This document shows, piece after piece, positions 1 through 64,000 of a stretch of DNA of 64,000 bases (within the stretch, counting starts at the first letter, position 1; every line of letters begins with the position of its first letter). A program made the translations under genes and the position numbers. The DNA lies in assembly GCA_009885955.1 (NCBI GenBank), contig VFJS01000054.1:62001-126000 (forward strand). Direction: 5' to 3'. Below the pieces are notes generated by a model. The model did no database searches and was not told the DNA's origin. It worked only from the letters and a program-made list of their open reading frames with translations. This DNA is from Spirochaetia bacterium. Its GTDB lineage: Bacteria > Spirochaetota > UBA4802 > UBA5550.

Positions 1-794
1 CACATTTTAATCCCCTCTTCAGATTGCTTTTCCTTGGGGACAGACTTAAGGCGCTGAATCAGTTCATCAGGAATATCCATGCCGGGAACCTTATTTTTCA
101 TGTAGTTTGCCATGCCCACGGACTTGAACGGGGTAACCCCGGCCAGGATATAGACCTTTTTGTGCAGGCCCCTCTCCCTTAATCCTTCCATCCACTTCTC
201 AAACTTGTCCATATTATATATACACTGTGTCTGAATAAACTGGACACCGGCATTAATTTTTTTCGCAGTCCTGGGGACCCGTATTTCAAAAGGGTCGGCA
301 AAGGGATTCTCCGCGGCCCCGATGAACATTTTAGGGGGATCTACAATAGGGTCGCCGCCGAGAAATTTGCCTTCATCGCGCATTAATTTTACCGTCTGGA
401 TGAGCTGTATGGAATCCATGTCATATACATTTTTTGCCTTCGGATTATCTCCAAACTTCTGGTGGTCGCCTGAAAGACATAGAATATTGCTGATTCCATG
501 GGCGGCAGCGCCGAGAATATCGCTCTGGATGGCTATGCGGTTTCTGTCCCTGGTGACCATCTGCATAATCGGCTCCAGGCCCATCTGCTTCAGCAGAATG
601 GATGCCGAGATGCTGGACATTCTAACAACAGCTGTCTGGTTATCGGTGACATTTATGGCATCAACGCAGTTCCTCAAAAGTTCGCCCTTTTTCTTTATTG
701 TTTCCGGGTTTGTCCCCCTTGGCGGGCCGCACTCCGAGGTTACGACGAATTCCCCTTTTTCCAGGAGTCTTGAAAGTTTGCTTTCCGGAATCAT
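1..794 (-). CDS. metF: Methylene-tetrahydrofolate reductase MetF (C-terminus cut by window edge)
   Basis: Reduces methylene-THF to methyl-THF in the methyl branch of the Wood-Ljungdahl pathway. About 264 codons are present and the frame is still open at base 1. Visible family features are the barrel start SECGPPRGT, the segment VTRDRNR and the SGDHQ loop near residue 110. The ATG at 792-794 overlaps the metV stop (ATGA), with GGAGG about ten bases upstream. Its place directly after metV, mvhD and the hdr genes matches the acetogen MetFV-HdrABC-MvhD arrangement, where MetF works with MetV and receives electrons from the Hdr module. A second metF paralogue lies at 9775-10650. The family is secure; the electron donor is inferred from context. 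Confidence 0.93.
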   Translation of the reverse strand, partial: MIPESKLSRLLEKGEFVVTSECGPPRGTNPETIKKKGELLRNCVDAINVTDNQTAVVRMSSISASILLKQMGLEPIMQMVTRDRNRIAIQSDILGAAAHGISNILCLSGDHQKFGDNPKAKNVYDMDSIQLIQTVKLMRDEGKFLGGDPIVDPPKMFIGAAENPFADPFEIRVPRTAKKINAGVQFIQTQCIYNMDKFEKWMEGLRERGLHKKVYILAGVTPFKSVGMANYMKNKVPGMDIPDELIQRLKSVPKEKQSEEGIKM

Positions 795-1459
795 AGCGTT
801 AAATCCTCCCTCACAATCCTTCTAAGTCCGCCGTCGCGGCTTGTTGACCAGTCCTTTAAAGGAATTATCTCTTCATAGGCATCGGTGAGCCCGAGCTCTT
901 TTAACCTGTCATAGATCAGCTGCCAGCCGCAGGAGATGTCCTTGTGAATTTCACATTTCCCCAGTGACGATCCGCCGCAGGGGCCGTTCAACAGACTCTT
1001 TGCGCACCTCGTTATGGGGCATATCCCGCCGGTCCTGTCCAGGATGCAGTTGCCGCACGTCTGGCACCTTTCAGTCCATATGCCCTGTTTTTCAGTCACT
1101 CCGACAAAATTCGTGTTTATGGCAGGGAGGATGATTTTTGATTTGTACATCTCCGCGCAGTACTGAACACCTGCCCCGCAGGCCAGGGAGAGCACAGCAT
1201 CATAGTTATTTATGTATCCCCTCATCAGCACCAGGTATTCGGTGTCGCATTGCCTCTCCAGGGTTTCTTCCTTTATTTCAATCGGATTATTATCCTTTGC
1301 CCTTGCAAGTCTAATGGTTGATGACAAAACTTCCACCTCTTTCTTTCCGCCTGCTGAACATACGGTAACGCATCCCTTGCATCCGACGACAAGGAGCTTT
1401 TTTTTATCTGATATCATGGATAGAATTTCCTCTATCGGTTTCCCTTCGCCTATTACCAT
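791..1459 (-). CDS. metV: MetV, zinc/iron-sulfur partner of MetF
   Basis: A 222-residue protein of the methylene-THF reductase C-terminal (MetV) family, the small partner of MetF in acetogens. Cysteine groups are visible at CKGC-x3-C near residue 28, CQTCGNC-x8-CP near 135-150 and C-x3-LLNGPCGGSS near 155-165; the last block is typical of the family. The start has GGGGG five bases before the ATG. It overlaps metF by four bases, so the two are probably translationally coupled. A 127-bp dispersed repeat separates it from mvhD upstream. MetV is thought to link MetF to the HdrABC-MvhD electron source; that role here is inferred from gene order. Confidence 0.88.
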   Translation of the reverse strand: MVIGEGKPIEEILSMISDKKKLLVVGCKGCVTVCSAGGKKEVEVLSSTIRLARAKDNNPIEIKEETLERQCDTEYLVLMRGYINNYDAVLSLACGAGVQYCAEMYKSKIILPAINTNFVGVTEKQGIWTERCQTCGNCILDRTGGICPITRCAKSLLNGPCGGSSLGKCEIHKDISCGWQLIYDRLKELGLTDAYEEIIPLKDWSTSRDGGLRRIVREDLTL

Positions 1460-1513
1460 TAAATCCCCCTTTATTTTATATCGCAGTGAAGCTGCAACTA
1501 AAACATCTGCTTG

Positions 1514-1640
1514 GCATTGCCCTCACCCGCGCCCTGCGCGCCCTCTCCCTGTAGGGCGAGGGCTTCTGATTCATAAATTTATTGTCCTCTTATTACCCCT
1601 CTCCCTATTTCGGGAGAGGGGACAGGGGTGAGGGCAATGC
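1514..1640. repeat. Dispersed repeat with TGCCCTCACCC-type inverted ends (copy A)
   Basis: A 127-bp element bounded by perfect 15-bp inverted ends, GCATTGCCCTCACCC at 1514-1528 and its complement at 1626-1640. An internal hairpin CCCTCTCCC...GGGAGAGGGG lies near 1591-1622. It has no coding capacity. It sits between mvhD and metV inside an otherwise tight operon. Related copies are at 9656-9747, 43274-43492 and 56340-56622. It looks like a non-autonomous mobile repeat or a structured intergenic repeat; no transposase of the family is in the window. Confidence 0.8.
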
Positions 1641-1696
1641 AAACAAAAAGTTTCAAATTTTGTAAAACATTTACATGAAAATTTCATATTATACTG

Positions 1697-2143
1697 TCAT
1701 ATCGCCTCTTCAATATCCTCCATAATCACCGCGTTTCTGGGAATGGAACTGGGCCCGAGCTTCAGTATCCTCTCAGTCATTTCCTTTGCAATATTCACGA
1801 ATTTTACCCCGTCCCCGGCAGACAGGTTAAACATCTCAATGCGTTCGGGCTCGAGGCCTATGGTTTCGAGGATCTTCTTTGCCTTTACAATCCGTTTCCG
1901 CGCCCGTATGTTCCCCACCATGAAATGGCAGTTCCCCTCCTCGCAGCCAACGATATAAATCCCGTCAACACCGCTCTCCAGTGTCTTGAGAATAAACACA
2001 ATGTCCACCTTGCCGGTGCACGGCACTCTTACGATTCTAATACTCGCCGGATACTCCGCCCTCATCGAACCTGCCAGGTCCGCAGCTGAATACCCTCAGT
2101 AACTGCAGCAAAAGGCAATGATCAATGGTTCAAATCCGCTCAT
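1697..2143 (-). CDS. mvhD: MvhD/VhuD-type hydrogenase iron-sulfur subunit with in-frame UGA (selenoprotein)
   Basis: A 148-residue iron-sulfur subunit that passes electrons between an electron-input protein and HdrA in Mvh/Hdr complexes. The ATG at 2141-2143 directly follows the stop of the HdrA fusion. The frame reads MSGFEPLIIAFCCSY, then TGA (2096-2098), then GYSAADLAGSMR. Family members usually have CC-x2-C-SYAGADLAG here, so UGA falls exactly on a conserved metal-binding cysteine. The rest of the protein aligns well through VGCEEGNCHF and the C-terminus. A stem-loop right after the UGA suits a bacterial SECIS. Ordinary gene calling would start at Met27 and lose the first cluster ligands. 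Selenocysteine is inferred, and supported by VhuD in methanococci being a known selenoprotein. Confidence 0.88.
2066..2098 (-). promoter_or_regulatory. Putative bacterial SECIS element after the mvhD UGA codon
   Basis: The UGA is at 2098-2096. On the coding strand, bases 2082-2076 (CGGACCT) pair with 2072-2066 (AGGTTCG), giving seven base pairs with one G-U around a three-base GGC loop. The loop guanine is 21 bases after the UGA, inside the spacing known for bacterial SECIS elements recognised by SelB, which need a guanine in the apical loop. The fold was drawn by hand and no energy was computed. Confidence 0.6.
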
Positions 2144-5100
2144 TTAATTTACCCCTATGGAATTTTTAGATTTTGCTAATATCTGCTCGTCCCTGTAATG
2201 CTGCAATACAATGGCCTTGCCCGGGCATTCGCTCACGCAGGTTCCGCACCCCTGGCACAGGACAGGATTGATTTCAGCCGTGCTCTCTTCATTGATCACC
2301 GGAACTCCGAAGGGGCAGGCCCGCACGCATGTCAGGCATACAGCGCAGAGCTCAGGATTGACCCTGGCAATCACGCTCTCGGCTACAAGTTTGTCTTTTG
2401 AGAGTATGATGGCGGCCCTGGCTGCGGCAGCAGCTGACTGGGAAATGGTCTCCTCAATGAGCTTGGGAAGATGCGCCATCCCGGCCACAAATACACCCTC
2501 CGTGGAAAAATCAACGGGCCGGAGCTTCATGTGCGCTTCAAGATAGAAATTGTCTTCCGACCTGTTAATCTTGAGGAGGCCGGCCATGATCTCGTTTTCT
2601 TTGGGTATTACCGCGCTTGAGAGTATAAGGAGGTCGGGTCTGAAATCGAACCTGGTTTTCAGAACCGGGTCGGCAGCCGACACCGTGAGCCTCCCGTCCT
2701 TCATGGAGACCACGGGTTTCTCACTCAGATCGTACCTGATAAAAATGACGCCCTTCTCCCGTGCCTTTGTGTAATATTCCTCGTAAAGGCCGTAGGTTCT
2801 TATGTCCCTGTACAGGACATATATCTTCATTGCCGGGTTGATTTCCTTGAGCTTCAGCGCGTTTTTAACGGCATGGGAACAGCAGATCCTGCTGCAGTAG
2901 GGGCGCTCCTCGTTCCTGGAGCCCACGCACTGGATCATGACGATCTCCTTCATGGCCTTCACGGCCGTTACATCTCCCATGATCATCTTTTCCAGTTCCA
3001 TCTGGGTGAGCACTGAACTGTTCTCCCCGTAGAGATATTCTGCCGGCCGGGCCTCATCTGCGCCGGTGGCCACGATGGCGATGCCGTGCTCTATTTTCAC
3101 AGACCGGAGGCCGGCCCCGACGATGAGGCTCGTGGTAAAATTACCCTTATATCCCTCGACGTTGTCAATCTCCGCGTTTTTGATGACCGTTACCCTTGGG
3201 TGGGACTCTGTCTTCCGGATGAGGTCCTCAAGGTAAGCCTGCACATCGTCCCCATGGATTGTATAGAAGACATGCCTGAGGTTCCCCCCGAGTTCCGATT
3301 CCTTCTCAATAAGGGTAACATCATACCCCATGTCGCCCAGTTTCAGGGCCGCGGTCATTCCCGCGTTGCCCCCGCCTATGACAAGGGCGCTGTGGTTAAC
3401 CTCCAGGGTAATCTCCTGGAGCGGGGCAAGGAGCCTGGCATTGGCAACGGCCATTCTGACAAGATCCTTTGCCTTTTCCGTTGCCTTGCCCTTCTCGTTC
3501 ATATGGACCCAGGAACACTGGTCACGTATGTTTGCCATTTCATAGAGGTACTTGTTAAGTCCCGCTTCCCGTATGGTTTCCCGGAACAGGGGCTCATGGG
3601 TCCTGGGCGAGCATGCCGCAGTAACTACCCTGTTCAGGTTATGCTCTTCGATGAGGCCTATCATCTTTTTCTGGTTGTCCTGGGAGCAGGTGTACAGGCA
3701 GTTGTCTGCGTAGGCGACGCCGGGCAGTGTTTTCGCATAGTCCCTCACAGCCTTGACGTCAACGACGCCGGCAATATTGATGCCGCAGTGGCACACAAAG
3801 ACGCCGATCCTCACCTCTTCAGCCGATGTATCCTTTTCATCAGGGTATGACTGTTCTTCGATGAGCTCCCCCCTGGCCGAGGATATGATGCTCCCGGCGT
3901 AGGCTGCGGCGCCGCTCCCCTGGGTGACGGTCTCCGGGATGTCCTTGGGGGTCTGGAATGAGCCGCTTAAAAATATCCCCTCCCTGGAAGTAGTCAGCGG
4001 CTCAAAGGTGGTTGTCTTGCAGAAGTTATGGCGGTTGAGTTCAATCCCGAGCCTCCCGCAGAGATCGATCCCCTTCTTCGAAGGCCCGATACCTACTGAG
4101 AGGACCACCATGTCGAACTCCTCTTCGGTTTTCTTCCCCTCTTCATTAATATATGCCACGATGACATTCCTGTTCGCGGGCCTCTCGTAAAGCCCGGAAA
4201 CCATGGAACGCACATATCTCACACCGTACTGCGATATGGCCCTCTCGTAATAGGTGTCAAAGCCTTTACCAAAAGCCCTGATATCCATGAAAAATATGGT
4301 GGGCTCAATGTTGCCGTCGTGTTCCTTGGCGATGACCGCCTCCTTCGTGGCATACATGCAGCAGACCGACGAACAGTAATCCCTGTTGCACGATATGTCC
4401 CTGGAGCCGACGCACTGGATCCATGCCACCTTGCGGGGATGCTTTTTGTCCGAAGGCCTCATGATTTCACCGCTGAAGGGTCCCGAGGCAGACAGGATTC
4501 TTTCAAACTCGAGGCTGGTGATGACGTTCTGTATATTTCCATATCCGAATTCGCTCTTCATTTTAGGATCAAAGGTATCGAATCCGGGGGCAAGGATTAT
4601 GGAGCCCACCTCGATTTCAACCACTTCGTCCACCTGCGTATAATCAATGGCCCCGGCCTCGCATACATCCTGGCACATTTTGCACTGGCCGCTATTGAGG
4701 TATACGCAGTAATTCCTGTCAATTGCCGGCGTGTTAGGCACGGCCTGGGGATAGGGGAGATATATGGGATGGCGGGAATTTAAGCCCTCATTAAATTCTG
4801 ATGGTATGGGCATTGGCCTGCGGCCGGTGATGTCCTCGATTTTAATCGCATCCGTGGGGCATACGGAAATGCAGGCGCCGCATGCGATACAGGCATCGGC
4901 ATGTATCTTAAACGGCGTGCCGACCTTCATGTCCATGCCGCGGTCGATCATGGTTATGGCACTCCGGCCTATCCTCTCCTCGCATACGCGGACGCACAGG
5001 CCGCAGAGTATGCACCTGTCGTTACCAATCTTGAAACGGGGTTCCTTAATACCGTATTTTTCAGCGAGTCCCCTGAGGATCTCCACGTCCGGGCACCTTG

Positions 5101-5383
5101 CAAGGAGGAGTTCGATGATGGTTTTGCGCGCCATCATGACGTCCCCGGTTTCGGTAAAGACCTCAAGGCCGTCTGTGATGGGAAAATTGCACGATGTCAC
5201 GAACCTGTCCCTTTTCCCCTGCACTATCTTCACTGTGCACAGGCGGCATGCCCCCTGTGCCTCCAGGACGGGATGATAGCAGAGGGTCGGGATGGTGATG
5301 CCGCTCTTGATGGCCACCTGTAAAATGGTCAGCCCTTCTTCAGCTTTTATTTTTTTTCCATTAATAATTACATCTATCATCAT
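2144..5383 (-). CDS. hdrA: Fusion: NuoG/HoxU-like ferredoxin module + HdrA C-terminal part + second HdrA
   Basis: A protein of about 1,079 residues in three parts. (1) Residues 1-190: a [2Fe-2S] domain (C-x10-C-x2-C-x15-C from Cys35) and two [4Fe-4S] motifs (CILCGLCVRVC, CIACGACISVCP), as in NuoG/HoxU; the His-Cys3 cluster seen in HoxU is not recognisable. (2) About 195-500: HdrA sequence starting in the middle of the family (EFNEGLNSRHPIYLPYPQAV), including IQCVGSR, YCSSVCC and PKDIPE. (3) About 525-1079: a second HdrA from VCHCGINIAGVVDV through the FAD motif VIGGGNAGM near 670 to two C-terminal ferredoxin motifs. The missing N-terminal part of the first HdrA is the small protein at 7779-8195. 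The ATG at 5383 is preferred (GGGG six bases upstream) to a TTG at 5398. Expected role: the flavin core that receives NADH electrons from NuoEF and bifurcates them. Confidence 0.9.
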   Translation of the reverse strand: MMIDVIINGKKIKAEEGLTILQVAIKSGITIPTLCYHPVLEAQGACRLCTVKIVQGKRDRFVTSCNFPITDGLEVFTETGDVMMARKTIIELLLARCPDVEILRGLAEKYGIKEPRFKIGNDRCILCGLCVRVCEERIGRSAITMIDRGMDMKVGTPFKIHADACIACGACISVCPTDAIKIEDITGRRPMPIPSEFNEGLNSRHPIYLPYPQAVPNTPAIDRNYCVYLNSGQCKMCQDVCEAGAIDYTQVDEVVEIEVGSIILAPGFDTFDPKMKSEFGYGNIQNVITSLEFERILSASGPFSGEIMRPSDKKHPRKVAWIQCVGSRDISCNRDYCSSVCCMYATKEAVIAKEHDGNIEPTIFFMDIRAFGKGFDTYYERAISQYGVRYVRSMVSGLYERPANRNVIVAYINEEGKKTEEEFDMVVLSVGIGPSKKGIDLCGRLGIELNRHNFCKTTTFEPLTTSREGIFLSGSFQTPKDIPETVTQGSGAAAYAGSIISSARGELIEEQSYPDEKDTSAEEVRIGVFVCHCGINIAGVVDVKAVRDYAKTLPGVAYADNCLYTCSQDNQKKMIGLIEEHNLNRVVTAACSPRTHEPLFRETIREAGLNKYLYEMANIRDQCSWVHMNEKGKATEKAKDLVRMAVANARLLAPLQEITLEVNHSALVIGGGNAGMTAALKLGDMGYDVTLIEKESELGGNLRHVFYTIHGDDVQAYLEDLIRKTESHPRVTVIKNAEIDNVEGYKGNFTTSLIVGAGLRSVKIEHGIAIVATGADEARPAEYLYGENSSVLTQMELEKMIMGDVTAVKAMKEIVMIQCVGSRNEERPYCSRICCSHAVKNALKLKEINPAMKIYVLYRDIRTYGLYEEYYTKAREKGVIFIRYDLSEKPVVSMKDGRLTVSAADPVLKTRFDFRPDLLILSSAVIPKENEIMAGLLKINRSEDNFYLEAHMKLRPVDFSTEGVFVAGMAHLPKLIEETISQSAAAAARAAIILSKDKLVAESVIARVNPELCAVCLTCVRACPFGVPVINEESTAEINPVLCQGCGTCVSECPGKAIVLQHYRDEQILAKSKNSIGVN

Positions 5384-5394
5384 GGCAATCCCCG

Positions 5395-7305
5395 TCAATT
5401 AATAACTACAGATTTAAAGTTGCAGACTTCAAAGCATACCCCGCACTTGATGCACTTTTCCTGGTGGATTACATGGGGTGTCTTCTTCTCGCCGGATATG
5501 GCCTCCTGCGGGCATTCCTTGGCGCAGCGGACGCATCCGGTGCATTTCTCCGGGTCTATGGTATACGTGATGAGGGCCTTGCACACGCCGGCAGGGCATT
5601 TTTTATCTATGATGTGGGCCTCGTACTCATCCCTGAAATATTCCAGTGTCGTAAGGATTGAATTGGGGGAAGTGCTCCCGAGGCCGCAGAGGGCAGTCAT
5701 CTTTATGCTCCGGGACATTTCAAGCAGAAGGTCGATATCCTCCTCTTTCCCCTCCCCGTTGCATATGCCGGTAAGGATCTCATGGAGCCGGTAGATCCCC
5801 TCGCGGCACGGCACGCACTTGCCGCAGGATTCATCCTTGAGGAAATCGATGAAGTACCGCGCGATGTCGACCATGCAGGTATTTTCGTCCATCACGATCA
5901 TCCCCCCGGAGCCCATCATGGACCCGACCTTGGTGAGCTCGTCAAAATCAACGGAAAGATCAATGAGCCGTTCCGGGATGCACCCACCTGAAGGGCCGCC
6001 GGTCTGAACAGCCTTGAACCTCTTTCCGCCGGGGATACCGCCGCCGATATCATAGATGATCTCCCTGAGGGATATCCCCATGGGTACTTCGACCAGGCCG
6101 GTATTATTTATTTTACCCACCACGGAAAAAACCTTGGTCCCGGCGCTTTTCTCTGTTCCGATTTTTTTGTACCAGCCGGAACCCCTTGAAATAATTGTAG
6201 GCACGTTGGCCCATGTCTCAACATTATTCAGGTTGGACGGGCTGTCCCTGAAGCCCCTTTTCACCGTGTGGATATATTTTGCACGCGGACGTCCAATCTT
6301 CCCTTCGAGAGAAGCCATGAGGGCCGTGGATTCACCGCATACAAAGGCACCTCCGCCCCTTGATATTTTTATATCAAAATTAAAACCTGACCCGAAAATA
6401 TTTTCACCGAGAAATCCGCATTCATGGGCCTTGTCAATGGCAATCCTGCATTTTTTTACCGCAAGGGGGTATTCATTCCTGACATAGATATACCCCTGGC
6501 TTGAGCCTATGGCATAGCCGCCGATTATCATCCCTTCGATTACGCTGTGGGGATCCCCCTCCATGATACTCCGGTCCATGTAGGCCCCGGGGTCTCCTTC
6601 ATCGGCGTTGCATATGATATACTTGCTCTCGCCCTTTGCGTTCCTGCATGTTTCCCATTTAATGCCCGTGGGGAAACCGCCGCCGCCCCTACCCCTGAGC
6701 CCCGATTTCTTTATCTCATCGACAACCTCTTCGGGCTTTAACCCTGAAAGTACCTTGTACAGGGGGTAATACCCCCCCCTGGCAATATATTCCTCAATAG
6801 AGTCGGGGTCGATAAGCCCGCAGTTGTTAAGGGCAATTTTCAGCTGTTTTTTATAAAAGCCAAGGTCCGATATGAGGGGGATGTCTTTTATTCCTTCTAT
6901 GATACCGGTGAGCGGGTAATCCCTCATGGACCCGTCAACCGAGGAGCTGTCTTCCGTCACCCTGGCCAGTGCCCCCTTCCCGGTCAAACCACCGTCGGCA
7001 AGTTCCTTTACTATACCCGACAACTGGTCCGGTGTTACACGCGAATAAATCAATTTGGGATAACCCGGGAATGTAATGTCTATTAAAGGCTCAATCTGGC
7101 AGAAGCCAAGGCAGCCCGACCTGGCAACCAGGGCATCGATCTTGAATTTTTCCAGTTCCTCTAAAAGCTGGTCATACAGACGCCCGGCGCCTGTTGATAT
7201 GCCGCAGGTGGCCATGCCCACGTTTATCTTGATCCTGCCCGGGTAGATCCGCTTCAAACCGCTCTCTTTCAATGAATTAAGTTTTTCAATCGTTGCATAG
7301 CTCAT
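5395..7305 (-). CDS. NuoF/HoxF-like NADH-oxidising flavoprotein
   Basis: A 636-residue diaphorase subunit that exchanges electrons between NAD(H) and iron-sulfur clusters through FMN. Order of domains: thioredoxin-like [2Fe-2S] domain (about 25-110), FMN/NAD part with GLRGRGGGGFPTG and NADEGDPGAYMDR (about 205-245), the [4Fe-4S] motif ESCGKCVPCREG near 500, and two C-terminal ferredoxin motifs (CTGCVRCAKECP, CIKCGVCFEVC). This layout is that of HydB/HoxF proteins of bifurcating enzymes. It follows nuoE after 13 bp and lies between the two HdrA pieces, so it is probably the NADH site of the Hdr-MetFV complex. A paralogue is at 57377-59314. Confidence 0.92.
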   Translation of the reverse strand: MSYATIEKLNSLKESGLKRIYPGRIKINVGMATCGISTGAGRLYDQLLEELEKFKIDALVARSGCLGFCQIEPLIDITFPGYPKLIYSRVTPDQLSGIVKELADGGLTGKGALARVTEDSSSVDGSMRDYPLTGIIEGIKDIPLISDLGFYKKQLKIALNNCGLIDPDSIEEYIARGGYYPLYKVLSGLKPEEVVDEIKKSGLRGRGGGGFPTGIKWETCRNAKGESKYIICNADEGDPGAYMDRSIMEGDPHSVIEGMIIGGYAIGSSQGYIYVRNEYPLAVKKCRIAIDKAHECGFLGENIFGSGFNFDIKISRGGGAFVCGESTALMASLEGKIGRPRAKYIHTVKRGFRDSPSNLNNVETWANVPTIISRGSGWYKKIGTEKSAGTKVFSVVGKINNTGLVEVPMGISLREIIYDIGGGIPGGKRFKAVQTGGPSGGCIPERLIDLSVDFDELTKVGSMMGSGGMIVMDENTCMVDIARYFIDFLKDESCGKCVPCREGIYRLHEILTGICNGEGKEEDIDLLLEMSRSIKMTALCGLGSTSPNSILTTLEYFRDEYEAHIIDKKCPAGVCKALITYTIDPEKCTGCVRCAKECPQEAISGEKKTPHVIHQEKCIKCGVCFEVCNFKSVVIN

Positions 7306-7318
7306 ACTGATAATCCGC

Positions 7319-7786
7319 TCATTCGTATTTTTTTAGAATTTTCGGCAGGGCATCCTGTTTAAGCCTGCCGTGGGTATCCTCGCCTACATTTATGACCGGC
7401 CCCAGGCTGCAGCATCCGATGCACCTCACGGTCTGCAGTGAAAATTTCATGTCACTGCTCGTCCCGCCGGCCTTAATCCCCAGTTCCCTCTCAATCTTTT
7501 CAATAATTTTCCCGGCCCCCCTTACGTGGCAGGCCGTCCCGGTGCATACACTTATAACATGCCTCCCCCTGGGCTCCAGGTTAAGGGCCTTGTAATAGGT
7601 GGCGACGCTGTAAACCTGGCTCACGGGGATACAGAGCCTTTCGGCAACTATTTTCATCCCCTGCTCCGGGATATAGCTGTATTCGCTGTTTATATCCTGT
7701 AAAATGTGCAGGAGGTTTTCCGAATCAGCCTCGTACTTATCCATGACAATGGAATCTATCTTCTTAACATCAATCTCATTAACCAT
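7319..7786 (-). CDS. NuoE/HoxE-like thioredoxin-fold [2Fe-2S] subunit
   Basis: A 155-residue NuoE-family subunit that partners the NuoF-like protein just downstream. The [2Fe-2S] ligands are visible as CTGTACHVRG and CIGCCSLGP in the second half. The helical N-terminus includes ILQDINSEYSYIP, typical of the family. I place the start at the ATG at 7784-7786, with GGAG seven bases upstream; this overlaps the end of the small HdrA gene by eight bases, which suggests translational coupling. A longer reading from 7819 would have a poor start and no homologous extension. Confidence 0.92.
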   Translation of the reverse strand: MVNEIDVKKIDSIVMDKYEADSENLLHILQDINSEYSYIPEQGMKIVAERLCIPVSQVYSVATYYKALNLEPRGRHVISVCTGTACHVRGAGKIIEKIERELGIKAGGTSSDMKFSLQTVRCIGCCSLGPVINVGEDTHGRLKQDALPKILKKYE

Positions 7787-8195
7787 GCATCGGCTCCTTC
7801 TCCTGAGGGAAATAGGCAATATTTGTCACCGGGCATGTGTTGTAACATAGCCCGCACCCGGTGCACTTTTCCTGGTCAATATATCTCGCCCTTTTATTTA
7901 TCTTTACCCTGAACCTGCCGGGTTCGCCGTCCACCTGGAGAACATCGGAATAGGTGATGAGTTCGATATTGGGATGGTTCCCCACCTCAACGAGCTTGGG
8001 TGATATGATGCACATGGCGCAGTCATTCGTGGGGAAGGTCTTATCGAGCTGGGCCATCCGCCCGCCTATAACCGGGGAATCCTCCACAAGATAGACCTTG
8101 AATCCGGAATTGGCAAGGTCCAGGGCAGCCTGCATGCCTCCGATGCCTCCTCCCACGACCATTACCGAACCGGTTACCTTATTAGTATCAGCCAT
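7779..8195 (-). CDS. hdrA: Split HdrA, N-terminal FAD-binding piece
   Basis: A 138-residue protein that matches only the N-terminal portion of HdrA: the dinucleotide motif VVGGGIGGMQAALDLANSG, GGRMAQLDKTFPTNDC and PKLVEVGNHPNI, then one ferredoxin motif CTGCGLCYNTCP. It stops where complete HdrA proteins continue into the segment that is found inside the large fusion (EFNEGL..., about residue 195 there). It is not random decay: the ATG at 8195 follows hdrB by one base, the stop overlaps nuoE, and all motifs are intact. I infer that the two polypeptides assemble into one FAD-binding HdrA. Confidence 0.85.
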   Translation of the reverse strand: MADTNKVTGSVMVVGGGIGGMQAALDLANSGFKVYLVEDSPVIGGRMAQLDKTFPTNDCAMCIISPKLVEVGNHPNIELITYSDVLQVDGEPGRFRVKINKRARYIDQEKCTGCGLCYNTCPVTNIAYFPQEKEPMHG

Positions 8196-8196
8196 A

Positions 8197-9057
8197 TTAC
8201 AGCCCCTTTTCCGACAGTAATTTTCTTGGATCAACCTGGTGTTTCATAAACCAGGAACCTGCATTGCCGCTTCCGAGGGCAAGCCCGATGAGCTCGGAAA
8301 AATAAAAAATGGGAATGTATATCTCCCTGGAAAATTGCCTTGAAACCTCATCCTCCCTTGTATCCAGGTTGGACTGGCACATGGGGCATGAGGTTACAAG
8401 GCACTCCGCCCCCGATTCCGCGGCCATATCCAGAATCCTGTTCACCTGATCCCTGACAATGTCGGTCCTCGTGATGGCAAGGCTCCCCCCGCAGCAGAAG
8501 GTCTTGAATGTCCAGGGTATGATCTCGGCCCCCAGGGCAGCCAGTATCTTCTCCATGCTCTGGGGATTGTCATGATCCGGGGCATCGGTAATTTTCGGAG
8601 GGCGGAGGGACATGCACCCGTAATAGGCCGCTATCTTCATGCCCTTCAGGGGCTTCACCAGCTTTTTCTCCATGGCCTCGAGAACAGTGCTCCCGGATAA
8701 AAGTGCTGTCATGTCAATAATGTTAATGGAACCGCGGAAGGTGCTCATGCCTTTGTATTTTTCATTGCTCAGAGCGTTTTTCTCTGCGAACTTCAGTCGG
8801 CTGAAACAGCCGGAACAGGGAACCACAAGGTCCATGCCGGTCTTTTCGGCAATCTCAAGATTCCTTGCAGCCAGCAGGAAAGAGGCTTTTTCATCCAGGC
8901 AGTGCGCTGATGTGGCACCGCAGCAGTTCCAGTCCCTGATTTCGTTCAGTTGAATATCAAGCATGGAACATATCTCTTTCAGGGATTCATTATACTCCGC
9001 AGCCGTACTCTCAAGGGAACATCCCGGATAATATCCTACCTTCATTTTTTTCTCCAT
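8197..9057 (-). CDS. hdrB: Heterodisulfide reductase subunit B-like protein
   Basis: A 286-residue HdrB-family protein. Two CCG domains are intact: PGCSLES...NCCGATSAHC with C-x2-C (CSGC) in the first half, and YGCMSLRPP...FCCGGSL with CPMC in the second. In methanogens such domains bind the non-cubane [4Fe-4S] clusters of the disulfide-reducing site. In MetFV-associated complexes of acetogens the true substrate of HdrB is unsettled. It lies between hdrC and the small hdrA piece, nine bases after hdrC. The family call is firm, the substrate is unknown. Confidence 0.93.
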   Translation of the reverse strand: MEKKMKVGYYPGCSLESTAAEYNESLKEICSMLDIQLNEIRDWNCCGATSAHCLDEKASFLLAARNLEIAEKTGMDLVVPCSGCFSRLKFAEKNALSNEKYKGMSTFRGSINIIDMTALLSGSTVLEAMEKKLVKPLKGMKIAAYYGCMSLRPPKITDAPDHDNPQSMEKILAALGAEIIPWTFKTFCCGGSLAITRTDIVRDQVNRILDMAAESGAECLVTSCPMCQSNLDTREDEVSRQFSREIYIPIFYFSELIGLALGSGNAGSWFMKHQVDPRKLLSEKGL

Positions 9058-9066
9058 AAACCACTG

Positions 9067-9579
9067 CTAATTAATTATTTTTTTGAATATTTTCTTTATA
9101 TCTCTCATTCCTTTAATCTTATGGGGAAACAGTTTTATTTTGCCTTTTTTATACATATCGTAACCCAGCTTGAGGTCATCAAAGAAATTACCGGATTTTA
9201 ATTTATATTTACCGAGCATCCCTAATTCATGGACCCTTCCATAGGATTTAATGGAGCTCATGAATGCTGAATGGAATAGATAAACATTCTTTCCGGCAGG
9301 CTTAAATCCTTCTCTCACGCATTCCTGCCGCAGCGCGTCCATGATGTGCGCGATATCTATCTCATTGGGGCATCTTGTGGTGCATGTTTCGCAGGAGGCG
9401 CATACCCAGATGGTTTCGCTGGAGAGAAGTTTCTCCTTCATCCCGAAATGTATCATCCTGATTATTACTGCCGGGGGAAAATCCATATACTGCGCGAAGG
9501 GACAGCCGGAGGAGCATTTCTGGCACTGGTAGCACCGGTAAATTTCGTTTCCCGTAAGTTCAGCAATCCTTTCAATCAT
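9067..9579 (-). CDS. hdrC: Heterodisulfide reductase subunit C-like ferredoxin
   Basis: A protein of about 170 residues with two [4Fe-4S] motifs, CYQCQKCSSGCP near residue 17 and CASCETCTTRCP near 60, followed by a helical C-terminal half rich in lysine. HdrC carries electrons from HdrA to HdrB. I chose the ATG at 9579, five bases after GGAAGG; a GTG two codons upstream overlaps that ribosome-binding site. It is the first hdr gene of the run. A dispersed repeat (9656-9747) separates it from the metF paralogue upstream. Confidence 0.92.
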   Translation of the reverse strand: MIERIAELTGNEIYRCYQCQKCSSGCPFAQYMDFPPAVIIRMIHFGMKEKLLSSETIWVCASCETCTTRCPNEIDIAHIMDALRQECVREGFKPAGKNVYLFHSAFMSSIKSYGRVHELGMLGKYKLKSGNFFDDLKLGYDMYKKGKIKLFPHKIKGMRDIKKIFKKIIN

Positions 9580-9655
9580 GGTCACCTTCCCTATTAAAAT
9601 CAGATATATCCATTATTTTCGAAAAACATACTTACTCTTTTCAGCATAAACCCTC

Positions 9656-9747
9656 TGCCCTCACCCGAGCGAGCCTGTCGGCCGCTCACCCTCTCCCGTT
9701 GAAACGGGAGAGGGTGGTCGAGCGACAGCGATGACCGGGTGAGGGCA
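9656..9747. repeat. Dispersed repeat with TGCCCTCACCC ends (copy B)
   Basis: A 92-bp element with ends TGCCCTCACCC (9656-9666) and GGGTGAGGGCA (9737-9747). A strong internal hairpin, ACCCTCTCCCGTT with its complement around a short GAA loop, lies near 9688-9715. It sits between the metF paralogue and hdrC, both on the minus strand, and could weaken or stop read-through between them. Confidence 0.8.
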
Positions 9748-9774
9748 TTTTATGTAAAAAAACAATTACCGGTT

Positions 9775-10650
9775 CTATATCCCGATCGCCTCAAGAAAAA
9801 CCGGGAGCTTCATCTCCCATCCCAGGGGTATGATGACCACTCCCTGGCAGATTTCCCTGAGCCCTGATATTATTTCCGATGTGATGGCAATGCTCTCGAG
9901 CTGTTTGTCTCCGGCCCGCTGGAGCCTTTCTATGATTAACTCGGGTACATTGATATTGGCCACGTGCTTGTTGATGAACCTCGCTGTGGCTACAGACTTC
10001 AGTAGAATCAGTTCCGATAACACCGGAATGTTCGAATGATCCCTTACTTTTTTCACGAATTTTCCATACCTTTCAAGATCAAAAACCGCCGGGGTTATAA
10101 AATAATCGACCCCTCCATTTACAGCCTCATCCATTCGCCTTAATTCAGCATCCATTGCGTCTCCCGTAAAGCTTGAATTCAGGGAGGTGCCCATATGAAA
10201 AGAAGGGGCGCCGGTGAGTTTATTGCCTGTGAAGTCAAATCCATCCTGCATCTTTTTTGCAATGGCCACCAGCCCGTCAGAGCCTGTTTCATAAACCTCT
10301 TTCCCTTTCGGGTGATCTCCAGAGGTGATGTCTTCTCCATCGGTTATGTAAATATTTTTTATCCCCAGGGACACTGCGCCTAAAAGTTCACCCTGAAGAG
10401 CAAGGACGTTCCTGTCCCTGCAGGAAAAATTACACAGAACATCATAACCGTTTGCAATTAATTCACAGGAGGCGGCGATGGATCCCATGCGCATAACGGC
10501 CCCTTGCATATCGGTGACATAAAGGGCATCTACCCTGTTTCTTACGAGCCCGGCTATTGAATGGAACTCTGTAAAATCTGTTCCTTTCGGCGGATTTATT
10601 TCACTGAGATAGACAAATTTGCCGCTTTTCAGTTTTTCAATTATATTCAT
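9775..10650 (-). CDS. Second MetF-like methylene-tetrahydrofolate reductase
   Basis: A 291-residue MetF-family barrel. Visible features: SEINPPKGTD at the N-terminus, CRDRN near 95, ITDGED near 125, and the C-terminal segment SIAITSEIISGLREICQGV. The ATG at 10650 is preferred because AGGAGC lies six bases upstream and the protein then begins as the family does. It differs clearly from the edge metF (for example ITDGED in place of CLSGDH), so it is a paralogue and not a recent copy. It lies between the histidine kinase gene and hdrC on the same strand, and no second metV accompanies it. Confidence 0.85.
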   Translation of the reverse strand: MNIIEKLKSGKFVYLSEINPPKGTDFTEFHSIAGLVRNRVDALYVTDMQGAVMRMGSIAASCELIANGYDVLCNFSCRDRNVLALQGELLGAVSLGIKNIYITDGEDITSGDHPKGKEVYETGSDGLVAIAKKMQDGFDFTGNKLTGAPSFHMGTSLNSSFTGDAMDAELRRMDEAVNGGVDYFITPAVFDLERYGKFVKKVRDHSNIPVLSELILLKSVATARFINKHVANINVPELIIERLQRAGDKQLESIAITSEIISGLREICQGVVIIPLGWEMKLPVFLEAIGI

Positions 10651-10681
10651 ATATGCTCCTTGAACATTCTCCTGATAATAA

Positions 10682-12583
10682 TTAATGTATAGGCAGTTCA
10701 ATAATAAAAGACGTACCGACACCGATTTCACTCTTTACATTTATCGTTCCGCCGTGATCCTTGATTATCCCATATGACATGCTGAGCCCGAGGCCGGTCC
10801 CCTTCCCAACTTCTTTTGTAGTGAAAAAGGGATCAAAAATTTTCTGTTTAATATCATCGGGAATCCCTGTACCTGTATCGGAAAAAATAATTTCTGTCTT
10901 TTTACCATCAAAACGGGTTTTAATGGTGAATACCCCCTTTTCATTCATGGCGTCTATGGCATTCTGAGTTAAATTGATGAAGACCTGCTTAAGCCTGGCG
11001 CTGTCGCATTTTACGAAGGGGAGTGTGTTATCATAATCCCTTATAATTTTGATATTATAAAATACCGGCTGGTTTTCAAAAAGGTGCAATCCCTGTTCCA
11101 GGAGTTCGTTTATGTCAACATTCGACATCATGTTCCCGGTCTGACGGGAAAATTCCAGAAGCCCCTTTACAATATTTTTACACCTTTTTGCTTCAGAGGC
11201 GATCCTCTTCAGATCTTCCCCTTTCTCATTATCGCTGCCAAGCTCCTCCAGAAGTAAATCAGTATAGATCATGATCCCGCCCAGGGGATTGTTTATTTCA
11301 TGGGCTATCCCGGCTGCAAGCTTCCCCAGGGAGGACATTTTTTCCGACTGGAAGAGCTTCATCTGGATATCCTCAAGCTCCTTCTGCATTTTCTTTTTCC
11401 CGCGGAGGTCATAAAAAATACCCATTGACGCCACTTCGTCCCCGTTTTTATCATAAATTATGGATGCCGATAAATTACTCGGTATTTCATTCCCATCCTT
11501 GTCAACAATGATAGATTCCGATGTTTCCATCTTCCCGACTCCTCCGTAATCATTGCTTCTCAGCATCATCATGACTTCCCTAGCGTGGCCGGGTTTGTAT
11601 ATCTTTGAGATATGGATATTATTCTTGGCCTCCTCAGCGGTATAGCCCAGGAGTTTCTCTGCTGCCTCATTGAAAATTATGATCTTCCCCTTTATATCCG
11701 ATGCAATGATGCAGTCAGCCGAGCTGTTAATGAGGCTTTTCAGGAAGACGTTTGTCTGCTTAAAATCATCCTGAAGCTTTATTTCCTTGGTAATATTGCG
11801 TAGATATACATACAGGTTATACTCAAACTTCTTTACGCCCGATTTAGCAATGCACATCTCCACGGCATTGAGGTTCTCTTTTCCGAAGATAAAGTGGCTC
11901 TCGGAATAACAACTCACCGTATTGTAGTCCTTAATCTCCCTTGTGATGGCCTCAATGAATAAAACAGCTTTTTTATTATTGAGGAACTCCCTGAAATCTG
12001 TGCCACAGATTTTATCCATGGGGAGCCCCAGAAGTTCCGCAGCCGCATTATTTGCAAAGGTGATTTTAAAATCTTCACCAAACATGAAAATTCCCACGTC
12101 TGCAAGTTGAACTATTTCCATGAATACTGAATTTATCCCATCATCGATCATATTATACACATTGCTGTCGGTATGAAAAATTTCTAAAACTGCATGTTTC
12201 ATACCTTCATATTCCTCTTTTAAAAGACTGACCCTTACATTATCATCCCTTAGACATGTTTTTGCTGTTTTACTGATATCATGCGGCATACCTGTCTTAT
12301 GTATATCATATATAAGACAATCCTTCCAGTTATTCTTATGAACACAGGAAAAATAATCATAGCATTTATTGTTTAAAAAATTTTCTCTATCCTCATTAAA
12401 ATATTTTTTTGCCGATACATTCATGTACTGAATAAAAAAATTTTCGGATACTATTATTATTGGATTTACCAGATTGTCGAAGACACTAAAATCCGGATTA
12501 TGATAATTAGTATTAATAGAAGGTTTCAATTCTCTGTTGATAGAATTTTGAACAGTTTTATTATTTTTTTTATAAATTCCCAT
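10682..12583 (-). CDS. PAS-domain sensor histidine kinase (soluble)
   Basis: A 633-residue kinase with no clear membrane segment, so probably cytoplasmic. Three PAS-like sensor segments occupy about 25-410. The HisKA domain follows with the phosphoacceptor in LAAGIAHEINNPLGG near 430, then the ATPase domain with NLTQNAIDAM (N box), DTGTGIP (G1) and GKGTGLGLSMSYGI (G2). No response-regulator gene is adjacent, so its partner is elsewhere. Only 31 bp separate it from the metF paralogue downstream, so it may share a transcript with the redox operon; a redox or gas signal would fit PAS domains but is not shown. Confidence 0.92.
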   Translation of the reverse strand: MGIYKKNNKTVQNSINRELKPSINTNYHNPDFSVFDNLVNPIIIVSENFFIQYMNVSAKKYFNEDRENFLNNKCYDYFSCVHKNNWKDCLIYDIHKTGMPHDISKTAKTCLRDDNVRVSLLKEEYEGMKHAVLEIFHTDSNVYNMIDDGINSVFMEIVQLADVGIFMFGEDFKITFANNAAAELLGLPMDKICGTDFREFLNNKKAVLFIEAITREIKDYNTVSCYSESHFIFGKENLNAVEMCIAKSGVKKFEYNLYVYLRNITKEIKLQDDFKQTNVFLKSLINSSADCIIASDIKGKIIIFNEAAEKLLGYTAEEAKNNIHISKIYKPGHAREVMMMLRSNDYGGVGKMETSESIIVDKDGNEIPSNLSASIIYDKNGDEVASMGIFYDLRGKKKMQKELEDIQMKLFQSEKMSSLGKLAAGIAHEINNPLGGIMIYTDLLLEELGSDNEKGEDLKRIASEAKRCKNIVKGLLEFSRQTGNMMSNVDINELLEQGLHLFENQPVFYNIKIIRDYDNTLPFVKCDSARLKQVFINLTQNAIDAMNEKGVFTIKTRFDGKKTEIIFSDTGTGIPDDIKQKIFDPFFTTKEVGKGTGLGLSMSYGIIKDHGGTINVKSEIGVGTSFIIELPIH

Positions 12584-12732
12584 TGATTGCTTTACAAATC
12601 GGGCGATCCCCCATTATCATAAGGCCATTACATTTAATAAAGTCAAGCACTTTACAAAAAAAATCAACATTGAAAAATTTAATACTGATTATAAAAAACT
12701 TATAAATTATTAAAAACATATGAAGCGCAGGA

Positions 12733-13251
12733 TTATTGTAATTTTGAAAATCTATCCAGTAGTATATTTAGCAATTCATCGACGTCGCATTTGAGAGCGA
12801 CACAGGATATTATAACCGGTGTTCCATAGAGTCGGTAATTGGCTGACATGAGTTTTTCACGGATGCCGCTTCCCAACCCGATTGCTTCATCGGGATTGTC
12901 TACAAATATTCCTATGAGTTTCGTGTCATGTATTTTAATAAGTTCAAATCGCCTGATATTTTTCCAATAGATAAATGACATGGTTTCACTTGAATCGTCC
13001 CGAATCCCCTCTCTGTCTATGATAAGTCCTGACCTTTTGCCGGTTACTCGGTAGAATCCATAGACGCTGCAAAACAAAAAAAATAGTATGATAAATATAG
13101 ATATGCCTTTAATGGTAGCAGGATGGTATCTGACCTGATGTTTGGATTTATGAAAAAGCCAGAATCCGATTCCAATGAAAATGATTGATGCAGATATTAT
13201 AAAGTATAAGCTGCATTTACTTGTTTCAATTATGATGGGGTCATTCAGCAT
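12733..13251 (-). CDS. STM3941-like two-helix membrane protein
   Basis: A 172-residue protein with two hydrophobic segments near residues 13-32 and 47-68, then a soluble domain with a PH-like pattern and the ending GTPVIISCVALKCDVDELLNIL. This ending and the overall plan resemble the STM3941 family of uncharacterised bacterial proteins. The function is unknown. It lies 57 bp after tex on the same strand and may be transcribed with it. Confidence 0.6.
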   Translation of the reverse strand: MLNDPIIIETSKCSLYFIISASIIFIGIGFWLFHKSKHQVRYHPATIKGISIFIILFFLFCSVYGFYRVTGKRSGLIIDREGIRDDSSETMSFIYWKNIRRFELIKIHDTKLIGIFVDNPDEAIGLGSGIREKLMSANYRLYGTPVIISCVALKCDVDELLNILLDRFSKLQ

Positions 13252-13308
13252 TGGAATCTGATTTTATTCGCAAAGATTATCATAAAGTTGATTTCCAAAA
13301 CCCTTCAA

Positions 13309-15603
13309 TTATTTAATAATATTTTTAAGTATCCCGAAAGGCCTGGGTGCCGGGGCAGATTTTTCCTGCACCCCCTTTTTTATTATAGAATCTTCTGGTA
13401 ACCTTCCTTTATTTCCTGACCTTTTGTTTTCCCCAATATTTTCAGGCCCTCTCTTATATTCCTTTCTTTCGGCAACCGGCGATTTCATGGAAAGGCCGAT
13501 ACGCTTACGTCCAGGGTCAACATCAAGCACAGTCACCATGACCTTCTGCTGCACCTTGACGGCTGCATGTGGATTGGGAACATAATTGTCCGATAGATTG
13601 CTGATGTGCACAAGCCCGTCCTGATGTACCCCGATATCCACGAATGCTCCGAAGGCAGTGACATTTGTTACCACTCCGGGCAGCCTCATCCCGGGCGCAA
13701 GGTCGCCAATTGAATGGACGCTCTCGGAAAAATTAAAAAGCTCAAATTCTTTCCTCGGGTCTCTTCCCGGCTTCGCTAGTTCCAGCTGTATATCTGTAAG
13801 GGTGGGCATGCCAACCCCTGGGGCGACATATTTCTTTAGATCGATTTTTGCTCTGAGCTCGCTTTTTTGCACAAGGTCAATCACATTGCACGACAGATCT
13901 TTTGCCATGGCCTCGACAATGTGGTATGCCTCAGGGTGCACCGAGCTTGCGTCAAGGGGATTTTCTGCGTTGCGGATGCGGAGAAATCCGGCTGCCTGTT
14001 CAAAAGTCTTCGGCCCCATACCCGGCACTTTGCGGAGCTGTTCCCTTGATGAGAATGGGCCGGAACCTGTCCTGTATTTAACAATGGCATCTGCCATCCT
14101 GGCAGAAAGGCCTGAAACATGGGAAAGGAGTTCGCCGCTGGCCGTGTTTACCTCAACACCCACGGCATTGACACAGCTTTTCACAACATCCTCCAGAGAT
14201 TTCTGAAGTTCCTTCTGGTCGACGTCATGCTGATACTGTCCCACACCGATTGCCTTTGGGTCTATCTTTACCAGTTCGGCCAGGGGGTCCATGAGGCGGC
14301 GGCCTATGGAAACCGCGCCCCTGACTGTTACGTCCTGATCCGGGAATTCCCTTCGGGCAATATCCGAGGCCGAATACACCGACGCGCCGCTTTCATTCAC
14401 CATCGTGATGACAACATTCTCAAGCCCGATGCCCCTGCAGAACGACAGGGTTTCACGCCCGCCTGTTCCGTTACCCACTGCTACTGCCTCGATTTTATAT
14501 TTTGCACAAAGTTCTTTGACCCTCCCCGCGCTTTCTTCAATTTTATTATGCGGTTCAAGGGGATAAATAGCCTCATGGTGTAGCAGGGTCCCCTGCCTGC
14601 TGAGGCACGCCAGTTTGCATCCTGTGCGCAATCCGGGGTCAACTGCCAGAATTGCCTTTTCACCAAGCGGCGAGGCCAGAAGCAGTTCACGGATATTTTC
14701 AGCAAAGACCCTTATCGCTTCATCATCAGCCCTTTTTTTGCATAGGTTGCGGAGCTCGGTTTCCATTGATGGGCCCATGAGACGCCTGTAACTATCCAGC
14801 ACAGCCAGGCTTACCTGTTCCGTAGAAGCGCCGCTGCCATTTCTAAAAAAGCGATCAAGAATCTTCACTGCAATTTCATCCTCAGGCATAAAGTGGTCCG
14901 ATAAAAATCCTTCCCCGGCTCCACGCAGTACAGCCAGCACTCGATGGGACGGCGCCTGCGATGCCGGTTCGGACCAGTCAAAATAATCGCGGTATTTCGC
15001 GGCATCTTTTTCTTTGCCTTTCACCAGCGTCGAGGAGAGGCAGCCGTCTTTTTTAAATATTTCACGCATGGACTCCCGGGCCCCTGCGTTTTCATTTATC
15101 CATTCAGCCATGATGTCGCGGGCACCCTCAAGGGCATCTTCAATTGTGGCTACGCCTTTTTCCCCGTTTACAAAAGCAAGGGCCGTTTTTTCCAGATCAA
15201 TGGCTTCCTGAGAAAAAATTACTGCTGCCAGCGGTTCCAGCCCTTTTTCTTTTGCAATCATTCCCCTTGTCCTGCGCTTTGGACGATAAGGGAGATATAT
15301 GTCCTCGAGCTTTGCCAGAGTTTCAGCTGTCATCACGGCCTGTTCAAGTTCCGGAGTCAGCTTCTCCTGTCCCTTCAATGATTTGATTATAGCTTCCCGG
15401 CGTTTGTCGAGTTCCTCCAGCTGTTCCAGGCGATCGCGTATGGCAATAATAGCGACTTCATCAAGATTGCCCGTGGCCTCCTTGCGGTACCTTGCGATAA
15501 AAGGTACTGTGGCATCTTCGGCCAGGAGAGCGGCAACCGCCTGTATCTGTTTCGGGGATATCCCCAGTTCTTTGCTTATGATGGAAATGTTTTTTGTGTC
15601 CAA
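13309..15603 (-). CDS. tex: Tex, RNA-binding transcription accessory protein
   Basis: A 764-residue Tex protein, the usual full length. Order: helical N-terminal Tex domain with PFIARYRKEATG near 33, YqgF-like RNase H-fold domain starting at AILAVDPGLRTGCK near 320, helix-hairpin-helix segments around VPGMGPKTFEQAAGFLRI, and a C-terminal S1 domain (GVVTNVTAFGAFVDIGVHQD near 650) followed by a short basic tail. Tex binds nucleic acid and is linked to transcription and RNA turnover. The start is a TTG at 15601-15603 with GAGG nine bases upstream. Confidence 0.96.
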   Translation of the reverse strand: MDTKNISIISKELGISPKQIQAVAALLAEDATVPFIARYRKEATGNLDEVAIIAIRDRLEQLEELDKRREAIIKSLKGQEKLTPELEQAVMTAETLAKLEDIYLPYRPKRRTRGMIAKEKGLEPLAAVIFSQEAIDLEKTALAFVNGEKGVATIEDALEGARDIMAEWINENAGARESMREIFKKDGCLSSTLVKGKEKDAAKYRDYFDWSEPASQAPSHRVLAVLRGAGEGFLSDHFMPEDEIAVKILDRFFRNGSGASTEQVSLAVLDSYRRLMGPSMETELRNLCKKRADDEAIRVFAENIRELLLASPLGEKAILAVDPGLRTGCKLACLSRQGTLLHHEAIYPLEPHNKIEESAGRVKELCAKYKIEAVAVGNGTGGRETLSFCRGIGLENVVITMVNESGASVYSASDIARREFPDQDVTVRGAVSIGRRLMDPLAELVKIDPKAIGVGQYQHDVDQKELQKSLEDVVKSCVNAVGVEVNTASGELLSHVSGLSARMADAIVKYRTGSGPFSSREQLRKVPGMGPKTFEQAAGFLRIRNAENPLDASSVHPEAYHIVEAMAKDLSCNVIDLVQKSELRAKIDLKKYVAPGVGMPTLTDIQLELAKPGRDPRKEFELFNFSESVHSIGDLAPGMRLPGVVTNVTAFGAFVDIGVHQDGLVHISNLSDNYVPNPHAAVKVQQKVMVTVLDVDPGRKRIGLSMKSPVAERKEYKRGPENIGENKRSGNKGRLPEDSIIKKGVQEKSAPAPRPFGILKNIIK

Positions 15604-15672
15604 TTGGTTATTCCTCAGGTAGAATGATTTTTATTGAGATTTTCAGGGCGATTTTATGGAAGAAACATGCAA

Positions 15673-16143
15673 TCATTTTCTATGATACACAGTAAGTCCC
15701 TTGATAAATTTTTTAACAATCTGATCGCCGCAGACTTTATAGTTTTTTTGACCTTTCTTTCTGAATAAAGCCGACAGTTCAGGTTTCGTGATTTCGTATT
15801 CGGCAAGCCTGAACATCTCAAACATATCATGTTCCTTGAAAGCAAGCGCGATTCTTAATTTTTTTAATATCATATTGTTTGATAGTGTAACTTCAGTTTT
15901 AATAGCAGGTACGGAATCAGGTGTTTCTTTTTTTCCTCTTTTCAGAATAATCAATCCATCAAGGAAAAGTCCAAGTACCGTATCACTGGTTTCAACATAT
16001 CCTTCATCCTCTTCTCTCTTTATGATGTCAGGAATCGAGGATTCAGAAATATCATGTCCGGCAAGTTTAAAGATGCCGGACATATCTGAATCACTGAAGT
16101 CAAAAGCGTATCTTAATCTTCGCAATATATCATTATGTTCCAT
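15673..16143 (-). CDS. DUF1456 (YehS-like) protein
   Basis: A 156-residue protein made of two related halves, each starting with N-x-IL-x-(R/K)-LR-x-A and containing a (D/E)-M segment, which is the repeat structure of DUF1456. It is similar to E. coli YehS in length and plan. The function is unknown. It starts 14 bp after the RRM protein gene, so the two are probably co-transcribed. Confidence 0.85.
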   Translation of the reverse strand: MEHNDILRRLRYAFDFSDSDMSGIFKLAGHDISESSIPDIIKREEDEGYVETSDTVLGLFLDGLIILKRGKKETPDSVPAIKTEVTLSNNMILKKLRIALAFKEHDMFEMFRLAEYEITKPELSALFRKKGQKNYKVCGDQIVKKFIKGLTVYHRK

Positions 16144-16157
16144 GCGTCTTATTCCTG

Positions 16158-17105
16158 TCAGTCTTTATCCCGACGGCTGATCCGTTTGTTGTATCCAGCG
16201 CCGGTACGCGGTTTTGATTTTGAAAAATAACCAGAACTTTTTTGCTTCGAATTTCCCGATGGACCCTCTTTTATCCGGGACCTCGGCGGTCCTGATCTAT
16301 TACCTGAGTAATCTCTTGGCGGACTATTCTCCCGGCCCGGGTGACTTTCTTCCGGCCTGAAATTCGATTTCGGTTTTGGATATCTGCCATAGCCTGAATT
16401 TTCATCATTACGGGATGACTTTCCGAAGTATGCCGTTTTTTTCGGAGCCCATTCTTTCTTCGGTTGTCCAGGCGATGAAAATCTCTCTTTTGAAAATTTT
16501 CTATCAGCCTGCTTCCCTTGCCCCGATGTTTTCTCCCTGTTTCTTAAATCAGCATAGGGTTTCCGTGATCCTTCGTAACCAGAATTTTTGTCATCGCGTC
16601 TTGAACTGCCTGAAGCTGGTTTTTTCGGAGCCCATTCTTTCTTCGGAGTCCATTCTTTCTTCGGTTGTTCAGACGATGAAAATCTCTCTTTTGAAAATTT
16701 TCTATCAGCCTGCTTCCCTTCCCCCGATGTTTTTTCCCTGTTTCTTGAATCAGAATTGGACTTCCGTGATCTTTCGTGAGGGAAATTTTCTTTATCCGTA
16801 TCTACGCCTGGTTTAGGTTTAGAGAACTTTTCTACACGCTCATGATACCTTTTCTTTGTTAAAGATTTTGCCTTACCGGCTTTCATCTTAAGACTTATGC
16901 GGATCTCACGGTCTTTGTACTTTATTCCATCGAGTTTAAGAATAGCCTCATCAGCTTCTTTCTCTTCTGACATCTCAGCAAAGGCGTAACCTTTTTTATT
17001 GCGCATTTTTATTGTTAACACAGTGCCGTAAACTGACAAAAGGGTTTTAACTTCCTCCTCAGTTACCGCAAAGTCTAAATTTCCAATGAATAATTCATTT
17101 CTCAC
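16158..17105 (-). CDS. RRM-domain RNA-binding protein with long basic low-complexity tail
   Basis: A 315-residue protein. Residues 1-75 form one RNA-recognition motif with RNP2 LFIGNLDF and RNP1 KGYAFAEM. The rest is a charged, Lys/Arg/Ser/Gly-rich tail, likely disordered, containing a 67-residue module present twice (the 201-bp DNA period is noted separately). The start is GTG at 17103-17105, giving MRNELFIGN, with AGAGG upstream. Small bacterial RRM proteins bind RNA and are often cold-inducible; the tail would add non-specific RNA affinity. The long AT-rich region upstream may hold its promoter and leader. Confidence 0.9.
   Translation of the reverse strand: MRNELFIGNLDFAVTEEEVKTLLSVYGTVLTIKMRNKKGYAFAEMSEEKEADEAILKLDGIKYKDREIRISLKMKAGKAKSLTKKRYHERVEKFSKPKPGVDTDKENFPHERSRKSNSDSRNREKTSGEGKQADRKFSKERFSSSEQPKKEWTPKKEWAPKKPASGSSRRDDKNSGYEGSRKPYADLRNREKTSGQGKQADRKFSKERFSSPGQPKKEWAPKKTAYFGKSSRNDENSGYGRYPKPKSNFRPEESHPGRENSPPRDYSGNRSGPPRSRIKEGPSGNSKQKSSGYFSKSKPRTGAGYNKRISRRDKD
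16451..16771 (-). repeat. In-frame duplicated segment within the RRM protein gene
   Basis: Bases 16451-16570 and 16652-16771 are 120-bp direct repeats with a period of 201 bp (67 codons). By eye they differ at about nine positions. A shorter local duplication (ATTCTTTCTTCGGAG-type) near 16630-16660 gives the repeated KKEW-x-PKK motif. The pattern suggests recent tandem duplication in the tail. Confidence 0.85.
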
Positions 17106-17460
17106 AAGTTACCTCTTACAATTTTTTAGTATTTCAATCAAACAAAATATTTATTGTTATATCATCGTTTAAAATTTTTTCCTGATATTTCAATATCATT
17201 CAGGAGTATTGCGGCAAAGGGAAGATTCTGAATATCAGATACAAGTATTTCAATTTTAGTGAAAATACAGAAATTTAAGAACGAAAATGATGAAACAGAA
17301 TTCTTGAATAATAATGACTGGTCAGACATCACTCTGAATGGAATTTACACAAATAAATGAAAAAAAAGCCCCCGGAAATCATAAAAAAAATCAATCGTAT
17401 TATCAATATTCCAAAGTCTTTTCAGAAATTTATTTGCCAGGCAATTTTTAGGCCCATACT
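17106..17460. other. AT-rich intergenic region upstream of the RRM gene
   Basis: 355 bp without a supported gene. It contains an imperfect dyad CCTGATAT...ATATCATTCAGG near 17191-17215 and several A/T runs. It is the leader and promoter side of the RRM gene and the 3' side of the HEAT-repeat gene. I see no clear terminator or riboswitch. Confidence 0.5.
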
Positions 17461-18471
17461 TTATTTTTTTTCCAGCAGAAGCCTGGCTGCTTCACGGACA
17501 CTTTTATGTGAATCATCCTTTGCAGTCTTTTCAATAAATTCTTTGTATTTAGCTTTATTTGAACTGTTTATCAATTTCTCCATCGCATGGACGGCTTCCA
17601 GACGGACATCAAAAAACTGGTCATTAAGAAGCTTAACAAGGGATTCGAGGCCGCCGCTGTCGCCAAGGTTACCGATGGCAATAGCCGCTTCGACCCGGAC
17701 AGCTTTAAAATCATCGGAACAGGCTTTAATGAGCAGAGGAAGTCCGCGTTTGATACTCTGTGACGCGATTTTGTGTATGGTTTCAATCCGGGATGTTTCT
17801 GACAATGCCATTTTTTTCACCATATCAATAAATGGCGCGTCATTTATTGAGTCGATCACTTCCTTATTGCCGGACTTTTTCAATACTAATCTTGCCGTGT
17901 TTTTTACATTTTCATCACTGTCGGCAAGCGATCCGATAATATGTTTATAGGAGCCTTCATCATTAATCTGACCCAGCGCCAGGATTGCTTCAACCCGTAT
18001 CTGATGAAGTTTGTCATGGAGGCATATAATAAGTAAATTGACTGAATGGGTGTCACCCGAACTCCCGGCCGCTTTAATGGCTGATTCACGGACTAGAGGG
18101 TCTTTATCAATCAATGCAATCTGGATCAGCACTGAAATTTCCGGGTTCTTTTTTACATTCCTGTTCCCAACGAGCCTCATTGCCTGTATTTTTTCACTTC
18201 GCGACCCTTCGGTAATTATTAATTTAAGGTTTTCAATAACACTTCCTTCGCTTGTATCGCCAAACTTTAATGTCGCAAGCGCCCTGACATTGGGATCAGG
18301 ATCCTTCTGGAGTTCCTTCACTTTTGAGATAGTAGATTCACTGGTATCAGCTGAAAGCGCAAGTAAAGCGCCAGCCCTGATATCAGGTTTTTTGTGATTT
18401 AGAAGTTCAACAAGCCCTTCAATATCATTATTTTTAATCATTTTGTCAATATTTGGACCCAGAATACCCAT
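17461..18471 (-). CDS. HEAT-repeat protein
   Basis: A 336-residue protein built almost entirely of HEAT/PBS-lyase-like repeats of about 31-33 residues, for example D-x-VRALATLKFGD, DPLVRESAIKAAG, DDFKAVRVEAAIAIGNLGD and FFDVRLEAVHAMEKL. There is no signal peptide or catalytic motif. Such solenoids bind other proteins. It begins with GGAGGG eight bases before the ATG. No partner is evident nearby. Confidence 0.88.
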   Translation of the reverse strand: MGILGPNIDKMIKNNDIEGLVELLNHKKPDIRAGALLALSADTSESTISKVKELQKDPDPNVRALATLKFGDTSEGSVIENLKLIITEGSRSEKIQAMRLVGNRNVKKNPEISVLIQIALIDKDPLVRESAIKAAGSSGDTHSVNLLIICLHDKLHQIRVEAILALGQINDEGSYKHIIGSLADSDENVKNTARLVLKKSGNKEVIDSINDAPFIDMVKKMALSETSRIETIHKIASQSIKRGLPLLIKACSDDFKAVRVEAAIAIGNLGDSGGLESLVKLLNDQFFDVRLEAVHAMEKLINSSNKAKYKEFIEKTAKDDSHKSVREAARLLLEKK

Positions 18472-18595
18472 TATTTCCCTCCGTACAGGTAGTTGATAAT
18501 TATTAAATAATAGCCGATAAAAACATGAATTATAATATAGTCAACATCTTTTTCATCTCATGGATGATGGTTAAGATACTCCCAGGATATTCTAA

Positions 18596-21013
18596 TCATT
18601 TTTCATCATCATGGTGCATTTCAAAGTTGTTCCATTTGAAATAAAGACTTCCGCCGATGTCGAATTCTGCCCAATCGTGAAACGACTCTGCGGATACGTG
18701 CACCATCTCAATCCCCGCTCCTTTGAATTTGATTTCAAGAGTCCTTGATTTAACATCGGCAATCAGGGGAACCTTATATACCGGGCGGCGGTTGTGGTCG
18801 AGAAATTCAGCATATATCGTGGTCCTTCTGGCGCATTGCACTGTCACTTTGTAGGACCGGATTTTATCATCTGTTGAGTTACCGGTTATTTCAACGGCAA
18901 GGGAAGGCGCCTTGACTGCGGGGAGCTGGTAATTCTTCTTCCATGGCTGCTGCACTGCAACTTTGAATATATCCTCATCATTATATCTTTTGGCAATGGG
19001 CCCCGACAGGTAAAACGCGTCGGCCACCGGTCCAGCCATCAGCCGCTGCTTTCCGCCGGTATCGACCACGAAATATCCGATATTAACTTTTTTAATCCCT
19101 GCATACTGGATTTTATCTGCAGGCGGGGATGTGTAAAAATCAGCCATCAATTTTGCGTCTGTAATTCCATCCATTTTGGTATAATGCAGCAAGAAATACC
19201 AGCCGTCGTATACCGGAGCGCTGCCGGTGGTGCCGCCGGCGAGGTTGGTCACGCGGCCGAGAAAATCGAGTTCGTTTTTTGAGAGGGGAATGCCATTAAG
19301 TTCATTTTCAACTATTTTCACCAGTACGCCAAGGATGCGGCTTACCCGGCGGTAATAGGCAACACTACCGCTCGAAGAGTCGGGATCAACCGCCGATGTG
19401 ATTTTTTCGCCTGCTTTGGCATAGGCAAGCAGAGCACGGTAGGAGGCAAGCGCCGGTTCCACATAGGCATCGGGAATTTTACATCCGCCGAAAAAATATT
19501 CCTGCGCCCCCATCAGAACATAATTGTGCTTGAGCTGCGCGAAGGCTGCCGCCAGCGTGTTGATTCGCAAATCTTCATAGACCGGCATTTTCATGAAAGA
19601 GGGAAATGTCCCCGAGGGTTTTTCAGAGATCGCTTTGATGGCCTTGAACCACATACTGTAGAGATCTTCCCCGAATACCAGAGAGTCAGAATTCCTGCGG
19701 GCTGCATCGAGATTTTTTTCAAGGTCTTTGAATTGGACGAGATCGTCTTTGAGGTATGCCTTGGAATGATCGAGACCCATCAGGTATAGATGATCCATGA
19801 GGTTGATGGTATACCGTCCCGGCGTCCGGGGGTCAGTAAGAGGGCGAGTCAAGCCGAGGTCCGGGGTAATACGGGCCCCGATCATGGTTGCAATCACCGG
19901 CAGCTCCCTGGTACCTTCCGGCATAACATGCATATTAACTTTTCGCGCCATGCCGCTGCCGATGGCCGCCCGCAGTTTCTTTGCCCCGCCGCTATCGATA
20001 GCCGCGCCGGATTTCCTCAAAAGATCCCGGATTTCAAATAAGCCGGCATCTTCCCTCATGCCGGCGAAAAACGTCCAGCTGTCGAGAAGTCTTTTCAGGT
20101 CAGCAGAGGATTTGTCATTCAGCAAAGAGGCTAAAGCCATGGCAGCAATTGTTTCACGATCGGTCTCACTTATATCAAGCTCCTGCCCTGGATGGGAACT
20201 GCGGCATGAACGGGAAACAAGATTGAATTCCAGACGCGATAGCCACATCGCAGCGCGGAAGTAACCCTGCAGCTGCAGTTCTTCACGCGCATAGTGTCCC
20301 CGCACGGTGTACTGGCTGAAGTCAACCATGCGCTCACGGCCGAAAAGATTCACTTTTTCAATTTTCCCGCCGGCCATGATTTTTGCAGTGACATCATGCA
20401 GTGCAGATGCATTGTGCGGCATTATAAGTTCACCTGTTTTGACGCCTTCACCCAGTATCAATCGCAGCGCCACACCAAGATACAGATCCACATCGGACTG
20501 CGCATCTTTTCCAATTGCATTACTATTTTCCATGAGTTCATTACGTAACTCAGATAGAAGCGAAATCAATTTCGGTAATAGGATTTTGCTTTCAAGATCG
20601 ATGAGCATCGCGTCATTACCGAGATACATCGCGTTGAATATTGAATCAGCCGTGACAAATAGCGGCAGCTCTGACTGAAAAATTTCATGGTATGCGTTTC
20701 CATAGGAATTATAACTGATTTTATTCGATACAACAAAACGGTTTTTCTTCAGCAACATTAATTCATCATTTTCCAGGGCAAATCGCTCGGTAAGGCGCGG
20801 CTGGTATTTGATCACAGAATGGCCATCCCATGCGGAAAACTTCACTTTTTTGCCAGGTTTTTCATTAAAGACAGCATCTATCGCCTTTTCGATAATCCTG
20901 TCTTCACAGCTGCAATTGGCCTGGTCGTCCCATGCCATACTCGCCTGCGGATGTAATAACAGCATAATCATGATGATGGGCAGAATATAAAAATGTAACT
21001 TGGTGGTAATCAT
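18596..21013 (-). CDS. DUF3160 secreted protein
   Basis: A protein of about 805 residues with an N-terminal signal peptide (hydrophobic core FYILPIIMIMLLL, cleavage probably after ASMA), so exported. The body matches DUF3160 by features such as FVTADSIFNAMYLGNDAML and PDLGLTRPLTDPRTPGRYTI, followed near 440-560 by YVLMGAQEYFFGG. The C-terminal 110 residues form a beta-rich segment. The function of DUF3160 is unknown. I chose ATG at 21013 because the signal peptide then starts normally; a TTG reading reaches 21052. It stands alone. Confidence 0.8.
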   Translation of the reverse strand: MITTKLHFYILPIIMIMLLLHPQASMAWDDQANCSCEDRIIEKAIDAVFNEKPGKKVKFSAWDGHSVIKYQPRLTERFALENDELMLLKKNRFVVSNKISYNSYGNAYHEIFQSELPLFVTADSIFNAMYLGNDAMLIDLESKILLPKLISLLSELRNELMENSNAIGKDAQSDVDLYLGVALRLILGEGVKTGELIMPHNASALHDVTAKIMAGGKIEKVNLFGRERMVDFSQYTVRGHYAREELQLQGYFRAAMWLSRLEFNLVSRSCRSSHPGQELDISETDRETIAAMALASLLNDKSSADLKRLLDSWTFFAGMREDAGLFEIRDLLRKSGAAIDSGGAKKLRAAIGSGMARKVNMHVMPEGTRELPVIATMIGARITPDLGLTRPLTDPRTPGRYTINLMDHLYLMGLDHSKAYLKDDLVQFKDLEKNLDAARRNSDSLVFGEDLYSMWFKAIKAISEKPSGTFPSFMKMPVYEDLRINTLAAAFAQLKHNYVLMGAQEYFFGGCKIPDAYVEPALASYRALLAYAKAGEKITSAVDPDSSSGSVAYYRRVSRILGVLVKIVENELNGIPLSKNELDFLGRVTNLAGGTTGSAPVYDGWYFLLHYTKMDGITDAKLMADFYTSPPADKIQYAGIKKVNIGYFVVDTGGKQRLMAGPVADAFYLSGPIAKRYNDEDIFKVAVQQPWKKNYQLPAVKAPSLAVEITGNSTDDKIRSYKVTVQCARRTTIYAEFLDHNRRPVYKVPLIADVKSRTLEIKFKGAGIEMVHVSAESFHDWAEFDIGGSLYFKWNNFEMHHDDEK

Positions 21014-21251
21014 AATGAGTATGATATAAATCCATTCCTCTGTGGCAATCAAATTTATCTTGTCACAAAAAAATTATTATCATATATGCCTGATAATTTT
21101 TAAATATTAATATTTATTTTTTGCAGGCATCCGGAAGCGGAAATGAAACAAATTATTGAATATTTTCTAATGTAATAATTTTTTATAAAAGATTTTTTAT
21201 TCCGGATCTTATGCATCCAGAACAAAAAACCTGGTAAAACAAACAATCTTT

Positions 21252-21758
21252 TTATAACAGATCCATTTCAAAGGGCCCGCTCACCTTTACATATCCGTCA
21301 TCCACCTTGAATTCGCCTTTAAGCTTGCCGCTATCTATCTGGGTGATAATTATGCTTCCTCTTTTGGCAAGAAGACCATAATTGGCGGTCTTCGTATGCA
21401 CGGTCAATGTAAACTGCGCATCCTTGTATTCACCTATCGTTAATTCCTTCCCCTTTACACCCTTGATATTGAAATCAATGAAAAAGTCATCTTTGCCGTA
21501 AGCACCAGCTGACGGCCACTGATCCGGAGCCTGGAAGCTGTATAAATATACATTCACTTCGGAAACTCCATTTTTCTTGGCCATAGCCTTTACTATCGGC
21601 TTTTTTGATACTGTTGATGCCCAGACAGCCGTTATAACTTTACCGGCTGATTTGGTGTCAGGGGCATTGGTCTCCTTATCCTTTTTGCCGCAGCCGTTTA
21701 CAAGAAGACTGGATAGTACAAGAGATAAACATAAAACCTGATAACAAAATCTTTTCAT
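21252..21758 (-). CDS. Small lipoprotein of unknown function
   Basis: A 168-residue protein with a lipoprotein signal peptide: MKRF start, hydrophobic core, lipobox LVNGC with the lipidated cysteine at about residue 23. The mature part is beta-rich (DFFIDFNIKG, FTLTVHTKT, GSIIITQIDSG), perhaps a small sandwich domain. I do not recognise a family. GGGAG lies a few bases before the ATG. It faces tRNA-Trp across about 380 bp and shows no operon partner. Confidence 0.7.
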   Translation of the reverse strand: MKRFCYQVLCLSLVLSSLLVNGCGKKDKETNAPDTKSAGKVITAVWASTVSKKPIVKAMAKKNGVSEVNVYLYSFQAPDQWPSAGAYGKDDFFIDFNIKGVKGKELTIGEYKDAQFTLTVHTKTANYGLLAKRGSIIITQIDSGKLKGEFKVDDGYVKVSGPFEMDLL

Positions 21759-22096
21759 TTTTGACTCTCCCTTTTTAATTTAAATTCCTGCTGAGAAAAC
21801 ATACACCCTATACTGCATCATAACCTGGTGGAAACTTCGCCAATAAAATTAAAAAAACAGACCCTGCAAATTATAAAGAATCAGGGAGTATTTAATACCG
21901 CCTTATCTAAAAGAAATAGGGGTTATTATTAACATCAAATTTATGACAAAATAAAATTCATACGGCTATGTTGAAATATCAGGCATGGAAAAAATTAAAA
22001 AAATACCTTTCCTCAATATTTTAAAATAACAGATATTTCGTAAATGTCAATATTTTTTCATGTTTATAAACCCAAACACTTAAATTACAGCAGGAT
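21759..22096. other. AT-rich intergenic region, nothing recognised
   Basis: 338 bp between the lipoprotein gene and the terminator after tRNA-Trp. It is A/T-rich with only short open frames and no strong dyad that I can see. It presumably holds the lipoprotein promoter. Confidence 0.4.
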
Positions 22097-22129
22097 AAAA
22101 AAAGCCCTACCGAAAAGCAGGGCTTTTTT
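22097..22129 (-). terminator. Intrinsic terminator after tRNA-Trp
   Basis: On the minus strand the sequence is AAAAAAGCCCTGC, a short loop, then GTAGGGCTTTTTTT: a GC stem of six to eight pairs flanked by A and T runs. It lies about eight bases past the 3' end of tRNA-Trp. The A/T symmetry would also allow activity on the plus strand. Confidence 0.8.
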
Positions 22130-22136
22130 ATAAGTG

Positions 22137-22209
22137 CAGGCCACGAGGGACTCGAACCCCCAGCCCTCGGTTTTGGAGACCGATGCTCTACCAATTGAGC
22201 TAGTGACCT
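22137..22209 (-). tRNA. tRNA-Trp (anticodon CCA)
   Basis: A 73-nt cloverleaf on the minus strand. The acceptor arms AGGTCAC and GTGGCCT pair (one G-U) with discriminator G. The anticodon loop is CTCCAAA, giving CCA, and the T arm contains GGTTCGAGTCC. The 3' CCA is not encoded. Confidence 0.97.
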
Positions 22210-22222
22210 AAATATGTTGAAT

Positions 22223-22252
22223 GCATAAAACCAAAATGCCTTTTTCCGTCAA
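22223..22252 (-). promoter_or_regulatory. Sigma-70-type promoter for tRNA-Trp
   Basis: Minus strand: TTGACG (22252-22247), an 18-bp spacer, TTATGC (22228-22223). The predicted start would be about seven bases further, just before the tRNA 5' end at 22209. The -35 is a near-consensus match and the -10 is moderate. Confidence 0.55.
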
Positions 22253-22333
22253 CAATTTTTATCACCATAAAAAAATTATTGTCATGATAAAATCTCCCAT
22301 TTTCAGTCTTAAATAAACATAATATGACACGGA

Positions 22334-22510
22334 TTGCTCTGAGCAAAATAATATAAAGTTACGGCGCTGCAAGTCATAAGGAAACAAATCTCTCTTTAAT
22401 TCATATGCTCTGAGCAATATATTTTTTGCTATGGAAAAGGATACTTTCAATACTGCTCAGAGCAACGTACGCAGTTCACCTGCCGGAACCGGGCATATTG
22501 CTCTGAGCAA
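22334..22510. repeat. Cluster of four 13-bp palindromes TTGCTCTGAGCAA
   Basis: Copies at 22334-22346 and 22498-22510 are perfect TTGCTCTGAGCAA. Those at 22405-22417 and 22453-22465 have one or two changes at the left edge and keep GCTC-W-GAGC. Centres are 71, 48 and 45 bp apart. They lie in the 433-bp gap between the purF stop and the tRNA-Trp promoter, which has no supported gene. The form suits binding sites of a dimeric DNA-binding protein; no candidate regulator is adjacent. Confidence 0.75.
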
Positions 22511-22642
22511 GGTGACAAATTACTCACAGATGATATAAATTTAACCGGTGACAGTGATATTATATATCGAAAATACCTGAAAATTATGGCGCCTCAGGTA
22601 TTCAGGATTCATAAGCACAATTCTTATGAAAAATTAAGAGAA

Positions 22643-24091
22643 TCAGTAATATTCATTATTCATATCATCAAAAAGGTATTTCTGGCTATCGTCATTACCG
22701 GGAGCGATTTCCGATGTGTATGATCCGTCAAAACATGCCTTGCAGAATGTCATTTCAGGCCTGTCCACAGCCCTGAGCATTGTTTCTACAGAAAGATAAT
22801 TTATCGACTCCACCCGCAGGTATTTCTTTATTTCATCTATGGTATGTGTTGCCGCAATAAGCTCCTTGTGGGTCGGGATATCAATTCCATAAAAACAGGG
22901 AAATTTTGTCGGAGGCGCCGATATCCTTATATGGATCTCCTTTGCCCCTGCATTCCTGAACATCTTGACAATCTTTCTCATTGTTGTCCCCCTCATGATT
23001 GAGTCATCGACAACAACTATCTTTTTATCCTTCAGGGTGGACTTCACGACGTTATACTTGATCTTTGCCCCGAAGTCCCGTATTTTCTGTGAGGGCTCAA
23101 TGAAAGTCCTGCCGATGTAATGGCTCCGTATCATGCTCATTTCATAGGGTATCCCCGATTCCCTGGAATAGCCGATTGCGGCGCATATGGATGAATCGGG
23201 AATAGGGACCACAATATCGGCATCCACAGGGGACTCCTGTGCGAGCATCCTGCCCAGAGCGATCCTCATATCATACACTGAATTCCCGAATATGATGCTG
23301 TCTGGCTTGGAAAAATATATATATTCAAAGATGCAGAGGGATTGCTCTTTCTTTTCAAAGGGAAAATAGGACATCATGCCGTTCTTAGAGATTTCAATGA
23401 CCTCGCCCGGCTTAACCTCGCGGTCATAGGTCCCGTCTATGATATCGAATGCGCAGGTCTCTGACGCGACCACCGTTGCATCGTTCAGACTTCCAAGGAC
23501 AAGCGGCCTGAATCCCTGGGGGTCCCGCACGGCATAAATGGTGTTCCTGTTCATGACGAGAAGCGAATATGCCCCCTTCACGAGTTTGAGCGCATATATC
23601 AGCGCGTCGAGAAAACTGCTTATCCCGGACTTTGCCATGAGATGTATGATCACCTCGGAGTCATTGGATGTCTGGAAGATATGCCCATTCCTCTCGAGCT
23701 CATTCCTCAGCGCTGCCACATTGGTCAGGTTGCCGTTATGGGCCAGGATTATGGGCCCGAGGATGGAATCGGCCCTGAGCGGCTGCGCGTTCCTGAGAAA
23801 CGAGGAGCCGGTGGTCGAGTACCTGTTGTGCCCTATTGAAATGTCGCCATGGAGGTTGTTTATATGATCCCCGGTAAAAACATCTACCACCTTCCCCATG
23901 CCGGCATACCTGTAGACATGCTCCCCGTCGGAGGAGGCAATCCCGGCTGACTCCTGGCCCCGGTGCTGAAGCGCATAGAGCCCGAGATAGGAAAGGTTGG
24001 CTGCCCTGGGGTGGCCGTAAATTCCGAATATGCCGCACTCTTCCCTTGGTTTTCCCTCAAAGGGTGATATCGTTATATTATCATTTTTCAT
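22643..24091 (-). CDS. purF: Amidophosphoribosyltransferase
   Basis: A 482-residue PurF, which makes phosphoribosylamine from PRPP and glutamine in the first step of purine synthesis. The N-terminal nucleophile-type glutaminase domain starts after a short propeptide at CGIFGIYG (Cys19), with LQHRGQESAGIA following. The PRPP motif VVVDDSIMRGTT lies near 355. Cysteines in the C-terminal part (FPCFYGID, FCKACFDG) suit the [4Fe-4S] type of the enzyme. No other pur gene is nearby. The ribosome-binding site is weak. Confidence 0.97.
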   Translation of the reverse strand: MKNDNITISPFEGKPREECGIFGIYGHPRAANLSYLGLYALQHRGQESAGIASSDGEHVYRYAGMGKVVDVFTGDHINNLHGDISIGHNRYSTTGSSFLRNAQPLRADSILGPIILAHNGNLTNVAALRNELERNGHIFQTSNDSEVIIHLMAKSGISSFLDALIYALKLVKGAYSLLVMNRNTIYAVRDPQGFRPLVLGSLNDATVVASETCAFDIIDGTYDREVKPGEVIEISKNGMMSYFPFEKKEQSLCIFEYIYFSKPDSIIFGNSVYDMRIALGRMLAQESPVDADIVVPIPDSSICAAIGYSRESGIPYEMSMIRSHYIGRTFIEPSQKIRDFGAKIKYNVVKSTLKDKKIVVVDDSIMRGTTMRKIVKMFRNAGAKEIHIRISAPPTKFPCFYGIDIPTHKELIAATHTIDEIKKYLRVESINYLSVETMLRAVDRPEMTFCKACFDGSYTSEIAPGNDDSQKYLFDDMNNEYY

Positions 24092-24183
24092 ATTTTTTCA
24101 GTCTCAGCCTGCTGGAATTTTATTTTATATTTCAACACATGATGCAATTACGAATCGATTTCTGCTTACCGCGCGATTGAATT

Positions 24184-24699
24184 CTAATCAGCCCTGCCCC
24201 CATTCTCGAGAATGATCAGCAGATCCCTGTATTCGCTGTTTTCCGGATTATCCTTCAGCAATTCCCTGAGCATGGCCATAACTCTCCCCTTCTCGAACCT
24301 CACGGCAGTATAGCCCGAATCGGCCGAAATAGAGCGCAGGTAGTAGTCATAGGATTCGCGGTACTTATGGAGCCTGAATGCAGTCACAGCCATGTTTGAC
24401 AGAGCCCTGGCATAATTCACATCCAGAGCTATACAGCGGGAAAGGTATCCATAGGCTTCATTGAATTTCCCCTGCCTCATGCAAGACGCGGCAAGGTTGT
24501 TGCAGTAGTATTTATTTCCCCGGTCCATGGACGCAGCTTTTTTAAAACAGGACTCAGCCTTTTCATATTCACCCCTGTTCAGATAATCCAGGCCGCTTTT
24601 ATTCAGGGCAGCAGGGGGCGCTTCAGCATTTTTTTCCAGGCTTCCAGCGCCGGTCCGGCAGAGTATCAATACCATGATGATTATTCCGGCCCTGTTCAT
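24184..24699 (-). CDS. Exported TPR-repeat protein
   Basis: A 171-residue protein with a signal peptide (MNRAGIIIMVLILCRTGAGS) followed by about three tetratricopeptide repeats: LDYLNRGEYEKAESCFKKAA, NLAASCMRQGKFNEAYGYL and NMAVTAFRLHKYRESYDYYL. It probably sits in the periplasm as a protein-binding scaffold. No enzymatic motif is present. It is on the same strand as purF and 92 bp upstream of it, but a link is not evident. Confidence 0.82.
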   Translation of the reverse strand: MNRAGIIIMVLILCRTGAGSLEKNAEAPPAALNKSGLDYLNRGEYEKAESCFKKAASMDRGNKYYCNNLAASCMRQGKFNEAYGYLSRCIALDVNYARALSNMAVTAFRLHKYRESYDYYLRSISADSGYTAVRFEKGRVMAMLRELLKDNPENSEYRDLLIILENGGRAD

Positions 24700-24751
24700 A
24701 TCCGGTTTACCCTTAATTTCATATTATCCTTTTGTTCGTGCCGAAACAGGC

Positions 24752-25048
24752 CTATCCAAGAAGATACGACTGGAGGCCGGCAATTGTAATGACATTTGTT
24801 ACGGCTTCGTTTGTGTTCACCAGGGTCAGGGATCTCCCGTCATTGGATATTTTATCCTTTGTCTTGATAAAGAAGGCGATGACCTTTGAATTTATTCTAT
24901 TAACACCAGCCATATCAATCACCGCGTCACGCTTGTCTGTCTTGATAAAATCATTAAGGATTATCTCAATATTTGTGAGATCGTCGATAAAGACATCATC
25001 ATCGCAAATAAAAATCTTTTCGAAATCCGATTCAGTATAATGTATCAT
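24752..25048 (-). CDS. STAS-domain anti-anti-sigma-like protein
   Basis: A 98-residue single STAS domain: VIDMAGVNRINSKVIAFFIK is the region that holds the phosphorylatable serine (Ser in RINSK) in anti-sigma antagonists, and SLTLVNTNEAVTNVI follows as the next strand and helix. Such proteins switch partner kinases of the RsbW type; one RsbW-like ATPase is encoded at 28965-29396. It lies between the TPR gene and the divergent ECF sigma factor. Confidence 0.75.
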   Translation of the reverse strand: MIHYTESDFEKIFICDDDVFIDDLTNIEIILNDFIKTDKRDAVIDMAGVNRINSKVIAFFIKTKDKISNDGRSLTLVNTNEAVTNVITIAGLQSYLLG

Positions 25049-25207
25049 AATAACTTATATACACCCGTTATTTTAGAGTCAAATAAAATAATATTCATTT
25101 ATCAAATAATTCCTTAGGGGCATCCCTGAGTCAATAAAAATTGTTACTTTTTTCATCAATATACGTTATTATTATCATGAAATTAACGAATATCTCAGAG
25201 GTAAAAC

Positions 25208-25768
25208 ATGCCCATTGATGAAGTTATGCTGATAGAGAAATGCAGGCAGGGGAATTTAAAGGCATTTACGGAAATTTACAGCCATTATATAGGCAAAATC
25301 TATGATTTTATCTATTATAAGACATGCCACAGGGAGACCGCCGAAGATATCACAAGCCAGACTTTTATGAAGGCCCTTGAAGGGATCAGAAATTTCGACA
25401 CGGGAAAAGGGTCCCTTTCCTCCTGGCTTTATAAAATCGCAATGAATTCCATTATCGACTTCTATAGAAAAAAGCGCGATACCGTAAGCATTGACGATAT
25501 CTGGGACCTGGCCAGCGGGGAAAATATTGAAAGAGACCATATTAACAGGGACCACATGGAAAAAATCAGCAGCTACCTCAATTCACTGCCCCACGAAAAA
25601 AGGACCATCATCATCCTGCGCGTATGGCAGGAGCTCCCGTACAGTGAAATAGCGGAAATTATGAACAGAACAGAGGCACAGTGCAAGATGATCTTTTACC
25701 GGGCAATTGATAAGATGAAAAAGCAGGTTCCGGCATCACTCTTCCTGCTGTTCTGGGCCGGATTATAA
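25208..25768 (+). CDS. ECF-type RNA polymerase sigma factor
   Basis: A 186-residue sigma-70 family protein with region 2 (FTEIYSHYIGKIYDFIYYK, then TAEDITSQTFMKAL and WLYKIAMNSIIDFYRKKRD) and region 4 (LPHEKRTIIILRVWQELPYS, EIAEIMNRTEAQCKMIFYRA). No region 3, as usual for ECF factors. GAGGT lies five bases before the ATG. The gene downstream encodes a membrane protein with a cytoplasmic N-terminus that could be its anti-sigma partner. Confidence 0.93.
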   Translation: MPIDEVMLIEKCRQGNLKAFTEIYSHYIGKIYDFIYYKTCHRETAEDITSQTFMKALEGIRNFDTGKGSLSSWLYKIAMNSIIDFYRKKRDTVSIDDIWDLASGENIERDHINRDHMEKISSYLNSLPHEKRTIIILRVWQELPYSEIAEIMNRTEAQCKMIFYRAIDKMKKQVPASLFLLFWAGL

Positions 25769-25816
25769 CATTATGGAAAGCCGGGGAATATATCAGGAAA
25801 AAATTAAGAGGTATAT

Positions 25817-27934
25817 ATGATAAACAAAAAAGATGACATCATGAACGATCTGAATATACTCGACTCCTCCCTTCACGAGGACAGGGAGGAGATGGGGAGG
25901 ATGATTGATGAGCTTATCCTGCATAAACCCGTCTCAAAAATTGATCCGCTGTTTGAAAAAAAACTCCGCAGAAAAATTGCAGAGAAAATAAAGATGATAA
26001 AGCGTACTGATGCGGAAAGAAGCAGGCCTGCCGTTTTTTTCCTGGCCCATAAGCGGCGTATCGGCATTGCTGCTGCAATTGCCGCTGCAGCGGTGCCGGC
26101 TGTACTCTTCTTCTCTTCACCGGGGAGGGAAACAGTCCCGGTTGCCTACTTGGGAAAGCCCGGTGATATATACAGCACAGATGCAAGGGAGTATTCCGGT
26201 ATGGCATCTCCGATGAAGGATGTTTCATCAAAACAGAAATATACCGGGCCCGGGGCAGGTTCCATGAGATCTAAAAGTGAACCGGCAGCCGTCATGAGTT
26301 ACGGGAAGCCGGGTGAGAGGGATTACTCTCCGGGAAAACCGCTTGGTGACGGCAAAATTGCTTACCGGATGGAGAGGGAGGAAATCGCCGTATCGGGATC
26401 CCGGATCCTCATGAAAAATGAGATGGCATTAAAGGAAAAGAAAAAATCGGCTGATGCGGATGATGCGGTTGATGCTGAAGGCCGCAATAAAGCTGATGCA
26501 CTCTCCGGGGATTTCAATACTGAGCAGTACAGCGCCATATATGAAAATGAATTTCTGAAGGCCGGGGACAACCCACTCTCCACATTTTCAATCGATGTTG
26601 ACACAGCCTCCTATTCCAATATGAGGAGGTTCCTGAACAGCGGTATCCTGCCGCCGTCCGATTCCATCAGGATTGAAGAGCTTATAAACTACTTTACCTA
26701 TGACTACCCCCTCCCGGAAAAAGGGCTCCCCTTCTCCGTTACAACGGAAGCCGGGAAGGCCCCATGGAACAAGGGAAACATCCTTGTGAGGATTGCGCTA
26801 AAAGGAATGGAAATCCCGGCGAAGGAACTTCCGCCATCAAACCTTGTTTTCCTCATAGACGTTTCAGGCTCGATGGTATCGGAAAACAAGCTCGGCCTCA
26901 TTAAAAAATCCTTTGCAATGCTTGTGAAAGAGCTCACCCCCGACAGCCGCATTGCCATCGTTGTCTACGCCGGAGCAACCGGCCTTGTGCTCCCGTCAAC
27001 GCCGGGCAGCGACCGAGAGGCAATATTCAATGCAATAAACAGGCTCCAGGCAGGCGGTCCCACGGCAGGAAGCGCAGGTATAACCCTGGCATACAAAGTC
27101 GCAATGGACAATTTCATCAAAGGGGGGAACAACCGTATCATCCTGGCCACAGACGGGGACTTCAACATAGGCCAGTCGAGCGACGCCGAGCTTGTGAGGT
27201 TAATCGAAGAGAAACGCGGCACTGGAATATTCCTCACAGTCCTGGGGTTCGGAATGGGAAACTACAAGGACTCAAAGCTGGAAATGCTGGCAGATAAGGG
27301 GAACGGAAATTATGCCTATATCGATTCAATCCAGGAAGCAGAAAAGGTGATGTCCCATGACATACGCTCCACCCTCTTCACCATCGCGAAGGATGTTAAA
27401 ATACAGGTGGAGTTCAACCCGGCGCTTGTTGAATCCTACAGGCTCATCGGCTACGAGAACAGAATAATGAAGAAAGAGGACTTCAATGACGACAAAAAGG
27501 ATGCCGGCGAGATGGGTTCGGGCCACACGGTAACCGCATTTTACGAAATTGTCCCGGCCGGGAATTCAAAAAAAGGGACAGCCCATGAACCGCTGAAATA
27601 CCAGGGTTCTTCCATTAAAGAAGAAGCATACAGGAGTAATGAACTCATGACCATAAAACTCAGGTACAAGGACCCCAATGGCGGCACAAGCAGGCTTATA
27701 ACCAGGGGAATTCCGAATATTATCAACACCGGGCTCTCCAGGGACTTCACCTTTGCATCGGCAGTGGCTGAATTCGGAATGATTCTCCGGAATTCAAAAT
27801 ACAGGGGAACTGCGGGATACAGGCAAGTGATGAACCTTGCCGGGATGTCCATGGGACAGGACAGGCACGGATACAGGGCAGAGTTCCTGAAACTGGTAAA
27901 AAAGGCCAGGGAGCTGGATAAAAGGAACCAGTAA
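25817..27934 (+). CDS. VWA-domain (YfbK-like) membrane protein with anti-sigma-like N-terminus
   Basis: A 705-residue protein. Residues 1-80 are soluble and charged with the segment IDPLFEKKLRRKIAEKIK, followed by one membrane helix near 87-105 (GIAAAIAAAAVPAVLFF), so the N-terminus should be cytoplasmic. The exported part has the YfbK N-terminal block NPLSTFSIDVDTASYSNMRR, a von Willebrand A domain with MIDAS motif DVSGSMVSE near 350, and the YfbK C-terminal domain. Its start is 48 bp after the ECF sigma factor. I infer that the N-terminus restrains the sigma factor and the VWA part senses a ligand; this is not shown directly. Confidence 0.88.
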   Translation: MINKKDDIMNDLNILDSSLHEDREEMGRMIDELILHKPVSKIDPLFEKKLRRKIAEKIKMIKRTDAERSRPAVFFLAHKRRIGIAAAIAAAAVPAVLFFSSPGRETVPVAYLGKPGDIYSTDAREYSGMASPMKDVSSKQKYTGPGAGSMRSKSEPAAVMSYGKPGERDYSPGKPLGDGKIAYRMEREEIAVSGSRILMKNEMALKEKKKSADADDAVDAEGRNKADALSGDFNTEQYSAIYENEFLKAGDNPLSTFSIDVDTASYSNMRRFLNSGILPPSDSIRIEELINYFTYDYPLPEKGLPFSVTTEAGKAPWNKGNILVRIALKGMEIPAKELPPSNLVFLIDVSGSMVSENKLGLIKKSFAMLVKELTPDSRIAIVVYAGATGLVLPSTPGSDREAIFNAINRLQAGGPTAGSAGITLAYKVAMDNFIKGGNNRIILATDGDFNIGQSSDAELVRLIEEKRGTGIFLTVLGFGMGNYKDSKLEMLADKGNGNYAYIDSIQEAEKVMSHDIRSTLFTIAKDVKIQVEFNPALVESYRLIGYENRIMKKEDFNDDKKDAGEMGSGHTVTAFYEIVPAGNSKKGTAHEPLKYQGSSIKEEAYRSNELMTIKLRYKDPNGGTSRLITRGIPNIINTGLSRDFTFASAVAEFGMILRNSKYRGTAGYRQVMNLAGMSMGQDRHGYRAEFLKLVKKARELDKRNQ

Positions 27935-28008
27935 TATTTTATCCACTCCGTAGCCATTTTAAAGTCAGTTCATTGGGTAGACCCGGAGTGAGAACAATAA
28001 AGATTATC

Positions 28009-28193
28009 TCACGCGGAGACGCAGAGACGCGGAGAGTAGGGAGGATAAGTAAATAGTAACTGCTTTTCAGTTACAGGCTGGATGTTTTTTACTCTTGAAA
28101 ATACGATCTAAAAAATAAGTTCACACAGTTCGATAAGATTGCGACAAGGACACCCAACACCTCGTTCTCCGCGACCTCCGCGTCTCCGCGTGA
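28009..28193. repeat. Inverted repeat of the CGCGGAGACGCAGAG family
   Basis: Left arm TCACGCGGAGACGCAGAGAC from 28009 and right arm ending CCGCGTCTCCGCGTGA at 28193 are partly complementary, with about 120 bp of AT-rich sequence between. It occupies most of the 350-bp gap between the VWA gene and the membrane-protein gene, which holds no gene. A related but diverged pair is at 46629-46735. Confidence 0.7.
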
Positions 28194-28284
28194 AAATTCT
28201 TTGAAAAAGTCATCTCCTATCATAGGGTTTTTCAGTATTACTTTTACTTAATTGTGAAGAAAAATCCTGGAAAAAAATACCAGT

Positions 28285-28968
28285 TTATTTATCTATAACG
28301 GAGAGTATCTCTTTGATCCTCTTTACCCCGGCTATGGTCTCCGGTGAATAGACCACGTTCCTGTCCTTTTCTGAATTCAGGATATCATGGTTCAAAAGTT
28401 TCTGGAGATGCGAGGCCTCTTCGATAAAGTCATCGGAAAGCTTAATGGAATCGCTTCTGCTTATGGATGACTTCCCCAGGAGATAGCGCTGCCTCATTCT
28501 CGCGCGAATTTTTTCCGCCAGCACAGGGATGGACCATTTGGCCAGGTAAAAGAATGATACAGGCACAAGGATAATGAGGTTCGATTTCATCACATCTTTC
28601 AGGTAAGCCATTGTGGGGGGGTTGAAGCTCTCCTTCCATACTATCCAGATGAAGTCGGCCGCAGCGACTGATATAAGAAAAGACTGCCATCCCCTCGGAA
28701 ATCCGATTGAAGAGAGCCCCGAGGAAAATATCAGAATAAATAAGAAGAGTACAAATGTACTGAAGCCAATAAGCCTGGTAACGGATATTATTCCGCCGAT
28801 AAAATTGCTGATTCCCGAGATGAGGTCCTTCATCTCGGTGAGGGTTGAGGAAATTCCCGACGGGATTAGATACGAAGTGAAATCAGCAGCACCGGCATTC
28901 ACATGGTTCACCAATACAAGCATGAGACATGCAGAGAATATCCCCCATGCGCCCCTTGAATATTTCAT
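28285..28968 (-). CDS. Membrane protein of unknown function, linked to RsbW-like ATPase
   Basis: A 227-residue protein with an N-terminal signal or anchor helix (about 9-26), two or three further hydrophobic segments (about 60-85, 92-110, 130-147) and a charged cytoplasmic tail of about 70 residues. I do not recognise the family. Its ATG overlaps the stop of the ATPase gene by four bases (ATGA), so the two are translationally coupled and may act together, for example as membrane output or anchor of the switch. Confidence 0.65.
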   Translation of the reverse strand: MKYSRGAWGIFSACLMLVLVNHVNAGAADFTSYLIPSGISSTLTEMKDLISGISNFIGGIISVTRLIGFSTFVLFLFILIFSSGLSSIGFPRGWQSFLISVAAADFIWIVWKESFNPPTMAYLKDVMKSNLIILVPVSFFYLAKWSIPVLAEKIRARMRQRYLLGKSSISRSDSIKLSDDFIEEASHLQKLLNHDILNSEKDRNVVYSPETIAGVKRIKEILSVIDK

Positions 28969-29396
28969 TTCAGATCAATCTTGAGCTGTATGCGGTTTCC
29001 CTTCCTGTTCCACCTGGGCCTGCAGTATTTCCTGATCAGGTATATGCCCCAGCCATGGGCCTCTTCGATATTCCTGAACAGCTGGCCTTTCTTCTTCTCC
29101 TGGTCCTGAAATCCGCTTCCTTCATCGGTTATTTCTATGTTGATATGTTTTAAATCGAGATAGGCTTTTATGTTGATGCATTTCCCGGAATCCCAGCAGT
29201 TGCCATGTACGATGGCATTGGTGATCGCCTCATCAATCACAAGCGTGAGTTCATCATTGGATATGGACAGGTCCTTCCCGGTCTCGCATATTTTTCCCGT
29301 AATTTTAGCGATTATACCGGCATTATTTACGGATCCCGTGGAAATGCTCTCATCAATAAGCATGGAGCAGTGACTTATTGCTTTTTTTCCGTTCAT
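28965..29396 (-). CDS. RsbW-like serine kinase/anti-sigma ATPase
   Basis: A 143-residue GHKL ATPase of the HATPase_c_2 type. N box DEAITNAIVHGN near 68, G1 box DEGSGF near 103, and G2 box GWGIYLIRKYC near 123. Proteins of this kind bind and phosphorylate STAS partners and hold sigma factors or other targets. Two STAS genes lie at 24752-25048 and 29732-30073, the latter divergent from this gene across tRNA-Pro. Confidence 0.85.
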   Translation of the reverse strand: MNGKKAISHCSMLIDESISTGSVNNAGIIAKITGKICETGKDLSISNDELTLVIDEAITNAIVHGNCWDSGKCINIKAYLDLKHINIEITDEGSGFQDQEKKKGQLFRNIEEAHGWGIYLIRKYCRPRWNRKGNRIQLKIDLK

Positions 29397-29440
29397 TATC
29401 TCAACATAATCAAGCTGTAGATTTGATGATAATTTTTATA

Positions 29441-29514
29441 TCGGGATGGGGAGATTCGAACTCCCGGCTTCTGCGTCCCGAACGCAGCGCGCTACCTGGC
29501 TGCGCTACATCCCG
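29441..29514 (-). tRNA. tRNA-Pro (anticodon CGG)
   Basis: A 74-nt cloverleaf on the minus strand. Acceptor CGGGATG pairs with CATCCCG, discriminator A. The anticodon stem CTGCG/CGCAG holds the loop TTCGGGA, giving CGG, and the T arm contains GAGTTCGAATCTC. CCA is not encoded. Confidence 0.97.
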
Positions 29515-29731
29515 TAAAAATTTATGTCATATGGACACCCTTGTCTATTATTTTCAAATTAATTTTTATTTTGATGAAAAATTCTGCATAAATAATACTT
29601 GCCTCGCCTGGTCTTAATTTATAATATTTACCGGTTAGCTGTTTTGTATTAAAAACGGTTCAATCAATTTACAGATCCCATTCCTGTACAATTTCTATAT
29701 TCTGTCTGTAAATACCATGGTTGGGGGCCAA

Positions 29732-30073
29732 ATGAGCATTGAACATCATTTTTGCAGGGACATTCCGGTAATTGACTTGTCAGTGGGAATTGCAGGCAGG
29801 ATCTGCGTGGACATTGATAATTTTATTGCTGAATTAAAAAAACTGGCCCGAAGTTCCCCCGGGATTATATCCCTGAATATGTCGTCCAGGGATTTTTTAA
29901 ACAGCAGCGGCCTGGCTGATCTCATAAAGGCCAGGGACAGGCTTTTTGATGAAGGAATTGAGATTGTACTCATCAACCCCACTGAAAAAGTTAAATCACT
30001 CCTTGCAATTATCGGAGTGGAAGAATTTTTCAGAATATTTGATGATGAAAACGAATTGAAAAAGGCAGAATGA
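29732..30073 (+). CDS. STAS-domain anti-sigma factor antagonist
   Basis: A 113-residue STAS domain. The segment NMSSRDFLNSSGLADLIKAR contains the phosphorylation-site region (NSSG), and GIEIVLINPTEKVKSLLAIIGV follows as in SpoIIAA/RsbV proteins. I chose the ATG at 29732 because GGGGG lies five bases upstream; an ATG at 29717 gives five more residues. The stop is two bases before the plsB start, so the two are co-transcribed. It is a likely partner for the RsbW-like ATPase at 28965-29396. Confidence 0.85.
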   Translation: MSIEHHFCRDIPVIDLSVGIAGRICVDIDNFIAELKKLARSSPGIISLNMSSRDFLNSSGLADLIKARDRLFDEGIEIVLINPTEKVKSLLAIIGVEEFFRIFDDENELKKAE

Positions 30074-30074
30074 A

Positions 30075-32657
30075 ATGACTAAACCGGGCCATAAATTTTC
30101 CAGCGGCTTGACCGGTAACTTCATCAGCAGAAAATCGAACAGGATAATCGGAAAGATTGTGAAATTCCTGTTCTGGACTGTAAAGTTCGACAGTGAGAGC
30201 CTCTTAATCATCGGGAAATATTCAAAAAAAGAGGCCATTGTATATGCCTCTTTTGAGAGCTCCCAGACATCCCTGCTTTTATTCATGAATCTGCTGAAAA
30301 AAAACCGGATACCCCTCCCCTCGGCAGCATTCGGATTTTCCCGTTACCTCATTCAGTTTCTTCTGGACTGGGCCGTAAAACCGTTTAAGTTCCTCAGGAG
30401 GCTCATCATAAAAAAAAGAGCCCATGAAATTTCAGACTATGACACAATGAAACACGCCCTGGAAAAGGGTCACCTGATCCTGCCGATACTTTCAAAAAGA
30501 CTCTTTTTCCAGAGGTATGTTAAAATTGAAGCGGATACATTACAGCACCTCATTGAGATCCAAAAAAATTCAGACAAACCTGTCTACATAATACCCAAGA
30601 TGATGTTCTGGAATATGAACCCTGAACGGACAAGGACCATTCTCGCTTCAAGCGCCACAGGCGACAGGGGAATAATCACCGGGTTTCTCATAAAGCTGAA
30701 AAGCCGCACACCTTCGTTCATACATCTATCCGCGCCGATATCCCTGAAAGATGAGATAGCCGGGGCCTCATCAAAGGATACAAAATTTCTCGCGCGCCTT
30801 ATCCGCAACAAAATACTGGAAACCTACAGCAGTGAAAAAAGGTGCGTCCTGGGCCCGGTAATAAAGAGCAATGACGAGATGATGGAAAAGGTACTCAGTC
30901 ATAAAAATATCTATTCCGCAATTGACGAGCTTACCCGGGATGAAAAAATTCCGGAAAAAAAGCTGAGAAAGAACGCGTATAAATATTACAGGGAAATAGC
31001 AGCCGATTTTTCAATCCTGTATGTAAAATATTTTGAAAAAATCATAAGCATTGTATTCAAAAGAATCTTTGACGGAATCCATTATGACCCGGACCAGCTG
31101 AGGAAGATACGGGAGGCGGCAGGCCGGGGACCGCTGATTGTGGTCCCGAGCCACAAGAGCCACATGGATTATCTGATTGTATCATCAATATTCTTTATCA
31201 ATAAGATCAATCCCCCGCATATACTGGCCGGATCGAACCTCATGTTTTTCCCCATGGGAAAAATCTTCAGGAGAAGCGGCGCCTTTTTCATGAGGCGTTC
31301 CTTCAAGGGTATGAAGCTCTACACCGCGGTATTCAAGCAGTATGTGAGAACCCTTGTCAATGAGGGCTATTCAATTGAATTTTTCATAGAGGGCGGGAGA
31401 ACAAGAAGCGGGAAGATAATGTTCCCCAAACTGGGGATGCTGAAATACCTGATTGAATCGGTTGAAGAAGGGTACAACAAAGATCTTATATTTGCCCCCA
31501 TAACAATTAATTACAACAGGATCCTCGAGGAATCGTCATACCACCACGAGCATAAGGGCGGTAAAAAAACTGCTGAAACAGCCTCATCCCTGGTAAAAAG
31601 CGGGGGCCTTCTCAGGAGAGAATACGGGAGCGTCCATGTCGAATTCAATGAGCCTGTAAGCTACCTGGAGATAAAGAAAAAGCTGAAGCCGGGAGTGGAC
31701 ATTACACCTGCCGTCGGCCGTTACATTGCAGGAAAGATAAGCGACATTGTCCTGGTTACTCCCGTGTCGCTGATAACTTCGGCTATTCTGTTCTCACCGG
31801 AAAAGGGTTTCAGCGAAATAATTCTTAAAGAAAACATGATGCTTCTCCACGACTATCTTACGTATATGGGGGTCAAGCAGTCGGAAATACTGACACATGA
31901 AAGGGACTACGACGACATGCTCAACTATGTCCTAAACAGCTTCAGCAGAGACCACATAATAAAAAAACTGGGGCCTGAAAAGCTTGCGTCCTTACAGGGC
32001 CATGACCCGGGTAATTATTTCATCATAAACGACGAAAGCAGGGAGAGGATCAATTTTTATAAGAACAGCATCATACATTTTTTCCTCCCTTTATCCTTTG
32101 TTGCCATTGCCATTGTAAACTTCCAGATAAAAAACCGGGTTTCAATGAAAAAAATCAGGGCCGAATATAAATTTCTTACTGAACTTTTCTCCCGCGAATT
32201 CATCTATCCCGAATCGATGGACGACCCTGAAAAGACCATCAGGGCCCATTTGAAATATTTAAAAAAATTATCCCTGATCTCCGCAACAGGCGAAACAGTC
32301 ACGGTGAAAAACGGAAAGGCGCCCATACTGAGGTTTTTTGCCGAAATCATGCAGGACTTCTTTGAATCATATTATGTGGCCATAAATACCGTGATTGAAG
32401 GCGGCAGGGGAAGCTATGGCAAAAAGGATATAATCAATGAAATGAAAAAAATGGGAGCCGCATTCCATGCCACAGGGATCATAAAGCTCGTGGAATCCAT
32501 CTCTGTATCAAATTTCAGCAATGCAATAAATTACATGGAATCGGCAGGCATGATCACAAGGGCTGAAGGCAAAACTGATTTAATTGAAATAACAGCTACG
32601 GATAAGGCTGATAAAATAAGGAAAAAAATAATAGATTACATGAACAGGGTGTCATGA
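30075..32657 (+). CDS. plsB: Glycerol-3-phosphate acyltransferase, PlsB family
   Basis: An 860-residue membrane-associated acyltransferase that makes lysophosphatidate from glycerol-3-phosphate and an acyl donor. Family motifs are clear: motif I VVPSHKSHMDYL (catalytic HxxxxD) near 357, GAFFMRRSF near 400, FFIEGGRTRSGK near 440 and the following FAPITINYNRILE near 475. A long N-terminal part and a C-terminal 250 residues match the PlsB plan and length. It starts one base after the STAS gene stop. The linkage of a partner-switch antagonist with plsB is unusual. Confidence 0.93.
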   Translation: MTKPGHKFSSGLTGNFISRKSNRIIGKIVKFLFWTVKFDSESLLIIGKYSKKEAIVYASFESSQTSLLLFMNLLKKNRIPLPSAAFGFSRYLIQFLLDWAVKPFKFLRRLIIKKRAHEISDYDTMKHALEKGHLILPILSKRLFFQRYVKIEADTLQHLIEIQKNSDKPVYIIPKMMFWNMNPERTRTILASSATGDRGIITGFLIKLKSRTPSFIHLSAPISLKDEIAGASSKDTKFLARLIRNKILETYSSEKRCVLGPVIKSNDEMMEKVLSHKNIYSAIDELTRDEKIPEKKLRKNAYKYYREIAADFSILYVKYFEKIISIVFKRIFDGIHYDPDQLRKIREAAGRGPLIVVPSHKSHMDYLIVSSIFFINKINPPHILAGSNLMFFPMGKIFRRSGAFFMRRSFKGMKLYTAVFKQYVRTLVNEGYSIEFFIEGGRTRSGKIMFPKLGMLKYLIESVEEGYNKDLIFAPITINYNRILEESSYHHEHKGGKKTAETASSLVKSGGLLRREYGSVHVEFNEPVSYLEIKKKLKPGVDITPAVGRYIAGKISDIVLVTPVSLITSAILFSPEKGFSEIILKENMMLLHDYLTYMGVKQSEILTHERDYDDMLNYVLNSFSRDHIIKKLGPEKLASLQGHDPGNYFIINDESRERINFYKNSIIHFFLPLSFVAIAIVNFQIKNRVSMKKIRAEYKFLTELFSREFIYPESMDDPEKTIRAHLKYLKKLSLISATGETVTVKNGKAPILRFFAEIMQDFFESYYVAINTVIEGGRGSYGKKDIINEMKKMGAAFHATGIIKLVESISVSNFSNAINYMESAGMITRAEGKTDLIEITATDKADKIRKKIIDYMNRVS

Positions 32658-32661
32658 CAAT

Positions 32662-34521
32662 CTAATGTTTCTCAATGCCGAGCTTTCTTAAAATCGCATC
32701 GCCCGGGATCCCCGAGTCATCGTAACCCCGCAATGTATAGTATTCATCAATCATCCTGTCAAGCGGCACCCCCCCTCCGCCGGGATCGCAGTCCCTGCTC
32801 TCGCTGAGGAGCCTGTCGGGAAGGGTGTCGTCGTTTCTGGTTATACCCTCTCTTGTGTTCATATACCTTTCGAGCACATGGGTCCTCTCGCCGGCCTCCA
32901 TGAATTCAGAAACAGATAACTTTATTCCGGTTACCGAGGCCCAGAACTCAGGCCAGAGGCTCACATCCATGAGTTTAAGGGCAGGGCCGGTGAGGTACTT
33001 CACCATGGCCTTCAGTAAAGGGAGCGGTGTATATTTCACAAGCGGCGGCTCCAGCATGAAGGCAAAAGCGGTGAACTGGCATATATGCAGGGAGTTGATT
33101 GATGAATAGAGGTTTTCAAAGAACCTGACTGCCCTGGCTTTGCCCCTCACTGATCGCGCTTCAGCCATATTGAGAAAGACCTCCATGACAAAAAGCGATG
33201 AAGACAGATGGCAAGCCCCGCGGTTGGCCACTGCATATGAGAGCCCCTGGCCCCAAGAGCCCCTCGGGTCATATCCGGCCATCTCCAGCCCCTTCACATG
33301 CATGGCAAAGCTGCTGCCTCCATATTTTTCCGAGAGCCATCGTGTCCCCATGGACAGTTCCTTTCCAATCCCCTTCTTCCGGGCCATGTCCATGAGCATG
33401 GCGGAAATCCCGACGGGTGATCCGAACCTGAGCTTCGATTTCATGAGGCCCCTTTCCGCTGCCTCCATTGCCCAGCCGATTGTGTTGCCTGCCGATATTG
33501 TATCCATGCCCTCGCTTGAGCATATCTCATTCCACTCTGAAATTATCTCAGGATCATAAATGTCGAGATTGGCGCCCATGAGGGCCGTTGTCTCATACTC
33601 CGGCACCGGTACTTCAACTCCTGAAAAGGTCCCCCTGTGGCCGCACAAAATGCTGCATGGCCTGCATGTCAAATGCCTGACTTTATATTTTTCCGCTATG
33701 GCCTCACCTGAGATCCTGATCGACCTGGTGTCTTTTCCCCCGGTGAAATTCCTCACGGGCAGGATTCCGGCGGCATTGGTGAAATTCATATTTGCCCCGG
33801 TCCCGTAATTCCTGTACATCCTGGAGGTCATGGCGTTTGCATTTATATATTTATTTGCCCTCCACCTTGCTTTCTCGAAGGCGGAATTGTTTGCAGGCCG
33901 CACCTTGTAATCCCCTGCTTTTACCGTAATCCCTTTCAAATTCTTCGAGCCCATTACAGCCCCCATGCCGCCCCTGCCCAGGAACCTGGTGCCTGAACAC
34001 ATATTGGCAAAGGAGACCCCATTCTCTCCTGCAGGGCCGATAACAAGGGATGCATCCCCTTCCCTGTTCAGAATTTCCTGGGCCTTTCCTGTATCACTTC
34101 CCCAAAGTTTGCCTGCGCTCTTAAAAACGGCTCCACGGGAATCTATAATAATATACTGAGGGGTCCTGGCCTTTCCCTTAATGACCACCCCGTCCCACCC
34201 GGTTGATTTTAATGCATTGCCAAACGGGCCTCCGCACGAAGATGAGGCAATGATTCCCGTGAGGGGGGACTTTGTAACCGCGCTGAACCTGCCGGAGCAT
34301 GGAGCCGAGGTCCCTGACAGCACACCGGTCATGAAGACCAGAATATTATCCTTTCCCAGGGGTTCTGTCCCGGGCATCAGCCTGTCATAGAGGAGCTTCA
34401 TGGCCAGGCCTTTGCCGCCGAGGTACATTTTGCGGTCACTTTCTTCAATCTGAACGGTCTCGTATTTCCCCCTGGTGAGATCGATTTCAAGGACTCTGTT
34501 TGTGCAGCCTGGTATTTCCAT
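32662..34521 (-). CDS. Aldehyde:ferredoxin oxidoreductase (tungstopterin type)
   Basis: A 619-residue AOR-family enzyme that interconverts aldehydes and carboxylic acids with ferredoxin. N-terminal domain with YLGGKGLAMKLLYD and GVLSGTSAPCSGRFSAVTKSP, then the [4Fe-4S] ligands CRPCSILC near 290, EGMDTISAGNTIGWAME near 350, and a fourth cysteine in LHICQF near 485. The pterin-binding region is complete. No ferredoxin or maturation gene is adjacent, but a MoaD/ThiS-like protein lies at 39616-39903. In an acetogen-like cell it could reduce acids with ferredoxin made by the bifurcating complex; that is inference. Confidence 0.93.
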   Translation of the reverse strand: MEIPGCTNRVLEIDLTRGKYETVQIEESDRKMYLGGKGLAMKLLYDRLMPGTEPLGKDNILVFMTGVLSGTSAPCSGRFSAVTKSPLTGIIASSSCGGPFGNALKSTGWDGVVIKGKARTPQYIIIDSRGAVFKSAGKLWGSDTGKAQEILNREGDASLVIGPAGENGVSFANMCSGTRFLGRGGMGAVMGSKNLKGITVKAGDYKVRPANNSAFEKARWRANKYINANAMTSRMYRNYGTGANMNFTNAAGILPVRNFTGGKDTRSIRISGEAIAEKYKVRHLTCRPCSILCGHRGTFSGVEVPVPEYETTALMGANLDIYDPEIISEWNEICSSEGMDTISAGNTIGWAMEAAERGLMKSKLRFGSPVGISAMLMDMARKKGIGKELSMGTRWLSEKYGGSSFAMHVKGLEMAGYDPRGSWGQGLSYAVANRGACHLSSSLFVMEVFLNMAEARSVRGKARAVRFFENLYSSINSLHICQFTAFAFMLEPPLVKYTPLPLLKAMVKYLTGPALKLMDVSLWPEFWASVTGIKLSVSEFMEAGERTHVLERYMNTREGITRNDDTLPDRLLSESRDCDPGGGGVPLDRMIDEYYTLRGYDDSGIPGDAILRKLGIEKH

Positions 34522-34596
34522 GGGTTTTGTACCTTCTTAAATATTTTAACATCCCGGTCATGATACATCGTGGCCCTGGCCCGTCAACCTGTATCG

Positions 34597-34625
34597 GTAG
34601 GGAACGGTTTCAAACCGTTCCCTAC
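34597..34625. repeat. 29-bp REP palindrome, copy 1 (at the 3' end of the transposase gene)
   Basis: Perfect palindrome with half-site GTAGGGAACGGTTT and its complement around one central base. The TAG at its edge (34622-34624, minus strand) is the stop codon of the REP-associated transposase, so the palindrome defines the C-terminus. Confidence 0.9.
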
Positions 34626-35089
34626 TGGACAATACGGTTCAATTCTTCTTTATCCCTGATGATCCGGTCATGATATGATTTCTGCCATTGAAACCGTTTT
34701 TCAGGTTTTAATTCATTTATCCGCCGTGATGAAAATGTTTTAAATCCGCGGATAATTTCGGGTAATCCGTGATGTTTTATTGCCGGAATCCCCGTAGGGA
34801 ACGGTTTCAAACCGTTCCCTACGATATTGCCGGGATTATCAATAATATGAATAATTCCGTGTACATGATTTGGCATTATAACAAATTGATCCAATTTAAT
34901 ATTGTGATAATGATTTAACAAATCATGCCAGCAATTGGTCACAATTTCTCCGTTTCTATTTATTTGCATGATATCATTTAGGATATCGCCGAAAACACTT
35001 TTCCTGCCCTTGACACATATAGTCACGAAATATGCTCCCGGGGTTGAATAATCATACCCCCTAAATCTGTTTAATTTCCGTTCATGCAT
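34622..35089 (-). CDS. REP-associated tyrosine transposase (Y1/IS200-like), C-terminus shortened
   Basis: A 155-residue Y1-type transposase. Typical elements are the N-terminal RFRGYDYSTPGAYFVTICVK, the HUH-containing segment FVIMPNHVHGIIHI near 72-86, and the catalytic-tyrosine region WQKSYHDRIIRDKEELNRIVQ. Family members normally go on with about 15-25 residues after NRIVQ; here the reading frame meets the TAG of palindrome copy 1. A second palindrome lies inside the gene in frame and encodes GNGLKPFPT near residues 100-110. Enzymes of this family move REP palindromes, so it is plausibly the source of the three copies here. Activity after truncation is uncertain. Confidence 0.88.
   Translation of the reverse strand: MHERKLNRFRGYDYSTPGAYFVTICVKGRKSVFGDILNDIMQINRNGEIVTNCWHDLLNHYHNIKLDQFVIMPNHVHGIIHIIDNPGNIVGNGLKPFPTGIPAIKHHGLPEIIRGFKTFSSRRINELKPEKRFQWQKSYHDRIIRDKEELNRIVQ
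34794..34822. repeat. 29-bp REP palindrome, copy 2 (inside the transposase gene)
   Basis: Identical to copy 1 by eye. It lies in frame in the transposase coding sequence. The flank after the palindrome (GATATTGCCG) resembles that of copy 3 (AATATTGCCG), suggesting a shared repeat unit longer than the palindrome. Confidence 0.9.
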
Positions 35090-35101
35090 TGATTGATTCC
35101 A

Positions 35102-35428
35102 TTAATCGTCTCTCGTTACCCTTGTTAGGGCTAATACCTTAATATAGGGAACGGTTTCAAACCGTTCCCTACAATATTGCCGTTCCCTACATATCTTTTC
35201 ATCTGTTAATTTTTTCTTTTCATCTGCTATTTGAAATTCTCCCGAATAATACATATTATCTGGTTCATGTCTTACACGAATTATTTCCGGATAATAAAAA
35301 TTTTCATATCCGTCTTCATAGCCGCTTACAATAACAGGCATATCAATAGGAAAATTTTTTAGAATTTCAATCAATTCACCAACGGAAAAATTGAATCGTT
35401 TATTATCATTTGCTATTTTTCTGCTCAT
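35102..35428 (-). CDS. Small conserved-type hypothetical protein with REP sequence in its C-terminus
   Basis: A 108-residue protein. The first 65 residues have a coherent sequence, FSVGELIEILKNFPIDMPVI, then VSGYEDGYENFYYPEIIRVR, which resembles small hypothetical proteins found in accessory regions. The last part reads through palindrome copy 3 (CRERFETVPY), so the original C-terminus has probably been replaced or interrupted. The start overlaps the end of a decayed gene upstream (ATGA). The function is unknown. Confidence 0.5.
   Translation of the reverse strand: MSRKIANDNKRFNFSVGELIEILKNFPIDMPVIVSGYEDGYENFYYPEIIRVRHEPDNMYYSGEFQIADEKKKLTDEKICRERQYCRERFETVPYIKVLALTRVTRDD
35144..35190. repeat. 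REP palindrome copy 3 plus an extra half-site
   Basis: 35144-35172 is the palindrome with one change in the first base (ATAGGGAACGG...). It is followed after AATATT by a further half-site GCCGTTCCCTAC at 35179-35190. It lies within the small hypothetical gene at 35102-35428. Confidence 0.85.
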
Positions 35429-35640
35429 TTCTGCTTCACCTTTTTCAGACTCTCCAGAATCAGTTTATTTATACTCTCTTCTTCTTTCAACTTCTCTTGA
35501 AATTAAGCGTTACACAGCTAATATTTTACATGTCACTTCGGTTTTGCTTACATCTTTAAACAATATAAATTGAACACTTCATTTTTTTTGTCAATAGCTT
35601 TTCTTATCGAATCCCAGAGTCTATTATGAGATAATTCAAT
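35425..35640 (-). pseudogene. Decayed small gene upstream of the hypothetical protein
   Basis: On the minus strand the pieces LWDSIRKAIDKKNEVFNLYC, TEVTCKILAV, RLISREVERRREY and KLILESLKKVKQK appear in order but in different frames, with a stop after ILAV and a frameshift near REY. The final TGA overlaps the ATG of the next gene, as in a former two-gene unit. The family is not recognised. Confidence 0.35.
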
Positions 35641-35780
35641 TTGTTCTACATGGATTATTTCCCATCTTCCCCTCAGGTGTACTAGTGGCACCCTCCTCCG
35701 CTTCAACACCGTTTCAACTCCGCTCCAACGAAAAAAATAATTTTTTTTACAAATGTTTTATCTTCTTACTGCCCCAATCG

Positions 35781-35825
35781 TATTTAATATTTATCTCTGC
35801 AGATTGCAGAGATAAATATTAAATA
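35781..35825. repeat. Perfect 21-bp inverted repeat with 3-base loop
   Basis: Left arm 35781-35801 starts TATTTAATATTTATC and ends TCTGCA. The loop is GAT (35802-35804). The right arm 35805-35825 is the exact complement. It ends six bases before the GAGG ribosome-binding site of the gene at 35843. There is no T-run after it, so it is not a standard terminator. The rest of the gap 35641-35780 is AT-rich with nothing recognised. Confidence 0.9.
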
Positions 35826-35842
35826 ATCCATGAGGTTAAAAA

Positions 35843-36466
35843 ATGGCAAAAGTAGCATACAACACGCTGGGAAAGGATGTCCGCAACAGGCTGGACAATG
35901 TGGTATTCTCAAAATGGAAGCATACAAGCTATATAAAGCCTTACATAAAACCGTCAAATCCCAATTCTCCTGAACAGTTGAAGGTGAGAAAGGCATTTTC
36001 AAGGCTTGTAAAGAACTGGAAAGAGGCCGACAATCTCCTGCGCGCAACCTGGGACAACCATGCCAGGGGCTCAAATATGACAGGATACAACGCGTTTATA
36101 GGTGCCAATGCCGCGCTGCAGAAAAATGGCGAGCCCCTGGAACTATTCAAACCCCTGGGTGAGGCCAGCCTTGCATCTTTTCAAACCGTCAAGGGAAGCA
36201 GTGCCGGGGAAATAAAATGCCTCATTAAATATCCCGTCAGTTCAAATGGTAAACATCTCACTATCTTCACACAGACGTCTGTTGACGGCATTGCCACTGG
36301 CTCAATAGCAAGGCATGATATGAACATCATTAGCGGTGATGAATATGTTCTTCCAGGTCTTGAGGGAGGCACAAAATATTTTGTCTATGCAGTGATAACA
36401 AATAACCGGTATCAGGATGCATCAGCAATATCAGCTTCAATCGGAGCAATTTCCGAAGCAGCGTAG
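35843..36466 (+). CDS. Phage-like/DUF6266-like hypothetical protein
   Basis: A 207-residue protein with no signal peptide. The N-terminal half (DNVVFSKWKHTSYIKPYIKP, SNPNSPEQLKVRKAF, LVKNWKEAD, ATWDNHA) resembles DUF6266-type proteins of phage or mobile-region origin. The C-terminal half is beta-rich with a fibronectin-III-like end (EYVLPGLEGGTKYFVYAVIT). GAGG lies seven bases before the ATG, directly after the long hairpin. The exact role is unknown, and no other phage gene is present. Confidence 0.6.
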   Translation: MAKVAYNTLGKDVRNRLDNVVFSKWKHTSYIKPYIKPSNPNSPEQLKVRKAFSRLVKNWKEADNLLRATWDNHARGSNMTGYNAFIGANAALQKNGEPLELFKPLGEASLASFQTVKGSSAGEIKCLIKYPVSSNGKHLTIFTQTSVDGIATGSIARHDMNIISGDEYVLPGLEGGTKYFVYAVITNNRYQDASAISASIGAISEAA

Positions 36467-36823
36467 GGTATAACAACATCTCTGGAGCATTTTGATTTAA
36501 TTGACTATATTCAAAAGATGAGCGAGGCAGGAGGCCGAGTAAAAGGCGCCGAGGACGGGCAGGATGCCCATCCACAGGCGACACAAACAAGTCGATATAA
36601 AAAAAAAGTCAGCCTTCTGCAAGAACGACGCGGGGGTCGATAGGGGGCGGCCGTCGTGAGACGCCCCCTATCATGATCCAGTCCCGGCCACCGGGACATC
36701 CCCTGGCGGACGCCAATCCACACAATGAAATTTTTTTATTAATTCTTGCCATTAAATGTATATATATATAAGAAGTGAACCGGTTTATGAACAATTTCAT
36801 GAATAATTTCAGGCGGATATAAT
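36467..36823. other. GC-rich structured intergenic segment
   Basis: 357 bp between the phage-like gene and recQ. A strong hairpin has GATAGGGGGCG (36639-36649) pairing perfectly with CGCCCCCTATC (36662-36672) around a 12-base loop. The flanks also contain complementary ACGACG/CGTCGT and CCGGCC-type arms. The first 130 bp are rich in GGCAGG/GCCC motifs. No supported gene; the last 90 bp are AT-rich and probably hold the recQ promoter. Confidence 0.6.
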
Positions 36824-39031
36824 ATGAAAACAAAAGCTCGAATATTACTGAAAGACATTTTCGGGTATGATGAATTCAGGCCATTTCAAGAGGATATCAT
36901 TCATTCCGTTCTGGAAAAAAATGACACCCTGGCGATTATGCCCACGGGCGGAGGCAAATCTATATGCTACCAGATCCCCGCTACGATATTCGATGGGCTC
37001 ACCCTTGTGATATCCCCGCTCATATCCCTGATGAAAGACCAGGTGGATCAGCTTAAGGAATACAAAATCCCTGCTGTCATGCTGAACAGCTCCCTCGGCC
37101 TGGAGGAGTATCATGAAAATTTCAGCCTTGTCAAAAACGGCTGGGCAAAACTTCTGTATCTCGCGCCGGAGAGCCTTATAAAAAATGATATTGTCAATCT
37201 TCTCTCTTCATTAAAAATAGATTGCATTGCCATAGACGAGGCGCACTGCATCTCGGAATGGGGCCATGATTTCAGGCCGGAATACCGCCAGCTCGCGGAC
37301 TTCAGGGCAAGGTTTCCCGGGGCGGCATGCATAGCAACGACAGCTACGGCTACGGAGAGGGTAAGGAAGGATATCTCCGCGAGCTTAAGGTTCAGGGACC
37401 CGAAAATTTATATTGCCAGCTTCAACCGCAGTAATCTTTTATTTCAGGTTACTCCCAAGCAGCATACCTTCATCCAGCTGATGGAATTCCTTAAAAAATT
37501 TCCCGGCCAGTCCGGCATCATTTACTGCTTTTCGCGAAACGGTGTTGATGATATAGCCCGGAGGCTTAAATCTTACGGTTATTCAGTCCTCCCTTACCAC
37601 GCCGGGCTTCAGGATTCAGACCGGAAAATAAACCAGGAGCTCTTCATCAGGGACGAAGTCCAGATAGTAGTCGCCACTATTGCCTTCGGAATGGGGATAC
37701 ATAAATCAAATATCCGGTTTGTTGTCCACTATGACCTCCCCAAAAGTCTGGAGTCATACTATCAGGAAACCGGCCGGGCCGGGAGGGACGGCCTTATGGC
37801 ACATTGTCTTTTGTTATACAGTTATTCCGATGTCCGTAAAATAAAATATTTTATAGATCAAAAGGAAGACCCGAAGGACCGCGCATCAGCGGAAACACAC
37901 CTTCGGGCCCTCATTAATTATGCCGAGAATAATTCCTGCAGGCGGGTCCCTCTCCTGGAATATTTCGGCGAAAAATACGGCAATGCGCACTGCGGGATGT
38001 GCGATAACTGCCTCACCCCCCCGTCATTCAAAGATGATATAACTAAAGAGGCCCGGATGTTCCTCTCCTGCATAAAACGGGTTAATGAGAAATTCGGCAT
38101 GACCCATATAGTGGATGTCCTGCGCGGCTCGGAATCGCAAAAAATTACCGGATTCGGGCATCATAAAATCTCCACGTACGGAATCGGCAGGGATTATTCA
38201 AAAAAACAGTGGATGCACATTGCAAGGCAGTTTATCAGGAACGGGCTCGTGATACAGGATGAAGATAATTATGGAATTCTGAAAATCACTGAAAGCGGAT
38301 ATGAGGCCATGCTCGGGAAGATCCAGATTAAAGGGGCTTTTATCGAGGATAAGCCCGATGCGTATGACGGAAAGGATAATGGTGAATCGGGGTATGATAG
38401 CGGGCTTTTTGAAATTCTCAGGAAAGAGCGGAAGAGATTGGCTGATGAAGGCGGAGTCCCCCCCTACGTTGTATTTTCTGACAAGACCCTGGCCGAAATG
38501 GCCGCGTATTATCCCCATCACCGTTCTACCATGCTCGATATGCATGGGGTAGGGATAAACAAATATGATACCTACGGCGAAATTTTTATTAAGCTAATCA
38601 CCGATCACTGTAAATCAAGGGGGATTTGTGAGAAGATAAAACAGGGTATAACAAAACGCAAAACCGGACAAATTTATAAATATAAAAAAATCGGCGACCT
38701 GTATAATGAAGGGCTTTCAATCAGCGAAATAATGAAAACCGAAGGGACAAAACTTCAAACCATATTAGCCCATCTATACGATTATATTCTGAATGGATAC
38801 GCCATAAAACCGGACGGCCTTGCCCCGTATATGACTCTCCAGGCCGGAGATGAAAAAATAATTATGGAAGCCTTTGATAAAACAGGCACAGAGAGGATGA
38901 GGCCCTTCTATGATCTATTTGAAGGAAAAATTGATTATGCAACATTAAACGTGTACAGGCTTAAATTTTTATGCGGGCAGGGCAATGATGACATCACTCC
39001 CCGGACAGCACCTCGGCATTGCCCGGGTTGA
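36824..39031 (+). CDS. recQ: RecQ-family ATP-dependent DNA helicase
   Basis: A 735-residue helicase that unwinds DNA 3'-to-5' during repair. Motif 0 FGYDEFRPFQ, Walker A MPTGGGKSICYQ near 45, DEAH box IDEAHCISEWGHDFRPEY near 140, the second RecA domain with YCFSRNGVDDIA and ATIAFGMGI-x-KSNIRFV, arginine-finger region QETGRAGRDG, zinc-binding cysteines (C-x15+-CGMCDNC), an RQC winged helix, an HRDC domain near 520-600 and a helix-turn-helix tail. The extra C-terminal part makes it longer than E. coli RecQ (about 610). Confidence 0.94.
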   Translation: MKTKARILLKDIFGYDEFRPFQEDIIHSVLEKNDTLAIMPTGGGKSICYQIPATIFDGLTLVISPLISLMKDQVDQLKEYKIPAVMLNSSLGLEEYHENFSLVKNGWAKLLYLAPESLIKNDIVNLLSSLKIDCIAIDEAHCISEWGHDFRPEYRQLADFRARFPGAACIATTATATERVRKDISASLRFRDPKIYIASFNRSNLLFQVTPKQHTFIQLMEFLKKFPGQSGIIYCFSRNGVDDIARRLKSYGYSVLPYHAGLQDSDRKINQELFIRDEVQIVVATIAFGMGIHKSNIRFVVHYDLPKSLESYYQETGRAGRDGLMAHCLLLYSYSDVRKIKYFIDQKEDPKDRASAETHLRALINYAENNSCRRVPLLEYFGEKYGNAHCGMCDNCLTPPSFKDDITKEARMFLSCIKRVNEKFGMTHIVDVLRGSESQKITGFGHHKISTYGIGRDYSKKQWMHIARQFIRNGLVIQDEDNYGILKITESGYEAMLGKIQIKGAFIEDKPDAYDGKDNGESGYDSGLFEILRKERKRLADEGGVPPYVVFSDKTLAEMAAYYPHHRSTMLDMHGVGINKYDTYGEIFIKLITDHCKSRGICEKIKQGITKRKTGQIYKYKKIGDLYNEGLSISEIMKTEGTKLQTILAHLYDYILNGYAIKPDGLAPYMTLQAGDEKIIMEAFDKTGTERMRPFYDLFEGKIDYATLNVYRLKFLCGQGNDDITPRTAPRHCPG

Positions 39032-39037
39032 TAGAAT

Positions 39038-39307
39038 TTAAGGAAATACCTTGTAAATATCTTTTCTATGTTTAAATCTTATCAATATAATAGTTGTTTG
39101 ATTTTCAATTTTTAACCCTATTCGATACTCACCAATCTTAATCCTGTAATATACGCTATAACCAACCATTTTTTTGAGATTTTTAATTTCGCTAAAAACT
39201 GGAATATTTTTTAATTCTATTAATAATTTTGCTATACTATGCTTTAGTTTTTCATCTTTATTTTTTTTCAAATCTTTGTTAAAAGAACTTTCATACATCA
39301 GTATCAT
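39038..39307 (-). CDS. RelE/ParE-type toxin
   Basis: An 89-residue basic protein with the RelE fold pattern: helical N-terminus SSFNKDLKKNKD, then LKNIPVFSEIKNLKKMVG, YSVYYRIKIGEYRIGLKIEN and the C-terminal RFKHRKDIYKVFP. RelE-type toxins cut ribosome-bound mRNA. It overlaps the antitoxin gene by four bases, the standard antitoxin-first order. The pair lies just after recQ on the opposite strand. Confidence 0.82.
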   Translation of the reverse strand: MILMYESSFNKDLKKNKDEKLKHSIAKLLIELKNIPVFSEIKNLKKMVGYSVYYRIKIGEYRIGLKIENQTTIILIRFKHRKDIYKVFP

Positions 39308-39498
39308 TTTTTAATACCGAGAGTTTTAAAAATAGTCTCCTCTGATATAAAATCACTTTTATCACCGGCTTCAATAAGTTTTCCAAAAGCCAAATCCTCT
39401 ATGACTTCCAGTAAATCTTGTTTATTTCTCAATAACTCTGCCAAATTTTCTTTTACCAATTCTTTCAATTGATCTTTATCTATTGTTATTGTTGTCAT
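39304..39498 (-). CDS. Antitoxin partner of the RelE-type toxin
   Basis: A 64-residue acidic, helical protein (MTTITIDKDQLKELVKENLA, then LLEVIEDLAFGKLIEAGD) whose size and position upstream of the toxin with a four-base overlap mark it as the antitoxin. It starts with a strand that could form a ribbon-helix-helix or similar DNA-binding N-terminus, so it may repress its own operon. I cannot name the antitoxin family. Confidence 0.7.
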   Translation of the reverse strand: MTTITIDKDQLKELVKENLAELLRNKQDLLEVIEDLAFGKLIEAGDKSDFISEETIFKTLGIKK

Positions 39499-39615
39499 AT
39501 TATAAACACCTTCAATATCTTTAGTAAACTTGTAAATTTATCTAAGTCATTATCTTTGAAAATTATTTGTCAAGCTATTCTATTTTTCTATTTTTCGTAA
39601 TTTGTTTCATTATTT

Positions 39616-39903
39616 TCATAAACTAATATTAAAATATAAATGACCTCCCCCTCCCCCTGAAATCCTGAGGCACGATAACACATCCCCGTCAGCGGGTTTA
39701 AACCTTCCGGAGACCCTAATTGTATCCTTAAAAAATGCATACTCCTTTGAATCGCCCAGTCCCAACTTTTTCAGAACGGAACTGAGCTTTTCTCCGTCAT
39801 TAATTTCTAGGTAAATTCCTTTTTCAGGGTCATACCCTTTCAGACCGAGATCCCTGTCGATTCCGGAAAAAATTTTTATCTGTACCTCTATAATTTTCCC
39901 CAT
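39616..39903 (-). CDS. MoaD/ThiS-like ubiquitin-fold protein with a C-terminal extension
   Basis: A 95-residue protein with a beta-grasp pattern: IEVQIKIFSGIDRDLG, then LKKLGLGDSKEYAFFKDTIRVSG, FKPADGDVLSCLRISGGGGG. MoaD and ThiS carry sulfur on a terminal Gly-Gly. Here five glycines are followed by HLYFNISL, so the tail would need to be removed, or the protein may not act as a sulfur carrier. GGGG lies a few bases before the ATG. A link to the pterin enzyme AOR (32662-34521) is possible but not shown. Confidence 0.6.
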   Translation of the reverse strand: MGKIIEVQIKIFSGIDRDLGLKGYDPEKGIYLEINDGEKLSSVLKKLGLGDSKEYAFFKDTIRVSGRFKPADGDVLSCLRISGGGGGHLYFNISL

Positions 39904-39934
39904 ATCCCCATATTTTTATGTGGTGCCTGTAAAT

Positions 39935-39964
39935 AAAAAGAGGGGGCCTAAACCCCCTCTTTTT
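39935..39964. terminator. Bidirectional intrinsic terminator
   Basis: AAAAAGAGGGGG (39935-39946), a six-base loop, and CCCCCTCTTTTT (39953-39964) form a perfect 12-bp stem with A and T runs. It lies after the outer-membrane protein gene on the minus strand and upstream of the MoaD-like gene. Confidence 0.88.
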
Positions 39965-40001
39965 TATTTACATTCCGTTACCGGCCTGAACCGGAAAATA
40001 T

Positions 40002-40628
40002 TTACAGATTGGCCCTGAGCCCTATGAAAACCGTATTGCCTGTGGCTTTCTCCTGCTGCAGATTTGACTTTCCAGTTGATGTCTGTGAAACTTCAACACC
40101 GGTCTGTTTTATGTAATCATAGCGGTATTCAACAAACACCTGTAAAAATGGAAAAAATGTCAGGGCGAGGCCGCCGCCTGTTGAATAGGTGTTGAAATAC
40201 TGCCTGTCGGCCTTCTGCAGATCTCCATTCATGTCTTCATATATTCCCGAGGCAAACTTCACATAGGGATGAATGGGCAGCAGAGGGACGTTCAGTTCGA
40301 GATAAAGGTCGATACCTATTATCTTTTTACCGTACTGCACTTCGGTGCTCTTATTCGCCAGATTCTTGTAGGAGTATGAGAACTTGGAATACTGTGAATA
40401 GAGCCCTACTCCCATTGTGATTAACGGGAATATAGGCTGGTTATAGTGGCCGATAAGCCCATAGGATAATCCTTTGGGGTCCGGCGTACTGCCGCTAACC
40501 GTTTGCGTGTCAATCGTGCTTTTATAAGAATAACCGCCATAGGCACCGATATCGAATAGTGCGAAACTTGATGCTGGAATTAAGGCCAGAAGTGCAGCCA
40601 TTGCCGCAATCAATTTAATTTTTTTCAT
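40002..40628 (-). CDS. Outer-membrane beta-barrel protein
   Basis: A 208-residue protein with a signal peptide (MKKIKLIAAMAALLALIPAS, cleavage near SFA) and alternating amphipathic strands ending in FIGLRANL, typical of small outer-membrane barrels (aromatic girdle residues in GYSYKSTI, VEYRYDYI). I do not recognise a named porin family. It is monocistronic, with its own terminator. Confidence 0.8.
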   Translation of the reverse strand: MKKIKLIAAMAALLALIPASSFALFDIGAYGGYSYKSTIDTQTVSGSTPDPKGLSYGLIGHYNQPIFPLITMGVGLYSQYSKFSYSYKNLANKSTEVQYGKKIIGIDLYLELNVPLLPIHPYVKFASGIYEDMNGDLQKADRQYFNTYSTGGGLALTFFPFLQVFVEYRYDYIKQTGVEVSQTSTGKSNLQQEKATGNTVFIGLRANL

Positions 40629-40832
40629 TTTTTTATCAATCCCCCTGATTTTAAAATATTATTATCTATGCTGATAAAATTTTTTACTTGAAAATTTAAT
40701 ACTTAATAAATTTAATTATTTAATTTAATTAAGTCAAGAATTTATTTCTGCGTAATATTAAAATCTGATTTTTTTATTACACATAACTTGAATAATAACG
40801 GATAATTATCAATAAAAAATGAGGTTAATTTT

Positions 40833-42053
40833 ATGGAAAAACAGTCAGTAGCCATTTTATGCAGCGGCGGGCCGGCGCCCGGCATCAACACCGTAATCAG
40901 TTCCGTGGCAAAGGTATTTTTATACCATGATTTCCGCGTCATCGGATTAAATTACGGCACGAAGACCCTATTCAGGGAAAAGGTTGATACAATCGACATT
41001 GATTACAGCATTGCAGACTCAATATTTAACAAAGGGGGCTCAATCCTGAAAATGTCCAGGTACAAGCCGAAAGATGAAGAGTTCAACACCGGTTTTTTTG
41101 ATAAAAACAACGTTAAACTTCTTGTCACCATTGGCGGCGACGACACCGCGTCAACGGCAAACAGGATCACAAAATTTCTGAGATCAAAAAACCTCGACGT
41201 AAAGAATATCCATGTCCCCAAAACAATTGACAATGATCTCCCCCTCCCGGACAGGCTCCCGACATTCGGCTATCAGAGCGCAAAAAATGAAGGGGTGCGC
41301 ATCGGCAACACAGTATACGAAGATGCCAAGACATCGGGGAACTGGTTCATCGTCTCATCCATGGGCAGGGAGGCAGGGCACCTTGCCTTCGGCATTGGCA
41401 CATCATGCCAGTATCCCATGATCATCATCCCCGAGATGTTCAATAAAACAAAGATCACGCTTGATAAAATTACCGACATGATTATTTCATCCATCATAAA
41501 AAGAAAAATTCTCAACCTGGACTACGGTGCGGCTGTGGTAAGCGAAGGTGTTTTCCATTTTATGAGCGACGGGGAGATCATTGATTCGGGAATAAATTTC
41601 ACCTACGATGACCACGGCCACCCGGAGCTCGGAAATGTGAGCAAGGCCCATATATTCAACATACTGCTCCAGCAGAAGCTGAAGAAGATAAATCTCCCGG
41701 TTAAAAGCAGGCCTGTTGAGATTGGATATGAGATCAGGTGCTGTGAACCCATCGCCTATGACCTGAAATACTGCACCCTGCTCGGTTCCGGCGTGAAGAA
41801 GCTTTTTGATGAGGGCAAAACGGGCTGTATAGTTGTGGCTAAAAATGACGGCACCATTGAGCCACTGTTTCTGAAAGACATTGAGAACGACAAGGGGAAG
41901 ATAAAGACACGCATGGTTGATATTGATACCGAGGATTTCAGGCTCTTCTACAGCAATCTCCACTACGTAAAGGAAAAAAACTACGAGGCCGCAAAAAAAT
42001 ATGTAACTGATCCTGAGAATTACAATGTTGACAGGATCCTGAACTGGAATTAA
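40833..42053 (+). CDS. Phosphofructokinase, probably pyrophosphate-dependent
   Basis: A 406-residue phosphofructokinase converting fructose 6-phosphate to the 1,6-bisphosphate. Motifs: CSGGPAPGINTVI at the phosphoryl-donor site, TIGGDDTAS near 100, PKTIDND near 125 (catalytic Asp), SSMGREAGHLA near 175. The second Asp in GGDD and the Lys in PKTIDND are the residues that mark PPi-using enzymes, where ATP-type enzymes have GGDG. PPi use makes the step reversible and saves ATP, in keeping with an anaerobe. GAGG lies eight bases before the ATG. Confidence 0.9.
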   Translation: MEKQSVAILCSGGPAPGINTVISSVAKVFLYHDFRVIGLNYGTKTLFREKVDTIDIDYSIADSIFNKGGSILKMSRYKPKDEEFNTGFFDKNNVKLLVTIGGDDTASTANRITKFLRSKNLDVKNIHVPKTIDNDLPLPDRLPTFGYQSAKNEGVRIGNTVYEDAKTSGNWFIVSSMGREAGHLAFGIGTSCQYPMIIIPEMFNKTKITLDKITDMIISSIIKRKILNLDYGAAVVSEGVFHFMSDGEIIDSGINFTYDDHGHPELGNVSKAHIFNILLQQKLKKINLPVKSRPVEIGYEIRCCEPIAYDLKYCTLLGSGVKKLFDEGKTGCIVVAKNDGTIEPLFLKDIENDKGKIKTRMVDIDTEDFRLFYSNLHYVKEKNYEAAKKYVTDPENYNVDRILNWN

Positions 42054-42071
42054 AAAAAACCGTAACACCTC

Positions 42072-43139
42072 TCACTTTATTTTCGAAGCGATGAGATCGC
42101 CCATCTCCGCAGTCCCCACAAGCTTCTTTCCCGGGGACATGATATCCCCTGTCCTGCAGCCCTGGGCAAGGACATCCTCCACGGCCCTGAATATAGCGTC
42201 ATACGCCCTGTCCAGGCCGAAGGAGTATTTCAGCATCATCGCTGCAGAGAGTATCTGGGCAATGGGATTTGCAACCCCTTTCCCGGCTATGTCCGGGGCG
42301 GAGCCGCCGGCCGGTTCATAGAGGCCGAAATTTCCGTCGGATAGCGATGCCGACGGAAGCATACCCAACGAACCGGTAAGCATTGATGCTTCATCTGACA
42401 GGATGTCGCCGAACATGTTGCCGCACAGAATAACATCAAACTGCCTTGGATTTTTTACCAGCTGCATTGCGGCATTATCCACGTAGAGATGGTTGAGCTG
42501 CACTTCCGGATAGTCCTTCGACATTTCAGTAACCACTTCTCTCCACAGCACCATGGTGGTGAGAACATTGGCCTTGTCAATGGAGGTGACCTTTTTTTTT
42601 CTCTTCATCGCAGCGTCAAATGCAACCCTGGCTATCCGTTGAATTTCCGGCACAGTGTAGGACATGGTATCAAAAGCCCTGTCCCCCTCCCTCCCCTTGG
42701 GCTGGCCGAAGTATATGTCCCCGGTCAACTCCCTGAATATGAGAATGTCGAGGCCGTCTCCGATAATTTCAGGTTTCAGGGGAGAAGCCCCAGTGAGCTC
42801 GCTGAAAATAATCACCGGACGCAGGTTAGCATAGAGATCGAAGATCTTTCTGATGGGGAGGAGCGCCCCCCTTTCGGGCTGTTCATCAGGAGGCAGATTT
42901 TCCCACTTGGGCCCTCCCACCGAGCCGAACAGTATGGAGTCTGAAGACCTGCATAAGTCAATGGTGGACTGCGGGAGGGCCTTCCCCTGACTGTCTATGG
43001 CCGCCCCTCCCACGTCGCCATGGATGAATTCGAACTCAATTCCGTACAGGGGTGATATTCTATTCAGAACCTTCAGCGCTTCGGCCATCACCTCAGGCCC
43101 GATGCCGTCTCCTGGAAGCACTGCGATTTTCTTTTTCAT
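42072..43139 (-). CDS. leuB: 3-isopropylmalate dehydrogenase
   Basis: A 355-residue LeuB, which oxidises and decarboxylates 3-isopropylmalate in leucine synthesis. Visible: [19 protein letters not shown] at the start, [14 protein letters not shown] near 139 (substrate loop), [25 protein letters not shown] (metal-binding Asp) and [18 protein letters not shown] (NAD-binding). The 3' end faces the phosphofructokinase gene. No other leu gene is next to it. GGAG lies six bases before the ATG. Confidence 0.96.
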
Positions 43140-43273
43140 GTTAGACTCCGTTTACAATAAAAATAATAATGTCTGATAAGATATTTTTGTTAGAGAAAAT
43201 GTCAAACGAAATATATACGACCAGTCCCTGAATGATAAAAACACGATATCATACTTTCCGTATAATCAATCGG

Positions 43274-43492
43274 ATGCCCTCACCCCGCTCTGCGTGCCCT
43301 CTCCCAGCAGGGCGAGGGCTTCTTATCCAAAAATTAATGATTCATTGATATAAACAATTTATGTATACCTATAGCGGAAAATCAATTCATTCATTATACG
43401 GCACAATATAGATGAATATTGATATTTTGTATGAATTAATATGACATACTCCCCTCTCCCTATCTCGGGAGAGGGGTCGGGGGTGAGGGCAT
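43274..43492. repeat. Dispersed repeat with TGCCCTCACCC ends (copy C)
   Basis: A 219-bp element with ends ATGCCCTCACCCC (43274) and GGGGTGAGGGCAT (to 43492). Internal CCCTCTCCC/GGGAGAGGGG hairpin near the right end and CCCTCTCCC/GGGCGAGGGC near the left end, with 120 bp of AT-rich sequence between. It lies upstream of leuB in the 917-bp gap 43140-44056. Confidence 0.8.
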
Positions 43493-43586
43493 GATATTTA
43501 GGAAAAATGAATTTTAATATTTTTCCAGTATATATTCAAGTGCCATTTCTATTTTACTGTATTAATTAAACAATGCTGGAGGTTAA

Positions 43587-43658
43587 GTGGAGAAAAAAAA
43601 TTGCCCCCAAGGACAAGCCCAGTCGTCTCTTCTAGGGGCAAGGAAGCTTAATAAATAA
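43587..43658 (+). CDS. Possible 23-residue small protein
   Basis: GTG start with GGAGG four bases upstream, then MEKKNCPQGQAQSSLLGARK and a TAA stop. No homologue is known to me. The same DNA forms a terminator-like hairpin on the other strand, so the frame may be accidental. Confidence 0.25.
   Translation: MEKKNCPQGQAQSSLLGARKLNK
43593..43641 (-). terminator. Terminator-like hairpin with T8, minus strand
   Basis: On the minus strand TTGCCCC (43641-43635) pairs with GGGGCAA (43607-43601) around a 27-base loop, followed by eight Ts (43600-43593). No annotated gene ends here on that strand, so it may close an unannotated small RNA. The long loop lowers certainty. Confidence 0.4.
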
Positions 43659-43728
43659 GCTAAGTGTAAAATGATCTACTTATTATATCGGTACAAATTC
43701 CTGATTCTTGAATTTATTTTTCGGAATT

Positions 43729-43764
43729 AAAAAAAAAAGATCACGATTTTTTAAGACCGTGACC
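43729..43764 (-). terminator. Second terminator-like hairpin with T10, minus strand
   Basis: On the minus strand GGTCACG (43764-43758) pairs with CGTGATC (43745-43739), one G-U, followed by ten Ts (43738-43729). On the plus strand the G-U becomes an A-C mismatch, so the minus strand is favoured. No known gene precedes it. Confidence 0.45.
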
Positions 43765-43786
43765 CTTAAATATTAGAAGGAGGTTC

Positions 43787-43834
43787 ATGAAAAAAATTAG
43801 TATATTCCAACTGATGGTTCAGATGTCTAACTAA
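43787..43834 (+). CDS. Possible 15-residue leader peptide
   Basis: ATG with an excellent GGAGG four bases upstream, encoding MKKISIFQLMVQMSN. It lies 220 bp upstream of the fba start. A shorter repeat of its first codons (CATGAAAAAAATTAGT then TGA) occurs at about 43929. It may be a leader or chance; there is no run of a single amino acid typical of attenuators. Confidence 0.3.
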   Translation: MKKISIFQLMVQMSN

Positions 43835-44056
43835 TTAAAATGTTACAGGCAATATGCATTTTTTTTAAAAACGTTCATTAATTATCAGAATACCGCATTT
43901 TATGACAGTTTTCCCAAATAAGGGCCCGCATGAAAAAAATTAGTTGATTTTATTGACCTCATATCATATATATAATTATTCATATAATTAATAAAGCCTG
44001 AATGATGCTTATCCGGGTCATGCCGGCAACATTTCCACTGATAAAGGAGACCTTTT

Positions 44057-45019
44057 ATGATTAACTACAAAGATATCGGACTGGTTAACACCAGGGAACT
44101 ATTTAGAAAAGCGGTAACAGGGGGATATGCAATTCCCGCCTATAACTTCAACAATCTTGAACAGCTCCAGGCCATACTCATGGCCTGTGTTGAAACAAAG
44201 TCACCGGTTATTTTACAGGTGTCCTCCGGGGCCAGGAAATATGCGAACCAGACACTGCTCCGTTACATGGCAGAAGGCGCCACAAAATATGTCAAAGAGC
44301 TTGGCTATGAAATTCCCATAGTCCTGCACCTGGACCATGGCGATACATTTGAGCTTGCCAAGAGCTGCGTTGAGACCGGCTTCTCATCAGTCATGATTGA
44401 CGGTTCGCATCACAGCTATGAAAAAAATGTAGAACTCACGGCAAAGGTGGTTGAATACTGCCATAAGTACGATGTCACGGTAGAAGGCGAGCTGGGGGTC
44501 CTTGCCGGAGTAGAGGATGAAGTGAAAGCTGAGGCGCATGTTTACACACAGCCCGGTGAAGTTGAGGATTTTGTAAAAAAAACCGGCGTGGACAGCCTTG
44601 CCATTGCAATAGGGACCTCCCACGGCGCCCATAAATTCAAGCCGGGCCAGAAACCCGAGATAAAGCTCGACATTTTGGCCGAGATAGAAAAAAGGATACC
44701 CGGCTTCCCCATAGTGCTCCATGGGTCGTCATCGGTTCCCCAGGAGCTTGTAAAAATAATAAACAGTAACGGCGGCAAGATGAAAGATGCCATCGGCATA
44801 CCGGAAGATCAGCTGAGGCTTGCGGCAAAATCCGCCGTCTGCAAGATAAACATTGATTCCGACGGAAGGCTGGCCATGACAGCGGCAATACGGAAAGTCT
44901 TTACAGAAAAGCCCGATGAATTTGATCCCAGGAAATACCTGGGCCCGGCAAGGGATGCTTTAAAAGAGCTCTACATGCATAAGAATATTAATGTGCTGGG
45001 GTCAGCGGGGAAAGCATAA
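44057..45019 (+). CDS. fba: Class II fructose-bisphosphate aldolase
   Basis: A 320-residue zinc-dependent aldolase cleaving fructose 1,6-bisphosphate to two triose phosphates. Metal ligands in VLHLDHGDTFE (His near 96), the Asp region VMIDGSHH, VEGELGVLAGVEDE, AIGTSHGAHKF (His near 197) and VLHGSSSVP (His near 224) are all present. AAGGAGA lies six bases before the ATG. With the PPi-type phosphofructokinase at 40833 it covers central glycolysis, though the genes are 2 kb apart with leuB between. Confidence 0.95.
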   Translation: MINYKDIGLVNTRELFRKAVTGGYAIPAYNFNNLEQLQAILMACVETKSPVILQVSSGARKYANQTLLRYMAEGATKYVKELGYEIPIVLHLDHGDTFELAKSCVETGFSSVMIDGSHHSYEKNVELTAKVVEYCHKYDVTVEGELGVLAGVEDEVKAEAHVYTQPGEVEDFVKKTGVDSLAIAIGTSHGAHKFKPGQKPEIKLDILAEIEKRIPGFPIVLHGSSSVPQELVKIINSNGGKMKDAIGIPEDQLRLAAKSAVCKINIDSDGRLAMTAAIRKVFTEKPDEFDPRKYLGPARDALKELYMHKNINVLGSAGKA

Positions 45020-45021
45020 AC

Positions 45022-45597
45022 TCAATTCTTGCTAATACTCGAATATTTTACCAGGTAGCTCACCTTTTGTATTGTGGAATAATGAATCCAGCCACGAATA
45101 ATGGCATTCAAATCTTTTACAATCATCGGCGGTGGACGATGCCCCTTGTACTGCAGATATTCATGAATTTTTCCACGAATTTTCTTAACCGGCTTCGGAC
45201 TTGGCCCTATATACAGATACCTTAAAAGGTCTCCCCTTAATGTCATTATTTAAACGGAACTCAAAGCCCAGAAACTGAAATCCCTGCTTATCTTTGTTCA
45301 CATGCCATCACTCTTAACCCCGGTAGTCATTTCATCGTGCATCCGGTCTTTGCTTCCGGTGAAATCAGCGGGTTTCGCACATATCCGGCTGTCTCACCAT
45401 TACATTTGTGTAACGAGGCCTGCGTGTTCACTTTCGTTACGGCCTGCAAATTGATTTAAAAAGCTTCAACCTTTCCCGTCACCGGTCATGTTGTTTTATC
45501 ACCTCCCGAGTGAAAGACCAATTACTCGTGTCGGATTTCCACCGACTGGTATTTTCAGCGCCTTGTGGCAAATATTTCTTTGCCTTTTGAATTGTTT
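45022..45597 (-). pseudogene. Remnant of a group II intron (maturase end, frameshifted)
   Basis: The fragment 45022-45246 encodes the maturase-domain end: PKPVKKIRGKIHEYL and DLNAIIRGWIHYST. Just upstream, in another frame, is the reverse-transcriptase end FQFLGFEFRLNND, so a frameshift near 45240 separates them. The catalytic reverse-transcriptase part is missing. The remaining 290 bp are not coding; on the minus strand they contain CGTAACGAAAGTGAACACGC, like the 5' RNA of bacterial group II introns. No domain V is visible before fba ends. It is a dead, internally deleted element. Confidence 0.65.
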
Positions 45598-46569
45598 CTA
45601 AAACCATTTGTTCTTCACCACGTCCCGGGCATGATAGGTTATGATCATGTCTGCCCCGGCCCTGAAAATTGATGTGAGTATTTCAACCGTGAGGCGCTGT
45701 TCATCCCCGTATCCCAGTTTCCCCATTGCCTTCACCATGGAGTATTCGCCGCTTACGTTATAGGCGCAGACCGGGACATCCGCCATATCCTTCACCGTTT
45801 TTATGATATCAAGATAGGAGAGAGCCGGTTTTACCATGACAATGTCCGCCCCCTCTTCAATGTCTGTATGTACCTCCTTCCCTGCCTCAATGGAGTTGCG
45901 CGGGTCCATCTGGTAGCTCTTCCTGTCTCCGAACTGGGGTGTGCTGCCTGCCGCATCCCTGAAGGGCCCGTAAAAGGCGGAACAGTATTTCGCGGCATAG
46001 GACATGACAGGGGTGTCCTGGAACCCTGCCGAGTCAAGGGATTCCCGTATGGCCAGAACCCTCCCGTCCATCATGTCCGACGGTGCAACCATTCCGGCAC
46101 CGGCCTCGGCATGGGACAGGGCTGTCCTGGCAAGGAGTTCCAGTGTCGGATCATTCAGTACTTCGCCATCACTGACGATGCCGCAATGCCCATGGCTTGT
46201 GAATTCACACAGGCAGACATCGGTAATGATGAGGAGACCGGGGAGGTTCTTTTTAAGCTCACGGACCGCCTTCTGGACAATGCCATTTTTCGAATATGCC
46301 TCAGAACCCGTTTCATCCTTTTTATCCGGGATGCCGAAGAGGAGCAGGGAACGAATCCCCATCTTATAATCCGACTCGGCGTCTTTCAGGAGATTGTCTA
46401 TTGATACCCTGTTAATGCCCGGCATGGAGCCGATGGGCTCAATTTTTTTTGAGCCTTCACATACAAAATGGGGCATGATAAGTTTCTTTGAGTCGAGGAC
46501 TGTCTCAGCTGCCAGGTCCCGTATGATATTGTTCTTCCTGAGCCTTCTCGGCCTGTGTATCAGATCCAT
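45598..46569 (-). CDS. hemB: Delta-aminolevulinate dehydratase (porphobilinogen synthase)
   Basis: A 323-residue HemB that joins two 5-aminolevulinates into porphobilinogen. The zinc-site cysteines are in DVCLCEFTSHGHCG near 115-125, the Schiff-base lysine in DIVMVKPALSYLDI near 245, and the conserved MVAPSDMMDGRV near 160. I place the start at the ATG at 46569 because GGAGG lies six bases upstream; a longer reading to 46608 lacks a ribosome-binding site. It is the last haem gene of the minus-strand cluster, after a 230-bp gap with a repeat. Confidence 0.96.
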   Translation of the reverse strand: MDLIHRPRRLRKNNIIRDLAAETVLDSKKLIMPHFVCEGSKKIEPIGSMPGINRVSIDNLLKDAESDYKMGIRSLLLFGIPDKKDETGSEAYSKNGIVQKAVRELKKNLPGLLIITDVCLCEFTSHGHCGIVSDGEVLNDPTLELLARTALSHAEAGAGMVAPSDMMDGRVLAIRESLDSAGFQDTPVMSYAAKYCSAFYGPFRDAAGSTPQFGDRKSYQMDPRNSIEAGKEVHTDIEEGADIVMVKPALSYLDIIKTVKDMADVPVCAYNVSGEYSMVKAMGKLGYGDEQRLTVEILTSIFRAGADMIITYHARDVVKNKWF

Positions 46570-46628
46570 CTCAACCTCCGGGTAAAAAAAATCAGTATCC
46601 CCCCACATACATGGTGTCCAATTAGGCA

Positions 46629-46735
46629 GCCACAGAGACGCAGAGGCACAGAGTATATTATAATTTTACTCAATACTTTTAATCTATCATTTATACATTT
46701 ATTGCTGCTTCTCCGTGTCTCAGTGCCTCTGTGGC
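46629..46735. repeat. Inverted repeat of the CACAGAGACGCAGAGGC family
   Basis: Left arm GCCACAGAGACGCAGAGGCA from 46629 and right arm TGCCTCTGTGGC ending 46735 are complementary, with about 60 bp of AT-rich DNA between. A diverged relative is at 28009-28193. It lies between cobA/hemD and hemB. Confidence 0.7.
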
Positions 46736-46799
46736 AAATCTTATTTTTATTGTTTGGATACCCCCAATAAAGAAGGGCAATAAATTCCGGCTAATAGAT

Positions 46800-48293
46800 C
46801 TACAGTTTCGTGTGATATTCCACTATTGCCTGTACCAGCCCGTCTATGGTATATTCCTTTGCCACTATCTGCGGCTCATACCCATGCTCCTTCACGGTCT
46901 TCGCGGTCACCGGCCCAATGCAGGCCAGAATTGCTCTTGTTTCCGGTACTATGGAAAAAAAATTATTTACCGTGGAGGAACTGGTAAAGGTAATAATATC
47001 GGCAGAACCGGTTTTCTGAACCTTCTCCGCAGATATGTCACCTGGCTTTCCCGCCCTGTATATGTGTATCCTTTCAACATCGGCTCCCATGGCTCTGAGA
47101 CCTTCGGCCAGTGTGTACCGTGCGTCTTCCGAACAGGGAAGCAGTATTTTTTTGCCGCTGAGCCCGGCCATTACCGACTCTTCCAGCAGGCTCTCGGCCA
47201 CATATTCCTTGGGCGTCATATCGGGCTTCAGCCCGTACTTAATCAGCTCATCGCCCGTGGCAGGGCCGATAACCGCGATCCTGGCATTTCCCAAAACCCT
47301 TACATCGCGCCCCTTTTTAAAAAGCACATCAAAAAAAATATTCACGGCATTCTGCGATGTGAAATATATCCAGTCAAAACTTCCGATACTGTCAACAGCT
47401 CTTTCAATTTCAGACAGGTCGTCCAGGGGTTTAATATCAATTGTGGGAAACTCAATAACCTCGGCCCCGTAGGACGAAAGTTTTTTTGAAAGGGCTGAAG
47501 CCTGCGCCCTTGTTCGCGTGACAACAACTTTCCTTCCGAAAAGGGGGAGTGTGTCAAACCATCTGAGTTTATCCCTTAGCTTCACAACATGTCCGATTAC
47601 AATAATTGAAGGGGGCTTGATATTTTCTCTCTCAACAATGTCAGCAATGTCGGCCAGGGTACCCTGGGCAACCCTCTGGCAGGGCATTGTCCCCCAGGAT
47701 ATGTAGGCAACAGGCGTCGCGGCCGGGAATTTCTTCTCATTGATGAGAGATGAGGATATATGGGCCAGGTTCCTGCTCCCCATGAGGAAAACGTATGTCC
47801 TGTCCGGGTCATATCCGGGAAAATTAATATCAACAATTTCGCCGGCATCCATTCTCCTGTGACCGGTGATCACTTCTATCGCATTCGAATAATCCCTGTG
47901 GGTCAGGGGAATACCTGCATAGGCAGGGGCTGAGTAAAAAGATGACACTCCCGGAATTATGGAGAAGGGGATGCCCGAATTGACCAGTTCCCCGGCTTCT
48001 TCACCTCCGCGGCCGAAAATAAAGGGGTCGCCGCCCTTGAGGCGCACAACGACCTTCCCCTCTTTTGCCCTGGATATCATGAGTCCGGAAATTGTCTCCT
48101 GGGGAAGGGTATGATAGCTTCCTTTCTTCCCGACATAGATCTTCTCACAGGTGTAATGTTCAATGAGCGCGGGATTCGCAAGGTAGTCGTATATAATGCA
48201 GTCGGCCCCGGCAAGGGCGTCAAGGGCCTTTACCGTAATCAGGCCCGGGTCTCCGGGGCCTGCCCCGACAAGGTAGACGAAACCTCTTTTCAT
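46800..48293 (-). CDS. cobA/hemD: Uroporphyrinogen-III methyltransferase / uroporphyrinogen-III synthase fusion
   Basis: A 497-residue two-domain protein. Residues 1-245 are the SAM-dependent methyltransferase (CobA/SUMT): VYLVGAGPGDPGLITVKAL, VVRLKGGDPFIFGRGGEEA and PVAYISWGTMPCQRV. Residues 255-497 are uroporphyrinogen-III synthase (HemD), starting LFGRKVVVTRTRAQ, with ADIITFTSSSTVNNF near the end. The fusion makes uroporphyrinogen III from hydroxymethylbilane and can divert it to precorrin-2 for sirohaem or cobalamin. It overlaps hemC by four bases. Confidence 0.94.
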   Translation of the reverse strand: MKRGFVYLVGAGPGDPGLITVKALDALAGADCIIYDYLANPALIEHYTCEKIYVGKKGSYHTLPQETISGLMISRAKEGKVVVRLKGGDPFIFGRGGEEAGELVNSGIPFSIIPGVSSFYSAPAYAGIPLTHRDYSNAIEVITGHRRMDAGEIVDINFPGYDPDRTYVFLMGSRNLAHISSSLINEKKFPAATPVAYISWGTMPCQRVAQGTLADIADIVERENIKPPSIIVIGHVVKLRDKLRWFDTLPLFGRKVVVTRTRAQASALSKKLSSYGAEVIEFPTIDIKPLDDLSEIERAVDSIGSFDWIYFTSQNAVNIFFDVLFKKGRDVRVLGNARIAVIGPATGDELIKYGLKPDMTPKEYVAESLLEESVMAGLSGKKILLPCSEDARYTLAEGLRAMGADVERIHIYRAGKPGDISAEKVQKTGSADIITFTSSSTVNNFFSIVPETRAILACIGPVTAKTVKEHGYEPQIVAKEYTIDGLVQAIVEYHTKL

Positions 48294-49192
48294 ATGAGGC
48301 TGTCCGCTCCCCTTTCCTTTAATATGCGGGCAAGTTCAGCGCCTATGACATCAGGGTCTTCCCCTTTGATCCTATCGCGCAGAGATTTCTTCCCGTCTGT
48401 CGATGCAATGATTCCTTCGAGGTCGATGATTTTCCCTGTTATAATTGCCAGGGAGCCAAGGGGGATATGACACCCTCCGCCGAAGTGCCTCAAAAATGAG
48501 CGCTCGGCATATGTAGCAAGATAACTGTCAGCATGGTTCAGGGACGCCACCGCTTTCCTGGTCGCCTCATCATCCTTCCTGGTCTGGAGCCCCAGGGCGC
48601 CCTGTGCCGGGGCCGGGAGAAATAGGTCGAAAGGGATGATAAACTGTTTGAGGCCCGATACATCAAGTCCGAGCCTCTTAATACCCGCATGGGCAAGGAC
48701 TATTGCATCATATTCACCTTCACCAAGTTTTCTCAAACGCGTATTCACATTCCCCCTGAGGGCCTTCACTTCCAGGTCGGGCCTGGAATGTTTAAGCTGA
48801 GCCAGCCTCCTGAGAGAACTTGTCCCGACGATACTCCCTTTTTTTACCGGAATTATGCCGGAAGAATCATAGGCGCTGCCGCTTATGAGAAGCATGTCCG
48901 ACGGGTCCTCCCTCTCAGGTACGGCCGCCAGGACAAGTTCAGGCACGCTGTCGGTGGGGAGGTCTTTGAGGGAATGGACTGCAAGGTCCACGCTGTTGTC
49001 AAGAAGGGCTGCCTCAATCTCCTTTGTGAAAAACCCCTTCCCTTCCATTTTTTCAAAGGAAACATTCTGAATGCTGTCCCCCTTTGTCTTTATGATAACA
49101 ATCTCGGTCTTATCCCTTCCTAAAAGGCCGGATATGTGCTCTGCCTGCCACAGTGCAAGCTGGCTTCCCCTCGTTCCAATTCTTATTTTCAT
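48290..49192 (-). CDS. hemC: Porphobilinogen deaminase (hydroxymethylbilane synthase)
   Basis: A 300-residue HemC that polymerises four porphobilinogens. N-terminal IRIGTRGSQLALWQA, SLKDLPTD near 82, VGTSSLRRLAQLKHSRPDLE near 128-147, RGNVNTRLRKL, and the cofactor-binding cysteine in HFGGGCHIPLG near 242. It lies between hemA (31 bp upstream) and cobA/hemD (four-base overlap). Confidence 0.96.
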   Translation of the reverse strand: MKIRIGTRGSQLALWQAEHISGLLGRDKTEIVIIKTKGDSIQNVSFEKMEGKGFFTKEIEAALLDNSVDLAVHSLKDLPTDSVPELVLAAVPEREDPSDMLLISGSAYDSSGIIPVKKGSIVGTSSLRRLAQLKHSRPDLEVKALRGNVNTRLRKLGEGEYDAIVLAHAGIKRLGLDVSGLKQFIIPFDLFLPAPAQGALGLQTRKDDEATRKAVASLNHADSYLATYAERSFLRHFGGGCHIPLGSLAIITGKIIDLEGIIASTDGKKSLRDRIKGEDPDVIGAELARILKERGADSLI

Positions 49193-49223
49193 TATACATC
49201 CGTATCAGTTAAATTTTCCGGTG

Positions 49224-50546
49224 TTACCGGATGGCGCCCTTTCCGAAAAGATCCTCTACAATCCTGACATTGTCCTTCATGCTCTTCTTCTCCTTTTCAT
49301 TGCCCGCGTCAAGGTTTCTGAGATACATAATGGGGTTGTGCAGGGTCTTTGTCATTATCTGGTTCGTAAGATCCTCTATAATATTGAAGTCCTCTTCGGT
49401 GAGGTGCTTCAGCCTCTTTCTCCTGTATTTTATCAGCTCATTTACCCTGATCTCCTCAAACTTCTGCTGGATGTTCACAATGACCGGGACAACAAAAAGG
49501 CCCTCATACCATTTATAGAATTCGTCAACATCAGCCTCGATGAGCTCTTTTGCAAGCTCTACTTCGCGAAGCCGGTTTTTAAGATTCTCATCTGCAATGG
49601 TCTGCAGGTCATCAACGTTATACAGGAATATGTTGTCCAGCCTGCCGGTTGCCGGATCTATGCTCCGGGGAATTGCAATGTCGATCATAAAAAGGGGCTG
49701 GCCGTTTTTGCCCTTTACGATCTCCCTCCCCTGTTCCTGGCTTATGATGAAATCCGGCGTCGATATGGATGATATTATTATATCCGCGGATATTGCGGCA
49801 GCGGGTATATCGGTGAGTGCAATGATATGGGCTTCCCTGTTTATCCCGCCTGCTATCCTCTCGGCATTATGGAAAGACCTGTTTGCAAGATATATCTCCT
49901 TGATGTTGTATTTTGTAAGGTACTTTAATATGAGTTCCCCCATTTCGCCTGCGCCTATGAGCAGAACTTTTCTCTCGGAAATGTCCTCGAAAACTTTTTT
50001 GGCTAATTCCGTGGCGATATAAGCCACGGAAAGGGGGTTGCGGGCAATCTCCGTTTCAGTCCTCACCTTTTTCGCTGTTTTAAATGAGTAGTGGAAAAGC
50101 CTGTTCAGAACCTGGCCGGTCCTCTTCTCCTTTGACGACTTCCTGTAGGCATCCTTCATCTGCCCCAGTATCTCATCCTCTCCGACAACCAGGGAGTCCA
50201 GGGACGAAGTCACGGTGAGTACGTGGATAATCACATCTTTGGAATACTTTTTATACAGGATGCTTTCAAAATCCTTTCTCGGGAGATCCGAAATCTCTTC
50301 GAGCGCTCTTAAAATAGAGTCAAGGGCCTTCTCCATGTCATTTGACGCGAAATAAATCTCAACGCGGTTACAGGTGGATACGCAGACCGATTCGGCCAGG
50401 CCCTCTCCATGGAGCCTGTTCATATATTGAGTGATCTTCTCATCATTCAGAGAAAATTTTTCCCTGAGTTCCACCGGGGCAGTCTTGTGGTTCATTCCCA
50501 GAAGCCCGATTTCCGGGATGCTTTCCCTGTTTAGTTTCTTATTCAT
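49224..50546 (-). CDS. hemA: Glutamyl-tRNA reductase
   Basis: A 440-residue HemA that reduces glutamyl-tRNA to glutamate-1-semialdehyde, the committed step of C5 haem synthesis. LLGMNHKTAPVELREKF at the start, the catalytic cysteine in VCVSTCNRVEIYF near 57, the NADPH domain VLLIGAGEMGELILKYL near 190, and a C-terminal dimerisation helix. It directly follows hemX (two bases), like the hemAX pair of Bacillus but in reverse order. Confidence 0.96.
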   Translation of the reverse strand: MNKKLNRESIPEIGLLGMNHKTAPVELREKFSLNDEKITQYMNRLHGEGLAESVCVSTCNRVEIYFASNDMEKALDSILRALEEISDLPRKDFESILYKKYSKDVIIHVLTVTSSLDSLVVGEDEILGQMKDAYRKSSKEKRTGQVLNRLFHYSFKTAKKVRTETEIARNPLSVAYIATELAKKVFEDISERKVLLIGAGEMGELILKYLTKYNIKEIYLANRSFHNAERIAGGINREAHIIALTDIPAAAISADIIISSISTPDFIISQEQGREIVKGKNGQPLFMIDIAIPRSIDPATGRLDNIFLYNVDDLQTIADENLKNRLREVELAKELIEADVDEFYKWYEGLFVVPVIVNIQQKFEEIRVNELIKYRRKRLKHLTEEDFNIIEDLTNQIMTKTLHNPIMYLRNLDAGNEKEKKSMKDNVRIVEDLFGKGAIR

Positions 50547-50548
50547 TG

Positions 50549-51403
50549 CTATTTAAAACCATGAAAACCTTTTGTGATAAAAATATTTGTAAAAATAAAC
50601 AGGGACATTATTATTATGAACATTCCAAGATTTATGATGTTGATCTTGTGGGACACAATCTTTTTCAAACGCCTTAAAATGAATATGCCGAATATGACGG
50701 CCCAGGAAAAAAAGATATGGGCCTCTTTCGCGGTTCCGAGAAAAACAGTATTATAGGCCATCATGGTCATGGTGAGCCCGAGGATAATGCCGATTGAGAG
50801 GAGGTAGAGCGACCTGGTGATAGACCAGCTGTTGAATTTTTCCACAGATTCCAGGTTCGGCAGTTTGTACATCAGCTTCATAGATGTCTTTTTCCTTAAC
50901 TGGATCTCCATGGCGATGTAGAGTATGGAACCGACAAAGCTGAGGAAAAAAAAGAGTTCCCCGGCCACGGTGAAAAATATGTGGGCAGTGACGAAATGGT
51001 TCATCACCACCATGTTTTCGGCATTGAGCATAACCTTTCTCGGAGACTCTATAAAGGGGGCAGACACAATAAGTATCATTGTTATGAAGGGAAGTATGAT
51101 TACAATGAAGGATTTCCATTGATTCTTCCACTTTGAAAAAAATAGGTAGAACAGCAGCAGGGTCAGGGACAGGGCTAACATATAGAAAAAACCCCATATG
51201 CTTGAAACAATGCTCTCAAACCCGCTTCCGGGCGAGTAATACACCCTGGCAAATCCCAGGCACAACTCTATGGGAAGCGCGGCAAAAAAAATATACTTTA
51301 CCGCGGGAAAATACCTGTCCTCATCGGTTTTGAGCGATAGAACGCTGAAAACAGAAGCTGAAAGAAACAGGATAACAGTTGCCCAGAATATTAAATAGAA
51401 CAT
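50549..51403 (-). CDS. hemX: HemX/CcsA-like membrane protein
   Basis: A 284-residue integral membrane protein with about eight helices and conserved-type histidines in MNHFVTAHIFF and KEAHIFFSWAVIFGIF. It belongs to the cytochrome c assembly superfamily but lacks the WGxxWxWD haem-handling motif found in CcmC, CcmF and CcsA. In Bacillus, HemX next to hemA lowers HemA levels; its place between ccmF and hemA suits this. I start at the ATG at 51403, which follows the ccmF stop by one base. A longer frame to 51517 would overlap ccmF. Confidence 0.8.
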   Translation of the reverse strand: MFYLIFWATVILFLSASVFSVLSLKTDEDRYFPAVKYIFFAALPIELCLGFARVYYSPGSGFESIVSSIWGFFYMLALSLTLLLFYLFFSKWKNQWKSFIVIILPFITMILIVSAPFIESPRKVMLNAENMVVMNHFVTAHIFFTVAGELFFFLSFVGSILYIAMEIQLRKKTSMKLMYKLPNLESVEKFNSWSITRSLYLLSIGIILGLTMTMMAYNTVFLGTAKEAHIFFSWAVIFGIFILRRLKKIVSHKINIINLGMFIIIMSLFIFTNIFITKGFHGFK

Positions 51404-51404
51404 C

Positions 51405-53582
51405 TTATTTAGCTGCGGCTTCAGCCTGCCTGTATCGAATGAATCCCACCGTGCTCCCTGCAGTGATGAGAACAGTCCCGAGCCATACAAGCCATATGAA
51501 CCTCTTGTTTGAAACATTCACTATTACGCTGTCAGGAATTCCTGGCGACTTTGAGTCAGAACTGACATGAAGAAGTATCTTCTCCTGGCTTGGATTTATT
51601 CCTGCCAGAGATACAATCCTCTCGGTCCCGGGAATTTTTACGTCAATTGTATTTCCCTCAGTCCTGTTAATCTTTTTCCCAGGTGAGAGCCTGTGCCCGT
51701 TTACCAGAAGATTAGCATACACCTGGGGCTCGGCATCGTTTATTTTTCTCTGGTCAAAGCCGAGGAATATCACTGTCACTCCGCTTATAACCTTTGTCTC
51801 ATTCTTCCCTATGACGCCTGTTTCTTCATGGTCATGGGAACCCTCTTCAAATTTTTCAGGGATGATATAAATATCATTAAAAAAACCGTATATAATGTAG
51901 GGCTCGCGGTAGAGGGAATTTGACTTTTCCTGCATATAAAACTTGGTTTTAACATCCATTACTTTTACCCCGTCCTTCACGGTAAAGACCATGGATGACT
52001 TTTTTTCATTTGTAAATCCGTTGAACCGGATATCAACTGAGCCTACCCTCTCGGATCTTCCCTTGAATATCTTTTTTTGATCAGAAACGGAATGTATGTT
52101 CGATGACACGGCCCCGACGACCAGTACCCCGAGACCGATATGCGCTATCCGGGAAGCAAGGACTGCAGGCTTCTTGAGTTTTATCAAATCAAAAATGTAT
52201 CGGGCAATCACAAAACATCCCACTGCGGTAAAAACATAGGCTATGAAGCGTGTCGTATGAAACATATTAAAGAAAACGGCCGCGGTAATTGAACAGATAA
52301 AAATTATTATATCCGTGGTTTTAACCACGCTCTTTGAAAGAAGGGACATGGTTGACAGCACCATGAGCGAAAGTATTAAAAGTACAAAGGGTATTGAAAG
52401 GCTGTTGTAATATCCCTCGGTTACTGATGAGGCCTTTGCCATTAAAATGCCGGTTATGATAGGCATGGAGGTTCCAATAAGGATGAGAAGTGTAAAGACT
52501 CCAAGGCTTATGAGGCCGTAAACAAGCAGGGTATCCCATCCGAAAATGTTCTGGTCCATTGGCTTTGACTTGATCTCCCGCGCCCTGAAAAAGAACAGGG
52601 CCCAGGAAAACAGGTTGAGTATGACAAGAAAAGTGAGCAGGTATATCCCGATTATCGAATCACCGAAGGAATGGACGGAAAAATTGGCAAGGACACCGCT
52701 CCTCGTAAGATATGTGCTGAAAAATACCAGAATGATGTAGAGGAGAGAGGATATGATATTGGTTCTGACAAGGATCTTCTTCCTCCTCTGAAGAAGGAGG
52801 CCGTGAAAAAGGATAAGCCCCACGAGCCATGGGATAAGGGATGAATTCTCAACGGGATCCCATCCCCAGTATCCTCCCCATCCGAGAACGGTATAGGCCC
52901 AATAGCCGCCCAAAAAAATCCCGATTCCCAGGGTAACAAAGCTGAAGAGCACCCATTTATATGACCTGTCCACCCAGACGTCATATTCCTTGCGGATAAG
53001 GGCCCTTACCGTGTAGGCAAAGGGAATGGATGCAGAAGCATAGCCCATGAAAAGAAGCGGGGGATGGATTACCATCCAGGGATCAATGAGAAGGGGATTC
53101 AGGCCTGAGCCGTCTGCAGGGATGACGCCCGGCCTTGCATTGGGGTTATTCTCCCAGATATAGGCAAAAGGGCTGTCCTGCATGAGGACAAGCAGTATGA
53201 AAAACTGTGTAACAAGAACAACGAGCATAAGGATCCCTTCATCCTTTTCATTCTTCCTGATGACATAGAGCCCGAAGATATTAAGAAGAAGAACCCAGAG
53301 AAGAAAACTCCCGGACTGCCCTGCCCAGACAGCTGAAAGAAGGTAGTACCATTCAAGCTCCCTTGATGAGTATCCGTATACATAGGAGTAGCGGAAATCG
53401 TTGTTTAGAAAGGCAATGGTCAGCAGGATATACGCCAGGGAGAGGAAAAAAAATGAGCCGTAGTAAAAAGCCCTGGAAAGTTTAATATCAAATATATTTC
53501 CATTAATGCTCTTATAATAGAAAATGATTGAACCAAAGGAAACAATAAGCGCCAGTGTTATGATAATACTCCCGACATTCAT
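51405..53582 (-). CDS. ccmF: Cytochrome c haem lyase subunit CcmF
   Basis: A 725-residue polytopic CcmF, which attaches haem to apocytochrome c. The haem-handling tryptophan motif GWGGYWGWDPVENSSLIPWL lies near 240, with flanking histidines (MVIHPPLLFMGY near 170; HGLLLQ). About 15 membrane helices and a periplasmic domain near 510-690. The start overlaps the ccmE stop by one base. No ccmH/ccmG gene follows. Confidence 0.95.
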   Translation of the reverse strand: MNVGSIIITLALIVSFGSIIFYYKSINGNIFDIKLSRAFYYGSFFFLSLAYILLTIAFLNNDFRYSYVYGYSSRELEWYYLLSAVWAGQSGSFLLWVLLLNIFGLYVIRKNEKDEGILMLVVLVTQFFILLVLMQDSPFAYIWENNPNARPGVIPADGSGLNPLLIDPWMVIHPPLLFMGYASASIPFAYTVRALIRKEYDVWVDRSYKWVLFSFVTLGIGIFLGGYWAYTVLGWGGYWGWDPVENSSLIPWLVGLILFHGLLLQRRKKILVRTNIISSLLYIILVFFSTYLTRSGVLANFSVHSFGDSIIGIYLLTFLVILNLFSWALFFFRAREIKSKPMDQNIFGWDTLLVYGLISLGVFTLLILIGTSMPIITGILMAKASSVTEGYYNSLSIPFVLLILSLMVLSTMSLLSKSVVKTTDIIIFICSITAAVFFNMFHTTRFIAYVFTAVGCFVIARYIFDLIKLKKPAVLASRIAHIGLGVLVVGAVSSNIHSVSDQKKIFKGRSERVGSVDIRFNGFTNEKKSSMVFTVKDGVKVMDVKTKFYMQEKSNSLYREPYIIYGFFNDIYIIPEKFEEGSHDHEETGVIGKNETKVISGVTVIFLGFDQRKINDAEPQVYANLLVNGHRLSPGKKINRTEGNTIDVKIPGTERIVSLAGINPSQEKILLHVSSDSKSPGIPDSVIVNVSNKRFIWLVWLGTVLITAGSTVGFIRYRQAEAAAK

Positions 53583-53971
53583 TATTTATCACCGTCCTTA
53601 TACTTGTTTTCATATTTGGAAGGGCACTTTACGAGAAGCTTTTCGGCCATAAACATATTCTCCTTGCTGTTAAACTTTCCGATGCAGACAATCTGATCGG
53701 CTCTGTCGAAATTTGCAGGCTTCACTCCCTTATACGCAATGTCAGCCCTGCCGTTTTTTTCGTCGATTATGGAAAAGAAAAATACACTCTCCTTGTGATT
53801 TTCAGGCCTGGTTGTGTCAACTTTTCCAATAATCTGGACGAGTTTCCCTGCATCCTTTTTTGCCGTTTCAATGGGGACATAGGATGTGAGAAAATCGGGG
53901 CTGAGCGAAAGAATGGCCACTACAAGCAGTCCTATGGCCCCCAGGAATATGAGAGGCTTTTTATAATTCAT
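53582..53971 (-). CDS. ccmE: Haem chaperone CcmE, cysteine (CxxxY) type
   Basis: A 129-residue CcmE with one N-terminal membrane anchor (FLGAIGLLVVAILSLS) and an OB-fold domain (QIIGKVDTT, YKGVKPANFDRADQIVCIGKF). CcmE normally binds haem through a histidine in an HxxxY motif; here the segment is LLVKCPSKYENKY, that is CxxxY. The cysteine variant is known from Desulfovibrio and archaea and goes with loss of CcmH, which is also absent here. It overlaps neighbouring genes on both sides. Confidence 0.92.
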   Translation of the reverse strand: MNYKKPLIFLGAIGLLVVAILSLSPDFLTSYVPIETAKKDAGKLVQIIGKVDTTRPENHKESVFFFSIIDEKNGRADIAYKGVKPANFDRADQIVCIGKFNSKENMFMAEKLLVKCPSKYENKYKDGDK

Positions 53972-54314
53972 TTATCTCTTTCTCCAGTTTGACAATTTTT
54001 AAATTAATTTTAATTAGAAAAACCGCAAGGCCGATCCAGACTGCCAGTACAACTGCCATAACGCTGAGGAGAATGGAGCTTTCATCCCGGCCTGTATCCT
54101 GGGCTTTTTTTACAGACTCCCTTTCGGAGGGGAGGGATTTTAACCCTTGAGGTTTTTCCTCTGCGTTTAACATGTACCGGCTGGAATGAGTCTCTCCATC
54201 ATTTTTCAGAAACTGACCATGCTGAAGGCCGGTGCTGCTGAATTTAATTATTGGAATAATAAGGAATGCTATTGTTACTAAAAAAAATATCGAAACTTTT
54301 AACCTATTTTTCAT
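53961..54314 (-). CDS. CcmD-like small membrane protein
   Basis: A 117-residue protein with one helix near 8-25, a polar linker of about 55 residues and a second helix near 80-103 followed by LIKINLKIVKLEKEINEL. The last 45 residues resemble CcmD (one helix plus a charged helical tail), and its place between ccmC and ccmE fits. The N-terminal extension is unusual: CcmD is commonly 40-70 residues. The start at 54314 (MKNRLKV) is tentative. Confidence 0.55.
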   Translation of the reverse strand: MKNRLKVSIFFLVTIAFLIIPIIKFSSTGLQHGQFLKNDGETHSSRYMLNAEEKPQGLKSLPSERESVKKAQDTGRDESSILLSVMAVVLAVWIGLAVFLIKINLKIVKLEKEINEL

Positions 54315-54972
54315 CTTGTTTATCCCTGGCATAATAATCAATAACGGTAATCCTGTTAAGAAGATTCAACAGGTAAAAATATAAAAGAGTGAATGATGCA
54401 ATGGCTACCATCAGGGTTATCCTCATCTCAAAGTCGAGCCTGAGCTTTTGTTCAGTATTAATAATAGGATCGGGGTGGAGCGACGGATACATCCTGGGGA
54501 TGATAAAAACAAAAAAGGGGACTGTTATCATTGCAAAAATAAGGTAGGCCGATGCAATCCTCCCCTTGCGGGAATTATCGCCAAGCGCCGACCAGAGGCT
54601 GAAATAAGCGACATAAATGAGAAGGAGAACAGAAATTGAGGTCTGTCTCGGGTCCCAGTTCCAGTAGCTGCCCCAGCTCAATTTGGACCAGAGCGAACCG
54701 GAAATAGTGGCAAGGATGGTGAATACCATGCCTATCTGCGCTGAATTGTAGGACTTTTCATGGAGCATGGAATATTTCTTATCTTTATCAGACAGATACA
54801 GAATTGAAAAAATACCTGAAACTATAAAGGCCAGGACACCTCCCCAGGCCAGGGGCACATGAAAATATATGATTCTGCTGGTATTTCCCAGAATTTCTGC
54901 AGAAGGAGCCCACATAAAGGAGAGTATAATGGAAATGGGCATCAATACATATACAAATTTTAATATTTTCAT
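54304..54972 (-). CDS. ccmC: Haem exporter/transfer protein CcmC
   Basis: A 222-residue CcmC with six membrane helices. The haem-binding motif LSWGSYWNWDPRQTSISVLL lies near 105-124, flanked by the histidine-containing segments IIYFHVPLAW near 35 and SLHPDPI near 168. It loads haem on CcmE together with CcmAB. The ATG overlaps the ccmB stop by four bases. Confidence 0.95.
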   Translation of the reverse strand: MKILKFVYVLMPISIILSFMWAPSAEILGNTSRIIYFHVPLAWGGVLAFIVSGIFSILYLSDKDKKYSMLHEKSYNSAQIGMVFTILATISGSLWSKLSWGSYWNWDPRQTSISVLLLIYVAYFSLWSALGDNSRKGRIASAYLIFAMITVPFFVFIIPRMYPSLHPDPIINTEQKLRLDFEMRITLMVAIASFTLLYFYLLNLLNRITVIDYYARDKQDEK

Positions 54973-55631
54973 TCCTCAACCCATACATATCTGAATAATA
55001 GAAATGATATAGCTATAATTACACCTGAAAATGCAAGAAAAAAAATGATGTTTCCGTAATTTGAATATCCCTCATCTTCAAGAGAACGGGTTGTGGTTGC
55101 AATGGCAACCCATAAAACCGGCAGCAGCACGGGAAAGGATATGATTGTAAACAGGGACCCCCTTCCCCCTGCCTTGGAAACCATGGCGCCCAGGATGGTT
55201 GTCCCGGCAGAGATGCATATCCCCCCTGAAAGTATTGTCAGGATAAAAACGGCAGGCGACTTAATCTGGAGCTGGAGAAAAAAAATATAGAGCGGGCATA
55301 CAATCATCTGGAGAACCAGGAAAAAAATTACATTAAATATGAGTTTCGACAGGAATATGGATTCATGCGATGAGTTCAGCGAGAGAAAAAGCGATGTCCT
55401 CTCCTCCTCCTCCCTGACAAATATGTGCGCCAGGCCGTTCATGGCGCAGAAAAACATGATAATCCAGAGCACCACGGACTGGATATTCGCAGGAAAGGGA
55501 ACGCCCCCGGTGGCGAGGCTTATGGCCAGGGTCGTTATACCGGCAAAAGCCACGGCCAGGTTCAGCGCCGAGCGATTCCGGAACTCAACCCTGAAGTCCT
55601 TCTTCAGATTTCTTACAATCTCTTCAACCAA
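54969..55631 (-). CDS. ccmB: ABC transporter permease CcmB
   Basis: A 220-residue CcmB permease with six helices, starting with the family's cytoplasmic helix EEIVRNLKKDFRVEFRNRSA and including FFCAMNGLAHIFVREEEERT near 65. I place the start at a TTG (55631-55629) with GGAGG eight bases upstream, which gives the usual length; the open frame goes on to 55772 but only over ccmA sequence. It overlaps ccmA by eight bases. Confidence 0.9.
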   Translation of the reverse strand: MVEEIVRNLKKDFRVEFRNRSALNLAVAFAGITTLAISLATGGVPFPANIQSVVLWIIMFFCAMNGLAHIFVREEEERTSLFLSLNSSHESIFLSKLIFNVIFFLVLQMIVCPLYIFFLQLQIKSPAVFILTILSGGICISAGTTILGAMVSKAGGRGSLFTIISFPVLLPVLWVAIATTTRSLEDEGYSNYGNIIFFLAFSGVIIAISFLLFRYVWVEE

Positions 55632-56241
55632 TCCTGTATTCCTCCATGCAGAGGGATGACTCTTCCTTCTCGTTTGTAGCCATGAATAATATCTTTCCCG
55701 GACGTATCGATTCGATATGAGAGTAGAGGATGTCCTTCCCGCTCCTGTCGAGATTTGTCCCCGGTTCATCAAAAAAAAGAACAGGCGGATCGTTTATGAC
55801 TGCCAGGATATATTTCAGCCGCTGCTTCATGCCCGACGAATAAAATCTCAGGCTCTTGTCCCTGTGTTCGTAAAGCTGAAATTTTTCAAGGAGCCCGTTT
55901 ATCTCTTCTTCACTCCTTTTTTTACCCGCTGAAAAAATAATGTTCTCATAACCGGTGAGTTCATCATAGGGGTTAAGGACAGGGCTGATAAAACCCATGT
56001 GCCTGAAAAACTCATTTTTCGGAATTTCACTGCCATTGCATGAATAGGCCACCGTACCCCTGGTGGGGGACTGGATCCCCGCAATGATCTGCATGAGGGT
56101 CGATTTCCCTGACCCGTTGGGGCCTGTCAGGGAAAGGGACGTTCCCGTGCCCAGGGTAAAACTGATGTCCCGGAACAGGTGCTGCCTGTTGAACCTCTTG
56201 GATACCGCTTCTATGCGGATTGTATATTTTTTTTCTTCCAT
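55624..56241 (-). CDS. ccmA: ABC transporter ATP-binding protein CcmA
   Basis: A 205-residue ATPase. Walker A SLTGPNGSGKSTLMQIIAG near 35, signature YSSGMKQRLKYILAV near 135, Walker B PPVLFFDEPGTNLD near 155. CcmA drives release of haem-loaded CcmE from CcmBC. It is the first gene of the ccm-hem run; 450 bp upstream hold a dispersed repeat and no gene. Confidence 0.94.
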   Translation of the reverse strand: MEEKKYTIRIEAVSKRFNRQHLFRDISFTLGTGTSLSLTGPNGSGKSTLMQIIAGIQSPTRGTVAYSCNGSEIPKNEFFRHMGFISPVLNPYDELTGYENIIFSAGKKRSEEEINGLLEKFQLYEHRDKSLRFYSSGMKQRLKYILAVINDPPVLFFDEPGTNLDRSGKDILYSHIESIRPGKILFMATNEKEESSLCMEEYRIG

Positions 56242-56339
56242 AAGATAATATCAATCAAAAAAGGTCATCATTTTGATGATTTTTTATTATGCCCTGTAAA
56301 TGTCAAATTAAATTCAAATTACAATTCTGCAATAAATAA

Positions 56340-56622
56340 TGCCCTCACCCCCGTCCCCTCTCCCGAAATAGGGAGAGGGGGGTTCGTTATATTAATAATT
56401 ATTTAAATCATATAATTGAATGATGACTTGATACCACTTATGAATGGAATAAACTGTTTTTTGTTAAATATTTTGGGAAAAGATGAATAGTAAAAAATAT
56501 TTAAGACATGCATACAATCCCTCGCCCTATCAGGAGAGGCGACATGCAGGATGCATTAGTGCAGAGCGCAGACAGGATGTCTGAAAAGCGCTCTGCGAAT
56601 GCGCGTAGCGCGGGTGAGGGCA
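56340..56622. repeat. Dispersed repeat with TGCCCTCACCC ends (copy D)
   Basis: A 283-bp element from TGCCCTCACCC (56340) to GGGTGAGGGCA (56622). It holds a CCCTCTCCC/GGGAGAGGGG hairpin on the left and, on the right, a different 100-bp segment with AGAGCGC/GCGCTCT-type complementarity (near 56560-56600). It separates the HoxU-like gene end from ccmA and fills most of the 450-bp gap. Confidence 0.78.
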
Positions 56623-56691
56623 TCAGATTCATTAAATAGAAAGTATATTGTTTCCTAACATTCCGGAATGCCCCATAAATACGGTTAGATG

Positions 56692-57366
56692 TCAGCTCGA
56701 TGAACCTTCAGGGCTGTGCTCATACCTCTCGTAGGAGAGGAGCGCGGAAACGGGGCATATTTTGACGCAGGCCAGGCACCTGGCGCAGGGGATTGTTTCA
56801 TCATCCGAATCTCCGAAGAAGCTGATCCCCATGTCAACGCCCCTTCCGGCAAAGGTCAGGTAGAGCCTGCCATGTATCTTTTCGCATATATGGAGGCATT
56901 TGCCGCACCTGACGCACTTGGTGATGTCATAGATGAGGCAGGGGTGATCTTCCACGATGTCCTCATTCCCGGAATTGATATGCCCCACCCTGAAAGGCTT
57001 CAGGCGTATTTTCAGGTGCCTGCTTATCTTGATGAGTGGGCAGGCTTTCCGGGAGAGGCAGCTCCCGCAATCGATTCTATGATTAGACATGATGAGCTCA
57101 AATGCGGACCACTGGAGCCCCCTGACCCTTGGCGTATTCGTAAAGACCTTCATCCCTTCCCGCACTTTTACGGAGCACGAGGGTACGGGGTTTTTTTCCC
57201 CGTCGATGTCGACAAAACAGAGCCTGCATGATGACGGAGGGGTCTCCATACCTTCCATGTAACAGAGGTTGGGGATGTAGATGCCGTTGTCCAGGCATAC
57301 CTTCAGCAGTGATGTCCCCTCCTCCGCCTGAATCTCCTTATCATCAACAGATATAATTATCATCAT
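56692..57366 (-). CDS. HoxU/NuoG-N-like iron-sulfur subunit
   Basis: A 224-residue protein with a [2Fe-2S] domain (LCYMEGMETPPSSCRLC, C near 68), the His-Cys3 cluster HRIDCGSCLSRKAC near 95-108, and two [4Fe-4S] motifs CVRCGKCLHIC near 150 and CARCLACVKICP near 195. It matches HoxU or the N-terminus of HydA/NuoG and would carry electrons from the HoxF-like protein (ten bases upstream) to a catalytic subunit. No such subunit follows; the next feature is a repeat. Confidence 0.9.
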   Translation of the reverse strand: MMIIISVDDKEIQAEEGTSLLKVCLDNGIYIPNLCYMEGMETPPSSCRLCFVDIDGEKNPVPSCSVKVREGMKVFTNTPRVRGLQWSAFELIMSNHRIDCGSCLSRKACPLIKISRHLKIRLKPFRVGHINSGNEDIVEDHPCLIYDITKCVRCGKCLHICEKIHGRLYLTFAGRGVDMGISFFGDSDDETIPCARCLACVKICPVSALLSYERYEHSPEGSSS

Positions 57367-57376
57367 CGCCCCATAC

Positions 57377-59314
57377 TCAATGGCTTTCCTTTATCTTCTC
57401 AACAATGGGGACTTTCCACGCCGGCGAAATCCTCTTAACGGCATCATACTCTTTCGGGCAGGCCGTTACGCATTCACCGCATTTTACGCATACTGACTGG
57501 TCAATCCCCTTCTTTCTCCCCTTTGCGGTAAAGATGCATTCCACGGGGCAGCTTCCGACGCAGGCGTCGCACCCCCGGGCGCACTTGTCCAGATCTATGT
57601 AGAAGGCGGTGAGCGCCCGGCACTTCAGGGCCGGGCACCTCTTCTCTTCTATGTGGGCAATATATTCGCTCCTGAAATACTGAAGCGTTGTCAGTACAGG
57701 GTTCGGTGCAGTCTTCCCCAACCCGCATAAAGAGCCTCTCCTTATTTCCTTGCTCAGGCTTTCCAGGGTGTCAAGGTCGGACATGGCCCCCTCGCCCTTT
57801 GTTATCTTTTCAAGGATTGTCAGGAGGTGCTTTGTCCCTATTCTGCAGAATGTGCACTTCCCGCACGACTCCCGCTGGGTGAATTCAAGGAAGTACCTTG
57901 CCACGTCAACCATGCAGGTATCCCCGTCCATGACCACCATGCCGCCGGAACCCATCATGGCGCCGGCTTCCAGGATGGAATCAAAGTCTATGGGGATGTC
58001 GAGAAAAATCTCCGGGAGGCACCCCCCCGACGGGCCCCCGATCTGGACCGCCTTGAACTTCTTCTGGTTCGGTATTCCGCCGCAGATGTCGAAGATGAGC
58101 CTCCGCAAAGATACTCCCATGGGAATCTCCACAAGGCCGGCATGGACGACATTCCCCACGATTGAAAATATCGCAGTCCCCGGGCTGTCGGATGTGCCGA
58201 TCTTTGAAAACCATTCACCGCCATTTTTTATGATCGCAGGAATGGTGGACAGTGTCTTGACATTATTGATGACCGTCGGTTTACCGCCAAGGCCCTTTTC
58301 AGCAGGGAACGGCGGCCTCATCCTGGGCATCCCCCTGTGGCCCTCAACGGACAATATGAGGGCAGTCTCCTCTCCGCAGACAAAGGCGCCGGACCCCTGG
58401 AATATCTCCAGGTCCAGGCTGAAATCCGAACCGAGGATGGAGTTCCCCAGGAGGTTTAGCCCGGCAGCATCGTCCAGGGCCTTTCTCATTATCTTTACCG
58501 CAAGGGGGTATTCGTGTCTGATATAGATAATCCCGCTGGAAGCGCCAATGGAGCGGGCAGCTATGGCCATGCCCTCAAGGAGCTGGTGCGGATTGCTCTC
58601 GATGATAGTCCTGTCCATGTAGGCGCCGGGGTCGCCCTCATCGGCGTTACAGATGATGATCTTTTTTTCCGACTGCGCGCTCCCGGCAACATCGAGTTTT
58701 TTCCATGAAGGGAAACCTGCGCCGCCGCGCCCGCGGAGACCGGACTTCTTCAGCTCATCAATTATTTTAATGGGATCCATGACGAGCGCCCTGGCAAGGG
58801 AGGAGTATCCGCCAAGGCTTATATATTCCTGTATATCCTCGGGATCGATATGGCCGCAATGTTCCGTAACCAGACGCTCCTCCATGCCGAAACGGGGAAA
58901 TCCCATGACCGATGGAATGAGTTCATTTTCAGTCATTGCTCCAAGGAGATGCTCATACAGGGGGTCACCCCTTCCGATATATGCCCTTACAATGAGATTC
59001 GCTTTTCCCGGAGTTACATTATAGTACATGATGGGGGGGAAACCGTGCCGCGGGTCATCAACAATGACTATGGGCTCGGCATAGCAGTGGCCGATGCAGC
59101 CGGTGTGGATAATGTCGGCCTTTACATCGAGCTCGCTGAGGAGCCCCCGAATGATCCCGTCAATCTCGGCAGCTCCCGCGGCCCTGCCGCATGTGGCCAT
59201 GCCGATATAAATCTTCGGGTCAGGGGACGATTTTCTCGCAGCCGCGATCTCATCGGCCCCGGACTTCAGGGCAGCATAGGCGATGTTTATCCTGTCAATG
59301 ATAGTATCAATCAA
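57377..59314 (-). CDS. Second NuoF/HoxF-like NADH-oxidising flavoprotein
   Basis: A 645-residue diaphorase subunit: N-terminal thioredoxin-like [2Fe-2S] domain (YIGMATCGRAAGA, HTGCIGHCYAEP), FMN/NAD region GLRGRGGAGFPSW and NADEGDPGAYMDRT near 195-235, [4Fe-4S] ligands ESCGKCTFCRIG near 485, and two C-terminal ferredoxin motifs (CARGCDACVGSCP, CVKCGECVTACP). The start is a TTG overlapping the stop of the HoxE-like gene. It is a diverged paralogue of 5395-7305, so the cell has at least two such modules. Confidence 0.93.
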   Translation of the reverse strand: MIDTIIDRINIAYAALKSGADEIAAARKSSPDPKIYIGMATCGRAAGAAEIDGIIRGLLSELDVKADIIHTGCIGHCYAEPIVIVDDPRHGFPPIMYYNVTPGKANLIVRAYIGRGDPLYEHLLGAMTENELIPSVMGFPRFGMEERLVTEHCGHIDPEDIQEYISLGGYSSLARALVMDPIKIIDELKKSGLRGRGGAGFPSWKKLDVAGSAQSEKKIIICNADEGDPGAYMDRTIIESNPHQLLEGMAIAARSIGASSGIIYIRHEYPLAVKIMRKALDDAAGLNLLGNSILGSDFSLDLEIFQGSGAFVCGEETALILSVEGHRGMPRMRPPFPAEKGLGGKPTVINNVKTLSTIPAIIKNGGEWFSKIGTSDSPGTAIFSIVGNVVHAGLVEIPMGVSLRRLIFDICGGIPNQKKFKAVQIGGPSGGCLPEIFLDIPIDFDSILEAGAMMGSGGMVVMDGDTCMVDVARYFLEFTQRESCGKCTFCRIGTKHLLTILEKITKGEGAMSDLDTLESLSKEIRRGSLCGLGKTAPNPVLTTLQYFRSEYIAHIEEKRCPALKCRALTAFYIDLDKCARGCDACVGSCPVECIFTAKGRKKGIDQSVCVKCGECVTACPKEYDAVKRISPAWKVPIVEKIKESH

Positions 59315-59853
59315 GCAGGCGTATCCTTATCATCACGCTTCTTCTCCTCCCTGATCTTCATCTCCTTCTCTATTTCGTAGCCCAGAAAAATGCCCTCTAT
59401 CTTGGTGGGTGTCATGTGGGCGTGGGTCTTTTCATCAATGACTACAGCGGGCGCCAGGGCGCAGCAGCCGATGCAGGCCACCTTGTCTATGCTGAATTCC
59501 CTGTCTTCAGTAGTGTGCCCGGTCTTTATCTTCAGCTTCCTCTCAAAATTCTCAAGTATGATATCGCCCCCTTTGACATGGCATGCAGTGCCGAGGCAGA
59601 TCTTCACCTGGTGCTTCCCGGGAGGGTTAAACCTGAACTGGTTGTAAAATGTCGCAACACCATAGATCTCACAGGAGCTGAGGCCGAAATGGCCGGAAAG
59701 TATTTTTATGGCATCTTCGGAAAGATAGAGAAACCGGTCCTGGATGTTCTGCAGAACCGGTATGAGATTCTTTCTTTCACACCCGGTTTTTTCAACGATT
59801 GCTGCAATGTCATCAAGCATCGCCTTATCATCGGGCAGGGGAGTTTTGCTCAT
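59311..59853 (-). CDS. NuoE/HoxE-like [2Fe-2S] subunit
   Basis: A 180-residue NuoE-family protein, first gene of the HoxEFU-like trio. The [2Fe-2S] ligands are CLGTACHVKG and CIGCCALAP. I start at the ATG at 59853 with GGAAG about six bases upstream; a TTG lies four codons earlier. Its C-terminal tail is charged (EKEMKIREEKKRDDKD). Confidence 0.92.
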   Translation of the reverse strand: MSKTPLPDDKAMLDDIAAIVEKTGCERKNLIPVLQNIQDRFLYLSEDAIKILSGHFGLSSCEIYGVATFYNQFRFNPPGKHQVKICLGTACHVKGGDIILENFERKLKIKTGHTTEDREFSIDKVACIGCCALAPAVVIDEKTHAHMTPTKIEGIFLGYEIEKEMKIREEKKRDDKDTPA

Positions 59854-59995
59854 TGGGGCTTCCAAAAATAATTTTTTTTAGCGTTCGCCTGATGAGAACA
59901 GGCTGATTATCTGAATATCCATAACACCGGGTAAATTCTTTGGAGCCCCGAACTTTGTCAAGAAACAATTTTATGACACAATAGGTTACTATGTC

Positions 59996-60340
59996 CTATT
60001 TTGGCGCCTGGCCCTTAAAATACTTGCTGTATATGTCCATCAGTTTTTTACCGTCAGGAGAGTTCATGAATGCCGCAGCCCCCTCTGTTTTTCCTCCGGC
60101 AAGGGCCTGGGGATCGGCAAGGAACTGCATCATCATTTTCGGATCCATATTCTTTGATATATCCTTAATCTGGGACTGGACATTTTCCGGCAGACCGTAT
60201 TTTTCCGACAGCTTTTTAATGGCAAACTCCACGGCCTGGTCTTTTTTGCCCGAGGCGAACTCTTTAATGGACGCCCGGAAGATAAAGGCAGCCAGGGCCA
60301 GTACACCGATTATTACAAGAAAAACGATGATCTTTTTCAT
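59996..60340 (-). CDS. Small membrane-anchored hypothetical protein
   Basis: A 114-residue protein with one N-terminal membrane helix (IIVFLVIIGVLALAAFIF) and a helical soluble part containing EKYGLPENVQSQIKDISK. No family is recognised. A clear AGGAGG precedes the ATG. It stands 143 bp upstream of the HoxE-like gene on the same strand but no link is evident. The 298 bp beyond it (60341-60638) are AT-rich with nothing recognised. Confidence 0.65.
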   Translation of the reverse strand: MKKIIVFLVIIGVLALAAFIFRASIKEFASGKKDQAVEFAIKKLSEKYGLPENVQSQIKDISKNMDPKMMMQFLADPQALAGGKTEGAAAFMNSPDGKKLMDIYSKYFKGQAPK

Positions 60341-60638
60341 TAACCCCTCCTGGATAAATAATATTATACATCAATTTTTATATGATAAAAATATATCTTA
60401 AAATACCAAGAATTCCATTTTTTTTCATTAAATTAAAGAGGATTTTTTGTAAAAAACAATATGTTCCTGAAAAAATATTTTTTGCGGTCAAAGGTTGATT
60501 TGCCATATCCAGTTATTGGGCTGGATACAGAAACAGAAATGACTTATCGATAAAAAATCAACTTGACACTAATACAACAAACATCTATCATTTATCTGTC
60601 AGTTAAAATTAAACTTTTATGATTTTAAGGAAAAGAAA

Positions 60639-61214
60639 ATGCCGTTAGCCCCGAAAACTGATAAAATATATAACTATAAAGATTATCTCACTTGGTCTGA
60701 GGACGAAAGGTGGGAATTAATCGAAGGAGTCCCTTATGACATGACTCCGGCGCCCGGCACTGACCATCAGAGGTGCTCCGGCATTATCTTTAACAAAATA
60801 TTTACCTTTTTACAGGGCGGGAAGTGTGAAATTTTTTCTGCGCCCTTTGACGTGCGCCTGATTGATTCACCAAGCCCGACTGATGAAAAAATAATCACCG
60901 TTGTCCAGCCTGATATATCCGTGGTATGCGATAAAAATAAAATCGATAAAAGAGGATGCATAGGATCACCTGATTTGATAGTAGAGATTTTGTCTCCATC
61001 GACATCCTATAAGGATGAAACGGAAAAGTTGAGGCTCTATGAAAAACATGGAGTACGTGAATACTGGATTGTGAATCCTGAAGCGCAATATATCATGATT
61101 TACAGGCTTGACGGCATGAAATATGGTAAACCCGAATATCTTGTAAGAGAGGATACTCTTGTAAGTTCCGTTCTTCACGGGTTGAAAATCAACCTTACAG
61201 AGATATGGGGCTGA
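60639..61214 (+). CDS. Uma2-family (DUF820) PD-(D/E)XK nuclease-fold protein
   Basis: A 191-residue Uma2 protein: YLTWSEDERWELIEGVPYDM near 14-33, VVQPDISVVCDKNKI near 90, then SPDLIVEILSPSTSYKDETE near 107-126 and YEKHGVREYWIVNPE. The fold has Asp and Glu placed as in PD-(D/E)XK nucleases. The cellular role of the family is not established; it is common in accessory regions and often multiplied. No mobile-element context is visible here. Confidence 0.88.
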   Translation: MPLAPKTDKIYNYKDYLTWSEDERWELIEGVPYDMTPAPGTDHQRCSGIIFNKIFTFLQGGKCEIFSAPFDVRLIDSPSPTDEKIITVVQPDISVVCDKNKIDKRGCIGSPDLIVEILSPSTSYKDETEKLRLYEKHGVREYWIVNPEAQYIMIYRLDGMKYGKPEYLVREDTLVSSVLHGLKINLTEIWG

Positions 61215-61304
61215 AATACCATACTTTCCATTTTTAAGTCCTTAATGCCCTTCTCAGCGCGTGAAGTATTATCGAAACTAAAAAAAATCCTTACGGAGCT
61301 GTTC

Positions 61305-61751
61305 TCACTTTGTTCTCATCTTAACTTTCTTCCGCATCTTGTCATCAAACTTTGATTTGCTGATGATAAATCGCTCGTGCATGCCCTTGGCAATTAGTTC
61401 CACGTCATCAAAGGCTTCAACTTCAAATACCAGCCGACGGTTGTCCACTGTTACGAGTTTGACCCTGGCAGTTACCTGAAAATCGGATGGTGTTGCTGCA
61501 ACATGAGATACAATAATATGAGTACCGACAGTCTGCTCTTCGGGCCAGTCAAGATGGGGATTTACCGCCCTGATACAGGCCCATTCCAGAAAACCTACCA
61601 TGAAACCGGTGGCAAAAACTTCAGGCATATCCTGGAATTCAGCAGATTCCGGATACAGGGCAGGGACTGTTTTTGACCTGGAAACAGGCAATGTTAACGT
61701 CGATTCAATCCCGGGCTTAAGAGTATCTTTCAAGGCAAAACCTCTCTGCAT
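61305..61751 (-). CDS. FlK-like hotdog thioesterase
   Basis: A 148-residue hotdog-fold protein related to fluoroacetyl-CoA thioesterase FlK: LKDTLKPGIESTLTLPV near the start, VFATGFMVGFLEWACIRAV, TVGTHIIVSHVAATP and VDNRRLVFEVEAFDDVELIA with the final ERFIISKSKF. It probably hydrolyses an acyl-CoA, substrate unknown. I start at the ATG at 61751, matching the family's N-terminus; a TTG lies ten codons upstream. Confidence 0.8.
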   Translation of the reverse strand: MQRGFALKDTLKPGIESTLTLPVSRSKTVPALYPESAEFQDMPEVFATGFMVGFLEWACIRAVNPHLDWPEEQTVGTHIIVSHVAATPSDFQVTARVKLVTVDNRRLVFEVEAFDDVELIAKGMHERFIISKSKFDDKMRKKVKMRTK

Positions 61752-61900
61752 GTTTAAATTGCGGAATATTCTATGATGCAAACATATATTGCGAACATGT
61801 AGCTGACCGGATATTTTTCAAGTAAAATTTTTTGCTGACTTTATTACAAATAATCCTTCAGTTCCGCATATAGATCCGGATCATAGTCATGGAGGACCGT

Positions 61901-61999
61901 ATGTACTATTTTAAAACTCCGGGAAGGGAATTATCAGCACTCCGCCTGAGCAAGATACCCATAATCCTGATTGAAAATAAAGCCAGGCAGTGGGTATAA
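61901..61999 (+). CDS. Possible 32-residue small protein
   Basis: ATG with GGAGG five bases upstream, encoding MYYFKTPGRELSALRLSKIP and 12 more residues before TAA. Its last codons overlap the promoter of the hydrolase gene. Either a real small protein or the remnant of a longer gene; no family is recognised. The rest of the gap 61782-62141 shows nothing else. Confidence 0.3.
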   Translation: MYYFKTPGRELSALRLSKIPIILIENKARQWV

Positions 62000-62000
62000 T
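61971..62000 (+). promoter_or_regulatory. Sigma-70-type promoter for the alpha/beta hydrolase gene
   Basis: TTGAAA at 61971-61976, an 18-bp spacer, and a consensus TATAAT at 61995-62000. Transcription would begin near 62007, about 135 bp before the ATG at 62142. Confidence 0.55.
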
Positions 62001-62141
62001 ATGGGAACACTCTGTTATTGCTTTATGTACTCTTTCGATCTCTCATCGACATATTTTTTATTCCGGTTCTTTATTATATGCTATATTAAATAATTGACAA
62101 TTTCACAATAAAATTGTAAGATTCACTCCGGATATAAAAGT

Positions 62142-62912
62142 ATGATAGAAAAAACCATCAACGGCATCATGTTCAATGCTTCAGCCTGGCCGCCTGACAG
62201 CGGAAAGCCTACCATCATCTTTCTTCACGGGGCAGGAAACACAAAATCCCTCTGGAGGGAGCAGGTGGACGCGCTGCAGACATGGGCAAACACCATGGCC
62301 CTGGACCTGCCTGGCCATGGCGGGAGCCCCGGCCCCGGGAGAAGCACCATTAATGAATATGCCTCGGCGGTTGAGGAGTTCATTACCGCTGCTAACCCTC
62401 CCCGTCCGGTAATATGCGGGCTCAGCATGGGCGGGGCAATCGCAATTCAGATGATGATAAATAACAGGGTTCCATGGAAAGGCGGCATGCTCCTGAACAC
62501 CGGCGCAAGACTGAAGGTCCACCCGTTAATATTTGACTCAATTAAAAATGACTACGGAAAATTCATTGCATTAACCAAGTCGCAGGCTCTCTCTCCTGAA
62601 ACACCTTATGAATCCGCGGCCCATGTAATTGATGACATGGCTGCATGCGATCACGATACAATCTTCGGTGATTTCACCGCCTGCAATGAATTCAATGCTT
62701 CTGAGAGCCTTAACCTCATCAAGGTTCCTGTTCTCATCATCACCTCGGCCGATGACAGGCTTACACCGGAAAAATATGGAATATTCCTGAAAGAGAATAT
62801 ATCCGGGTCCAAACGGATCCATATCCCGGCCTGCGGGCATCTATCCCCGGCTGAAAAACCGGCAGAGGTCAATAGTGCCATAAAGGATTTCCTGGGTTCA
62901 TTTATTGATTGA
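62142..62912 (+). CDS. Alpha/beta hydrolase
   Basis: A 256-residue alpha/beta hydrolase. Oxyanion-side motif FLHGAGNTKSLW near 28, nucleophile elbow CGLSMGGAIAI (Ser near 95), acid VLIITSADDRLTPE near 200 and His in PACGHLSPAEKP near 230: the triad is complete. No signal peptide, so cytoplasmic. The substrate is unknown. It ends 65 bp before the nitroreductase gene on the same strand. Confidence 0.88.
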   Translation: MIEKTINGIMFNASAWPPDSGKPTIIFLHGAGNTKSLWREQVDALQTWANTMALDLPGHGGSPGPGRSTINEYASAVEEFITAANPPRPVICGLSMGGAIAIQMMINNRVPWKGGMLLNTGARLKVHPLIFDSIKNDYGKFIALTKSQALSPETPYESAAHVIDDMAACDHDTIFGDFTACNEFNASESLNLIKVPVLIITSADDRLTPEKYGIFLKENISGSKRIHIPACGHLSPAEKPAEVNSAIKDFLGSFID

Positions 62913-62977
62913 CATCCCCCGCAACCGCATTGAAAATAGCCTGAGAGGAAAAATCAAAATCCGCCGGAGGTGTCCAC

Positions 62978-63550
62978 ATGGATATTTTATCTGCCATTAA
63001 AAACAGAAGAAGCTGCCGCAAATATATGCCAGAGCCGGTGAACGATTCCGACCTTGATGCAATACTTGCCGCCGGGGCAGCGGCCCCATCTCCTGCAAAC
63101 AGCCAGCCATGGGAATTCATCGTCATAACAGGAAAGGATGCTAAAATTAAAATTCATGACGAGGCACTGAGGTGCAGAAATTTCCTCTTTGAAAAAAGCG
63201 GATGGAAATGGCTTACAAAGTACGACCTGGAATTTGTGAAGGATGTGCCTGCAATCATTGCCGTAACCGGCGATCCGAAAAAAACAGGCGCCGACATGTT
63301 CATGGATGGCGGGAACAATGCGTGGCGGGACGCCTGTTCCGCGTCAGTGCAGAACATGATGCTTGCAGCCGCTGCCCTGGGGCTCGGCAGCCTCTGGTTT
63401 ACCATGTTTGACAGGAACAATCTCAGGAGCCTCCTGAATATCGATAATGAAAAAATTCCAACAGCCCTGGTGTTCATAGGACGGAGCAGCGCCGACCTGG
63501 TGATAACCCCGAGAAAAGACATTAAAGAAATCACGAGATATATTAAATAA
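62978..63550 (+). CDS. Nitroreductase-family flavoprotein
   Basis: A 190-residue FMN-dependent nitroreductase-fold protein: RRSCRKYMPEPVNDSDL near 10, GAAAPSPANSQPWEFIVI near 33-50 (FMN phosphate and ring contacts), ASVQNMMLAAAALGLGSLWF near 115, and VFIGRSSADL near the end. GGAGGT lies six bases before the ATG. The natural substrate is not predictable. Confidence 0.9.
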   Translation: MDILSAIKNRRSCRKYMPEPVNDSDLDAILAAGAAAPSPANSQPWEFIVITGKDAKIKIHDEALRCRNFLFEKSGWKWLTKYDLEFVKDVPAIIAVTGDPKKTGADMFMDGGNNAWRDACSASVQNMMLAAAALGLGSLWFTMFDRNNLRSLLNIDNEKIPTALVFIGRSSADLVITPRKDIKEITRYIK

Positions 63551-63573
63551 GCGGCAAGGTCCGGGGCATATCT

Positions 63574-64000
63574 TCATCCAACCCGGTTATCGGTCCCCTT
63601 TCCTGTGTATAAGGCATAATGCCTGTCTGTTGTTTCCTTATATCCGGGATAAAATTTAGAAGCTATGGCATTGAGGAGAGGGTTAGTTATGCCGTTTAAA
63701 AAGGCATAATTGACATTATCCTCAACGTGGTGTCTCCCGTGATGGCGTTTTGACAGAAAAATCCATGACCTCTCAAAATACTTCGACAGGTTTGTATCGT
63801 GTACATGACACCGGTAGTGGGTCACTTCAGCCACGGATGAAAGAATTCCGAACCAGGCCAGCGCATGGGAAAGAACAGGGCCGGCCATCCCGAGCTGAAT
63901 AAAAACTGCCGATACGAGGAGCCATGGGACGAGCCACACCTTTGAACCTGTTTCATAAAAATATACATGAAAAATATTGTTTTTTTTATATAGCGGAGTT
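63574..64000 (-). CDS. TMEM189/CarF-like lipid desaturase domain protein (N-terminus cut by window edge)
   Basis: The frame is open from base 64000 to a stop at 63574 (about 141 codons). Two or three hydrophobic segments (WLLVSAVFIQLGMAGPVL) surround histidine motifs HYRCHVHD and RHHGRHHVEDNVNYAFLNG, followed by TNPLLNAI. The pattern H-x-x-H-H with NG-x2-NPLL matches the lipid desaturase domain of TMEM189/CarF, which makes the vinyl-ether bond of plasmalogens using oxygen. A GTG at 63939 is an internal possible start, but the frame reads on upstream (FHVYFYETGSK), so the true start is outside. Substrate assignment is tentative. Confidence 0.65.
   Translation of the reverse strand, partial: TPLYKKNNIFHVYFYETGSKVWLVPWLLVSAVFIQLGMAGPVLSHALAWFGILSSVAEVTHYRCHVHDTNLSKYFERSWIFLSKRHHGRHHVEDNVNYAFLNGITNPLLNAIASKFYPGYKETTDRHYALYTGKGTDNRVG

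Follow-up and report, generated by a model that had tools for sequence, protein, structure and literature searches.

Among the prokaryotic selenoprotein families that have been listed is FrhD/MvhD/VhuD, whose motif is CxxU (PMC13188914; PMC2398784), and the role of MvhD, which passes electrons between its partners and HdrA, has been reviewed (PMC6019823). In bacteria, Desulfobacterium autotrophicum HRM2 has four MvhD copies that contain selenocysteine (Sec), namely mvhD1, 2, 3 and 5 (PMC2702500), and Desulfococcus multivorans has a single Sec-MvhD with its UGA upstream of a SECIS element (PMC5109826). An HdrABC-MvhD-MetVF complex has been described in Moorella thermoacetica (PMC5736913). Here, we examined an mvhD gene with an in-frame TGA that lies in a 64,000 nucleotide stretch of a Spirochaetia bacterium contig (VFJS01000054.1), hereafter the window (Table 1). 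From the sequence comparisons that follow, we conclude with a probability of about 0.97 that it is a selenoprotein gene, with SECIS-directed Sec predicted at codon 16 and a product that would act as an electron relay in a MetF-MetV-HdrABC-MvhD complex.

Table 1. Features in and around the mvhD cluster (window coordinates)
Feature	Position	Strand	Remarks
MetF, runs off window	1..794	-	MTHFR 1e-33; ATGA overlap with metV
MetV (DUF5981 / MTHFR_C), adjacent to mvhD on its downstream side	791..1459	-	PF12225 2.5e-37
mvhD coding sequence	1697..2143	-	148 residues, predicted Sec at residue 16; genuine stop TGA 1697-1699
Predicted Sec codon 16, in-frame UGA, CCxxU motif	2096..2098	-	TGA 64, TGT/TGC 14 in 78 homologues
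Bacterial SECIS element, predicted	2049..2095	-	fold z -2.2; 15-mer in 67/68 Sec genes; outer-stem covariation
Large HdrA-type protein, NuoG-like N-terminal [2Fe-2S]/Fer4 domain, abuts mvhD	2144..5398	-	start codon uncertain
NuoF-like NADH:FMN subunit	5395..7305	-	Complex1_51K 1e-44
NuoE-like [2Fe-2S] subunit	7319..7786 (start approximate)	-	2Fe-2S_thioredx 6e-48
Detached N-terminal part of HdrA, 138 aa	7779..8195	-	
HdrB, two CCG domains	8197..9057	-	
HdrC	9067..9585	-	
MetF-like protein, second copy	9775..10650	-	MTHFR 1e-23

Direct reading of the minus-strand mvhD frame (2143-1697) revealed a single internal TGA, at codon 16 (2098-2096). From the ATG at 2143, which is directly preceded by the hdrA TAA (2144-2146), the frame translates as MSGFEPLIIAFCCSY-UGA-GYSAADLAG and is then open to the TGA at 1699-1697. 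With the internal TGA translated as Cys, the product matched Pfam FlpD (PF02662) at residues 8-130, covering 123/123 model positions (E = 6e-48), and its alignment with solved MvhD chains (E 1e-31 to 1e-39) is free of gaps. A preliminary description of this DNA had placed the UGA at the same position, and its statements that homology continues across the UGA and that the ATG abuts the hdrA stop both hold. It had also anticipated that standard annotation would drop the N-terminus of MvhD and, indeed, ORF calling by standard rules returned only 1697-2065, a 122 aa frame that starts at Met27, so that the N-terminus is lost. A scan of the window sequence itself returned no obvious candidate for another UGA-interrupted gene. 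Between mvhD and metV, an inverted repeat (GCCCTCACCC ... GGGTGAGGGC; 1515-1640) with arms approximately 110 bp apart is perhaps a mobile or regulatory repeat.

A single substitution would convert the TGA to TGC or TGT, so that it might in principle be an artefact of sequencing or assembly, or mark a dying gene that has recently acquired a nonsense mutation. When 84,980 named species genomes were scanned once, 80 mvhD loci were returned, 78 of which were readable at codon 16 while the contigs of the other two start later. Codon 16 is TGA in 64 of the 78 and TGT or TGC in the remaining 14; TAA or TAG was found in none of the 78, and no homologue locus has an internal stop other than the codon 16 TGA. 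Within the relatives of the window genome, codon 16 is TGA in the three orthologues nearest to the window gene (71, 71 and 65% identity) and encodes Cys in the next ones, while two divergent paralogues do not have Cys in this column. The preliminary description had recommended an alignment of homologues for Cys/Sec columns, and this column is confirmed as one in the 78 sequences. Judged from the sequences, the presence of TGA at codon 16 of the homologues is more than chance. As the same TGA is found in dozens of independent genomes, an assembly error is excluded, and the TGA of the three nearest relatives, an otherwise intact mvhD in a conserved operon and a hairpin that is under selection only where TGA is present (see below) also make an error or a dying gene extremely improbable.

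All 68 Sec-16 genes of the window type fall into one group (83/91) when a tree is built from the proteins. At least two changes are needed to account for Sec at column 16 and one more for Sec at column 67. Thus, among the sequences in the tree, Sec was gained more than once at the cysteine positions of the MvhD family, or was lost and regained.

Downstream of the UGA, the predicted SECIS consists of an inner hairpin, GGACCU-GGC-AGGUUC, formed by nt 17/18-32/33 (2082/2081-2067/2066; numbered from the U of UGA) with the GGC loop at 2075-2073, and an enclosing outer stem in which nt 4-11 pair with nt 43-50. The G of the apical loop is nt 24 (2075), 21 nt past the A of the UGA, which is where the preliminary description had put it. 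The folding energy of this element is moderately below that of shuffled sequences (z -2.2; z -1.6 when a longer segment is folded). As folding energy is weak as sole evidence for a SECIS, we compared synonymous codon use in 68 Sec genes (mean pairwise protein identity 70%) and 18 Cys genes. All 68 Sec genes have GAC CTG GCA GGT at codons 22-25, and 67/68 have GCG at codon 21. The 15-mer GGACCTGGCAGGTTC is found in 67/68 Sec genes and 0/18 Cys relatives, and an exact copy of it occurs once in the whole window genome, in mvhD. Of 65 conserved degenerate codons in the Sec genes, the five that vary least are codons 21-25 (entropy 0-0.11), while the remaining 60 all vary synonymously, with a mean entropy of 1.46 bits and a minimum of 0.33. 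In the 18 Cys genes, codons 21-25 are ordinary (entropy 0.92-1.99). As these codons are all but invariant in genes with UGA and ordinary in genes with Cys, selection acts at the RNA level and is tied to the presence of the UGA.

The six inner-stem pairs, from 18-32 to 23-27, all form in 67-68 of the 68 Sec genes, and because this stem is invariant it yields no covariation. In the outer stem, the pair nt6-nt48 covaries: GGA is found with UAU 13:1 over UAC, and GGG with UAC 30:9 over UAU (Fisher 6.5e-6, with related sequences counted as independent; p 0.46 for a non-paired control site). Across the Sec genes the hairpin does not change, and in the Cys genes it has decayed.

The same conservation bears on whether the true product could be a shorter protein that starts at Met27 (ATG 2065), with the upstream frame as a leader and the conserved GGCAGGT as its ribosome-binding site. 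Met27 is invariant and has an AGG upstream, but it is just as invariant in the Cys genes, which are without the conserved DNA motif. The conservation also includes the 5' arm, GGAC, which is too distant upstream for a Shine-Dalgarno sequence, and a product from Met27 would be missing the cysteine motif that the family has near its N-terminus. A start at Met27 therefore has hardly any likelihood.

The genome from which the window derives (assembly G000; 4.77 Mb, 98% complete) encodes the Sec machinery. SelA was identified (E 3e-111), and selB lies directly after selA in contig 112, its product scoring above the curated cut-off and including the C-terminal SelB-wing_3 domain. SelD also scored above the curated cut-off and, as its gene (G000:C112:58989-59912; L024) contains one internal TGA, is probably a selenoprotein too. 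The genome also has a tRNA-Sec, with anticodon TCA (70.9 bits). Hence selA, selB, selC and selD, for which the preliminary description had recommended a search, are all present, and the absence of selB and selC that it had named as refuting evidence does not apply. SelA is also present in nearly all relatives of the window genome, and thus does not separate those with Sec from those with Cys.

Two further MvhD copies were found in the window genome. One paralogue (L012; G000:C70:328870-329277) has Cys at residue 16 and TGA at residue 67, which is also a conserved Cys column, and the same pattern was seen in L119 from a relative. The third MvhD (L013/L132; G000:C92:32785-33174) has TGA at residue 16 and is part of an hdrA-mvhD-nuoF cluster. 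In the Sec-16 paralogue clade made up of L013, L123 and L131, the corresponding place is taken by a different shared element, CTGGAGTTTCCAG. Judged from these three sequences, it is a putative SECIS that can form a hairpin of 5 bp closed by a GUU loop.

That several genes in this genome have a UGA that is read through could also be accounted for if UGA were a sense codon, e.g. for Trp or Gly, throughout the genome. However, mvhD, metV, nuoE and nuoF terminate at TGA, and the stop of mvhD in particular indicates that UGA has not been reassigned globally. In the mvhD copies, the UGA falls in columns that are Cys in relatives, SelD belongs to a known selenoprotein family and the Sec machinery is complete. 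We consider reassignment most unlikely.

The minus-strand gene order in the window is metF2, hdrC, hdrB, hdrA-N, nuoE, nuoF, hdrA-L, mvhD(Sec), metV, metF, and metV, metF, hdrA, hdrB, hdrC and mvhD are thus all in one cluster. When 5-kb flanks of the 80 loci were searched with the window proteins, metV was found downstream of mvhD in 63/64 Sec loci, the remaining one stopping at a contig edge, and HdrA was found upstream of mvhD wherever the contig extends far enough. The order hdrA-mvhD(Sec)-metV-metF is therefore the norm for the Sec-MvhD clade and not a peculiarity of the window. In three relatives that were inspected closely, HdrA is a single frame of approximately 1,490-1,510 codons. In the window (2144-8195), it is in two parts that are separated by nuoE-nuoF, one being the N-terminal 138 aa and the other a piece of 1,084 aa whose N-terminus is NuoG-like. 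No NuoF match was found near mvhD in the 5-kb flanks of any of the 80 loci. As the gene ends overlap or abut, a misassembly of the hdrA-nuoE-nuoF region is argued against. The preliminary description had tied MvhD to MetFV-HdrABC with NuoEF; this linkage is present, but its MetVF-Hdr part is normal for the clade and only the NuoEF insertion is unusual.

The split of HdrA around nuoE-nuoF suggests an NADH-linked methylene-THF reductase/Hdr complex. A more specific reading is tentative and on balance rather unlikely: the complex would be a variant of the bifurcating methylene-THF reductase, with an NADH-oxidising NuoE-NuoF-NuoG(N-terminal) module in place of the middle part of the long HdrA. If it were true, electrons could enter one HdrA core by either of two routes, Sec-MvhD or the NADH module.

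We infer that a ribosome that meets the UGA at codon 16, followed by the SECIS hairpin whose GGC apical loop begins 21 nt downstream, would not terminate, as SelB-GTP-Sec-tRNA(Sec) bound to the hairpin would allow Sec to be put in. The Sec would take the place of the third cysteine in the FlpD/MvhD CCxxC motif and, given the conservation of this position and the solved MvhD relatives, residue 16 probably either ligates the [2Fe-2S] cluster or lies close to it. MvhD would then connect HdrA with its redox partners as the electron relay of a MetF-MetV-HdrABC-MvhD complex, likely a Moorella-type methylene-THF reductase with flavin-based bifurcation, and gene order suggests that NuoEF probably lets the complex exchange electrons with NAD(H).

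The gene is found in dozens of genomes and is a case for annotation repair, as standard calling removes 26 residues and the conserved cysteine motif. The near-invariant 15-nt SECIS core, missing from Cys orthologues, is usable as a search signature and provides a natural experiment on which features a bacterial SECIS has to keep. Because paralogues within a single genome are predicted to have Sec at two distinct cysteine positions, both of them conserved, it could be tested how selenium affects a low-potential electron relay.

The preliminary description had set the window gene against VhuD of methanococci. This contrast was overstated, as bacterial Sec-MvhD had already been published; Sec-MvhD is known from both sulfate reducers and methanogens, and the window gene is not new in kind. 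The methanococcal Sec-containing VhuD and FrhD share PF02662 and the CxxU motif with the window MvhD (PMC13188914, PMC9312934), but have an archaeal SECIS in an untranslated region and a hydrogenase, not MetVF, as partner. In a solved relative, PDB 9sfi_K, the site aligned with Sec 16 is a non-standard residue (X), and a second X is found in the residue 67 column, which is Cys in the window MvhD. The Sec-MvhD of D. autotrophicum and D. multivorans are, like that predicted here, bacterial FlpD-family selenoproteins accompanied by Sec machinery (PMC2702500, PMC5109826). Both hosts are strictly anaerobic sulfate reducers in which the Sec-MvhD mostly adjoins hdrA, and the available excerpts mention neither a linkage to MetVF nor an HdrA split around NuoEF. 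The M. thermoacetica complex has the same subunit set and gene linkage as the window, which differs from it in that nuoE-nuoF lies within hdrA and in the Sec that MvhD is predicted to carry.

Follow-up and report, generated by a model that had tools for sequence, protein, structure and literature searches.

A REP-associated transposase gene that has probably lost its catalytic tyrosine to its own palindrome

What becomes of a transposase when the palindrome that belongs to it lands in its own gene? The locus described here raises this question, since two double-foot GTAG palindromes appear to flank a gene for a single-strand HUH/Y1 transposase there, while another copy lies in frame in what would be a surface loop. 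It is part of a window of 64,000 nucleotides from a Spirochaetia bacterium (assembly GCA_009885955.1, contig VFJS01000054.1, positions 62,001 to 126,000), and all positions below are those of the window. An earlier sequence-only reading saw a REP transposase gene invaded by its own palindrome and suggested self-limiting transposition or domestication. We consider it likely that the locus is a degenerate REPtron of the kind of TnpA_REP subclass 2.4, from which palindrome copy 1 has removed the catalytic tyrosine. The features are the following:

34597-34625: palindrome copy 1; its minus-strand foot GTAG gives a TAG stop where alignment places the codon of the catalytic tyrosine
34622-35089, minus strand: truncated REP-associated Y1 (HUH) transposase gene, 155 aa, ending ...ELNRIVQ, before the catalytic tyrosine
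34794-34822: palindrome copy 2, read in frame within the loop that leads from the HuH motif to helix alpha-C and encoding VGNGLKPFPT (residues 90-99)
35102-35428, minus strand: neighbouring small ORF, 108 aa, with copy 3 and the half-site in its 3' part
35144-35172: palindrome copy 3, outermost pair broken (A/C, not G/C), in the 3' part of the neighbouring ORF
35173-35190, minus strand: 18-bp unit GTAGGGAACGGCAATATT, a half-site plus spacer, directly before copy 3

These coordinates bear out what had been claimed for the layout, namely a 29-bp palindrome three times in about 600 bp, one copy in frame adding GNGLKPFPT, and one copy with an extra half-site in the next gene. The full 29-nt palindrome is GTAGGGAACGGTTTCAAACCGTTCCCTAC; copies 1 and 2 read GTAGGGAACGGTTT-C-AAACCGTTCCCTAC, and copies 2 and 3 have CGGCAATATY before the foot (gene sense) in common. 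As single-stranded DNA each copy forms a hairpin of 12-14 bp (-12.7 to -16.6 kcal/mol, z -5.1 to -7.3). The gene is flanked by double-foot palindromes of the form GT[AG]G...C[TC]AC, with copy 1 complete and copy 3 short of one foot letter on one side. The 11-nt extra half-site CCGTTCCCTAC (35180-35190) is spaced by exactly 18 bp from its counterpart in copy 3, the two together forming a two-unit repeat of the 18-bp unit, with the same period as a tandem array in a relative (L152, see below). Tandem Repeats Finder reported no 18-bp array at the window locus, and this two-unit relic was seen by eye only. Further along, a perfect 21-bp inverted repeat with a 3-nt loop is found at 35781-35825, about 20 bp before an ORF at 35843.

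The nature of the enzyme is supported by several kinds of matches. The 155-aa protein matches Pfam Y1_Tnp (2.8e-6), the profile of PDB 4er8, the E. coli TnpA_REP (2.8e-8), and NCBIfam NF047646 REP_Tyr_transpos (1e-12), the last with 48.1 bits and so under the curated 80-bit cut-off. An AlphaFold model built on a 38-row alignment has a mean pLDDT of 87.5, and Foldseek places it among ISDra2, IS608 and 4er8 (2xma 1.8e-7, 4er8 3.8e-6), indicating the HUH/Y1 fold; the palindrome-encoded residues 91-97 fall below a pLDDT of 50, and the last helix stops at the truncated C-terminus. The HuH motif NH[IFV]H is present as PNHVHG, with H75 and H77 invariant in the 38 rows, and so is the WQ motif, with W135 invariant and Q136 nearly so, as well as a REP in frame between HuH and Y (copy 2). 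The Y motif YIxNNP, which the relatives have, is missing from the window protein, the stop coming one residue before it. The transposase is closest to TnpA_REP subclass 2.4 (RAYT group 4), an assignment that rests on the remainder of the protein because the class-defining Y motif is absent. The same genome (G000) encodes a second subclass 2.4-like transposase, L060 on contig C101, with an intact YIVNNP; its loop palindrome differs from that of the window, and its GTAGGG foot is the same.

We surveyed relatives with an alignment headed by L033, which is free of the loop insert, to keep the query from favouring sequences with inserts. The survey comprises the best 80 of 571 confirmed stretches in genome contigs, from Cyanobacteria, Bacteroidota, Chloroflexi, Planctomycetota, candidate phyla and others. 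Reading the frame confirms that copy 1 supplies the TAG and that the protein ends after NRIVQ. By alignment, this TAG takes the place of the catalytic-tyrosine codon (Y115 of E. coli TnpA_REP), and with it are lost the metal-binding asparagine four residues on (Y---N) and the C-terminal tail. Class 2 enzymes use the Y of Y---NP as nucleophile and the N as metal ligand, Y115 and N119 in E. coli (Quentin et al. 2018, PMC6006769), and the catalytic role of Y115 in E. coli TnpA is also given by Corneloup et al. 2021 (PMC8266576). YIYINP of 4er8 falls directly after the last residue of the window protein in the profile alignment, and in multiple alignments Y comes next after NRIVQ in the relatives. 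With the pattern used, the Y motif was matched in 79 of the 80 survey loci (the exception being L139), and Y..NP is present in 22 of 23 aligned relatives (all but L044); the search for a full-length homologue ending at NRIVQ found none in either set. One relative, L033 itself, is 65% identical, has the same 29-mer upstream, carries no loop insert and keeps its C-terminus intact. GTAG-derived stops occur in relatives too (e.g., L018, L101 and L128), but downstream of the Y motif. Inspection by eye of the sequence that follows copy 1 showed no remnant of a Y--NP tail; the only match, 12 bp long (CCGGTCATGATA, positions 34554 and 34664), was judged to be probably chance. An empty orthologous site that could date the insertion of copy 1 was not found.

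Since nucleophile and metal ligand are both removed, the window protein is predicted to be unable to cleave, and it should neither cut nor move its palindromes. Judging from the sequence, this transposase copy is probably dead, and the most likely description is a REPtron that inactivated itself and has no dispersed copies. Copy 1, which would sit exactly on the nucleophilic tyrosine codon and turn it into TAG, may have arrived by transposition through the enzyme itself or by a local rearrangement between copies. As a counterpoint to inactivity, the intact L060 transposase could act in trans. The proposal of self-limiting transposition fits copy 1 only, as a one-off self-inactivation at the tyrosine codon; that the in-gene copy 2 limits anything or is a special mark is not supported, since such palindromes are common in intact relatives.

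The whole-genome count of the palindrome, proposed as a check, returned the three locus copies only. Across the 117 contigs (4,773,922 bases) of the window's genome, a search for the 23-nt core that allowed 3 mismatches found nothing beyond these three, and a reversed control gave 0, which excludes chance. Many dispersed REP copies are thus not a feature of this genome; an inactive enzyme fits this absence, though dispersal may never have taken place at all. When 2 mismatches are allowed, the core occurs in 3 of 46 genomes of the order: the window's (three copies, one locus), G021 (one copy, beside the intact, insert-free L033) and G011 (five copies, dispersed). Among survey genomes, that of L068 has eight copies of the palindrome and that of L069 four. 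The broader foot class is present in all 23 genomes with such a loop palindrome, in 1 to 164 copies (median 8), and 2 of the 23 hold a single exact-foot copy. In G003 the loop palindrome recurs only once, immediately 3' of the gene, and five congeners lack it. A plasmid search for relatives gave two distant ones only.

Copy 2 is a different matter. Within the best 80 of 571 stretches, a palindrome with a stem of at least 10 bp lies in the loop between HuH and W in 47 of 80 loci, against a mean of 0.3 for dinucleotide shuffles of the same loops; control regions of the same loci have one in 1 of 80 75-residue N cores and 0 of 80 35-residue C cores. These loop palindromes differ between lineages, with the GTAG-type foot kept in most, and the 38 with a readable foot are read as GTA (Val) in 24 cases, in the next phase (R-frame) in 14 and in the TAG-reading phase in none. 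The window's own palindrome is found in the loops of L068 (VRNGLKPFPT) and L069 (VGNGLKPFPT). A search for a segment of the GNGLKPFPT type without the DNA palindrome found none: (x)NGLKPFPT was seen in three relatives (L068, L069 and L152), and the DNA of all three has the palindrome. An in-frame loop palindrome is hence an ordinary, published family trait, common in otherwise intact relatives. The loop copy of the window represents this ordinary state, and copy 2, read through as ten residues, probably leaves the enzyme unharmed. Half-foot remnants in palindrome-free loops (20 of 33) were not used, about 10 of 33 being expected from the degenerate pattern by our own estimate.

A second Y1 family (DHVH, WQ, YIxKQWxxH), which resembles subclass 1.2, has in-frame palindromes too. 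In the window's genome it is found on contig C77, where both genes (L061 and L063) carry a palindrome of the type GGCGACGATTCGAATCGTCGCC, and among 13 relatives (L169-L180 and L193), one of them without a readable ORF, 6 of the 12 read have one. Table 1 of Quentin et al. 2018 (PMC6006769) lists no REP for subclass 1.2. Subclass 2.4 may thus not be alone in having palindromes within its genes.

Half-sites can also occur in tandem in this loop. Of the transposase of L152, in genome G049, the C-terminal half is seen, with 66% identity to the transposase of the window. At its positions 1503-1787, in the same loop, an in-frame 18-bp half-site repeat of at least 15.8 units, translated as (VGNGDI)n, ends in the palindrome and precedes the C-terminal half; the array length is a minimum, as it is bounded upstream by a run of N, beside which a stretch resembling 23S rRNA was recognised by eye. 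A relative of the window's neighbouring ORF lies directly 3' of this transposase gene, in an order opposite to that of the window. The family of this small ORF (SGYEdGyEnFY) has no Pfam match in the window's member and stands beside a transposase both here and in G049; it may be a travelling partner or a chance neighbour. Three relatives elsewhere match within residues 7-72 only and have open frames of 86-88 aa; because they are short and lack the C-terminal tail, the tail of the window's ORF, CRERQYCRERFETVPY, is palindrome-derived.

Is copy 2 then by-catch of a mobile repeat, or a part of the gene? One rival explanation, which is compatible with our reading of copy 1, sees copy 2 as belonging to the gene, inherited and co-evolving with it as either a cognate site or a regulatory mRNA/ssDNA hairpin, and not as a tolerated insertion. 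It can point to palindrome arms whose identity follows that of the protein cores (Mantel r 0.59, 0 of 5000 permutations, for the 36 of 44 loop palindromes with a usable foot) and to a presence that is clustered on a tree of 78 rows (77 of the 80 survey loci plus the window), with 16 changes against a shuffled mean of 25.2 (0 of 500). A near-identical arm (11 of 12) lies in a locus's own 600-bp flanks in 14 of 36 cases and in the flanks of other loci in 13 of 288 comparisons. The confinement of the palindrome to the locus in G000 and G003, together with the two survey genomes with a single exact-foot copy, points the same way. On the other hand, 33 of the 80 loci have no palindrome, L033 does without one and is intact, and the tree calls for as many as 16 gains or losses, of which the starred branches force only 5. 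Palindromes that hop locally and are then passed on vertically, or along with a REPtron transferred as a whole, would yield the same data without any function. Weighing both sides, we regard this explanation as possible but somewhat unlikely.

A more specific form of the idea is that the palindrome is heritable within the gene: the gene of each enzyme would contain, in frame and in a disordered loop, the site which that enzyme recognises, the two would diverge together by paired changes on both arms, and half-sites would amplify in in-frame steps of 18 bp, as in G049. A first count of two-sided against one-sided changes, 74 against 70 (108 pairs, 36 loci) or 25 against 21 (one pair per locus), is biased, as the detection rule tolerates one mismatch, and was discarded. 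A cleaner count used a pattern fixing the outer 8 bp only and 75 of 534 copies in 23 genomes (9 genomes, among the matches listed); 313 of 321 inner pairs are paired, and near-identical variants show 45 two-sided and 19 one-sided changes. REPs are known for their conserved stems, which is why we do not claim the paired inner changes as new. Template switching in replication can also yield paired changes (Monttinen and Loytynoja 2022, PMC8794818). We hold this form to be doubtful; under it, enzyme and substrate would remain linked through horizontal transfer, and flanking copies would be re-seeded, one of them here destroying its parent.

Beside this count stands a separate pattern in G011 (L047, L049, L051, L053 and L054) and G000 (L061 and L063), where copies have an inner core in common and mirrored outer arms that vary from copy to copy, L054 having a perfect 29-bp stem. 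Positions beyond 13 bp within both stems are identical between copies in 31 of 73 cases in G000 and 23 of 43 in G011. Such varying arms could stem from template switching or from insertion into existing hairpins.

Domestication, the other proposal of the sequence-only reading, would mean that the truncated protein is kept as a REP binder that does not cut, for example an autorepressor acting on the in-gene and flanking hairpins. The frame is indeed open, nothing is missing from the HuH, W and loop regions, the fold is predicted with confidence outside the loop, and all three sites lie in or beside the gene. However, the truncation is seen in one genome only, nearly all relatives keeping Y--NP in the counts given above, and E. 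coli TnpA lacking 34 or 21 C-terminal residues is seriously impaired in both binding and cleavage (data not shown there; Corneloup et al. 2021, PMC8266576). We found no sign that the truncated protein is kept for a new job, and think domestication very unlikely.

Palindromes and repeats are hard to assemble, but a coincidence or an assembly artefact is most improbable given three copies with different flanks in one 184-kb contig and the presence of this palindrome in the corresponding loop of transposases from other genomes; copy 1 by itself might still reflect an assembly error.

We thus return to the degenerate REPtron. In-frame self-insertion was already described in 2018; the TAG of copy 1 at the catalytic tyrosine codon is new, and no report of a REP-derived stop at this position was found in the literature searched, which had few subscription journals. 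The locus would be a natural example of an element disabling its own catalytic residue, and would offer a clean test of the ways in which REPtrons die and of the persistence of copies that are catalytically dead. As for copy 2, in-frame REPs of subclass 2.4 have so far been read as harmless insertions; our survey suggests, as an alternative, that the cognate site may be inherited inside the gene.

The E. coli REP is present in hundreds of copies. With the E. coli TnpA_REP and its REPtron (PDB 4er8), the locus has the HUH/Y1 fold and GTAG-footed hairpins beside the gene in common, whereas the E. coli enzyme retains Y115 and N119 and its REP stem is bulged (Corneloup et al. 2021, PMC8266576). 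Rickettsia palindromic elements are likewise palindromes translated in frame inside genes, but they sit in many unrelated genes and not in the transposase's own loop (PMC3733652). GTAG palindromes inside genes, with GTAG supplying the TAG stop of flanking ORFs, were described by Di Nocera et al. 2013 (PMC3733652); here, it is the gene of the cognate transposase that is affected, with the stop at the catalytic residue. The closest parallel is subclass 2.4 (Quentin et al. 2018, PMC6006769), with its NH[IFV]H and WQ motifs and double-foot GT[AG]G...C[TC]AC palindromes that flank tnpA_REP and insert in frame between HuH and Y, a trait there called unique to the subclass. The window's locus departs from it in that the Y motif YIxNNP has been deleted by a flanking palindrome, the REPs are confined to the locus, and the half-sites follow an 18-bp period.
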